From Candidatus Geothermincola primus (GTDB taxonomy: Bacteria > Actinomycetota > Geothermincolia > Geothermincolales > Geothermincolaceae), in assembly GCA_015711725.1 (NCBI GenBank), contig JACVIX010000013.1, positions 1 to 38,841 on the forward strand: a stretch of 38,841 nt of DNA, read 5' to 3'. The translations under genes and the position numbers were made by a program. Positions 1 to 38,841 of this stretch are shown here, one piece after another. Numbering within the stretch: position 1 is the stretch's first letter; each line of letters begins with the position of its first letter. Under the pieces are notes generated by a model that searched no databases, was not told where the DNA came from, and worked only from the letters and a program-made list of their open reading frames with translations.

Positions 1-51
1 CAACATCTCGTCTAGTCCTTTTATGCCAGTGGGGACGCGTTGGTTATTCAT
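1..51 (-). CDS. KaiC/RecA-superfamily ATPase, N-terminal fragment (cut by window edge)
   Basis: Only the first 17 codons lie in the window; the gene continues beyond base 1. The ATG at 51-49 has a Shine-Dalgarno sequence AAGGGA eight bases upstream. The residues RVPTGIKGLDEML match the opening of KaiC-like and RadA-like RecA-superfamily ATPases, where R-x-P/S-T-G-I-x-G-L-D-x-ML-GG precedes the Walker A loop. Such proteins in bacteria act in signalling, motility or circadian-like control, but 17 residues cannot show which. The Walker motifs lie outside the window. A chance match is possible, though the start, ribosome binding site and motif agree. Confidence 0.65.
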   Translation of the reverse strand, partial: MNNQRVPTGIKGLDEML

Positions 52-430
52 AAAACAATCCCTTAAATAAAAACGGTTATTCGGACAGGTTTCGCTCACT
101 AGGATCGATCGAATATATTATAACATAAGATTTTAACTTAATAAGCGTTGCCTATGAGGGTTGTTTATAATCAATAAATTCTTAGAGCATTCCTTTAAGC
201 GAGAATTTCTTCATTCATCAAATTTGATCCCGCCCTCGACCAGCTCGTATCGCTTTCCGGACTCCGCAAGAAAGCAGAGAGAGAGAAACCGCGAATACTA
301 TAAAAATTGGGATATTAATTTGATTTCGCATCAAAATTTCAGTGGATGACAGATAGCGCCGGCAAATTCCATCAAAAATGAGGATTGGCAAAATTCACGC
401 CTTTGTGGTTAGCTAGCGTATTGGAACTTA
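52..430. other. Intergenic stretch without a supported gene
   Basis: These 379 bases separate the KaiC-like start from the 57-residue small gene. A 62-codon open frame at 161-349 on the plus strand lacks a ribosome binding site and its product resembles nothing I know, so I do not call it. I see no RNA gene or clear terminator hairpin here. Confidence 0.5.
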
Positions 431-604
431 TTATCCCTCTAGAAAGCACTTATAACAGTATGAATCGTCAATATCCTTTTTCATCTTAGAACAGAAGGCG
501 TTAAACCCCTTAATCTCCAGGTTTTTCAATTCCCTTATTTCGCGGGTAACGTGTAGATGGTTACACCAGAAAAGGTCATCCATGCTTATCTCCGGGTTCC
601 TCAT
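431..604 (-). CDS. Small cysteine-containing protein, 57 residues, function unknown
   Basis: The ATG at 604 follows a strong Shine-Dalgarno sequence (GGAGGAGGG) about seven bases upstream, and the frame stays open to TAA at 431. The protein is small and charged, with four cysteines (C14, C38, C50, C53). The last two form a CYKC pair close to the C-terminus, which could bind a metal or form a disulfide. There is no signal peptide or membrane segment. It lies upstream of the KaiC-like gene in the same direction and faces away from the acyl-CoA synthetase gene across an AT-rich control region. I do not recognise the family. The ribosome binding site is the main argument that it is real. Confidence 0.6.
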   Translation of the reverse strand: MRNPEISMDDLFWCNHLHVTREIRELKNLEIKGFNAFCSKMKKDIDDSYCYKCFLEG

Positions 605-633
605 CGTCTGTCCCTCCTCCTACTCTTAAACCT

Positions 634-705
634 ATATTATTGTAAACTCAAGATAAACAATAATATTATTGTTCATCAATGACAACTTTAATGTTATATT
701 ATTAA
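634..705. promoter_or_regulatory. AT-rich operator-like region with palindrome and spaced repeats
   Basis: This lies in the divergent spacer between the 57-residue gene and the acyl-CoA synthetase gene. Bases 656-673 are a perfect 18-bp palindrome (half site AACAATAAT). The string ATATTATT recurs at 634, 663 and 696, followed by GT, GT and AA. Spaced AT-rich repeats around a palindrome suggest a repressor or activator binding site. The regulator is unknown. Confidence 0.45.
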
Positions 706-753
706 CAGAAGTTAGTCAATACCGCACCTATCATTGCTTTGCCTCAAATGGAA

Positions 754-782
754 TTGTCCATCAAGCCGTTAGGCAATATAAT
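754..782 (+). promoter_or_regulatory. Predicted sigma-70-type promoter of the acyl-CoA synthetase gene
   Basis: TTGTCC at 754-759 and a perfect TATAAT at 777-782 are separated by 17 bases. Transcription would begin near 789, giving a leader of about 50 bases before the ATG at 839. The spacing and -10 box match the consensus, and the -35 box matches four of six positions. Confidence 0.55.
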
Positions 783-838
783 GCATGAAGACGATCGAAT
801 AATGGATATAGCAGCATAAACAGCCATAGGAGGGCCGC

Positions 839-2326
839 ATGAAAGATCGTTTTAACCGATTCCATAAGCTATTCTACCCCCAATCGATAGCGCTAGTTGG
901 CGCCTCTAATGTGCCCACCAAATGGGGTTCTTTTCTCCTCAGTCACCTCACCGGCGGGGGATATCCTAAGGAGAAAATCTTTCCCATCAACCCACATGAG
1001 GAAGAGATACATGGCTTGAAAGCATATAGAAACCTATCCCAGCTACCCCAACCTGTGGACTTAGTGGTCATCACCACCCCGGCCAAGATCGTCCCTTCCA
1101 TCCTCGATGACTGCGCTAGGTTAGGCATGAAAAACATCGTGGTGATATCCTCAAATTTTAGCGAGGTGGGGGCGGAAGGCGCTGCCTTGGAGAGGGAGAT
1201 AACCCAAATAGCCAAAGAAAAGGACCTCTTCATGGTAGGGCCTAACACCATGGGAATAATCAACACCCAGGTGGACATGTACGCGGTGGGAGCGCCCTTA
1301 CAGCTACATAAGGGCAAAATCTCCTTTGTATCCCAAAGCGGCAACGTAGGCGCTCAAATGCTCGGCTGGACCATGAGCCAAGGCATAGGCTTCGGTAAAT
1401 TCATCGGTACCGGAAATGAGGCGCTTATCCACTGCGAGGACTTCATCGAGTTTTTCGGTAACGATCCGGATACCGATCTCATTTTGGCGTACATTGAAGG
1501 TTTGGATAATGGTCGGCGATTCATGAGGATCGCTGGCGAAACCGCATTGAAAAAACCTGTCATCGTGCTCAAATCCGGGAGGACCGAGGCGGGAAGCAAA
1601 GCCGCCATATCCCATACTGGAGCGCTGGCGGGATCGGATAAGATTTATGATTCCGCGTTCAAACAATGCGGCGTGATACGAGCGGATTCATCCCAAGAGA
1701 TGCTAGACCTATCCAAATCCTTTGGCCGCCTACCCCTGCCCAAAGGCAATAGACTAGGTATACTTACCCTGGGTGGGGGCTGGGGGGTAATCGCTACGGA
1801 TGCGGCATCCGAGGCTGGCTTTGTCCTACCGGAGCTGGAGGATCACGTAATCAAAATGTGCGATGAATACCTCCCTCCCTTCTGGAGCCACGGCAATCCC
1901 ATCGACTTGGTGGGCAACATGAACATCCAATACCATCTAGAGATTCTTGAAGAATTAGCGAAATCTGACAACATAGACGCGATGGTTGTATTGGGTTCGC
2001 TAGGAACCGGTGTGATGATCGGTCTCTCCGCCTTGGTATCGGACTATACCTCTATGGGTTGGGACTACGATTCCCTGAAAAAGTTCATGGTGCGTATCGA
2101 TGATCGCAACCGTGCCTTCTTACAGCGGGCGCTAGAACTAATGAAGACCCATCAAAAGCCCATCGTTAACGTGGAATTACAATTTATCGGAGACGAGCAC
2201 CTGGTGCAGTTGGAAGCCGGCAAATCGGTCATTTTCACGGCGCCGGAAAAAGCGGCGGGCGTTCTCGCCAAGATGCGAGATTATTATGGATATCTAAAGA
2301 GGAAAGGAGTGGATTATATATTTTAA
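839..2326 (+). CDS. Acyl-CoA synthetase (NDP-forming) alpha-subunit-type protein
   Basis: The 495-residue product resembles the alpha part of ADP-forming acetyl/acyl-CoA synthetases, which convert acyl-CoA, phosphate and ADP to acid, CoA and ATP through a phosphohistidine. The N-terminal CoA-binding Rossmann domain starts with IALVGAS (about 17-23) and includes GPNTMGI at 134-140. Two succinyl-CoA-synthetase-like domains follow, with SQSGNVG at 165-171 and SHTGALAG at 258-265, where H259 is the expected phosphorylated histidine. The beta, ATP-grasp part is absent from the protein and from the window, so a partner must be encoded elsewhere or the activity differs. The ATG has the ribosome binding site GGAGG. 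The stop codon overlaps that of the convergent zinc-ribbon gene. Confidence 0.85.
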   Translation: MKDRFNRFHKLFYPQSIALVGASNVPTKWGSFLLSHLTGGGYPKEKIFPINPHEEEIHGLKAYRNLSQLPQPVDLVVITTPAKIVPSILDDCARLGMKNIVVISSNFSEVGAEGAALEREITQIAKEKDLFMVGPNTMGIINTQVDMYAVGAPLQLHKGKISFVSQSGNVGAQMLGWTMSQGIGFGKFIGTGNEALIHCEDFIEFFGNDPDTDLILAYIEGLDNGRRFMRIAGETALKKPVIVLKSGRTEAGSKAAISHTGALAGSDKIYDSAFKQCGVIRADSSQEMLDLSKSFGRLPLPKGNRLGILTLGGGWGVIATDAASEAGFVLPELEDHVIKMCDEYLPPFWSHGNPIDLVGNMNIQYHLEILEELAKSDNIDAMVVLGSLGTGVMIGLSALVSDYTSMGWDYDSLKKFMVRIDDRNRAFLQRALELMKTHQKPIVNVELQFIGDEHLVQLEAGKSVIFTAPEKAAGVLAKMRDYYGYLKRKGVDYIF

Positions 2327-2502
2327 GTGAACCTGGGCGTTAAAGGCTCGTCATTCCATACTGTCCATATACCCTCCGCTGGGCAGTTGGGCAGTTCTTT
2401 ACCATCCTCTTTATGTTCATACTCGAACCCGCATTTATCACAGTAATACTTGCCAGCAGGAGCTGGGTCCCCAGTAGTCTTGATTTCATCATGATGTGTC
2501 AC
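2323..2502 (-). CDS. Small zinc-ribbon (rubredoxin-like) protein, 59 residues
   Basis: A GTG start at 2502 follows GGAGGTGA at good spacing, and the frame ends at TAA 2325-2323. The sequence has the pattern PAGKYYCDKCGFEY, then KELPNCPAEG. This matches short bacterial zinc-ribbon proteins of the form G-x-Y-x-C-x2-C-G ... LP-x-C-P. Cysteines are at 21, 24 and 40. The usual fourth cysteine two residues after C-P is replaced (C-P-A-E-G), so metal binding may rely on another residue or be weakened. Its stop overlaps that of the acyl-CoA synthetase gene in the palindrome TTAA. It could be the last gene of the minus-strand series that includes the receiver and radical SAM genes. Its role is unknown. 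Confidence 0.75.
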   Translation of the reverse strand: MTHHDEIKTTGDPAPAGKYYCDKCGFEYEHKEDGKELPNCPAEGIWTVWNDEPLTPRFT

Positions 2503-2644
2503 TTGCGGTCACCTCCATCTGAACTTCAGCTCAAACTATGTAAATACCTCGATCAAGCTCACGCAATATCCAAGAATAAACTACAATAATAAACACAGCA
2601 ACATTTTCTTATGAACGGTATCGATAGTCAACCGAAAAATGATT

Positions 2645-3025
2645 TTATCCGCCGAAAGCCTGTTTGACGATATTTACCAAGTCACTTATGGAAAAGGGCT
2701 TCACCAGCACCCCCTCGACCATAATTCTCTTTTCCTGCTCGATCTCCTCAATTGCCTTTTTCATAGCGGAGATTACCACTATGGGAACGTCTTTTAACAT
2801 TTTCGATTTTTTCAAACAATGATACACCTCAAAACCGTCCACATTGGGCATCATGATATCCAGTAGGATAAGGTCTGGCTTTATCCGTTCGATTTCCTCC
2901 GTCACCCCTTCGCTCTGCACGAACCCGACAACCTGAAATCCGTGCCTCTCAAGGACGATGGCGACCAGGTCGATCATGTCCTGATCATCCTCTATATACG
3001 CGATGACCCTCTTTCTTGTATCCAT
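2645..3025 (-). CDS. Stand-alone CheY-like response regulator receiver protein
   Basis: The 126-residue protein is a single receiver domain with no output domain. The acidic cluster is E12-D13-D14, the phosphoacceptor is D56 in LLDIMMPNVDG, the serine of the switch position is S86 in VVISA, and the conserved lysine is K109 in VKPF. It would be phosphorylated by a histidine kinase that is not in the window and would signal by protein contact. The start ATG has GGGAG seven bases upstream. It follows the radical SAM gene by 132 bases in the same direction. The family is certain; its partner is unknown. Confidence 0.93.
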   Translation of the reverse strand: MDTRKRVIAYIEDDQDMIDLVAIVLERHGFQVVGFVQSEGVTEEIERIKPDLILLDIMMPNVDGFEVYHCLKKSKMLKDVPIVVISAMKKAIEEIEQEKRIMVEGVLVKPFSISDLVNIVKQAFGG

Positions 3026-3157
3026 CTCTTCGCTCCCTACGGTCTATTAATATAATCGAAATCTGCGAAGAGAGGCTTGATAGTTTTTTTCATCATGCAA
3101 TAATTGGAATACTTAATAACAGGTATAATGGAATTTATTCACAATGTTAATAATATT

Positions 3158-4060
3158 TCATAGGCCTCGCATAAACTCCGGACGGAGTATTTCCGGTTTT
3201 TTCAGAGCGTAATCTATAGCGTCGATAATCGCCTGGCGGTCCCGGGATAGAACGCCCCCCAGGGGTAAATAATTGGATGCGTGATTGGATCTGAACAGAC
3301 TGGAACGCACATTGATATTCTCCACCATGTGCCTCAATTCCCTCAATAAACCTAATTGATCAGGAAGACTAAACTCCCCCATCTCCATCTCCCTGTGTAA
3401 CTTAGTGCCGGGAATGACCATTAAGGTTAGCGCGCTTATATATTCGGGTTCCATCTCGGATAGAATCTCCGCCGTACGCAGAGCGTGGATCTTGGAATTT
3501 TCCACTCCCCCAAGCCCAAGTAGGACCATTATCGAGGAGCGCATCCCCGCTTCCTTGCCCTTCCTCACGGCCCTCACCATCTCCTCCGCCGTTACCCCTT
3601 TTCTTACCTTCTTCAAGGTCTCATCATCCCCACTTTCCAGGCCAAGATAAAATATGGCCAGCTTGGAATCACTCAAGGCTTTGAGTTCCGCCTCGCTCTT
3701 CTCCAGAAGATCCTGAGCATTAGCATATGTCCCTACCCTCTCCAGCGCGGGGAAAGATTTATTCAACATAAATAATATTTCCATCAATTCATCGGTGGAA
3801 CGACACAGCGCATTCCCATCCGCTAGAAACACTCTGTTCGTCCGGGGATATAGCCTTTTAGCTATAGCTATATCTTCTCTTATCTCTTCCAAATCTCGAA
3901 GTTGAAAAGCGCATCCCTTATAAGTTGCGCAGAAGGTGCAAGCGTTGTGTGAGCATCCGTAGGTTACCTGCAGAATCAGGCTCCTCGCCTCACTGGGAGG
4001 TCTGATTATCAATCCTTTATATCTCACCATCGGTTCATTTTCTTTTTCCAGTTTTTCCAC
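3158..4060 (-). CDS. Radical SAM protein
   Basis: A 300-residue radical SAM enzyme. The 4Fe-4S motif is C36-x4-C41-x2-C44 (CSHNACTFC), the variant spacing of a subgroup of Elp3/HemN-like proteins, followed by an ATYKG stretch. The beta strand with FLADGNAL and the EYISALTLMVIPGT segment fit the TIM-barrel core. Its substrate cannot be told. The 5' end is unusual: a 95-bp tandem duplication places a second copy of the first codons upstream, out of frame. The present frame begins at GTG 4060, which overlaps the TAG that ends the upstream 36-codon frame (TAGTG). The original ATG probably lies at 4170. Translation may now depend on stop-start reinitiation. Confidence 0.85.
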   Translation of the reverse strand: MEKLEKENEPMVRYKGLIIRPPSEARSLILQVTYGCSHNACTFCATYKGCAFQLRDLEEIREDIAIAKRLYPRTNRVFLADGNALCRSTDELMEILFMLNKSFPALERVGTYANAQDLLEKSEAELKALSDSKLAIFYLGLESGDDETLKKVRKGVTAEEMVRAVRKGKEAGMRSSIMVLLGLGGVENSKIHALRTAEILSEMEPEYISALTLMVIPGTKLHREMEMGEFSLPDQLGLLRELRHMVENINVRSSLFRSNHASNYLPLGGVLSRDRQAIIDAIDYALKKPEILRPEFMRGL

Positions 4061-4162
4061 TACTTTTGAATCAGGCTCCTTGCCTCACTGGGAGGCATGA
4101 TTATCAATCCTTTATATCTCATAATCGGTTCTTTTTCTTTTTCCAGTTTTTCCACTACTTTT
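3973..4162. repeat. 95-bp tandem direct duplication at the 5' end of the radical SAM gene
   Basis: Two adjacent units, 3973-4067 and 4068-4162, are identical at about 89 of 95 positions. On the minus strand each reads GTAGTGGAAAAACTGG to GAGCCTGATTC. Because 95 is not a multiple of three, the second unit shifts the frame. The differences (for example AAA/AAT, ATT/ATG, ATG/AGA) show that the duplication is not brand new, or that the copies come from related strains joined in an assembly. Confidence 0.9.
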
Positions 4163-4170
4163 TGATACAT
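4060..4170 (-). pseudogene. Displaced original 5' end of the radical SAM gene (36-codon leader frame)
   Basis: The ATG at 4170 with upstream GAAGGA opens a frame beginning MYQKVVEKLEKEKEP. This repeats the N-terminus of the radical SAM protein (EKLEKENEP) and runs through RYKGLII and PPSEARSLI before ending at TAG 4062-4060. It is therefore the duplicated gene start, cut off by the frame shift. The last base of the TAG is the first base of the downstream GTG start. It could act as a translated leader peptide. It is either a true lesion or an assembly artefact. Confidence 0.7.
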
Positions 4171-4255
4171 CGTTTATATTCCTTCTACCATCTTCTTCTC
4201 CGCGCAATCGAACTGATATCCACATGGAGATAACCACAAATTTTAATCCATTTCT

Positions 4256-4882
4256 TCACCAGATGAGAAGCACCGCACGCACCGGTGAAGCCTCTGCGCC
4301 CCCCAAGGAAAGAGGCAAAGCCACTAAGAAATACTCCCCTTCCTCCACCCCAGAGAGATCCAGCCCCTCCAAAACAGGAATTCCCGCCATTAGAAGCTCA
4401 AGGTGAGCCAGAGGTTCCCCAGCGTGGTGCTCCTCGATACTTATGTAATCGAAACCCAGCAATAGGATACCTCGTTCTTTGAGATAACGAGCCCCATCAT
4501 GAGTTATATAAACATGGTTCTCGTAAAATCGATCTTCTTTGAGCAGAACGGAGTTATCGGTCTTCAGTAGTATCCTCTCCCCCTCCCCAATTCGTTGTGC
4601 CCTTAAATCTTTCTCCTCCACGAACTTGACTCCTCGCAGGTCTAGAACCCTAGATACCCCCACGAACCGCTCAAGGGAAATCGTGCTTATATCCACGCCT
4701 TCGTGGAGAAAGTGATTAGGGGCGTCCACATGGGTGCCAGTGTGAGCGCTTAAATCCAACTCGGTTAAATTATAAGGATCTCCGCGTGTCAGCGCCCTGG
4801 CTTTTCTCATTTGCGCCTTTCTATCCCCCGGATAGGTTAACATATCCGAACGTATCCTCATGGATATATCAATTATTTGCAT
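4256..4882 (-). CDS. Cyclase / kynurenine-formamidase-family metal hydrolase
   Basis: The frame is open from 5086, but the ATG at 4882 is the credible start. It has GAGGAAGG just upstream and gives 208 residues, the usual length of KynB-type enzymes. The zinc-site motif is H47-x3-H51-x-D53 (HTGTHVD), with H57 in the following PNHF as the likely base. The C-terminal part, with GFDYISIEEH, AGIPVLEGLDL and ALPLSLGGAEASPVRA, also fits the family. These enzymes hydrolyse N-formylkynurenine, cyclic amides or similar compounds. No other kynurenine pathway gene is nearby, so the substrate is open. It lies 85 bases upstream of the original radical SAM start in the same direction. Confidence 0.85.
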   Translation of the reverse strand: MQIIDISMRIRSDMLTYPGDRKAQMRKARALTRGDPYNLTELDLSAHTGTHVDAPNHFLHEGVDISTISLERFVGVSRVLDLRGVKFVEEKDLRAQRIGEGERILLKTDNSVLLKEDRFYENHVYITHDGARYLKERGILLLGFDYISIEEHHAGEPLAHLELLMAGIPVLEGLDLSGVEEGEYFLVALPLSLGGAEASPVRAVLLIW

Positions 4883-5115
4883 GATGCAACCTTCCTCGTG
4901 ATAAATTTCCTCCTGATAAATAATATAAAGCTGTGAGTAAATTCCCCGCGTCGTTATCCTTTCTCCATCTCCACCCCTATACTTTCTCTCGTTCCAATGG
5001 CCCTTCGCAAGTGGGTAATTGAGGCTGAAGTGGGTGTAACATATAAAGTGGATGCGATATACTAAGTGGGGTTGAGACCTCCTCAACCGAAAAGAGATTC
5101 AGCATATAATGAAGT

Positions 5116-5847
5116 TTATCTTTGCCGTTCATCGCCCCATCGTCTCAACTCCTCCCTTATAGACCTTGGCCTGCCCCTTAGGTCCGCCCAGGAGCCGTCC
5201 CGGAAGAGCAATTTTTCGAAATCGTCATACAGCTCTTTGCTCACATTCGGACCTATTCTCGCGGTGAAAAAATTTGCTGGGTCTAGATTCACATTGGGCT
5301 CATCGGTGTCGTAACAGACAAATCCCGCCTTCTCTAGATACTTTAAAAGCATTTTTCTATATTTATCCTTGGGCATGCCCAAATTATCTAGATCCCAATG
5401 CCAGCTGTAACCTGTGCTAATAACTATTTTATCGTCGAAAAAGCGGTCGTTCAGCACCGCATCCATCATCGCTTTTGCCACCCCCATGGAGCGCCAATTC
5501 CTGCTTACCTCGATTGCCATGGCCTCGATTAACCCTCGTCCCCTCAACTTGCCCCATCTCTCCGCCTCCGACGGCGGGGCGATAGCTATAAATCCTATTA
5601 TCTTCTTATCCTCCGTATAAGCGATGATTATCACGGAGTCCTCCTTGCCCGCCAAACGTATCAGGGCTTTCCTCTCCCTTTCCGATGGGTAACTGGGGCC
5701 GGAAAAGACTCCCATTCCCTCATCCAGTTGGAGAGAAGAGATAAAATCCGGGTCGGCTTTGACTTTTATGAAAACCTGACCCTTGGGGGTTTGGAAGACC
5801 CGGTTTTCCTCTTTATTTTCCTGTGAGGGATCTTTGTCACTGTCCAT
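5116..5847 (-). CDS. acuA: AcuA-like GNAT protein acetyltransferase
   Basis: This 243-residue GNAT protein resembles Bacillus AcuA, which inactivates acetyl-CoA synthetase by acetylating its active-site lysine. Matching features run along the length: TPKGQVFIK near the N-terminus, then GPSYPSERERKALIRLAGKEDSVI, ERWGKLRGRGLIEAMAIEV, the acetyl-CoA loop RNWRSMGVAKAMM (around 125-137), the STGYSWHWDL segment, and TDEPNVNLDPANFFTARIGPNV. The target in this organism is not shown; the acyl-CoA synthetase at 839-2326 is ADP-forming and lacks the AMP-forming lysine motif. It is transcribed divergently from the unknown gene at 6102. The ATG has GAAAGG ten bases upstream. Confidence 0.8.
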   Translation of the reverse strand: MDSDKDPSQENKEENRVFQTPKGQVFIKVKADPDFISSLQLDEGMGVFSGPSYPSERERKALIRLAGKEDSVIIIAYTEDKKIIGFIAIAPPSEAERWGKLRGRGLIEAMAIEVSRNWRSMGVAKAMMDAVLNDRFFDDKIVISTGYSWHWDLDNLGMPKDKYRKMLLKYLEKAGFVCYDTDEPNVNLDPANFFTARIGPNVSKELYDDFEKLLFRDGSWADLRGRPRSIREELRRWGDERQR

Positions 5848-6101
5848 ATGAGAAGACCTTTCGAATGAATAAATGGCTATTTTCCCTATCCTTCTGGCGC
5901 GAGCGCAAAGGTAGTTTCCACCTGTTCAATCATAAATCTTTAACCGGTCACGCTCAACGCCTAACCCGAGCGTCAATATCCATCCCTCTCGGACCTCCCA
6001 AATATACCCGTATCTTTCCCGAAAATTCGTAGTAATCGCCTCTAGAATTTGATAATGTTTTAATGGTCATGACCGAGTTTTTATGGAATTAAGGATGCGC
6101 G

Positions 6102-6938
6102 ATGGCCAAGGGAGACAGGAGACTTCGCATAGCAGAGATAGCTGGCGATAGAGAGATTCATAGTCTGCACTCCATCAATCAGCTTTCTCCAGACATTCGC
6201 GAAAGAATCTATAAACAACTCATACCCAAAAAAATCCTCGACTTTCTCTCTATCGATCCAAAAACTCTCTGCAACCCCCAAAGGGAACGAGTGGTCAATT
6301 TCATCACCCCCCGCCAAGCGGGGTTCGCAATTATCGAAGTGAGAAAACATCCCCAGGACCAGGACTGCGTCTTCTTCTTGGAGATAGCCGATACCCCCTT
6401 TTCCAAAGTGGAAATCACTTTTCTAATCGTGAACGATCCCAACAGCCCCCGCTTCAACACGGATGTTGACGAAGATGGCCGCAGAACTAAGTTTGGCACC
6501 GCGCGCCGCAACATCCCCGAGGAGATTAGGGCGATGGAATACGGTCTTGCCCCCGGCCAGGTAAGGAGAGGCTTGGGGATACTAAAGGATTTTCTCCCCC
6601 TAGCCCTAGGTTTCTTCGATAGCATGGGTCATGATATGATCATCGCCGAACCCCTAGCTTACCATAGCGCAATCCTGTTCGAACATTATGGTTTCAACTA
6701 CATGCGCGGGCGAAAAAAAATGGAGGAGATAAACGCCGGTTTCCAGCCGGGAGGCGAGCTTTTTCTAAAACTGGATGGCAGCACCCCTTTTCGAAAGCCA
6801 GGTCAAGAGCGAACTGTAAGGGGCCGCAGTTGGGCTATACATGACGGCATACTAGGAGAGCCATGGAGAGACGTGGAGATGTATAGGAGCGTGAATAAGC
6901 GCGCGGATATATGCACCTTTCCCAATTGGGTTTATTGA
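6102..6938 (+). CDS. Conserved-looking protein of unknown function, 278 residues
   Basis: The ATG follows AAGGA at fitting spacing, and the frame is long with no competitor. The protein is soluble, with no signal peptide or membrane segment. The part from about 175 to 230 (GQVRRGLGILKDFLPLALGFF, then AEPLAYHSAILFEHYGFNYMRG) looks like the end of an acyltransferase-type fold, where a tyrosine before a GF turn is common, but I see no clear GNAT acetyl-CoA loop. It is divergent from the AcuA-like gene across a 254-bp spacer that contains the short palindrome GGTCATGACC (6065-6074). A shared control region is possible. I do not recognise the family. Confidence 0.8.
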   Translation: MAKGDRRLRIAEIAGDREIHSLHSINQLSPDIRERIYKQLIPKKILDFLSIDPKTLCNPQRERVVNFITPRQAGFAIIEVRKHPQDQDCVFFLEIADTPFSKVEITFLIVNDPNSPRFNTDVDEDGRRTKFGTARRNIPEEIRAMEYGLAPGQVRRGLGILKDFLPLALGFFDSMGHDMIIAEPLAYHSAILFEHYGFNYMRGRKKMEEINAGFQPGGELFLKLDGSTPFRKPGQERTVRGRSWAIHDGILGEPWRDVEMYRSVNKRADICTFPNWVY

Positions 6939-7374
6939 CTTTCCATATACCCATATATTTAATAACGCTATGCTCATATATAAAGAGGCGATACCAATTT
7001 GAACTGATTAATCTGAGGTTTTCACCGATGCAAAAAGCCTCAATGTCTTCTTGGACATAGAAAAATACTGACTATTGCCCATTCCTAAAAACGGTTATGA
7101 CATCTTCTCGGGGGGAACCCGGATATGGTTTTTCCGGCACGAAGGCATCAGAACATATTGGGTAATAACTACATTACTGAGGGGATGGTATAATCTATTT
7201 TCAAAAAGTGAATGATTGTAAAAACGAGCAAAGTCCCTTGTCGATAGGAAATGTTGGCTTCGGCCATCTGCAATCAGGTATACTATCGCGAAACACCGTT
7301 TCGCTTTAATGGATAGAGCGTTAAAATCATTAATATGTTGGCCCATTCATGGAAAACGAGGGAAGGAGACTGAT
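6939..7374. other. Intergenic stretch before the CBS gene
   Basis: These 436 bases hold no supported gene. An 83-codon minus-strand frame at 7095-7346 lacks a ribosome binding site and overlaps the promoter region of the CBS gene, so I leave it out. The right end holds a promoter candidate and an inverted repeat, listed separately. Confidence 0.5.
7254..7304 (+). promoter_or_regulatory. Predicted promoter with adjoining inverted repeat upstream of the CBS gene
   Basis: TTGGCT (7254-7259) and TATACT (7279-7284) are separated by 19 bases. Directly after the -10 box lies an inverted repeat with arms GCGAAAC (7288-7294) and GTTTCGC (7298-7304) around ACC. An operator at this place would block initiation. 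The long spacer weakens the promoter call, and the repeat could instead fold as a leader hairpin. Confidence 0.4.
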
Positions 7375-7785
7375 ATGTTGGTCAGAGACTTCATGACCCC
7401 TGATCCCTTGACCCTGTCGCCTCAGGACAATCTAAGGGCGGCTATGGAATTGATGAAAACCCATAAGTTGAGAAGGTTCCCGGTTGTTGACCAAGGTAAG
7501 TTGGTGGGAATTATAACCGACCGGGATGTTCGTCAAGCTGGGGCCAGTTCAGCGGTGATGCAGGAAAGAAGATATGTTGAGTACCTGCTTGACCGCATCC
7601 TGGTAAGCGGAATCATGACCCCCAACCCCATAACCATAGGGCCCGACGAACCTCTGGAAAATGCGGCTAACCTGATCCTTAAACATAAGATTGGGGGCTT
7701 GCCGGTGGTGGAAGATGGCCGCTTGGTGGGGATTATCACTGAGACCGATCTCATCTCCGCCCTTATCCGCTTTTTAAAAAATTAG
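7375..7785 (+). CDS. CBS-domain pair protein, AcuB-like
   Basis: The protein of 136 residues starts at ATG 7375, seven bases after GGAAGGAG; an earlier in-frame ATG at 7309 has no such site. It is two CBS domains and nothing else. Domain 1 runs VRDFMTPDPLTLSP to RRFPVVDQGKLVGIITDRDVRQA, and domain 2 runs VSGIMTPNPITIGP to IGGLPVVEDGRLVGIITETDLI. CBS pairs bind adenine nucleotides or S-adenosylmethionine and act as energy sensors. The linker around DRDVRQA and the overall form resemble Bacillus AcuB, which is encoded with AcuA. Here an AcuA-like gene lies 1.5 kb away. The PAP2-like gene follows 22 bases later, so the two are probably co-transcribed. Confidence 0.9.
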   Translation: MLVRDFMTPDPLTLSPQDNLRAAMELMKTHKLRRFPVVDQGKLVGIITDRDVRQAGASSAVMQERRYVEYLLDRILVSGIMTPNPITIGPDEPLENAANLILKHKIGGLPVVEDGRLVGIITETDLISALIRFLKN

Positions 7786-7807
7786 ATTAAGCCTGAGGTC
7801 ATGCCGG

Positions 7808-8449
7808 ATGGATACCGGAGAGATAGTTGAAAAAGTCCCTGCCTTTCGAATCTTTCATACCAGCAGCCGAATCCTTAATCCACTCTATCTCACTCCCCTC
7901 GCCATGCTGGCAATCTCTATCCATGTCTCTATGGAAGTGTGGGATGGGCTGAGGTGGTTCGCTCTATATTCCCTCTTTTCCACGGTCATCCCTATAGCTG
8001 ACCTGATTACGAGAAGAAAGATGGGGCTGATAAGCGACTGGCACATCACAAAACGGGAAGAACGTATTCGCCCCCTTATCTTCGGAATCCTCTACGCAAT
8101 GGCGGGGACCGTCACCCTCACCTTGCTACACGCTCCCACCACGCTGGTGGCGTGTATGGTCACAGGGATAATAACGGGCGTGATAGCTCTGCTCATCACC
8201 TTGGGATGGAAGGTAAGCCTCCACGCCATGGGCAATTCTCTACTAGCCACCCTGCTTTTCCTGGTCTTCGATCTCCATAATATCACCGGGGCGAAAATTG
8301 CATTTATCTTTCTCCTCGCCCTGCTGGTAATCATTACCGGGCTCTCCCGGCTAATCATCAGAGCACACACCCTCTTCCAGATTATCATGGGAACCATCAT
8401 TGGGATAATAATCGGAGTGGGTGTGTTTGGCGCATTCGGTCTATTCTGA
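7808..8449 (+). CDS. PAP2-superfamily-like membrane protein with altered active site
   Basis: A 213-residue protein with about six hydrophobic segments. It shows all three PAP2 phosphatase motifs in modified form: K82-REERI-R88P89 (canonical KX6RP), S137-L-H139 in place of P-S-G-H, and S180-R181-x5-H187-x3-Q191 in place of SRX5HX3D. The two key histidines and the arginine remain, while the aspartate of motif 3 is glutamine. Family members dephosphorylate lipid phosphates such as phosphatidate or undecaprenyl diphosphate in the membrane. Loss of the aspartate may weaken catalysis or reflect a subfamily rule. The ATG has GAGG nine bases upstream and lies 22 bases after the CBS gene. Confidence 0.75.
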   Translation: MDTGEIVEKVPAFRIFHTSSRILNPLYLTPLAMLAISIHVSMEVWDGLRWFALYSLFSTVIPIADLITRRKMGLISDWHITKREERIRPLIFGILYAMAGTVTLTLLHAPTTLVACMVTGIITGVIALLITLGWKVSLHAMGNSLLATLLFLVFDLHNITGAKIAFIFLLALLVIITGLSRLIIRAHTLFQIIMGTIIGIIIGVGVFGAFGLF

Positions 8450-8485
8450 GAAAAGGCCATAATTTTTTGATGGTACTTTACGCGA

Positions 8486-8514
8486 TTGACTTCATTGGGG
8501 CTCGATGATACTTT
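8486..8514 (+). promoter_or_regulatory. Weak promoter candidate for the DAHP synthase gene
   Basis: TTGACT at 8486-8491 is followed 17 bases later by TACTTT (8509-8514). The -35 box is strong, but the -10 box matches only three of six consensus positions. The gene could also be read through from the PAP2 gene, since no terminator is visible between them. Confidence 0.3.
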
Positions 8515-8576
8515 CTTTTTATATCCCTCATATAAATTGTCAATAGAACATGAAGGCCGAGAGAGGGAGATTCGGA

Positions 8577-9593
8577 ATGATCGTGGTGATGTCTTCCGGG
8601 GCGACCGAGGAACAAATCAATATGGTCATGCGCAAGATCGAGGAGTATGGCCTGCAGGTTCACCCCATCTTTGGGGTTGAGAAAACCATCATCGGGGTAA
8701 TCGGCGATGACAAAACCAAAATCGTAGAGACCATGGCGGGATACCCGGGAGTGGAGAAGATCATTCCCATATTAAAACCATATAAATTCGCTGCTCGCGA
8801 AACCCATCCAGAAGATACTATTATTCAAGTGGGAGATGTCTCAATAGGGGGCGACCATCTTACCATTATGGCCGGACCTTGTGCGGTGGAAAGCAGAGAG
8901 CAGATTCTCAATGTGGCCAGAATGGTTAAGTTGGCGGGTGGTTCGGTGCTGCGAGGCGGAGCTTATAAACCCCGGACCTCTCCTTATAGTTTTCAGGGAT
9001 TAGGAGAGGAGGGGTTAAAGTACCTTGCGGAAGCCAGGGAGGAGACCGGGCTTCCCATCGTAACCGAGCTTACCGATCCCCGGAAGATGGAGCTCTTCTG
9101 CAACTACGCCGACATTATCCAAGTTGGGGCGAGGAATATGCAAAACTTCGTGCTCCTTACCGAAATCGGTAAAAGTGGCCACCCTGTGCTGCTGAAAAGA
9201 GGTCCTTCATCAAAGATAGAGGATTTGCTACTCGCCGCAGAATATATAATCAAAGAGGGAAACAGTCAGATCATCCTCTGCGAGAGAGGAATTAGCACCT
9301 TCGAGACATACACTCGCAACACACTAGATCTAAGCGCCGTCGCGGCCTTGAAATCTCTGACCCACCTACCCGTGGTGGTGGATCCCAGTCATGCCGTAGG
9401 AATCTCCAGCATCGTGCCTTCCATGTGCTACGCTGCCGTCGCCGCCGGAGCTGATGGACTTCTCATCGAGATACATCCCAACCCTAACTCTGCTTTATGT
9501 GATGGTCCCCAATCTCTGGATTTCGAGAAATTTTACGCCACTATGAAAACCATCAGAAAAGTAGCGTCGGCGGTAGGGAAAAAGGTGGGCTGA
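8577..9593 (+). CDS. aroF: 3-deoxy-7-phosphoheptulonate (DAHP) synthase
   Basis: This enzyme condenses phosphoenolpyruvate and erythrose 4-phosphate in the first step of the shikimate pathway. The start at ATG 8577 (GGGAG eight bases before it) gives 338 residues, the length of the Thermotoga-type type I-beta enzymes. An N-terminal ferredoxin-like regulatory domain (about 1-70) precedes the barrel. The barrel has MAGPCAVES (metal cysteine), LRGGAYKPRTSPYSF (substrate-binding KPRTS), LLKRG and VVDPSHAVG. The N-terminal domain in this family mediates feedback inhibition by aromatic amino acids. No other shikimate gene is in the window. An alternative in-frame ATG at 8550 lacks a ribosome binding site. 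Confidence 0.95.
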   Translation: MIVVMSSGATEEQINMVMRKIEEYGLQVHPIFGVEKTIIGVIGDDKTKIVETMAGYPGVEKIIPILKPYKFAARETHPEDTIIQVGDVSIGGDHLTIMAGPCAVESREQILNVARMVKLAGGSVLRGGAYKPRTSPYSFQGLGEEGLKYLAEAREETGLPIVTELTDPRKMELFCNYADIIQVGARNMQNFVLLTEIGKSGHPVLLKRGPSSKIEDLLLAAEYIIKEGNSQIILCERGISTFETYTRNTLDLSAVAALKSLTHLPVVVDPSHAVGISSIVPSMCYAAVAAGADGLLIEIHPNPNSALCDGPQSLDFEKFYATMKTIRKVASAVGKKVG

Positions 9594-9605
9594 AGAATAA
9601 TATTT

Positions 9606-10280
9606 TTACATTGTGTAAAGTTCTAAATCGTTTATGTTGGTTAATTTCTGCACATATTCACCTTGCAATTCTTCTTTCAAGGGATTGCGTATCATAAATA
9701 GATACACGTCTGCCCGGGGATCGTACTCATCGGTCCTTAACGGCTTCGGTATGGTTATGTAGTCCTTTAGGCTCTCGAGGTCCAGATAGAACTCTTCCAC
9801 CATCGGTAAATCTTTCTCTCTAGCTAAACCCATAAAAGCCATCTGGGTAGCGTATTCGAAGAACATGACTTTGGTCAAACCTGGCACAATACCTTTATAC
9901 ATGAACCAATAGTTACGCATGGGATCGAACTGCTCCACCCGCTTCAATATACCAGGATCAATAGTTCGAAAATTCTCCAGCTCCCTCTCCAAATGGCTTA
10001 GTGATTCCTGGAACTCACTTCCCTCCTCCATTAGGCAAGTTATTCCCTTGAAAACCATCCCCCCCGCCAGAACTGATTTGGATTGGGCGGGAACCGATAT
10101 TTTCTCCCTGGCCCTCGCATCTGTCTCTATATAATGGGTGAGGTTCTTCTGCATTTCGTCGATATTGACGCCAAAAGCATAAAAATTAATTCTTCTCCAC
10201 CCATCTTGCTGATTCTCCGCCAACACGCCTATCCCAGGATTATCTTGGTAGATATAGTAAAAGGCTTTCTGTTTTATCAA
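9606..10280 (-). CDS. Unknown protein, 224 residues
   Basis: The start is TTG at 10280, with AAGGGAG about ten bases upstream; an in-frame stop lies just before, and no ATG or GTG serves better. The product is soluble and acidic, with no membrane segment. It has a predicted helical middle part (SEFQESLSHLERELENF) and a C-terminal part rich in leucine and acidic residues. I do not recognise motifs. It is convergent with the DAHP synthase gene (12 bases apart) and divergent from plsC, so it is probably a single-gene unit. Confidence 0.75.
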   Translation of the reverse strand: MIKQKAFYYIYQDNPGIGVLAENQQDGWRRINFYAFGVNIDEMQKNLTHYIETDARAREKISVPAQSKSVLAGGMVFKGITCLMEEGSEFQESLSHLERELENFRTIDPGILKRVEQFDPMRNYWFMYKGIVPGLTKVMFFEYATQMAFMGLAREKDLPMVEEFYLDLESLKDYITIPKPLRTDEYDPRADVYLFMIRNPLKEELQGEYVQKLTNINDLELYTM

Positions 10281-10362
10281 TTGCGAGGCGCTCCCTTCTC
10301 AGATCTTTCTTTCTCCAATCTAATCCCCATCGATTCTTTATGTAAATATTGGAGAGCGATAT

Positions 10363-10391
10363 TTGTCTTGTCCATTCCCTTTTAATATAAT
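10363..10391 (+). promoter_or_regulatory. Predicted promoter of the PlsC-type gene
   Basis: TTGTCT at 10363-10368 and a perfect TATAAT at 10386-10391 are separated by 17 bases. Transcription would start about 36 bases before the ATG at 10434. The -35 box resembles the TTGTCC of the promoter upstream of the acyl-CoA synthetase gene. Confidence 0.55.
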
Positions 10392-10433
10392 TTCGGTATC
10401 GACTGGCGGAAACCTTTATGGGGGGATGAAGTC

Positions 10434-11027
10434 ATGATTCTTTACTGGCCTGGGTTCTTTATCTTTCGGGTGGTGGCGCTCTTTTACCATCTGAAGGTAG
10501 AAGGAAGGGAAAACGTTCCGCGTAAAGGTCCTCTGATCGTGGTTTCCAATCACAACAGCCGCAAAGACCCCGTAGCCATCAACCTAGCCTTACGCAGGCC
10601 AGTTCATTATATGGCGAAAAAGGAGGCCTTCGATCCCAAGAACGGGTTATTCGAGTGCTTGATGGTCAGGTTGTTTGGTGCCTTTCCCGTGGATAGAGAG
10701 CATCCCGGGCCTGAGGTCATCCACACCACGGAAGAACTCTTGAATAAAGGCTTATGCATCGGGATATTTCCCGAGGAGCACCGTTATCCCGACAACCACC
10801 TTCACCAGTTCAGAGATGGAGCCGCTTATATCGCCTGGAAGACAAGGGCGCCTCTCCTGCCTATCGGCATCACCGAAACCAAAGGCAAGGAATTGAGGGT
10901 AAAGGTGGGCAAACCTTTCCAGTTGCCTCAGTTTAAAGGTAGGCCTCGGGAAATTCTGCCCCAAGCGACCGCCTTGATTAGAGAAAAAATCGCGGAGTTG
11001 CTTCCTTCCGACTGGATAATAGATTGA
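10434..11027 (+). CDS. plsC: 1-acyl-sn-glycerol-3-phosphate acyltransferase (PlsC family)
   Basis: The 197-residue protein has the acyltransferase motif NHNSRKDP (H-x4-D catalytic pair), the phosphate-binding segment GIFPEEHRYPDN in place of the usual FPEGTRS, and the late block RDGAAYIAWKTRAPLLPIGI. It would transfer an acyl chain to lysophosphatidate at the membrane, giving phosphatidate. A hydrophobic N-terminal segment (FIFRVVALFYHL) is likely a membrane contact. The change from EGTRS to EEHRY is unusual and might alter substrate choice. The ATG follows GGGGGATGAAGTC. A strong hairpin lies just after the stop, and the next gene is convergent. Confidence 0.88.
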   Translation: MILYWPGFFIFRVVALFYHLKVEGRENVPRKGPLIVVSNHNSRKDPVAINLALRRPVHYMAKKEAFDPKNGLFECLMVRLFGAFPVDREHPGPEVIHTTEELLNKGLCIGIFPEEHRYPDNHLHQFRDGAAYIAWKTRAPLLPIGITETKGKELRVKVGKPFQLPQFKGRPREILPQATALIREKIAELLPSDWIID

Positions 11028-11029
11028 TG

Positions 11030-11051
11030 GAGGGCGGGTTTCCCCGCCCTC
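11030..11051. terminator. Strong hairpin between convergent genes, probable bidirectional terminator
   Basis: A perfect nine-pair stem (GAGGGCGGG with CCCGCCCTC) closes a TTTC loop, three bases after the plsC stop and 32 bases before the end of the convergent ThDP-enzyme gene. No long T tract follows on either side, so factor-independent strength is uncertain, but position and stem strength support the call. Confidence 0.65.
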
Positions 11052-11083
11052 GGCTTTATAATTGACCTATGCCTCGCCGCCAA

Positions 11084-12820
11084 TCATCCAGCGGCGCATC
11101 CGGACAGATCGCAACCCTGCAGCCAAAGTTCCACAATCAGTTGCAAGGTGGGTGGGTTGAGGTTGACGTCCTTGTCGATAAGAACATCCAGTACCGCTGG
11201 CTTGCCAGATTGATGAGCCTCCTCCAGCGCTTTTCTGATATCCGCGGGGTCTTCAACCCGAATGCCGAAGCCACCCATGGATTCCGCGAGTTTATCATAG
11301 CGAGTCTCCCCAAAGTCAACGCCGCAGTAGCGTTTCCCGAAAGCCATATCTTGAGCGCCTTTAATCATGCCCCAAGCCTGGTCATTGAAGATGATGTCCA
11401 CAACGGGTATACAGTAACGTGCCGCTGTCTCGATCTCCTGGCAATTGAGCATAAAGGAACCATCGCCATGCAGCACGTAGACTGGCCTGTCCGGATAGTT
11501 CATTTTAGCCCCCATGGCGAACGGCAACCCCACTCCTAAGTGTCCCATGCCCGAGGCCATAAGAAATGAGCGGGGTTGATATACCCTGGACGCCATACTC
11601 GCCCAGAGGGCGGTATTGCCGCCGTCTACGATCACAATGGCGTCCTTGCCGAAGAAGTCAACAGCTTCCTTTATCAGGCGGAGAGGATGAATGGGTTTGG
11701 AGTCGAGGCTAGCGAATTCCGCCATCCCCTTTTCAGCCTCCTCGTCCGCTCCCCGAGCCATGGCGATTGAGGCTCTCTCCTTTACGGGCTCGATCTCCTT
11801 CTTTATCTTGTCCAGTATCTGCTTGAGGACTCTCTTCGCGTCCCCTACGATAGCCAAGTCCACTTCCCGATTCATCCCGATTATCTCGGGGTCGATATCC
11901 ACTTGAATCATTTTCTGTGCTGGGGGCTCTCCCCAAAGAGGGGACTTGCCCCAAAAGTCCAGCTCGCTCATGGTGTTCCCCACCACCAGGACCACATCGG
12001 CAGTCGACTGAGCCACGATAGCGCCGGCGCTTACCGGTACGAACACTAACGGGTGATCCTCAGGGAGACAGCCTCTGCCACCCACGCTAGGCGCAATGGG
12101 TATTTGCATATATTCGGCTAGTTCCTTGAGCTCTTCCCATGCGCCCGAGCGCAAAACTCCACCGCCGGGATGTAGAACCGGTCTTTCTGCTTTTAAAAGA
12201 AGTTCCACCGCTTGGTCCACCGCTGATTCGTCCCCTGAAGGGGGTTGCTGCGCCCTATATCTCTCTGGGGGCACGATCTTCACATCTTCCTCGTTGCCCA
12301 GTTGATAGAGAACATCCACGGTTATATCCAAATGAACAGGCCCTGGTCTGCCAGTGGTGGCGATGCGAAACGCCCACTGCACCATCTCCGGTATCCTTTC
12401 CCAGCAATGCACCAGAGCATTCCACTTGGTAATCCCTTTAAATAGACTCAGCTGATCCAATTGTTGTTGGCTGCCTTTGAAGGGATAACAACGATTGGAA
12501 TGAATCTGAGGGGTAATAACCACCAAGGGAATACTGTCAGAATAGGCAACCCCCACTCCTGCCACTAAGTTCAGCGCGCCCGGACCCACAGTGCCGGTGC
12601 ATACCCCTACCTGATCAGAGGTTCGAGAGATAGCGTCGGCCATATGGGCAGCGGAGGCTTCGTGCCTAGTCATGATGAAATCCATGCCCGCAGGCCTGCC
12701 TACCCGATAAATAGCATCCACGAATGTGGCCAGCTGGCCCCCAGGAATGCCGAAGACGTTCTTCACGCCTTCATTGAGCAGGCATTTGACCAACAATTCC
12801 CCTCCTGTAATCATCGCCAT
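11084..12820 (-). CDS. Thiamine-diphosphate-dependent enzyme, acetolactate synthase large-subunit-like
   Basis: The preferred start is the second ATG (12820), seven bases after GGAGG; the ATG at 12826 lies too close to that site. The 578 residues comprise the three domains of the acetolactate synthase/pyruvate oxidase family: PYR domain with the catalytic glutamate E54 in RHEAS, a central domain with PVLHPGGG and VGNTMSELDF, and a PP domain with the ThDP motif GDGSF ... NDQ at about 452-481. No small regulatory subunit (ilvN) follows and no other branched-chain gene is nearby. It may be a catabolic acetolactate synthase, a glyoxylate carboligase or another decarboxylase. The exact reaction is not resolved. 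Confidence 0.88.
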   Translation of the reverse strand: MAMITGGELLVKCLLNEGVKNVFGIPGGQLATFVDAIYRVGRPAGMDFIMTRHEASAAHMADAISRTSDQVGVCTGTVGPGALNLVAGVGVAYSDSIPLVVITPQIHSNRCYPFKGSQQQLDQLSLFKGITKWNALVHCWERIPEMVQWAFRIATTGRPGPVHLDITVDVLYQLGNEEDVKIVPPERYRAQQPPSGDESAVDQAVELLLKAERPVLHPGGGVLRSGAWEELKELAEYMQIPIAPSVGGRGCLPEDHPLVFVPVSAGAIVAQSTADVVLVVGNTMSELDFWGKSPLWGEPPAQKMIQVDIDPEIIGMNREVDLAIVGDAKRVLKQILDKIKKEIEPVKERASIAMARGADEEAEKGMAEFASLDSKPIHPLRLIKEAVDFFGKDAIVIVDGGNTALWASMASRVYQPRSFLMASGMGHLGVGLPFAMGAKMNYPDRPVYVLHGDGSFMLNCQEIETAARYCIPVVDIIFNDQAWGMIKGAQDMAFGKRYCGVDFGETRYDKLAESMGGFGIRVEDPADIRKALEEAHQSGKPAVLDVLIDKDVNLNPPTLQLIVELWLQGCDLSGCAAG

Positions 12821-13021
12821 AACCATACCTCCTTTGATATCTATACACGCTTCTAAAATGGGTTTTCATTTGATTGTTTTCGACATCTCACTATGTTTCA
12901 GCGTCTCATTATTATTTTCACATTGTAATAAAAGGTTTGTGGCTTTTCCTTGCCAATGCTTCCTCATACATATATTCATCGGTTTTTCTTACCCATTCTC
13001 CTCAGGCCCTAAACGCCATGG

Positions 13022-13756
13022 TCACTTTGTGGCGAGAAACTGAATCCTTCTGGTATATGGGTTAATCGGAGCAAGGCCCGCAAAATCCCAGGCGTATATT
13101 TTTCTAAAACCCGCGCCAATCAGGATTTCCATGAGAAGATCTTGCTCGTAGCCACGCTCTTTGTGCACCTCACGATATAGTCTATAGGAACCATCTTCTA
13201 GAAAATAATTGCTCATCTCCAGAGTGGCTATCCCTTTACTCTCGTCAAAATCGCTCCTCCAGGAGAAAATCACTCCTTCATCTCCGAACTCCCACGCATC
13301 TATATCCGCACCTCCCCTTAGCTGGTAGAGGGTATTCATGTCGAAGATGGCGCTACCCTTATTTTTCAATACTTTGTAAAAGTTAGAGAACGCCACAGCT
13401 AATCTCTCTTCCTCCAGGATATAATTCAATGAGTCGGTATTGCAGGTAATCAAGTCCACTTCGCCAGGCAGGTCGAGCTCAAGGAGATCCTGCTGAAGGA
13501 ATACGATAGGCAGATCCTGAGCCCTCTCGCGAGCCACCTTCAACATCTCCTCGGATTTGTCCACGGCGTATACCAATGCGCCTTCCCGAGCTAGATACTC
13601 GGCCACCAGCCCCGTTCCGCAAGCTATGTCCGCACAGAAATCAAAAGTTATATTAAAGCGCTCTCGCAGCCTGGAGAAATTTTTCAACCAGTTAGAGAAG
13701 GCAGCCTCTCCTATCAAACGATCATAAATGAAGGCTGTGCGCTTATAAGGTTCCAC
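13022..13756 (-). CDS. Class I SAM-dependent methyltransferase
   Basis: The best start is GTG 13756, which has GAGG seven bases upstream and gives 244 residues; a TTG 15 bases earlier is weaker. The Rossmann-fold motifs are clear: motif I ADIACGTG at about 42-49, the acidic residue of strand 2 in VYAVDKSEEML, and motif III-like VDLITCNTDSLNYI. The rest (FYKVLKNKGSAIFDMNT) fits small-molecule methyltransferases of the UbiE/YcgJ type. The substrate is unknown. It overlaps the end of the flavoprotein gene by 14 bases, so the two are translated together. Confidence 0.85.
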   Translation of the reverse strand: MEPYKRTAFIYDRLIGEAAFSNWLKNFSRLRERFNITFDFCADIACGTGLVAEYLAREGALVYAVDKSEEMLKVARERAQDLPIVFLQQDLLELDLPGEVDLITCNTDSLNYILEEERLAVAFSNFYKVLKNKGSAIFDMNTLYQLRGGADIDAWEFGDEGVIFSWRSDFDESKGIATLEMSNYFLEDGSYRLYREVHKERGYEQDLLMEILIGAGFRKIYAWDFAGLAPINPYTRRIQFLATK

Positions 13757-14348
13757 CAATTTCCCTCGCAATATCCTTTCCGGTCTCGTAAGCTTTTTTT
13801 AATTCGTCCGGATGCTTTAAAACCTCCCCTTTATCATCAACTCCGGAGATGGTTAGCTCCCTCCAATCCTTTATCTCTAAAATATGATAGAAATAGGCGA
13901 TGGTAGGCCTCACGCAATCGAAGGTTTCTGGCCTGTCTCTTCCACAGACGGAGATGAACAGTCCCCTTCTGCTAGTTCTCAGTTGCTCATCCTCCACTAC
14001 CGGCTTTTTCATCACATACTTAACCGACCAAAACCTCTGACAACGGTCGATTACCATCTTGGCTTGAGCGCAGATATGCATAGAGAAGATGGGAGCGGCT
14101 AAAATAATTCCACTCGCGGATAGCAAATGGGGGTAAACCTCCTGCATCCCATCTTTCTGGATACACTGACCGGTGGACCCACATCGGTTACAGCCCAGGC
14201 AAGGATTTATCTCCTTATGGCTGAGGTGTTCCTTTAACACCTTGAGACCCACCTCACTAATTCCGTCGATAACCTTATCCAAAAGCGTCTCTGTGTTTCC
14301 ACCCCTTCTGGGACTGGTAGCAATGGCGTATACGTAGGTCTCTCCCAA
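13743..14348 (-). CDS. Iron-sulfur flavoprotein (NADPH-dependent FMN reductase family)
   Basis: A 201-residue flavodoxin-like protein. The FMN phosphate loop is SPRRGGNTETLLDKVIDGI near residues 12-30. The cysteines C50-x2-C53-x2-C56-x5-C62 (CLGCNRCGSTGQC), followed by KDGM, form the compact 4Fe-4S motif of the Isf family found in anaerobes. Such proteins move electrons and often help with oxidative stress. AAPIFSM and the later CGRDRPETFD segment also fit the family. The start is TTG 14348 with AAGGA about twelve bases upstream; an in-frame stop lies just before it. It is followed with an overlap by the methyltransferase gene. Confidence 0.85.
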   Translation of the reverse strand: MGETYVYAIATSPRRGGNTETLLDKVIDGISEVGLKVLKEHLSHKEINPCLGCNRCGSTGQCIQKDGMQEVYPHLLSASGIILAAPIFSMHICAQAKMVIDRCQRFWSVKYVMKKPVVEDEQLRTSRRGLFISVCGRDRPETFDCVRPTIAYFYHILEIKDWRELTISGVDDKGEVLKHPDELKKAYETGKDIAREIGGTL

Positions 14349-14451
14349 AATCGATCACCATCCTTCTCCGGCGCGATCACCACTTCAATTCTGGAGGCGG
14401 GTAGAAGTAACACTCTTCAGGGATAATGTTAGTGGAGGAACGAACTTATAC

Positions 14452-15156
14452 TCATACCACTGGTTTGGTCATTTCGTTGAGCATTTTCTTAAGCTTGGCG
14501 GTCTCCTCGCTGATCATCAGGTAATTTGCTTTTTTTCTCTCCACCTCTCGAATAAGGCGATTTAGTTCCTGCAGTGCCTCGGCTTCCTTCCGCTCCAGCT
14601 CTTCCAAGCGGTTCTTCAGACTCTCCAGATTCCTGCCTCTCTCAATGCCTGCGGCTATCTGCCTGGTTAGAGTGTTTAATATGAAAAGGTCATGTTCATT
14701 GAAAGCCCGATCTTTCCTGGTATTCAGGTTAAGCACGCCCAACAGCTCTGACCCACTAACGATAGGCACGCTCAGTGCATCGGATATTCTTCTTTTGGTG
14801 CGAAGGGCGGGATCCATGAGATCGTCCAGCAGTAGCATCCCCTCCCTAAGCTTGGCCACCATTCCGGCGATACCCTCCCCCACCCTCTTTCTCACGTTTT
14901 TTACTCTGTCCTTTCTCAGCCCGTATGAAGCTCTTATCACCATAATATCGCTGCCTGGTGGGTCGATGAGCATGATCGATCCCGAGGTGGCGTCCATAAG
15001 CTCTATGGATGCCTTAATGATCATATCTAGGAAATCATCGAGGGAGGTAAAGGAAGCTATGCTTTCATTTATTCTCCATATAAGGTCCAACTCTTTGATA
15101 CGCCTGCGGTATTCCTCTTCTCTATCCAGCTTAGCTTCGCTTCGCATCTCCGCCAT
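14452..15156 (-). CDS. GAF-domain protein flanked by coiled coils
   Basis: The start is chosen at ATG 15156 (GGAAG nine bases upstream), giving 234 residues; GTG 15177 would add seven but has no ribosome binding site. A short N-terminal coiled coil (EEEYRRRIKELDLIWRINE) leads into a GAF domain of about 140 residues with ASIELMDATSGSIMLID, GLRKDRV, VGEGIAGMVAK, SVPIV and GVLNLN. A long charged C-terminal coiled coil (LEELERKEAEALQELNRL) follows. No kinase, cyclase, phosphodiesterase or DNA-binding domain is present. It probably senses a small molecule and passes the signal by protein contact. Confidence 0.85.
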   Translation of the reverse strand: MAEMRSEAKLDREEEYRRRIKELDLIWRINESIASFTSLDDFLDMIIKASIELMDATSGSIMLIDPPGSDIMVIRASYGLRKDRVKNVRKRVGEGIAGMVAKLREGMLLLDDLMDPALRTKRRISDALSVPIVSGSELLGVLNLNTRKDRAFNEHDLFILNTLTRQIAAGIERGRNLESLKNRLEELERKEAEALQELNRLIREVERKKANYLMISEETAKLKKMLNEMTKPVV

Positions 15157-15520
15157 TTCCCCACGCTTCCGTCTCACCAGGCAATCTATTTATATTTGCT
15201 CAATCAGCAGCGTAAAAGTGGCGTTATCTAACCTACATAATCTCAACATTCTGAAGGGTCCCTAAACACAAACACTAAAATACTCGCTAACCCGCTTGTC
15301 CCTGCTCTTTCTCCCGTTTAGACCTCTTCAGTAAGATCTAACCGTAATATCACTCCGCCATAGCAGGCACTTGAGTCATATTGGGATAGCGCGCCCCTCA
15401 AACCATCGGACCTTTTAAAGCCTGCCGCGTTTTATTTTTATCATATAATAAAAAGGGCGTGTTTTGTAAGAAAAAACGTCCTTCGCTATTTTCTTTTTTT
15501 AAGCTAGTTAACCATAGCAT
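15157..15520. other. Intergenic stretch without a supported gene
   Basis: These 364 bases lie between the BadF-type gene and the GAF gene, both on the minus strand. I see no convincing open frame, RNA gene or clean terminator. A weak imperfect hairpin around 15457-15481 is followed by T-rich sequence and could end transcription of the BadF-type gene. Confidence 0.4.
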
Positions 15521-16309
15521 TTATTTGCCCTTAACAATCCTTTCCCTGGCGATAAGAGCGGCCCCCAGAGCTCCAACGATCTGAGGGTCCATAGACAACG
15601 GAGCCACCGAGACTTTTAATCTTCGCTCCAAAGCAATGGTTAATCCCTTGTTTTTGGCGCATCCTCCCGATAAAACTACCTCCTCCTCCAGACCAGCTTT
15701 CCTCACCAGGGACGCCAGCCTTCCAGCGATGGACTCGTTTATCCCCGCGGCGATATCTACCAGATCCACGCCCTCGTTAAGCAAGGTTATGACCTCGGAT
15801 TCTGCGAAGACGCTGCATTGGCTGGTTATCTGGGCTGGCGAAGACGATTTTAAAGAAAGCGCGGCCAGCTCCTCCAGTGAGAGCTCCAGCGCCCTCGCCA
15901 TAGCTTCGTAGAATCTCCCCGTTCCAGCCGCGCATTTATCATTCATGACAAAGTCAACCACTTGGCCTTTTTCTCCAAGTTTTATCACTTTGCAGTCCTG
16001 TCCACCTATATCTATGATGGTGCGGTTCCTGGGGTTCAAGTGATATGCACCCTTCCCGTGGCAGGTTATCTCCGACACGTTCTCGTCCGCTATAGACAGG
16101 TTAACTCTTCCGTATCCCGTCCCTACTATATAGTCTATTTTGGTATCGGATGGGAGGTTGACGTTGTGTAAAGCAAGATCAATGGCTTTCCGCCCGGTTC
16201 GATCTGGTTGGGTGGTGCAAGGAATAATAGAAAAGGCAATAACATCTCCATCCCGGAGAAGCAGAGCCTTGCCGGTGGTGGAGCCTACATCACAACCGCA
16301 TACCAACAT
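15521..16309 (-). CDS. BadF/BadG/HgdC-type ATPase, 2-hydroxyacyl-CoA dehydratase activator
   Basis: The 262-residue protein belongs to the ASKHA-fold activators that use ATP to drive a low-potential electron into 2-hydroxyacyl-CoA dehydratases or benzoyl-CoA reductases. GCDVGSTTGKALLL is the phosphate-binding start, and IIDIGGQDCKVI and VVLSGGCAKNKGL are the other nucleotide sites. C126 in NDKCAAGTGRF and C165 in TSQCSVFAESE are the single cysteines that each subunit gives to the shared 4Fe-4S cluster. The length is typical of HgdC. No dehydratase subunits lie nearby, so its partner is encoded elsewhere or it is an orphan activator. It indicates an oxygen-sensitive anaerobic metabolism. Confidence 0.92.
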   Translation of the reverse strand: MLVCGCDVGSTTGKALLLRDGDVIAFSIIPCTTQPDRTGRKAIDLALHNVNLPSDTKIDYIVGTGYGRVNLSIADENVSEITCHGKGAYHLNPRNRTIIDIGGQDCKVIKLGEKGQVVDFVMNDKCAAGTGRFYEAMARALELSLEELAALSLKSSSPAQITSQCSVFAESEVITLLNEGVDLVDIAAGINESIAGRLASLVRKAGLEEEVVLSGGCAKNKGLTIALERRLKVSVAPLSMDPQIVGALGAALIARERIVKGK

Positions 16310-16446
16310 ACTTTAACCCCCGATAAGAATTTTCCCCATCGGACTCATCGCAACTCCAGCCTCATCGTGAGTATCTTTTCCCAACCTATTTATCTAACCT
16401 TAGAGGCGCTAATTGACGACAATATATTGCTACCATCTCCCCATGC

Positions 16447-16467
16447 GATTGGTCAAGTTGACCAATC
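16447..16467 (+). promoter_or_regulatory. Perfect 21-bp palindrome upstream of the GT39 operon
   Basis: Ten-base arms (GATTGGTCAA and its complement) flank one central G. The right arm contains TTGACC (16458-16463), a good -35 box. A TATATG or TATGGG sequence lies 14 to 16 bases downstream, about 105 bases before the first glycosyltransferase start. This arrangement is typical of an operator covering a promoter. The regulator is unknown. Confidence 0.55.
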
Positions 16468-16585
16468 ATGGAAACCGTATATGGGGAGAGGCGCAAGGTC
16501 AAGGTTTTATGATACTTTTAGAAGAATAAAAGACTTGAAGGCAATTTAATTTTATCCCATCAACCGGGTAAATGGAGGTCAGCAT

Positions 16586-18022
16586 TTGAGAACCTTCTCC
16601 AATTGGGCGAAAACATGGCTTATCAGATACCATTATCAGCTGGCGCTGTTACTTATCATGGTTATGGGGATCCTCCTGCGAATAAGATTTCTTCATCATC
16701 AGTTGATTATCGACGAAGCCAACAACTATCTCTGCCTGAAAACGATGGCAGGTCTTTCTCCAGGCCCCCCATTCGACCAAGTTTTTACCTATCACCCGCC
16801 GCTCTATCTGACCTTCGCCTTTTTTCTTTCCAAGGTTTCTGGCTTATATAGGCCGGCTCTTTACCAATGCTTCTCTATCACGGTTTCCATTTTATCCCTC
16901 ATGCCTCTTTATCTGCTGGGCAAAGAGATTTTTAACCGCAGAGCGGCGCTTTTCGCCTGTTTCGCTTTGGCATTATTCCCAGCCAGCATGATAATGGACA
17001 GCTGGATTAAGGTGGATCCTCTGGAAGTGCTATGCGCGGTTGCATTCCTCTATTTCCTGGTGAAGGGTTCCTCATTGTGGTCAGGCCTGTTTCTAGGGCT
17101 TGCGCTCCTAAGCAAAGAGACGGTATTGATGGTATTGTTTGGCATCGCGATTTTTCTGCTCATAACCAGGGATCGCCACCTTCTCAAGATTTTCCTGACC
17201 TCGCTCGCGATAGGCGCTGCGCTCTCTTTTTGGTGGTATTTATTCATCTCCCCAAGTCGCGGCAGATTCCTCTCTTTTATCTTAGGAACTCATCCGGAGG
17301 TCTCCATGTTTAATTACGGGTCTGCCTACTACATCTCCGGCCTCCTTAAAGATTTGGGGCCCTTTTTTATCCTATCGGCCCTGGTGGGTCTAGGTTGCGT
17401 CCTTTATCGCTATATCGCTCAGAGGCGTCGATTACCTCTTTTGCCCGCGACTATAGTTCTAACGAATTACGCCTTCATCTCCCTCATCAAGGGGAAGCCG
17501 CCTTGGATGATAACCACCATCCTACCTTTTCTCGCCCTTCTGTGTGGGGTGGGCATAGACGCATTCCTGGAAAAGGTAAGAAACAGAGGTCGCAAATTAC
17601 TCATATTTTCACTAACGTTCATTCTCATCTCGGGCATCGTTCCCGCTTTGGCTTTATCTTACGATGATTACATGCTGGGTCGTCAGGCCTCAAGTTATCG
17701 TTTTGCCCAGCAATTACGCCACGAGGCGGAGAGGATAGATTCTCTCGTCCCCGTTGATGATTCCATGTTGATCTACTTCGGAGCCGGGGTTTTTCCCAAT
17801 AGTATATTCCTCTCCTACATCTCCCCTCGATCTATTGGGTTTATCGATGATCGCATATCCTATCTGGATCTTTCTGGGTATGTAAACCAAGAGGACATAA
17901 GATGGGTGGTGATCTTCTGCGATGGGCGCGGCTTGGAAATCGCCACTTTCTTGTATAATTATGAAAGTTTCTTCTTCGAAAAAACCGGATATTATCTTCT
18001 CGGGAAAAGGATATGGCCATGA
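16586..18022 (+). CDS. GT39/ArnT-like membrane glycosyltransferase, first of three
   Basis: The start is TTG 16586, seven bases after GGAGG. The 478-residue protein has about ten membrane segments and the layout of PMT/ArnT-type GT-C glycosyltransferases, which use polyprenyl-phosphate sugars outside the membrane. The acidic pair D43-E44 of the first outer loop and YHPPLY at 69-74 are family hallmarks, with LLSKET in a later loop. A smaller soluble C-terminal part follows. It shares these motifs and overall length with the next two genes, showing that all three arose by duplication. The stop overlaps the start of the next gene (ATGA). The acceptor is unknown. Confidence 0.85.
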   Translation: MRTFSNWAKTWLIRYHYQLALLLIMVMGILLRIRFLHHQLIIDEANNYLCLKTMAGLSPGPPFDQVFTYHPPLYLTFAFFLSKVSGLYRPALYQCFSITVSILSLMPLYLLGKEIFNRRAALFACFALALFPASMIMDSWIKVDPLEVLCAVAFLYFLVKGSSLWSGLFLGLALLSKETVLMVLFGIAIFLLITRDRHLLKIFLTSLAIGAALSFWWYLFISPSRGRFLSFILGTHPEVSMFNYGSAYYISGLLKDLGPFFILSALVGLGCVLYRYIAQRRRLPLLPATIVLTNYAFISLIKGKPPWMITTILPFLALLCGVGIDAFLEKVRNRGRKLLIFSLTFILISGIVPALALSYDDYMLGRQASSYRFAQQLRHEAERIDSLVPVDDSMLIYFGAGVFPNSIFLSYISPRSIGFIDDRISYLDLSGYVNQEDIRWVVIFCDGRGLEIATFLYNYESFFFEKTGYYLLGKRIWP

Positions 18023-19533
18023 CTCGAAACTCGAGTAACTTTTCAACGGCATATGAATTTTCTCCGAGGGGAAATAGCCTCCGCTGGCGGCGATCGCTCC
18101 TTCTCTTGCTGCTTCTTTCGGTGTTTCTCTTTCTTAGAATGCGAAATCTCAATCATCTGCTCATGTGGGATGAAGGCAGATTTCTTCAGGTCCTAAAGGC
18201 TTTCTCGGATGGCGATCGTGCTAGCCCCTTCTGGCAATATATAGGTTTTCACCCACCTCTCTACCTAGCCATATCTTACCTTGCACTGCGATTGGGTCCT
18301 TCATCTTCCGCCCTTTCATGTCAGCTTGTTTCCCTTCTATCATCCTTGGGCATTCTGGTCACTCTCTATCTCATCGGAACCGAGTTGTTCTCGCAGAGGA
18401 TAGGTTTTCTCGCCTCCTTTCTCTATGCACTATCCCCCGCCGCATCCGTCCTTAACCTTTGGATAAAGGAGGATTCTCTCTGCATATTTCTTTCGTTGCT
18501 TTCCATATATCTCTTCATACGTAAACGCTTCTGGCTGAGCGGCATTTTTCTTGGCTTGGCATTCCTATCTAAGGAGTTCGCGCTTCTTGCCGCTTTGTCC
18601 CTGGCCTTTTTCGCTATCGCCTCCATCAGGCAAAAACAACTAAAGATGGCTTTTAACGGATTGATAAAGGTATACGCGGTGGCTTTTTCCTTATCTTTCT
18701 GGTGGTATTTCTTCTTCTACAACTCAACTTCGCACTGGTGGGGTTTTCTTACCGGCGGCAACCTTGAATCTATACGTTTCCACCGGGCTTGGACCTATTA
18801 CCTCACCGGATTATGGGCTGATTTGGGGGGCATCACTCTCATCTTGGCTATATTGGGACTTTTCGCGTCCCTACTCGGATTTAACCAGTCGAAAGACGAG
18901 AGATATCTTTACCCTCCTTTGTGGATGGCCGCTTCTTACCTTCCACTCCTTTTTTCCTATGGAAAACCTTATTGGCTGATGATAGCCGCCCTTCCCTCCT
19001 TGACCTTCCTCGCTGCGATGGGCATGGACTTTCTCTTGACTAGCGTCGAGAAAAAGGGTTTTGGCTTTAAAAACCTCTCTCTCTTCCTGGCCGTTTCCCT
19101 TCTCGCGTCCGCCTTCTTCATAGCCCTCTATCTAAACAACAGGAATTATATAGAATCGAAAGGCAGGGGGGATTACGATTACTCTCTACGCTCAAGAGCC
19201 ACCGCCGATTACTTAGACGGCGTGTGGCAAGAGGGGGACAGGCTTCTGGGTATATTTGAGTTCGCCGGAATGCCCAACCCGGTTTTCTTGTTTTATCTCA
19301 ACCATCCAGTGGATATCATCATCAATCAAGACATAGGCCTCCTTCCTATGCAGGTGGCGGAGGAGAGGGCCGATTGGACCTTTATCGTGGACACTACCTA
19401 TGGCGATCAGGCTCGTGATGAGTTGGCGAAATTTTATAATATCGAGCCGGTGAGAGTGGGAATAGGTTATATCTTCAACACATACCTATTATTCGAAGGA
19501 CCACATGGAAGGAATCAAGCAGCGGAAAGATAG
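18019..19533 (+). CDS. GT39/ArnT-like membrane glycosyltransferase, second of three
   Basis: The start is placed at ATG 18019, which forms the classic ATGA overlap with the stop of the preceding gene and lies eight bases after AAGG; an ATG six bases earlier is too close to that site. The 504 residues repeat the pattern of the first paralogue: WDE in the first outer loop (about 50-52), FHPPLYLAI near 77-85, WIKEDSLCIFLSL, FLSKEF, and a late FSYGKPYW block like the KGKPPW of the first copy. About ten membrane segments are present. The N-terminus is longer and basic. Donor and acceptor are unknown. Confidence 0.85.
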   Translation: MTRNSSNFSTAYEFSPRGNSLRWRRSLLLLLLLSVFLFLRMRNLNHLLMWDEGRFLQVLKAFSDGDRASPFWQYIGFHPPLYLAISYLALRLGPSSSALSCQLVSLLSSLGILVTLYLIGTELFSQRIGFLASFLYALSPAASVLNLWIKEDSLCIFLSLLSIYLFIRKRFWLSGIFLGLAFLSKEFALLAALSLAFFAIASIRQKQLKMAFNGLIKVYAVAFSLSFWWYFFFYNSTSHWWGFLTGGNLESIRFHRAWTYYLTGLWADLGGITLILAILGLFASLLGFNQSKDERYLYPPLWMAASYLPLLFSYGKPYWLMIAALPSLTFLAAMGMDFLLTSVEKKGFGFKNLSLFLAVSLLASAFFIALYLNNRNYIESKGRGDYDYSLRSRATADYLDGVWQEGDRLLGIFEFAGMPNPVFLFYLNHPVDIIINQDIGLLPMQVAEERADWTFIVDTTYGDQARDELAKFYNIEPVRVGIGYIFNTYLLFEGPHGRNQAAER

Positions 19534-20965
19534 CGATAGCTTGGGAAAGAAGATAAGGGTATCTACCCCAGAGATCCTGTTCTTGACCGGAACTCTTCTT
19601 CTCTTTATTCTTCTTCGCCTGAGGAATCTGAACAACGTGCTTAATTATGACGAAGCTAAGTTCGTGTTCATAATCCGCGCCTTGGTATCGGGTAGTCCAG
19701 GCGCTCTTTACGGGGAAGGGATGTTCTATCATCCCCCTATCTACCTTATTCTATGCCGTCTCACCCATGGCGTCTTTGGGGAGAGCGTTCCTGTCTATCG
19801 CTCTATATCCGTGGCTTTTTCCGCCGGGTCTTTGCTGATTCTTTTCAAGATAGCGAAGGATCTCTATGGTAAAAGGGTGGCACTTCTTTCTTGCTTCTGC
19901 TTGGCAGCGCTTCCCGCCTCCAACCTCATGGACGCATGGATAAAGATGGATTCGATCTGCGTCTTCTTTATGCTCATCTCCTTGATGCTCTTCTTGAGAA
20001 AGTCATATATTTGGAGCGGTGTGGCTCTAGGCGCCTCGCTTCTTTCCAAAGAAAACGCGGTTTTTCTAGCCCTTCTTCTGGGACTGTATTTTCTCCTCAA
20101 ACCCACCTGGAAAGAGCTTAAGGGGCTGGTAATCACCATCTTCATCGGAGCTCTTATGAGCTTTTGGTGGTACGCGTTCCTCTCCAAATCGGGCGAAAGT
20201 TATTTCTCATTTTTTGCAGGCTCTTCCTACGAGGCGAAGGCATGGCATTACCCTTGGCATATCTATATTTCCAACTCGTGGAAAGACCTTGGGGTTCTAT
20301 TGCTCGCTATAGCCCTCATCGGATTTTTCCAAAACCTTTATAAATCATCAAGGTTGCGACGCAGGGAATACGCCTTACCCCTAGTATGGATCGCGGCGGT
20401 GTACCTACCCCTCTGCTTTTCCCACGGTAAGCCCTTCTGGATGGTTACCATCGCCCTTCCCGCATGGGCAATATGTGGGGGTTTGGGCTTGGACTTCCTA
20501 TACCAGCGCTTACAGGCTTATGGCGAAAAGGTCGCCGTTATAGCTCTTAGTCTCATAATCCTCTCTCTTGCGCTTATATCGACGTTCAACGGAGACATCG
20601 AATATATGCGTGAACGAGACGAGGGATATTACGACAATTCGCTCTATTCTCGCCAGGCGGCCAATTACTTAAACGGCACGGTTCCCCAGCCCGGCACCCT
20701 GATTTCCTATATGTCCCCAGGCTCTATGCCCAACCCTATTCTCCTTTATTATTTGAATGCTGATATCCACGTGGAACTTATACCTTTTGAGCACATCGAG
20801 GCGGGGCAAGTCCCTTTGCTTATCCAGGACTGGCGCGACTCAGGAGCGAAAGCGGGATTTTTTTATCCTGATTTCTATGGAGATTGGCTTACCCCGCTCT
20901 ACCACTATTATCTCGGCGGAAGAGTGGAGAGGACTCCATATGGATACCTACTTATAATGGAATGA
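19505..20965 (+). CDS. GT39/ArnT-like membrane glycosyltransferase, third of three
   Basis: The ATG at 19505 lies inside the end of the preceding gene (29-base overlap) after GAAGGA. The 486-residue protein has D49-E50, YHPPIY at 75-80, AWIKMDSICVFFML, LLSKEN and FSHGKPFW, matching the other two copies block by block. The repeated YDNSLYSRQAANYLNG segment in the soluble C-terminal part also appears in the second copy as YDYSLRSRATADYLDG. Retention of the catalytic acidic pair in all three suggests that all are active, perhaps adding successive sugars to one surface glycan or protein. No clear terminator with a T tract follows. Confidence 0.85.
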   Translation: MEGIKQRKDSDSLGKKIRVSTPEILFLTGTLLLFILLRLRNLNNVLNYDEAKFVFIIRALVSGSPGALYGEGMFYHPPIYLILCRLTHGVFGESVPVYRSISVAFSAGSLLILFKIAKDLYGKRVALLSCFCLAALPASNLMDAWIKMDSICVFFMLISLMLFLRKSYIWSGVALGASLLSKENAVFLALLLGLYFLLKPTWKELKGLVITIFIGALMSFWWYAFLSKSGESYFSFFAGSSYEAKAWHYPWHIYISNSWKDLGVLLLAIALIGFFQNLYKSSRLRRREYALPLVWIAAVYLPLCFSHGKPFWMVTIALPAWAICGGLGLDFLYQRLQAYGEKVAVIALSLIILSLALISTFNGDIEYMRERDEGYYDNSLYSRQAANYLNGTVPQPGTLISYMSPGSMPNPILLYYLNADIHVELIPFEHIEAGQVPLLIQDWRDSGAKAGFFYPDFYGDWLTPLYHYYLGGRVERTPYGYLLIME

Positions 20966-21066
20966 GCATTCCGTATTTGTATGGAAAGGATGAATCGAGC
21001 TAATGTCAGTGTATACGGCCAGAGGGTCGCACTCAAACAAAAACGCTTCAATAATAAGAAAAAGAA

Positions 21067-21108
21067 CGCCAACCGACGAATCCAAGGTTGAATTGTCCTC
21101 GGTTGGCG
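21067..21108. repeat. Inverted repeat with 10-base arms between the GT39 operon and thymidylate synthase
   Basis: CGCCAACCGA (21067-21076) and TCGGTTGGCG (21099-21108) are perfect complements separated by 22 bases. As RNA it would form a stable ten-pair stem just before the promoter candidate of the thymidylate synthase gene. Without a T tract it is not a standard terminator. It could be a terminator aided by Rho, an operator, or an RNA end structure. Confidence 0.55.
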
Positions 21109-21114
21109 ATAAAC

Positions 21115-21144
21115 TTGAAATAAGAAGATGAAAGGAATTATATG
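21115..21144 (+). promoter_or_regulatory. Predicted promoter of the thymidylate synthase gene
   Basis: TTGAAA (21115-21120, five of six matches) and TATATG (21139-21144, four of six) are separated by 18 bases. Transcription would start about 70 bases before the GTG at 21220. It lies directly after the inverted repeat. Confidence 0.4.
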
Positions 21145-21219
21145 AGATGATATTGGAAAGAGGCAGGTTACATTTTCTGCCCCATAAAAACTGATTTTCG
21201 GCATAGGAGGTGTCCATCG

Positions 21220-21882
21220 GTGGAAATCACGTTTATAGAGGCCAGAGATCTTCCCGACGCTTGGTTCCAGTGCGTTTACAATATCTTCGATAAAGGAAGG
21301 GTATATCAGATCGAAAGGGGAAGCTTTAAAGGCCAAAGGAGATTGGAATACGATTTTGTCTTGGTAAAAATCACTCATCCGGAGACGCGTCCCCTTATAC
21401 CGGACATGCCACCCGGTGTGGGGCTTCCTCCTCCCACGGATATGGAGTATGTAAACGAATACCTGGAAAAGTTGTGTTCCTCCTCATCTAAATCCGAGTC
21501 AGAGGATTACACTTATGGGATGTACTTGGAAGAACAGATTCAAGAGGTTATACGCATGTACCGGGATGAGGGGTTCGGCACCAATCAGGCTTGCATGGCA
21601 GTATGCGACCAGAGGTCGATTTTTTTGGATGACCCACCCTGCCTCAGGCAAATAGACACACGGATCTACCCCGGGGAGGAGAGGTTGCATTTCATCTGCT
21701 ATTTCCGCTCTTGGGATCTCTGGGCAGGATTTCCCTCTAATCTGGCTGGCATTCAACTTTTAAAGGAATATATGTCCGATGAAATCGGGGTGAGACCCGG
21801 AGAGACCCTCGCGCTCTCCAAAGGGATGCATCTTTATGAATACGCATGGGAACTGGGAAAGACGCGGGCGTACCGAAATTGA
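21220..21882 (+). CDS. Thymidylate synthase, methanogen-type ThyA family
   Basis: The GTG start follows AGGAGGT. The 220-residue length fits the short archaeal thymidylate synthases rather than the standard bacterial enzyme of about 264 residues. The likely catalytic cysteine is C141 in DDPPCLRQIDTRI. The nucleotide-binding block FRSWDLWAGFPSNLAGIQLL (162-181) corresponds to the FRSxD-x-x-x-G-x-P-x-N-L region, and H204-L-Y206 (GMHLYEY) to the HxY motif that holds the deoxyribose. It would convert dUMP to dTMP, in methanogens with tetrahydromethanopterin-type cofactors and in bacteria presumably with folate. A role as a dCMP or dUMP hydroxymethylase cannot be excluded. Confidence 0.75.
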   Translation: MEITFIEARDLPDAWFQCVYNIFDKGRVYQIERGSFKGQRRLEYDFVLVKITHPETRPLIPDMPPGVGLPPPTDMEYVNEYLEKLCSSSSKSESEDYTYGMYLEEQIQEVIRMYRDEGFGTNQACMAVCDQRSIFLDDPPCLRQIDTRIYPGEERLHFICYFRSWDLWAGFPSNLAGIQLLKEYMSDEIGVRPGETLALSKGMHLYEYAWELGKTRAYRN

Positions 21883-22078
21883 CGGTAAACCCCTTTTTAA
21901 AATCTCTCCGATAGCCAACCCAACGCGCGAGGGTATTTGCCTATATAACTTCTTATTACCTAAATGTTTATTATTTTATAGTTAAGTAAAATTTATGGAA
22001 ATTTAAACTGAACATAGAAAATGCTTTTTATCTACTTGTTACTGACATATACTTTATGGTGAAGAAAGGAGGTAGGAG

Positions 22079-23392
22079 ATAAACCCGCTCGCTGTCGAGT
22101 TAAACCAAACCATAAGGGAATTCAGCCCGACGGTCTACGACATGCTTTCTAATCTTGGGAAGGAACTTTTTTTCCCACGAGGGATAGTGCAACAGACCGC
22201 GGAAGCGAGATTAAAAGCGCATCTTTTTAATGCTACCATAGGCATCGCCACAGAGAAGGAGCGCGCGATGCACCTCCCTTCCATGATTAAATATATACGC
22301 GATCTAGACCCCGATGAGATTTTTTCCTATCCCCCCACCACAGGAATCCCCGAGCTAAGGAACAAGTGGGCTCAACGGCAGATGGAGGAAAACCCATCGC
22401 TCGGAAATAAACAGGTGAGCCTGCCCATTGTCACCAACGGCATTACCCATGGGCTAAGCATCATAGCGGATCTTTTCTGCGAAAAGGGTGATCCCGTTAT
22501 CCTTCCCGATAAGCTATGGGGCAACTATAGAATGATTTTCGGACTACGTAGAGGGGGAGATATCTTGACCTATCCCTTTTACAACAACGCCGGAGGTTTT
22601 AATCTTGAAAGCCTAAAAAGCTTGCTTGGAACCATCCCTATCTCAAAAAAAGTTATAATCATCTTCAACTTTCCCAATAATCCCACTGGCTATTCCCCTC
22701 GTGTGGACGAGGCTGTTGCAATCGCCGAAATGCTTTATAGAGAGGCGGAGTCGGGGAGGAAGCTGATTGTCGTACTGGATGACGCATACTTCGGCTTTTT
22801 CTATGAGGATGAGATCATACGAGAATCCCTCTTCTCCGCCCTAGCTGACCTTCATCCCCAGATTCTCGCCCTCAAGGTGGACGGAGCCACCAAAGAGGAT
22901 TATGCCTGGGGATTGAGGGTGGGATTCCTAACCATGGGAATCGGGGGCACAGGGGAGAAATCTATACTATACCAGTGCATGGAGAAGAAGGTGGGCGGGG
23001 ATATACGAGCAACTATCTCATACTCCTCCATGCTTAGCCAGAGCTTGCTTCTGAAGACGATGCTCTCCCCTCACCTCAAAGAGGAGAAGAGCCAAAAATA
23101 TAATATATTGAGAGCGCGCTACCTCAAAGTTAAGGATGCCCTGCGCAATGAGAAATACAAGGGGTGTTGGAGATACTATCCATTTAATTCTGGTTATTTC
23201 ATGTGTTTGGAGCTCAAAGACGCGGACGCTAATTCGGTGAGGAAGAGGCTGCTAAATAATTACGGCGTGGGGGTTATTGCAACAGGAGCTAGCGATTTAA
23301 GGATCGCCTTCTCTTGTATTGAGCAAGATCAGGTGCATGAGTTGTTCGAATTATTGTATAATGCCGTCGAGGATATCAGAAAAACGACGTAG
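22079..23392 (+). CDS. Class I/II PLP-dependent aminotransferase with apparent AUA start
   Basis: The frame is open from 22079, but its first conventional start is ATG 22142, which has no ribosome binding site. An ATA at 22079 lies six bases after AGGAGG and begins NPLAVELNQTIREFSP. From memory this matches the usual N-terminus (MNPLA-x-ELN) of this aminotransferase group. An in-frame TAG lies immediately upstream. I therefore place the start at ATA, giving 437 residues. PLP-site features are NFPNNPTGY, VVLDDAYFGFFY and, for the Schiff-base lysine, DGATKEDYAWGLRVGF (K272 in this numbering). It heads an operon with the homocitrate-synthase-like gene, so a 2-oxo acid made by that route may be its substrate. 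Confidence 0.85.
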   Translation: MNPLAVELNQTIREFSPTVYDMLSNLGKELFFPRGIVQQTAEARLKAHLFNATIGIATEKERAMHLPSMIKYIRDLDPDEIFSYPPTTGIPELRNKWAQRQMEENPSLGNKQVSLPIVTNGITHGLSIIADLFCEKGDPVILPDKLWGNYRMIFGLRRGGDILTYPFYNNAGGFNLESLKSLLGTIPISKKVIIIFNFPNNPTGYSPRVDEAVAIAEMLYREAESGRKLIVVLDDAYFGFFYEDEIIRESLFSALADLHPQILALKVDGATKEDYAWGLRVGFLTMGIGGTGEKSILYQCMEKKVGGDIRATISYSSMLSQSLLLKTMLSPHLKEEKSQKYNILRARYLKVKDALRNEKYKGCWRYYPFNSGYFMCLELKDADANSVRKRLLNNYGVGVIATGASDLRIAFSCIEQDQVHELFELLYNAVEDIRKTT

Positions 23393-23418
23393 AGAAATAG
23401 CTATGAGATGGAGCAAGG

Positions 23419-24738
23419 ATGGATATCGGGAACAACGAAAAGAAGAGGATTTATATCATAGACGTCACCAATCGCGATGGCGTCCAGACCTCCCGTTTAG
23501 GATTGGCTAAACTGGAAAAAACCATTATTAACCTTCTCCTTAACGAAATGGGAATATGGCAGTGTGAGTTTGGTTTTCCCACCACCCATCACGAGACTAA
23601 CTATCTGCAGGCAAACTTGGAATTGGCCGAAATGGGCGTGATCGACCGCATGCGATTGGAGGGATGGCTTCGAGCTTGGCGGCGGGATGTGGAAAAAGCC
23701 AGGGCAATGGTGCCCAATCTCAAATATATCAATTTATCCACTTCCACATCCCCTCAGATGATTCAGGGAAAGTGGAAGGGGGAGAGAAGTTTTGATGATA
23801 TCGTCAAGTTCATGACCGAAGCGCTAGATTGCGCGCTGGAGGTGGGATTCGAGTCCATAGGGGTTAACGCGGAAGATGCTTCCAGGACGCCTTTAGAGCA
23901 ACTGATTGAATTCGGGCACGCGGCAAAGACTCATGGGGCGGTCAGGTTGCGCTACTGCGATACCCTCGGTTTCAACGATCCCTTTACCATCTATGATACC
24001 GTCTATGCCCTGGCAAAAGAGCTCAAGATGGACATCGAGATCCACTGCCACAATGACCTAGGAATGGCGGTAGCTTGTTCCGTCGCAGGAGCGAAAGGAG
24101 CTTTAGACGCGGGCGTAAATGCCTTTATCAATACCACCATAAATGGCTTCGGAGAACGCGCAGGCAACGCCGACCTGGTATCGGTGATACTAGCCATTAA
24201 GAAATCCACCTTGTTCCAGGAAGAAGACGTGCTGGACGATGCCATCAATCTGATGACCGCTTGGAAGACGGCTAAATACGCCTCCTACGCTTTCGGGGTC
24301 CCCATACCGGTTAACCAACCTGGAGTGGGAGAAAATGCCTTCGCTCACGAGTCAGGCATCCACGCAGATGGCGCCCTCAAAGACAGGCGCAACTATGAAC
24401 TTTATGACTACGAGGAATTGGGTCGAGGCGAACCGGAGATAATAGAGACGGGGAGAAGCATAACCATAGGTGAGTATTCTGGCATCAAAGGCTTTCGCAA
24501 CGTTTATGAAAAACTGGAAATAGAGTTTCAATCGGAAGAGGAGGCTCGCGAAATTCTGGAACTAGTTCGCTATGCCAACGTAAGCACCCAAAAACCGCTA
24601 GTGGAAGACGAGCTTCTTTTCATCGCGCGATATCCGGAGCAGGCTCGGAAGATCTTAACGTTAGATCCATCGGGCGTAAGGGCGAAAAATCCACTGCAAG
24701 GGGGAGAGCATGGAAGAAGTACCGGAACCAGTGCTTAA
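23419..24738 (+). CDS. Homocitrate synthase / 2-isopropylmalate synthase family enzyme
   Basis: A 439-residue condensing enzyme of the DRE-TIM metallolyase family, which joins acetyl-CoA to a 2-oxo acid. DVTNRDGVQ (15-23) is the catalytic RDG start, in a variant form of the common DTTLRDGEQ. The metal site includes D15, H209 and H211 (EIHCHNDLGMA). GFGERAGNADL, NQPGVGENAFAHESGIHADGALK and the ETGRSITIGEYSGIKGF block fit homocitrate synthases of the NifV/AksA type. It lacks the leucine-binding C-terminal domain of long LeuA enzymes. Substrate candidates are 2-oxoglutarate, 2-oxoisovalerate and pyruvate. It lies 26 bases after the aminotransferase and overlaps the next gene by 29 bases. Confidence 0.85.
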   Translation: MDIGNNEKKRIYIIDVTNRDGVQTSRLGLAKLEKTIINLLLNEMGIWQCEFGFPTTHHETNYLQANLELAEMGVIDRMRLEGWLRAWRRDVEKARAMVPNLKYINLSTSTSPQMIQGKWKGERSFDDIVKFMTEALDCALEVGFESIGVNAEDASRTPLEQLIEFGHAAKTHGAVRLRYCDTLGFNDPFTIYDTVYALAKELKMDIEIHCHNDLGMAVACSVAGAKGALDAGVNAFINTTINGFGERAGNADLVSVILAIKKSTLFQEEDVLDDAINLMTAWKTAKYASYAFGVPIPVNQPGVGENAFAHESGIHADGALKDRRNYELYDYEELGRGEPEIIETGRSITIGEYSGIKGFRNVYEKLEIEFQSEEEAREILELVRYANVSTQKPLVEDELLFIARYPEQARKILTLDPSGVRAKNPLQGGEHGRSTGTSA

Positions 24739-25114
24739 AAAACTTTCAGAATATTATTACAGATATAAGAAATTACAACCTCCCCAAGGCGAGGAGATTC
24801 CCCCTTGGGCTCGCAACATAAACACCATGAACAAGCCGGACCTGGAACATGAGACCCGCGACACCATCAGGGCTTGTAAGGAATTGAAGAGAAAATTGAA
24901 CATTCTTGAATACGAGGGGGAAAAGGTTGTCCCCATAAAGAGCAAGAGATTGAAATTGCAAGAAGAATTAAACAACGAATGGACCTATTTGAGCTATTAT
25001 CTCTACACTTTATTCAGGCGCTCCGGGGTAAAGGTCTCCGAAAGCGAATTCGATGAATTTATCAAAGAGGAGACAGGTAACCGCAGCTACATCACCAATT
25101 TAAGTTTAAGGTAG
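24710..25114 (+). CDS. Small charged protein of unknown function in the aminotransferase operon
   Basis: The ATG at 24710 has GGGGGAG just upstream and lies inside the end of the homocitrate-synthase-like gene, so translation is coupled. The 134-residue product is rich in lysine and glutamate and probably helical. Its N-terminal part has a proline-rich stretch (LQPPQGEEIPPWARN), and the middle has DLEHETRDTIRACKELKRKLN. No catalytic motif, signal peptide or membrane segment is visible. Its fixed position after the enzyme gene suggests an accessory or regulatory role in that pathway, but this is inference. Confidence 0.75.
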   Translation: MEEVPEPVLKKLSEYYYRYKKLQPPQGEEIPPWARNINTMNKPDLEHETRDTIRACKELKRKLNILEYEGEKVVPIKSKRLKLQEELNNEWTYLSYYLYTLFRRSGVKVSESEFDEFIKEETGNRSYITNLSLR

Positions 25115-25425
25115 TGAGGCTCTGAGCCCTTCTTTCGCTTGGGAGAATCAGGCGTCTCCAACCATCCCGAAGATAAACTCCTTGGCCATTGAGGGCAGCA
25201 ATTAAAAAATAAGGACCGATGAATCGATAGAAACCGAAAATCGTGTATAAACATCTTGCCTCTAAGTAACGATATAATAATAAAGCTGTTCGCAGCTTCT
25301 TTAAGAATCTTCTCATTGAGTAAAAAGTGCCATTGTTCGGTGATTTATTCCCGACGGGGAAGCTGGGAATTATAGCTAATGAGAGGCATCGAGGGTTTAG
25401 CTAAAATGATATTTTTGAGGTGATA
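25115..25425. other. Intergenic stretch without a supported gene
   Basis: These 311 AT-rich bases separate the operon end from the next small gene. Short minus-strand frames here have no ribosome binding sites. I see no strong promoter match or terminator. Confidence 0.4.
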
Positions 25426-25785
25426 ATGGAAACGAAGGAACTGGCGGAACGGATCGCTTACCTGCTGCTGGATAGGGAATTTCTCCGAGACGAGGAGATA
25501 GAAAAGATTTTCCAGGTGGATGATTTCGAGGTAATAAAAGCGAAAAATCTTCTCTGCCGTTATTATGGCATAGCCTATGAGAAATGGCATAACGTGGGGG
25601 AGATAAGCGCTCCCTGCCTATTTCTTTTGGACGAGTTCACCGGTGATGGCGCTAGGGAAATCATCCATCGGGTGTTCCATGACCCTCAATTCAAAACCAA
25701 AAAACGCTTGCGCGAAGAGATGAGAAAAAATCAGCTGAGGACTGAGGTAAAGGAGATCTATAGAATTTTGCAGGAAGAGCTCTAG
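25426..25785 (+). CDS. Unknown helical protein, 119 residues
   Basis: The ATG at 25426 follows GAGGT; a GTG six bases earlier overlaps that site. The protein is charged and mostly helical, with the N-terminal pattern ELAERIAYLLLDREFLRDEEIEKIF and a basic C-terminal part (KKRLREEMRKNQLRTEVKEIYRIL). The single CR pair and a central FLLDEFTGDGA stretch suggest no known motif to me. It is convergent with the duplicated CxxC protein gene, 26 bases away. Function unknown. Confidence 0.7.
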   Translation: METKELAERIAYLLLDREFLRDEEIEKIFQVDDFEVIKAKNLLCRYYGIAYEKWHNVGEISAPCLFLLDEFTGDGAREIIHRVFHDPQFKTKKRLREEMRKNQLRTEVKEIYRILQEEL

Positions 25786-25811
25786 CGGGACTCAGCTCGC
25801 CGGGTAAACCT

Positions 25812-26867
25812 CTAGAAATTTATCTCTATTTCCAGCGCCCCTTCCCCCGACTTTTTCCAATCAAAAGTCACCCGTTGATTTCTCGCAATAAAAGAAGCGC
25901 ATATTCCGGCCACAAACGAATAATTGAATGGGTTTTCCACTCTGACCTTCAAGCCACTTTCCATGGGCACGGTGAAGATGGGGTTCCCCATTCCTCGAAA
26001 AGCCAGGAAGAAGAGGTCCCTCACCCTTTCCTCCGGTTTTCTGTGCTTCCACTGTATCTGTGGCAGGATGGTATCCACTACTTTTTTGGTGACAACAGAG
26101 ATGGCTTTGTCTATATTCCCTCCAAAACGCTGCCCATATTCCCTTTTTGTTCTCTCAAAAGCCATGTTTATCCCGGCAACATCTACGAATATAACGGGCT
26201 CCCCTGTCCTGGTATCAATAACGATGCCCTTTTGTTCATCCCAATGAAAAAAACTCACGGATATAGGCGCCTTGCATTCCCCGCACCGCTTATAACTTAT
26301 ATAACCTCTCCTAGGTTTTTCCTGGGGGAGTTTCATCTTCTCGAAGATATCCTTCTTATCTTCCTGGCATTTGAGGATCAGGTTATACTTCCCGCCTTCC
26401 CTTGTCACTTGGACATCCCCGCACTTCCGATCCAGAGCCATAAAAGCGCCCATGACGTCTCCGCTAAATAGCTCTAAGTTGTAGCACTGAGAAAAACTCA
26501 CCCAAACATACTGGGAAGGCTGGTACTTTACAATTTCCGCATCGGCAAGCCCCAAAGCCCTACATACCTCAGCGAGCTCATAATATCCTTTCTTTTTTAA
26601 AAACGGGAGCGCCCTCAAGAGATTTATCCTCCAACCCACCACGCTACGCACATACTCCCGCGCGTCAATGGCTTTAGCCTCTCTTAAAATACCTCTCGCG
26701 TTTATGGAAAGTTCCTTTTCCAACTCGTCGAAGATTCTTTCGATAAGGGTTTTCTCTATGATCACTAGACGTTGTTTGCCATCCCGAGTGGTCAGGCGCC
26801 CATCTGCCGTCCAGTTGTGATACCTGGATATGAAATAGGGAACCCCACAGCTTTTACACGTCTTCAC
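25812..26867 (-). CDS. Unknown protein made of two repeats, each opening with a CxxC zinc-ribbon-like motif
   Basis: The 351-residue protein has a visible internal duplication. Repeat 1 (about 4-168) begins C4-KS-C7-GVPYFISRYHNW, then DGRLTTRDGK. Repeat 2 (195-351) begins C195-GE-C198-KAPISVSFFHW, then GIVIDTRTGE. Both continue with a helical part and close with similar strands: VWVSFSQCYNLELFSGDVMGAF in the first, VRVENPFNYSFVAGICASF in the second. The two CxxC pairs could together hold one metal ion or each start a small ribbon. The general form recalls small-ligand sensor domains such as V4R, but I cannot assign a family. The GTG start has GAGG thirteen bases upstream and an in-frame stop just before. 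Confidence 0.8.
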   Translation of the reverse strand: MKTCKSCGVPYFISRYHNWTADGRLTTRDGKQRLVIIEKTLIERIFDELEKELSINARGILREAKAIDAREYVRSVVGWRINLLRALPFLKKKGYYELAEVCRALGLADAEIVKYQPSQYVWVSFSQCYNLELFSGDVMGAFMALDRKCGDVQVTREGGKYNLILKCQEDKKDIFEKMKLPQEKPRRGYISYKRCGECKAPISVSFFHWDEQKGIVIDTRTGEPVIFVDVAGINMAFERTKREYGQRFGGNIDKAISVVTKKVVDTILPQIQWKHRKPEERVRDLFFLAFRGMGNPIFTVPMESGLKVRVENPFNYSFVAGICASFIARNQRVTFDWKKSGEGALEIEINF

Positions 26868-27956
26868 TAATCATCAACTGCCTCAACACTTTCCTAAGCA
26901 TTTAGAGCTATTTTTCTTTACCTATCCGTCAATCTCCACGGGGCGCGCCTTTTAATATCCAATCTCTACCCGAGCGTTTTAGGGATCTTTCGTAAGATCG
27001 TCGGCGAACATCATTATCCACAGCTCAATTCTTCTTAAACTGCCACTATTCTACTTTCTTATCGGTTATTTGGAAAAATAATTCAGCATATCAGAGCATC
27101 TTCTCGCCAGTCTAATGCCATCGCTTGATAATCTACCCCACAGTTCTCCACTTGGTTTTTAACCCACTTGTATCATTCAAAAGATCCGCAACCCTATCTC
27201 AAGACTCCGCCCATACTTTCCTGCCGAGCCATGATGTTATTCTGAAAAGCGCGTCCACCGACACTGACGATCAAACTTGATGGGAGAAACCTTGGATCGA
27301 TTTCCATTTTTATGCGATTCGCAGCTTCAAATAAACTCGATTATTAAGAATTCACGCTTTTTCTTACCTTGCGAAGCTCCGCCCAAGTCCTCTTCAAATA
27401 AATTAATAATGTTTCCTTAGTTCCATTTTTCAAAAGATTGTTCTGCCCATTCCGCGATTATTCCTTTTTTTACCCTTTTTTTACTCTTCCCTCACCAATT
27501 TTGCGCTCGCTTGCTTTTAAACATTTGAAAAACTGTCTTCATGCTCCCAATTTGGAAAAACCATGCGAAAAGGAAAGCCCGCAACGCAAGTTATAATTTC
27601 TTCTTCTTGCCCCGTTCGCTCTTTCTGGAAACTTGATGAACTGCCACACAGATTCTCGCGAACGATAGATGTTGGATTATTTCTTAAAGTGATTTTATGC
27701 CCAAAAAATTGAAATGCTGCCAGACTCCCAATTAGAAAATATAATACAAGATGATGGGAACGATCACATATGATGAAAGCTAGGACACAAAACCAATCCT
27801 TCAGATAAAAGATATCGCGGAAATCGAGGAAAAAGTTTGAAAGCTTATTTTATAGCTCCTCTTTTTGATTTATCGAGCGGTTAGTTATATAATTTTTTCA
27901 GCAAGCAACGGATAAATCGGCTTAAGAATCGCATCTCATTCTTGATATGGTAAACG
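26868..27956. other. 1.1-kb AT-rich stretch without a supported gene
   Basis: This is the longest non-coding stretch in the window. No frame of 60 codons or more exists on either strand, and I see no RNA gene, tandem repeat or insertion-sequence end. A single exact DnaA-box string TTATCCACA occurs at 27014-27022 and is not part of a cluster. Short frames on the minus strand around 27550-27690 look faintly coding but are broken by stops, so a decayed gene is possible. Confidence 0.5.
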
Positions 27957-28340
27957 ATGAGCTCAAAAGATATCTCTAAGGCGTTGATACGTAAAGCCGC
28001 GCATCTGCTAAAAGAGGCAAAGAATTTGAGCACCTCCGCGTCCCGCATGGAGAGCGCGAGTCATTACCTTCGAGCGATGCTGGTGGCAGCTGAAGCCATC
28101 CTTGCTTCCCAGAACCTTAAGCTAACCGACCCCCAAGCGATTATTCAATCACTTTCCGATTTTCGATTAAACGGGGAACTTTTCCCAAGCGAGGCTATTA
28201 GTTGGCTGGAAGATACCTATGCCTTGTTGGAGGGAGAAAATCGCAGCGATGACATTGATATGGACACGCTGGAAGACATCGAGGACAAAGCCATCAAATT
28301 CATAGCCACCGCGGAAAATTTGCTGTTTGAAATAATTTAA
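27957..28340 (+). CDS. Small helical protein, possibly HEPN-like
   Basis: The 127-residue protein starts at ATG 27957 with only a weak upstream GATATGG. Its first half is built of amphipathic helices with ALIRKAAHLLKEAKNL, then a block with regular small residues (SASHYLRAMLVAAEAIL). This resembles HEPN domains, which form helical bundles. The HEPN RNase signature Rx4-6H is not clear, so RNase activity should not be assumed. The C-terminal part is acidic (DDIDMDTLEDIEDKA). No nucleotidyltransferase partner is adjacent, which argues against a standard HEPN-MNT toxin pair. The composition is gene-like. Confidence 0.65.
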   Translation: MSSKDISKALIRKAAHLLKEAKNLSTSASRMESASHYLRAMLVAAEAILASQNLKLTDPQAIIQSLSDFRLNGELFPSEAISWLEDTYALLEGENRSDDIDMDTLEDIEDKAIKFIATAENLLFEII

Positions 28341-28426
28341 CCGCGCCTTTATCGCCATCCCATTCCAATTCAACTTTAAATTTCATCATTTAATTGCGAC
28401 TATTTTTCCTCTCCTGGAAATTACTA

Positions 28427-28455
28427 TTACCACATCGCGATTCGTAAATTATAAT
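28427..28455 (+). promoter_or_regulatory. Predicted promoter of the galT-galK operon
   Basis: TTACCA (28427-28432) and a perfect TATAAT (28450-28455) are separated by 17 bases, about 40 bases before the ATG of the 62-residue protein that precedes galT. I see no clear operator palindrome next to it. Confidence 0.55.
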
Positions 28456-28494
28456 AATGAAGATTAATAAAAAAGAGCTCTGGAGAACACTATT

Positions 28495-28683
28495 ATGCAA
28501 AATATAGGCGAATCCTCAGAATCACCAAAGAAAAAGACGGAGCCGAACGACACCGAAAGCGAGGATGTAAATTATCCCCGGTACGGTATATATACTCTGG
28601 GCGGCGACATGATAAAGAGTGTGGAAAGCATGGGGGATGGACGTTATATCATCTATTATTCCTGGGAGGAGGATTCCCCGTGA
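28495..28683 (+). CDS. 62-residue protein translationally coupled to galT
   Basis: The ATG has GGAG nine bases upstream, and the stop TGA overlaps the GTG start of galT as GTGA. The N-terminal 25 residues are polar and low in complexity (many S, E, K, P). The C-terminal part, PRYGIYTLGGDMIKSVESM then GRYIIYYSWEE, looks like a small beta-rich fold with alternating hydrophobic and charged residues. It has no cysteines, signal peptide or membrane segment. Being the first gene of the galactose operon with its own ribosome binding site, it is very likely translated. I do not recognise the family. Confidence 0.7.
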   Translation: MQNIGESSESPKKKTEPNDTESEDVNYPRYGIYTLGGDMIKSVESMGDGRYIIYYSWEEDSP

Positions 28684-29657
28684 GCGAGATGCGTTGGGAC
28701 CCCTTCCTAGAGGAGTGGGTGGTAAGCTCCACTCATCGCTCGGAGAGACCCCTCCTTCCCGAAAAATCTTGCCCGTTGTGCCCCGGAGTCCTGGAGGTCG
28801 CAAAGGATTATCAGATAGTTGTCTTTGAAAATCGCTACCCTTCCTTTTATCGTCATCCCCCCATGCCCGATGTCGAAAGTCGCGGTTTGTTTAAGGCCGC
28901 CAGCTCCCAAGGGGTCTGTGAGGTGGTGCTATACACATCTCAACATGATCTCAGTTTAGCCGATCTTCCTCAGGGGCATATCTTCAAACTCATAGAAGCG
29001 TGGAGAGATCGCTACTGCGAACTTGGTAACCTCCCTTATGTGGATTACGTCTATATCTTTGAGAATAAAGGGGAAGTTATCGGGGTCACCTTATCCCATC
29101 CCCACGGACAGATTTACGCTTTCCCCTTTATACCCCCTAAAATAAGCAGGGAGCTGGCCATAGCTAACCATCACTTTGCCCGGAAGGGTAAATGTCTTTA
29201 CTGCTCTCATCTGGAGGCCGAGATAGCCGATGGAGAACGCATTGTGCTGGAGAATAATTTTTTCGTGGTGTCAGTTCCTTTCTTTGCCCGCTATCCTTAT
29301 GAGACACGTGTCTATCCCAGACGCCATTTGGGATCCCTGGAGGAGATCTCCGGGGAAGAGGCTTGGGGTATGTCGCTGACCCTTAAAGAGCTTTTGAACG
29401 CGTATGACAGCCTGTTTGGGTATTCTTTTCCTTACATAATGTCCATATATCAGTCCCCCACTGACGGCGCTCGTCATGAGTACTTCCACTTGCACATAGA
29501 TTTTTATCCCCCTATGAGAGCCGCGGACAAACAGAAGATACCAGCGGGCTGCGAGGTGGGGACGGGAACTTTCTTGAACGACACGGCACCGGAAGCCAAA
29601 GCCAAGGAACTCCGAGACGCTTTACACAGATGGCGCGAGAAACGAGATGGACGATAA
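28680..29657 (+). CDS. galT: Galactose-1-phosphate uridylyltransferase
   Basis: The 325-residue enzyme swaps UMP between UDP-glucose and galactose 1-phosphate in the Leloir pathway. The nucleophile motif is H140-P-H142-G-Q144 (SHPHGQIYAF). Two cysteine pairs, C31-x2-C34 and C172-x2-C175, are candidate zinc ligands. The second HIT-like half has EYFHLHIDFYPP near residues 271-282. The length fits the compact GalT of Actinobacteria and Thermotoga-like bacteria. The GTG start has GGAGG eight bases upstream and overlaps the stop of the small preceding gene. The end overlaps galK by eleven bases. Confidence 0.95.
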   Translation: MSEMRWDPFLEEWVVSSTHRSERPLLPEKSCPLCPGVLEVAKDYQIVVFENRYPSFYRHPPMPDVESRGLFKAASSQGVCEVVLYTSQHDLSLADLPQGHIFKLIEAWRDRYCELGNLPYVDYVYIFENKGEVIGVTLSHPHGQIYAFPFIPPKISRELAIANHHFARKGKCLYCSHLEAEIADGERIVLENNFFVVSVPFFARYPYETRVYPRRHLGSLEEISGEEAWGMSLTLKELLNAYDSLFGYSFPYIMSIYQSPTDGARHEYFHLHIDFYPPMRAADKQKIPAGCEVGTGTFLNDTAPEAKAKELRDALHRWREKRDGR

Positions 29658-30819
29658 AGAGGTCGCCTCAACACTGACTTTAGGTTTCTCTCAGTCTTTC
29701 GGCACCCCGCCTGAAATACTGGTCAACTCGCCAGGGCGAATCAATCTGATCGGGGAACACACGGATTACTGCGGGGGGTTGGTGCTCCCTTTCGCCTCCA
29801 ATTTATCTATAGGATTCGCCGCTCTTCCTCGCCCAGAGCCCCGAGTCGCCGTGGAATATCTTGATTTGGGGGAGGGAGATTCTTTTGCCCTGCCGCCTCG
29901 AATTGAGGAGAGGGGCATGGCCTCATCCCGATACCTTAAAGGGGTTATTCAAGCCCTTCAATCCAACGGTTACAGGGTGGGAGGAATGGATCTAGCTATA
30001 ATGGGCGACCTTCCCATCGAGGCGGGCATGAGCTCTTCCGCTGCGCTGGAACTGGGAACCTGCATGTGTGCCGAGTTTTGCTCGAATCTACGCCTCGATC
30101 CCTTGACCCGCGCCAAGATCTGTCATCAAGCCGAAAGAGAATATTTCGGGGTCCAGTGCGGGATTATGGACCAGTATGCCTGTGCTCTCGGGGAAAGAGA
30201 ACGTGTGCTTCTGATTGACTGCGCCACTGGTTACATAGAGAGAATACCGCTGAAACTCGACGGGTCCGCCTTGCTGGTCTGTGACTCGCGTGTACGCAGG
30301 GAACTTAGCAATTCCGCGTATAATTTACGAAGACGGGAATGTGAGGAGGCTATATCCCTGATAATGTCCCGCGGAAAATACTCTAGCCTAGTAGAGATGA
30401 GAGAAGATTCCGAATGGGAGATGGAGGCGGAAAACCTTCCGCTACGCCTCCAGCCACGCCTCAAACATTTCATCGAAGAGAACCAGAGAGTGCGATGGGC
30501 CACGGAATGCCTCAAAAATGGCGATCTGGAGAGGTTGGGCAAGATAATCTATCAGTCCCACTGCAGCCTGCGAGATCTTTACCATGTAAGCATCGCCCAA
30601 CTCGACTTCTTGGTAGATCGAGCCATGGCTACAGAGGGGGTTCTGGGTTCCCGTCTCATGGGGGCCGGTTTCGGCGGATGCACCTTGAATCTTGTTTTAA
30701 AAGAACATGTAGATTCATTTAAGAAACGCATAGCTGCGGAATACAGGGAAAGATATGGCTTGGAGGCTGTTCTTTATGAGGTCTATCCCTCGGAGGGATC
30801 CCACTTCGTATCTATATAG
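29647..30819 (+). CDS. galK: Galactokinase
   Basis: This GHMP-family kinase phosphorylates galactose at C1 with ATP. The galactokinase signature GRINLIGEHTDYCGG is at 30-44, the ATP-binding glycine loop is GMSSSAALE at 127-135, the likely catalytic aspartate is D175 in CGIMDQYAC, and the third GHMP motif is LMGAGFGGCTLNL near 337. The length of 390 residues is normal. The ATG lies inside the end of galT, so the two are translated together. The UDP-galactose epimerase gene is not in the window. The gene ends 62 bases before the convergent pheT. Confidence 0.95.
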   Translation: MDDKEVASTLTLGFSQSFGTPPEILVNSPGRINLIGEHTDYCGGLVLPFASNLSIGFAALPRPEPRVAVEYLDLGEGDSFALPPRIEERGMASSRYLKGVIQALQSNGYRVGGMDLAIMGDLPIEAGMSSSAALELGTCMCAEFCSNLRLDPLTRAKICHQAEREYFGVQCGIMDQYACALGERERVLLIDCATGYIERIPLKLDGSALLVCDSRVRRELSNSAYNLRRRECEEAISLIMSRGKYSSLVEMREDSEWEMEAENLPLRLQPRLKHFIEENQRVRWATECLKNGDLERLGKIIYQSHCSLRDLYHVSIAQLDFLVDRAMATEGVLGSRLMGAGFGGCTLNLVLKEHVDSFKKRIAAEYRERYGLEAVLYEVYPSEGSHFVSI

Positions 30820-30881
30820 GCGGTTACCGCCGATTACCTTTCATAGGGCTAGCAGCAAAGATAACGCGGACGATATAACCC

Positions 30882-33287
30882 TTACTCCCTGATTCGGGCA
30901 TCCAAGCGCTCCCTTAAACCGTTTAGTATCCTCTGCATGGAGGATTTGGCCTCTTCCTCTTTGAGGGTGCGTCGGGGATGCAGAAAAACCAGCCTGAAAG
31001 CGAGGCTTTTATAGCCCTCGCCAACTTGCTCGCCCCGGTATAAATCAAAAAGTCGAACGGAATCCAGCAATTCCCCAGCATGAGAACGAATAACATCTAT
31101 CACCGTTTCGACCTCTACCTTTTCGGGCACCACCACAGAAAGATCCATGTGGATGGATGGATATTTCGGAATTTCCCGGTATATAGCCTCTTTTACTCCC
31201 TGCGTCAAAAATAAGTCTAAATCCAGTTGCATCGCCACCACCCCATCTGGTAATTCCCATCGCTTGAGCAATAGTGGGTGGAGAGCCCCCATTTCCCCCA
31301 ACGTTTCTCCCCCATTTATGAGCTCCACCGCAAGTTGCGGATGGAAGTAACTTCTCTCCGTTTTCTTCAGTCGGCCATCTTTTATCCTGAATTCCTCCAG
31401 CATCCTTTCCCAAATACCTTTCATAGTGTAAAAATCTGCCCTTCTGGCGGATACGTCCCACTGCCTTGGCTCCCAATCGCCCATGAGGGCTATTCCCAAC
31501 ATCAGCTTTTCCTCAGGCAGCTTTTCTTCGCTCCTCTCCCTAAAAATCCTTCCCATCTCAAAAATGGCAACATCGTCTATGCCTCGATTGAAGTTATGCA
31601 CTAAAACGTTGAGTAAGCATGGATAGAGGGTGGTACGCATCTCTGCCATCTCCTCGCTTAAGGGATTTGCCAATCTTACCGGCTTTATCTCTTTTCCATC
31701 TCCCGAGAAATAACGGTTCTTTTCGGAGGAGACGAAAGCGTAGCTGATGACCTCGTTTAATCCCAAACCAGTTAACAGTTGGCTGAGACTGCGTTTTCTC
31801 CTTTGCGCCAGAGATAGTTTACCTGCCCTTGCGCGACTCGCCGGGAGGGTCGCAGGTATCTCCCAGTATCCATAAATTCTGGCTATCTCCTCAATTAAAT
31901 CTATCTCCCTTTCCAGGTCTGGTCTGAAAGTAGGAACTTCGAAACCGATCGCGTCTCCCCCACTTTCTCCTTGCAGGCGCTTCAAACCCAGGGCCTGCAT
32001 GGTGGAGACAATCCATGACCTTTCAATCTCCGCTCCCAATATCTGCGATGCCCTCATAGGTCGCAAATTTATATTTACAGGGTGTATTTTTCGAGGATAT
32101 TGGTCAATAGCGTTGGCGTAAATCATCCCTCCCGCTAGCTCTTTCATCAATTGAACAGCTCGATTTGCCGCCATCAATGCGCCCGATGGGTCCACTCCGC
32201 GGGAAAAGCGATAGGAGGCCTCTGAAGTAATATCTAGTTTTCTAGAAGTTCGATTAATCGCGGGCGGAGAGAAATAGGCGGACTCCAGAAGTATCTTTCT
32301 GGTGGTCTCAGAAACCTCGGTATTTTCGCCTCCCATCACCCCAGCGAGGGCAATGGGGCCGGAAGGATCGCAGATTAGCAGATCTTCCTCTCCCAATGCC
32401 CGTTTCACCCCATCTAACGTGACCATGACCTCCCCTCTTCTCGCGCGCCTAACTATGATCCTGGATTCCGCTATCTTTTCCGCGTCAAAGGCGTGGAGGG
32501 GTTGTCCCAATTCCAGCATGACGTAGTTGGTGCAATCCACCACGTTGCTCAATGGTCTTATTCCCGAGAGCTTCAATCTCATCTGCATCCAGAGAGGGGA
32601 ATCGGTTACGGTGATCCCTACAATCATCCTCGCCACATAACGGGGGCATAAATCCGTATCCAATATCTCAACAGAAAAGTGTTCGTCGATGGGCTCTGCC
32701 TCTTCTTCCACTTCGAATGACGGGTATCTATATGTGATCCCGGTTAGTGCCGCAATTTCCCGGGCTATGCCCACTATGCTGAGGCAGTCCGGCCGGTTAG
32801 GAGTTATGTCCAGTTCCAGAACTGCCTCGCCTAAATGATATCTTCGCGCGAAGTCCTCGCCCACAGGGTCATCCATGTCCAGGATGAGTATCCCGCTTTC
32901 CTCCTCGCCGATGCCCAGCTCTTGACCACTGCAGATCATTCCTTGGGACTTTACCCCCCGGATCTCTTCCTCCATTATCTTCCTCCCGCAAGCAAGAGTT
33001 GAGCCAGGAGTGGCCACCGCCACTTTAGCATGGGGGAAAATGTTCGGTGCGCCGCACACAATCTCACCTTCCCTCTCCCCCCAATCGACCTTACACACTC
33101 TCAGGTTTTGAGCGTGGGGGTGTTCATGGATCTCTTTGATTATTCCTATCGTCACTCCACTGATCTCTTTCCCGGGATACTCGATGGACACCACTTCGGT
33201 GCCTGTGTTGGTAAGCAGGTCGGCGAGCCGTTCCACTTCCATCTCAATATCCACATATTCTTTAAGCCATTCCAATGGGACTTTCAT
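30882..33287 (-). CDS. pheT: Phenylalanine--tRNA ligase beta subunit
   Basis: The 801-residue beta subunit of the alpha2-beta2 enzyme has the usual domain order. It begins MKVPLEWLKEYVDI, followed by an EMAP/OB-type tRNA-binding domain (about 40-150) with HPHAQNLRVCKVDWG. B3/B4 and B5 domains follow (DITPNRPDCLSIVG, PLSNVVDCTNYVMLELGQPLHAFD), then the catalytic-like core with ANPLSEEMAEMRTTL. The C-terminal anticodon-binding FDX-ACB domain has YPSIHMDLSVVVPEKV and SLAFRLVFLHPRRTL. The length is standard. It starts 16 bases after pheS and closes the translation operon. Confidence 0.97.
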   Translation of the reverse strand: MKVPLEWLKEYVDIEMEVERLADLLTNTGTEVVSIEYPGKEISGVTIGIIKEIHEHPHAQNLRVCKVDWGEREGEIVCGAPNIFPHAKVAVATPGSTLACGRKIMEEEIRGVKSQGMICSGQELGIGEEESGILILDMDDPVGEDFARRYHLGEAVLELDITPNRPDCLSIVGIAREIAALTGITYRYPSFEVEEEAEPIDEHFSVEILDTDLCPRYVARMIVGITVTDSPLWMQMRLKLSGIRPLSNVVDCTNYVMLELGQPLHAFDAEKIAESRIIVRRARRGEVMVTLDGVKRALGEEDLLICDPSGPIALAGVMGGENTEVSETTRKILLESAYFSPPAINRTSRKLDITSEASYRFSRGVDPSGALMAANRAVQLMKELAGGMIYANAIDQYPRKIHPVNINLRPMRASQILGAEIERSWIVSTMQALGLKRLQGESGGDAIGFEVPTFRPDLEREIDLIEEIARIYGYWEIPATLPASRARAGKLSLAQRRKRSLSQLLTGLGLNEVISYAFVSSEKNRYFSGDGKEIKPVRLANPLSEEMAEMRTTLYPCLLNVLVHNFNRGIDDVAIFEMGRIFRERSEEKLPEEKLMLGIALMGDWEPRQWDVSARRADFYTMKGIWERMLEEFRIKDGRLKKTERSYFHPQLAVELINGGETLGEMGALHPLLLKRWELPDGVVAMQLDLDLFLTQGVKEAIYREIPKYPSIHMDLSVVVPEKVEVETVIDVIRSHAGELLDSVRLFDLYRGEQVGEGYKSLAFRLVFLHPRRTLKEEEAKSSMQRILNGLRERLDARIRE

Positions 33288-33303
33288 CTTTGCTCCCGCC
33301 TTT

Positions 33304-34386
33304 TTAAAATTGTGTCAAGAACCTGAGGTCGTTCTCAAAATTGAAACGTAGATCGGGAATCCCATGTTTCAACATAGCGATCCTCTCCACCCCCATGCCA
33401 AAAGCGAATCCGCTATACCGCTCAGGATCATAACCAACGTAGGAAAATACCTGTGGATCGATCATGCCCGAACCCAATATCTCCAGCCAGCCGGTATATT
33501 TGCATATTCTACAACCCTCTCCTTCGCAGATGAAGCAGGATACGTCAACCTCCGCGCTGGGCTCGGTGAAGGGAAAGAAGTGGGGTCTGAAACGGACCTG
33601 CCTTTCCTCGCCAAAAATAGCGCGCGCGAAATATTCCAAAGTGCCCTTCAGATCTCCGAAAGTGATTCCCTGGTCTACCGCGAACCCCTCCACCTGATGA
33701 AACATGGGAGAGTGGGTGGCATCCGGAACGTCGCTGCGATAACATTTTCCAGGTGATATGACGAAGAGGGGAGGCTTCCTGCTCTCCATCACCCTGACTT
33801 GCACCGGGGAGGTATGGGTTCGCAAAATGACTTCCCCCAAAGGAATCCCCTCGCGGTGGATGAAAAAGGTGTCTTGCATGGATTTTGAGGGATGATCCTC
33901 GGGGAAGTTTAACGCCTGGAAATTATAATAATCCAGTTCCGCCTCGGGGCCCTCCACTATCTCATAGCCGAGGCCGAGGAAGACGTCCTCTATCTCTTCC
34001 ATGGTCCGGCTGATGAGATGCCTCCTACCTCTTGGAAGGTATCTGCCGGGCAAGCTAATATCGAATAATTCTTCCCTGAGCGTCTTCTCGGTCAAAACCC
34101 GCTCTAAGGAAGTTCTCTTTTCCCCCAGCCATTCCTCCAACAATTTTTTAAGGGAATTTCCCACCTTGCCTGCCTGGGGTCGCTCCTGCGCGGGCAGGCT
34201 TTTCAGCCTCTGCAATATTTCAGTGACCTTGCCTTTCTTGCCGAGATAGGCGACGCGTATCGCCTCAAGCTCAGCCTCGTTTGCCGCGCGTCTTATATCT
34301 TCCCATGCCTGCAGGGCTAGTTCTCGTGCTTCCGCGTCCTCCCTTATCTCCTCCGGGATTACTCTATCTTCAAGGGATTCCACCAT
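33304..34386 (-). CDS. pheS: Phenylalanine--tRNA ligase alpha subunit
   Basis: The catalytic alpha subunit has an N-terminal coiled-coil tRNA-binding arm (about 20-105), then the class II core. The core includes MEEIEDVFLGLGYEIVEGPE, the FNFPEDHPSKSMQDTFF-like motif 2 region, LRTHTSPVQVRVM, CYRSDVPDATHSPMFHQVEG and the motif 3 end FGMGVERIAMLKHGI. The cysteine block CFICEGEGCRICKYTGW is also seen in many relatives. At 360 residues it is slightly longer than usual because of about fifteen additional N-terminal residues. AAAGGAG before the ATG at 34386 supports this start. It follows the methyltransferase gene by 30 bases. Confidence 0.97.
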   Translation of the reverse strand: MVESLEDRVIPEEIREDAEARELALQAWEDIRRAANEAELEAIRVAYLGKKGKVTEILQRLKSLPAQERPQAGKVGNSLKKLLEEWLGEKRTSLERVLTEKTLREELFDISLPGRYLPRGRRHLISRTMEEIEDVFLGLGYEIVEGPEAELDYYNFQALNFPEDHPSKSMQDTFFIHREGIPLGEVILRTHTSPVQVRVMESRKPPLFVISPGKCYRSDVPDATHSPMFHQVEGFAVDQGITFGDLKGTLEYFARAIFGEERQVRFRPHFFPFTEPSAEVDVSCFICEGEGCRICKYTGWLEILGSGMIDPQVFSYVGYDPERYSGFAFGMGVERIAMLKHGIPDLRFNFENDLRFLTQF

Positions 34387-34416
34387 ACCAATCTCCTTTT
34401 ATCCTCCTCGCATTCC

Positions 34417-35232
34417 CTATACGGGATTTTTTCTTCTTATCTCATAAAGAATCAAGGCTGCGGCCGCCGCCACGTTCAACGACTCAGCACGACCAAAAAT
34501 GGGTATGCTTACCTTTACATCAGCTAATTCCAGGTCTTCCTCGGGTATACCCCACGCCTCGTTTCCCATAATCACCATGGTATTAGAGCTCCATTCATAA
34601 TCCCAGAAGGTTAAGTCACCCTGGGTTGCGGTGGCAACTATGGTATACCCCTTCTTTCTGAGCCTATCCGCCACGGTCTTCAGATCCATTTCTATAAATA
34701 ATGGAAGGTGGACGAGGGAACCAGCTGATGCCCTCACTACTTTGGGGTTGTAAATATCAGCGCTACGCTCGCTGACCAGAAGCGCCTTTACCCCCGCCGC
34801 ATCCGCCACTCTCATTAGCGTGCCCATATTGCCTGGGTCTCTCACCTGATCAAGGAAGACTAAGGGGCCCCCTCTCTCTTCCACAGCGGACAAATCTTCC
34901 TGATGAAGGAAGGGCAAGACCATCAATATACCCTGCGGGTTAACCGTATCAGTAAGATACATAATCACTTCATCGCTCACTCGGAAAACCTGCTGACATC
35001 TTTGTTCAATCACATCCGCAAAACCGAGTAGCTCCCTCTCTCCCGATTCGGTGAAAAATATCGCCTCTATGGGAACGCTGGAAAACAAGGCTTCCTTAAA
35101 TACCTGGATCCCTTCCGCCAAGAATCTTCTTCTTTGATAGCGGAAGGTCTTTTTGCGCAGTTTTCTTAATTCTTTTACGCGGGGATTTTTTTTGCTGAGT
35201 ATCTCCCCTATAAAGCGAACCCCATTATCCAG
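34417..35232 (-). CDS. TrmH/SpoU-family RNA 2'-O-methyltransferase with apparent CUG start
   Basis: The SPOUT methyltransferase motifs are clear: [21 protein letters not shown] (motif 1), [12 protein letters not shown] (motif 2) and [25 protein letters not shown] (motif 3, the SAM knot). The first conventional start (TTG 35121) would cut into the conserved N-terminal substrate domain, since [15 protein letters not shown] and [10 protein letters not shown] are continuous. The frame is open to a TGA at 35237-35235, with no ATG, GTG or TTG between. A CTG at 35232 lies six bases after GGAGG and overlaps the rplT stop (CTGGATAA), giving 271 residues, normal for the family. Its target is a tRNA or rRNA nucleotide. 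Confidence 0.9.
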
Positions 35233-35614
35233 CCTTCACCTCCCGCAAACTCGACTGAGCTTCCAACTCCTTTTCCGCCAGTTTTGCAAGTTCGGAGAAG
35301 GCTTGGGGATCCCTCACGGCAATATCTGCCAGCACTTTTCGGTCAGTCTCCACTCCCGCAAGCTTTAATCCATGCATGAAACGGTTATAGCTCAAACCGT
35401 TGATACGAGCGGCGGCATTAATGCGGGATATCCACAATCGGCGAAAATCCCCCTTGCGCGCCCTCCTATCCCGGTAGGCATACTGTAAGGAATGCATCAC
35501 CTGCTCTTTAGCCACCTTGAACTGGCGACTCCTCGCTCCACGGTAGCCCCGAGCCATCTTCATGATCTTTTTATGTCTTTTCTTTCTCGCTACCGCATGT
35601 CTGGCTCTAGACAT
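35225..35614 (-). CDS. rplT: Ribosomal protein bL20
   Basis: The 129-residue product has the typical basic N-terminal tail [25 protein letters not shown], then [43 protein letters not shown] and the late [28 protein letters not shown]. It binds 23S rRNA early in 50S assembly. Of three possible starts, the ATG at 35614 is preferred because AAAGG lies nine bases upstream; two earlier ATGs overlap that site. The C-terminus carries GGAGGTGA, which serves as the ribosome binding site of the next gene. In other bacteria L20 represses its own operon; a leader mimic is not proven here. Confidence 0.97.
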
Positions 35615-35646
35615 ATTCATCATCCTTTCCCGGAATAATTGCCTAT

Positions 35647-35841
35647 TTATTCTCCGATAAGTCTCCGTACTTTCTGCCTGTCAGATTTGGATACTTCCAG
35701 AGGTTGGCTGTAGGTTCTCTTCCTCTTTGCCGTCTTCTTGGTTAAAAGATGGCTTCCATATCCCTTTCTTCTGATTAGTTTACCTGTTCCGGTAAGACGG
35801 AATCTCTTTGCCGCTCCACGATGAGACTTCATTTTCGGCAT
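35647..35841 (-). CDS. rpmI: Ribosomal protein bL35
   Basis: The 64-residue basic protein begins [21 protein letters not shown] and continues with [21 protein letters not shown], the standard bL35 pattern, and ends with [14 protein letters not shown]. The ATG has GGGGAG seven bases upstream. It sits between infC and rplT as in most bacteria, 40 bases after infC and 32 before rplT. Confidence 0.97.
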
Positions 35842-35881
35842 CTTCTCACTCCCCTATCCTTAAAATAACAATTTGTCATTA

Positions 35882-36523
35882 TTATGACTTTGCTTCCTTT
35901 GTTCCTTCTTGGGTAGCCGTCTCGCTCCCTTTCGCTTTCTCCTCGCCCTCGCCGCTCCCCATATCGGCCCGCTTATTTTTTGGCTTTTCCTTTTTGCTCA
36001 GGTGATCGCCCCTTCGATGAAGGACTTGAGGAGTAAGTATCATCAACATGTTCCTACCATCGAGCTTGGCAGGCGACTCCACCGAACCCAGATCGCTTAC
36101 GTCCTCCGCAAGTTTCTGTAGAAGCCGCTCTCCCAAATCAACGTGGCTCATTTCCCTTCCCCTGAACATGATGGTTACCTTTACCTTGTTTCCCGCTTCT
36201 AAAAATCGCCTTACATGTTTCATCTTTATTTCATAGTCATGCTGATCGATCTTGGGGCGCATCTTCATCTCTTTGAAAGTGATCAAGGTCTGTTTCTTTC
36301 TCGCCTCTTTTAATTTTATGGTCTGCTCGTACTTGTATTTACCATAATCCATGATTCTGCACACCGGTGGATTTGCTACCGGATCAACCTCCACCAGGTC
36401 CAACCCTATTTCGTCCGCGGTCTTTAAAGCCTCCTCCAGAGGCAGAATCCCTATCTGCTTCCCTTCGGGGGAGATCAGACGCACCTCCGCCGCCCTGATA
36501 TTCTCGTTTACCCTCGCATCCAG
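35882..36523 (-). CDS. infC: Translation initiation factor IF-3 with apparent CUG start
   Basis: The N-terminal domain has [29 protein letters not shown] and the linker block [16 protein letters not shown]. The C-terminal domain has [25 protein letters not shown] and [12 protein letters not shown] charged tail of about forty residues follows. The first conventional start, GTG 36484, falls after the conserved NENIRA part. The frame continues upstream through [12 protein letters not shown] to CTG 36523, ten bases after AAAGGAG. Other bacteria also start infC at rare codons (AUU in E. coli), which IF-3 itself discriminates against, giving self-regulation. An AUG-UAA pair lies between the binding site and the CTG. 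GTA 36529 is a less likely start. Confidence 0.93.
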
Positions 36524-36625
36524 TCTTACATCACTCCTTTCAGACCATTTACGCTTCCCAGCCCTATCCTCTCCATATAAATATAAGGATAGCGTTAAGC
36601 AACTATCCCTACATCAACGGGCATA

Positions 36626-36670
36626 ACCCTACTGGCCCGGGGGCTGCAGGGTGAGAAGCTCTCCGCTTCT
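36626..36670 (-). promoter_or_regulatory. Structured infC leader: two hairpins
   Basis: In the minus-strand transcript, the first hairpin (36670-36654) pairs AGAAGC with GCTTCT around GGAGA. The second (36652-36626) pairs ACCCT with AGGGT around a C- and G-rich loop. They lie about 100 bases before the infC start. Such leaders often mediate control of infC operons by L20 or IF-3, but no homology to a named motif is claimed. Confidence 0.4.
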
Positions 36671-36737
36671 TCTTCATCTCTTTATATTCAGTTTTATAAT
36701 TTTGAACCCTTTAAAATGGGACGCAGTTTCAGATTTA

Positions 36738-36746
36738 TTTATACCA
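36738..36746 (-). promoter_or_regulatory. Extended -10 promoter candidate for the infC operon
   Basis: On the minus strand TGG precedes TATAAA, forming an extended -10 element. The -35 region (TTTATT) is poor. Transcription from here would give a leader of about 200 bases that includes both hairpins. It lies downstream of the tRNA terminator, so a separate promoter is expected. Confidence 0.35.
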
Positions 36747-36822
36747 AAATGTTCCATTAAAATAAATAGCGAGCATTTTTTGGAGAATAGCAACCGGGAG
36801 GTCCCACCTTCACACTAGCCTG

Positions 36823-36852
36823 TATAAGCTTTGCGGCCTATAAGCTTCGCGG
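36823..36852. repeat. Short direct repeat in the infC upstream region
   Basis: TATAAGCTTTGCGG (36823-36836) and TATAAGCTTCGCGG (36839-36852) repeat with a 16-base period and one difference. AAAGCTTT follows close by, so AAGCTT occurs three times and can pair with itself. Its function is unknown. Confidence 0.55.
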
Positions 36853-36938
36853 AAAGCTTTTCCCTCGCATCTTTTTAATGCCTATCGATAACCATGACGA
36901 TACCTACCGTCCGTTCGCAGTTGCGATTAAGCGTTATT

Positions 36939-36965
36939 CAAAAAGTTAAGCCGCGTTTGCGGCTT
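36939..36965 (-). terminator. Intrinsic terminator of tRNA-Ala
   Basis: Seven bases after the CCA end of the tRNA, a seven-pair stem (AAGCCGC with GCGGCTT, loop AAA/C) is followed by AACTTTTTG. The position and T tract fit a factor-independent terminator on the minus strand. Confidence 0.8.
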
Positions 36966-36971
36966 CGATTA

Positions 36972-37046
36972 TGGTGGAGCCGGGGGGACTTGAACCCCCG
37001 ACCTCTTCCATGCCAAGGAAGCGCGCTCCCTCTGCGCCACGGCCCC
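36972..37046 (-). tRNA. tRNA-Ala (anticodon GGC)
   Basis: The 75 bases fold as a full cloverleaf. The acceptor arm is GGGGCCG with CGGCTCC (one G-U pair), the D arm is GCGC/GCGC, and the anticodon arm is CTTCC-TTGGCAT-GGAAG. The variable loop is AGGTC, and the T arm is GGGGG-TTCAAGT-CCCCC. Positions 34-36 read GGC, decoding GCC and GCU alanine codons. The 3' CCA is encoded. It has its own strong promoter and a terminator, so it is a single-gene unit between rsfS and infC. Confidence 0.97.
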
Positions 37047-37084
37047 GAATATTTTCTTTCCGAAAGAAACGAAGCACAAAAGAA

Positions 37085-37113
37085 AGTATAAGCACGTGGA
37101 TGCACTCAGTCAA
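37085..37113 (-). promoter_or_regulatory. Strong promoter of tRNA-Ala
   Basis: On the minus strand TTGACT (37113-37108) and TATACT (37090-37085) are separated by 17 bases, with transcription expected near 37078. Both boxes match five of six consensus positions. It begins just after the end of rsfS. Confidence 0.8.
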
Positions 37114-37131
37114 TAAGAACTGGGGTGTTGC

Positions 37132-37533
37132 TCATAAACCAACTTCCGCTGGAAAGGCTTGCCCTTCCCCTTCCCATTCGACTAAAGGCGCGTCTTTCCA
37201 AAGCCTCTCCAGTTCATAATATTCTCTATCCTCCTGCAGGAAAATGTGCACCACGAAGTCGATATAATCAAGCAGAACCCAACGTCGATACCTCTCCCCT
37301 TCCCTTCTCGCCGGCTTGGCTTTATAATTTTGCAATCTGCGCTCCACCGCCTCTTGTATCTTAGCAACTTGTTTGTCGTTGTTGCCACTGCAGATGAGGA
37401 AATAATCAGTAAACGTGGCGACCTCGCGCATGTCCAATATGAGCACTTGGTTGGCCTTCTTGTCCGCTGCCGCCCTTGCCGCTTCGACTACCAGGTCCCT
37501 TATCTCCGCCGAAATCGACCTCCTTTCCTCCAA
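37132..37533 (-). CDS. rsfS: Ribosomal silencing factor RsfS
   Basis: The 133-residue protein belongs to the RsfS/Iojap/C7orf30 family, which binds uL14 on the 50S subunit and blocks subunit joining when nutrients are low. Typical blocks are AADKKANQVLILDMREVATFTDYFLICSG, KQVAKIQEAVERRL and the RRWVLLDYIDFVVHIFLQEDREYYELERLWKDAP end. The start is TTG 37533 with AAAGG four bases upstream. A stronger AGGAGG lies inside the first codons, just before an ATT, so a slightly later non-standard start cannot be excluded. It normally follows the nadD gene, which is not present here. Confidence 0.93.
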   Translation of the reverse strand: MEERRSISAEIRDLVVEAARAAADKKANQVLILDMREVATFTDYFLICSGNNDKQVAKIQEAVERRLQNYKAKPARREGERYRRWVLLDYIDFVVHIFLQEDREYYELERLWKDAPLVEWEGEGQAFPAEVGL

Positions 37534-38058
37534 TTAGCCTTTCGAAATTAATTTAACACAATGGCGCCCCTCTTTCCATAATAGAGCAGCTTGCGCATCA
37601 TTTTATTTCCTCGGGACCAAGTATTTTATAAATAATTGTTATCCTTTCCCCATGCATTGGGGAGCAACTCGATCTCAAAAGGCGAGATCCTTTCGAAAAG
37701 AAGTGGACGGGGATGCTATAACAACGCTCTTTATAAGGGAACATTGCTGGCATCCTCAAGGAAAATTTCCCACTGAGACGAAGGCGGGATGCCTCTCACG
37801 AGAAAGGCTCCCTCCATATTTCAAGCCTTTAAGTCTGTCGCCGTGTGGGGGTATCCAAGATAGAGCAATCCGAAACCGGAGAAAGGCGGAAAACGACAAA
37901 CTGTTAGATGGCTTCATAAATCATTGCCATAGCCACTCGCAAATATAGGAAGACCCATAACCGTTAAAATAAATCACATCTCCGCTTAAACAAAAGAGCA
38001 ATTATTCTCAATTGGTTTAATTAGAGTTATGCCAGCCAATGGAACTTAACGGTACAAT
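37534..38058. other. 525-bp intergenic stretch with stable hairpins, possible RNA
   Basis: A 98-codon plus-strand frame (37652-37948) lacks a ribosome binding site and has a composition unlike its neighbours, so I do not call it. Several stems are visible: GATCTC/GAGATC around 37672-37690, and a strong imperfect stem at 37786-37812 in which GGGA-x-GCCT-CTC pairs with its complement. These might belong to a structured RNA or an mRNA leader of rsfS. I match no known RNA family. Confidence 0.4.
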
Positions 38059-38295
38059 CTATTTGTAGAAGAATATGAGGACAATAGTGGTGCTCACAAA
38101 AATCAGCGAGCTCGCTATGGTGAGTCGATCTAGGTTTTTTTGAGCGATCTGGGTGCCGCCCATGCCCCCTATGAGCGAGCCCCCAAAGGCACCCGACAGA
38201 CCGCTTCCCCTTCCGGAATGAAGCAAGACGAAAATGATCATTGAGGCGCTGGAGGCGAAGAATAGCACCAGCACCGCTATCTTTAAAACAATCAT
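38059..38295 (-). CDS. secG: Protein translocase subunit SecG
   Basis: The 78-residue protein has two membrane segments (about 4-25 and 57-76) joined by a glycine-rich loop with LLHSGRGSGLSGAFGGS, the standard SecG signature. It assists SecYE in protein export. The ATG has GGAGGTAATCAG upstream. A promoter candidate on the minus strand (TTCAAC, 17 bases, TAAACT) lies about 35 bases before the start. It follows tpiA in the same direction, 274 bases away, the common tpiA-secG order of Gram-positive bacteria. Confidence 0.95.
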   Translation of the reverse strand: MIVLKIAVLVLFFASSASMIIFVLLHSGRGSGLSGAFGGSLIGGMGGTQIAQKNLDRLTIASSLIFVSTTIVLIFFYK

Positions 38296-38569
38296 CTGAT
38301 TACCTCCAATAATTTAGTTAATAGTTTACCACAGGTCTAATTTTCGTTGAAGCAAACAATCACAATCTAACACTTCGGCATAAACTGCTTTTTCTATATG
38401 GACTTACGCCTCGAAAAGAGATAACCGATGCCACCGTGGATTCTCGTATTACTTTTTGTCCCTCAACAGTAAATAAATTACGGCAAGAACGCGAGATGAT
38501 TTTTTCCTCGCCAAGTTTTTCGATGGGTAGTAATACAAAGCGATCTTTTCCGGTACTTTAAGAATCGTT

Positions 38570-38841
38570 CTAAACGCTATAATTTACGATCGCCGCGAAA
38601 TCCCGTGCGTTCAAACTGGCCCCTCCTACCAAGGCGCCATCGATATTGGGCATGGCCATCAGTGAGTTAATGTTATCAGGTTTTACGCTTCCCCCATAAA
38701 GGATCCTTATCCTCTCGCCATATTCATCTCCGTATAGCCTGGAAATCTCTCGTCTTATAGACGAGATGGCCTCCTCCGCATCTTCGGGAGCCGCGTTTCT
38801 GCCAGTGCCGATCGCCCAAATGGGCTCATAAGCCACCACGG
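38570..38841 (-). CDS. tpiA: Triosephosphate isomerase, C-terminal part (cut by window edge)
   Basis: Ninety codons of the 3' end lie in the window, and the gene continues beyond 38841. The catalytic glutamate lies in [15 protein letters not shown], the family signature. [17 protein letters not shown] and the phosphate-binding [18 protein letters not shown] complete the barrel. The enzyme interconverts dihydroxyacetone phosphate and glyceraldehyde 3-phosphate. The GTG at 38839 is an internal valine, not the start. secG follows downstream. Confidence 0.96.

Follow-up and report, generated by a model that had tools for sequence, protein, structure and literature searches.

A conserved AUA/AUC start codon predicted for an aminotransferase gene of the Candidatus Geothermincolales

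Where does translation of a gene begin when an ideal ribosome binding site is followed at the usual distance by ATA, and the first in-frame ATG appears only far downstream? The question is raised by an aminotransferase gene in the 38,841-nucleotide stretch analysed here (hereafter the window), which forms contig C11 in the 225-contig draft of a 3.17 Mb genome (G000). The original prediction took the ATA to be a genuine, rarely used initiation codon or else a mutated ATG. We asked which reading fits the gene's protein family, its relatives and its ribosome binding site.

The start site and the protein family

The gene and the features that bear on its start are as follows.

22066-22073, + strand: extended Shine-Dalgarno (SD) sequence AAGGAGGT, read directly, with AGGAGG at 22067-22072
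22073-22075, + strand: in-frame TAG of the aminotransferase frame, found by walking the translation upstream
22079-22081, + strand: AUA start codon of the aminotransferase, at position 1 of profile NF006388, the corresponding codon being ATA or ATC in 12 other genomes
22142-22144, + strand: first in-frame ATG, a false start without an SD; a start there loses 21 conserved codons
22079-23392, + strand: class I/II PLP-dependent aminotransferase of the PRK08637 family, 437 aa (NF006388, PF00155)

Direct reading of the window bears out the arrangement described originally: AGGAGG is separated from ATA 22079 by six bases, the in-frame TAG lies just upstream and is followed by GAG and then by ATA AAC CCG CTC GCT (INPLAVELN), and ATG 22142, 21 codons downstream of the ATA, has no SD. 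The TAG closes the frame, so that no upstream in-frame start is possible for the aminotransferase of the window. From the ATA the open frame reads INPLAVELNQTIREFSPTVYDMLSN... and stops at 23392. The window contains one copy of AAGGAGGTNNNNNATA, where dinucleotide shuffles lead one to expect 0.01.

The protein belongs to the PRK08637 equivalog by its full-length coverage and its score above the curated cut-off: an NCBIfam model search gives NF006388 at 596.5 bits against a cut-off of 301 (E = 3e-179), with residues 1-434 covering profile positions 1-432 of 433, and Pfam gives PF00155 at 108 bits. Position 1 of NF006388 aligns to ATA 22079, which means that the ATA occupies the place of the family's initiator Met. 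The N-terminus MNPLA, which the original prediction gave for this family, is right according to both NF006388 and the alignment of homologous N-termini. The N-terminal peptide predicted for the AUA start, from upstream of ATG 22142, is NPLAVELNQTIR, and the residues that would be missing if translation began at ATG 22142 are INPLAVELNQTIR. In the window we therefore find the marks of an AUH (AUA/AUC) start, namely a codon where the family has its initiator and an SD at the proper distance from it. Taken with the ATA/ATC column of the relatives, the alignment to NF006388 strongly supports initiation at AUA 22079, and the sequence evidence places the true start of the gene there.

The ribosome binding site was compared with those of ordinary genes by its duplex energy with the anti-SD, using as a yardstick the 207 orthologous NTG starts common to the window genome and G030. 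The window SD, at −13.3 kcal/mol, equals or exceeds about 93% of these 207 NTG-start genes in the same genome. Every ATH copy of the aminotransferase has an SD within the strongest 2-9% of NTG genes (the window copy within the strongest 7%), and the spacing from GGAGG to ATH across genomes is 6, 7 or 8 nt. By analogy, the strong SD at the ATH copies is compensation of the kind reported for conserved non-canonical starts of S. aureus (PMC13009471).

The start column across the order

The closest named relatives that carry the aminotransferase gene belong to Candidatus Solincola, which NCBI taxonomy places within Candidatus Geothermincolales; the others are Actinomycetota. Among the order genomes searched, 15 hold the gene, and their start column reads ATA in seven (G000, G021, G022, G025, G026, G027 and G029), ATC in six (G016, G017, G020, G023, G024 and G030) and GTG in two (G015 and G019). 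An AUH start is thus conserved across species in 13 of the 15, and the 12 genomes other than that of the window are separate assemblies. The sister families have ATG (f4, f5) or TTG (f6, f7) in this column, and nine Spirochaetes have ATG. ATA or ATC together with a strong SD recurs in 12 further genomes, a degree of conservation far beyond chance. The GTG of G015 and G019 means that the order can do without the weak start.

In a maximum-likelihood tree of the aminotransferase protein, the 13 ATA/ATC rows form one group with G019 (support 90/83), support being low at the deepest fork of the tree. Parsimony on this tree requires at least five changes between ATA and ATC and none to ATG, and there is no case of ATG at the aminotransferase start within the ATA/ATC clade. 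A single transition turns ATA into ATG, and such a change normally raises translation. The absence of ATG despite repeated ATA-ATC transversions argues for selection against a strong start. Judged from alignment and tree, the clade as a whole inherited ATA/ATC, and the ATA of the window is no strain-specific loss of an ATG, which leaves the mutated ATG of the original prediction without support.

Proposed control by IF3 and alternative readings

The retention of AUA or AUC by the relatives points to deliberate throttling of aminotransferase translation. The initiator tRNA-Met in the sampled genome is ordinary, with a CAU anticodon and a GGG/CCC anticodon stem. This tRNA would pair with the first two bases of AUA or AUC and be mismatched at the third, while the near-complete match to the anti-SD would keep the 30S subunit in position, so that initiation could occasionally succeed. 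IF3 selects for strong codon-anticodon pairs and against mismatches (PMC10158994). Initiation at AUA would then proceed at a low rate and be open to further restraint by IF3, and the order would keep AUA/AUC by selection against AUG. By analogy with the few genes in which this is known, the weak start is probably sensed by IF3; we infer on the same footing the low aminotransferase output, the IF3 control and a physiological reason. The explanation as a whole, from the AUA start at 22079 and its extended SD through selection against AUG to a low, IF3-sensitive output, seems to us quite likely.

The predicted effect concerns one enzyme in an operon whose starts are otherwise normal. The neighbouring genes of the conserved run are as follows.

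21220-21882, + strand: thymidylate-synthase-like gene, before the aminotransferase, starting with GTG in the window and ATG in 13 relatives
23419-24738, + strand: homocitrate/isopropylmalate-synthase-like gene, after the aminotransferase, with a canonical ATG
24710-25114, + strand: fourth gene of the run, a 134-aa protein without an NCBIfam match, starting with ATG in 11 of the 11 genomes examined

The run thus consists of the thymidylate-synthase-like gene (ATG in 13 of 14 genomes, the window being the GTG exception), the aminotransferase, the homocitrate-synthase-like gene and the gene for the 134-aa protein, and only the aminotransferase has a weak start. The earlier suggestion that the AUA lowers expression of the operon was for this reason too broad; the weak start is limited to the aminotransferase cistron, whose neighbours have ATG. 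Among the first three proteins of the run the aminotransferase is the least conserved (50-54% identity vs. 75-86%). The thymidylate-synthase-like protein (21220-21882, + strand) matches TIGR03283 below its cut-off and is 77-86% identical across the order, which exceeds the conservation of the aminotransferase downstream.

A fixed, constantly low output that does not follow the level of IF3 would be served by an AUH start equally well, and we put this reading a little short of an even chance. Several known non-canonical starts reduce output several-fold, and of three such starts in S. aureus two responded little to the medium (PMC13009471). Against constant output stand the infC gene of the same genomes, a classical IF3 target with an AUA start, and the repression of a non-canonical start by IF3 within the same phylum (PMC5472188).

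A further reading makes the ATA/ATC column an internal Ile codon of a protein begun at an upstream NTG. In about eight relatives an in-frame GTG does stand three codons ahead of this column, inside GGAGGTG, and synonymous drift would also exchange ATA with ATC. Such a start is impossible in the window, where the TAG stands one codon before GAG-ATA; in G020 and G022 the stretch from the in-frame stop to the ATH contains no NTG, and G021 offers only a TTG at −84 that has no SD. In other words, no usable in-frame NTG lies nearby in the window, G020 or G022, and the case is ambiguous in the roughly eight relatives with GTG within the SD. That GTG lacks a separate SD; it belongs to GGAGGTG(A), which is fully complementary to the 16S tail. 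The spacing of 6, 7 or 8 nt between SD and ATH also shifts out of step with the reading frame, which fits an SD, unlike a coding extension. We regard an internal Ile codon as very improbable.

Re-initiation or −1 frameshifting from a short leader open reading frame would feed the same start by another route.

ATG 22056 to TAA 22080-22082, + strand: leader ORF MVKKGGRR, its stop overlapping the ATA (ATAA)

In favour of this route, the stop overlaps the ATA in the window, and L042 (G022) has another short ORF with its stop at that same position. The leader ORF has no SD, though, and neither its peptide nor its position has a counterpart in the other relatives, so that we consider such coupling highly improbable. 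In an Rfam search of the window the only match was one tRNA, with no riboswitch or known RNA found in the leader, and a search of 13 orthologous loci gave no match.

A start at ATG 22142 or another downstream NTG is what gene callers choose, this ATG being the first canonical in-frame start. It has no SD, however, and costs 21 conserved residues. The first downstream NTG lies at +63 in G000, +33 in G020, +165 in G021 and +309 in G022; in the relatives it thus falls at codon 12, 56 or 104, which provides no common downstream start and counts against this reading, and we hold it to be extremely improbable. An error of sequencing or assembly, or a recent mutation of ATG in the window organism, is suggested by the 225-contig draft and the single transition involved, but is next to negligible given 12 other genomes with ATA/ATC in the same column, each with a strong SD.

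A special initiator tRNA reading AUA was also considered and rejected, as the initiator found has the normal CAU anticodon; the exchange of ATA and ATC likewise argues against AUA-specific decoding.

Other weak starts and known systems

Scanning two genomes by codon statistics for ATH codons at SD distance was uninformative. A screen of ortholog pairs followed, in which about 837 kb of the window genome and 1.6 Mb of G030 gave 372 pairs above 90 bits. The criterion was homology beginning upstream of every NTG in both genomes, and the screen yielded the aminotransferase, infC and a PF01261 TIM-barrel gene. Weak starts thus form a small class in the order, roughly one percent of the genes in this non-exhaustive sample. 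The further genes discussed are as follows.

L084 16639-17424, + strand: PF01261 (xylose-isomerase-like TIM barrel) gene of the window genome; L183-L196 in relatives
Window 36529-35882, − strand: infC, with no NTG at the family N-terminus
Window 37515-37132, − strand: gene that we take to be rsfS (ribosome silencing factor), with ATT just after AAGGAGGTCG and a TTG 18 nt upstream

Each of the 15 order genomes with the PF01261 gene has ATA or ATC in its start column. Ten of the 15 have no NTG between stop and start, in four others an ATG or GTG precedes the start by one to three codons, and the strength of the SDs is not uniform. The infC gene starts with ATA in most relatives; the window has GTA (36529-36527) at the aligned position and CTG two codons on (36523-36521), both downstream of AAGGAG, and an ATG-TAA start-stop overlaps them in another frame. 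The rsfS start in relatives of the order is ATA, GTA, GTG or ACA (often ATA or GTA), that of sister families is TTG or ATG, and no obvious start was seen in G016-G018. One might group infC (ATA), rsfS (ATA/GTA/ATT), the aminotransferase and the PF01261 gene (ATA/ATC), mostly behind an extended SD, into an IF3 regulon, a tentative idea that we think rather unlikely to hold; if true, the level or fidelity of IF3 would set ribosome-dormancy and metabolic genes jointly.

Two further sites were observed in passing. A SpoU-type rRNA methyltransferase (window 35232-34417, − strand) has an apparent CTG start (35232-35230) after GGGAGGTGAAGG, aligned with GTG in G030. The sequence AGGAGTATCTTTGAC stands at an open-frame start at about 9994 of L088 (+ strand; from the screen) and about 4989 of L200 (+ strand), and these sites are presumably the known RF2 (prfB) programmed frameshift site.

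Starts of the AUH kind are already known from infC, sigR and ccpN, and to our knowledge only a handful of genes other than infC have a conserved AUA/AUC start. The gene, the lineage and the clade-wide interchange of ATA and ATC appear to be new within the open-access papers searched. With the aminotransferase a metabolic enzyme joins this set, as does a second gene, both from an uncultured order of Actinomycetota and both found from sequence alone by combining a conserved codon class with SD strength. Gene callers restricted to ATG/GTG/TTG truncate proteins with AUH starts, and candidates for IF3 control could be listed in all genomes by looking for families whose N-terminus precedes the first NTG in several relatives.

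The infC gene, which encodes IF3, starts with AUU, AUA or AUC and is autoregulated. The aminotransferase shares with it the AUH start and the strong SD, and ATA is also found in the infC of the order; infC is self-limiting, whereas no feedback is evident for the aminotransferase. PRK08637 aminotransferases with ATG, GTG or TTG starts are alike in protein family and operon neighbours, but keep a canonical start in sister families and Spirochaetes. The sigR gene of Streptomyces starts with GTC in 32 of 34 species and GTT in two, and is repressed by IF3 by experiment (PMC5472188). It resembles the aminotransferase in phylum, in a conserved non-canonical start never replaced by canonical ones, in a near-identical extended RBS AGGAGGTG, and in being misannotated by gene callers (PMC5472188); it differs as a sigma factor gene with a GTC codon and experimental IF3 repression, where the aminotransferase has ATA/ATC and a probable, inferred role of IF3. 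The starts of ccpN (AUA) and cvfC1 (AUU) in S. aureus and B. subtilis give, in poor medium, about 10% of the reporter output obtained with AUG (PMC13009471). Like the aminotransferase they combine a conserved AUA or AUU start with an extended SD, although they are other genes of another phylum whose starts were mapped by Ribo-Ret profiling (PMC13009471).
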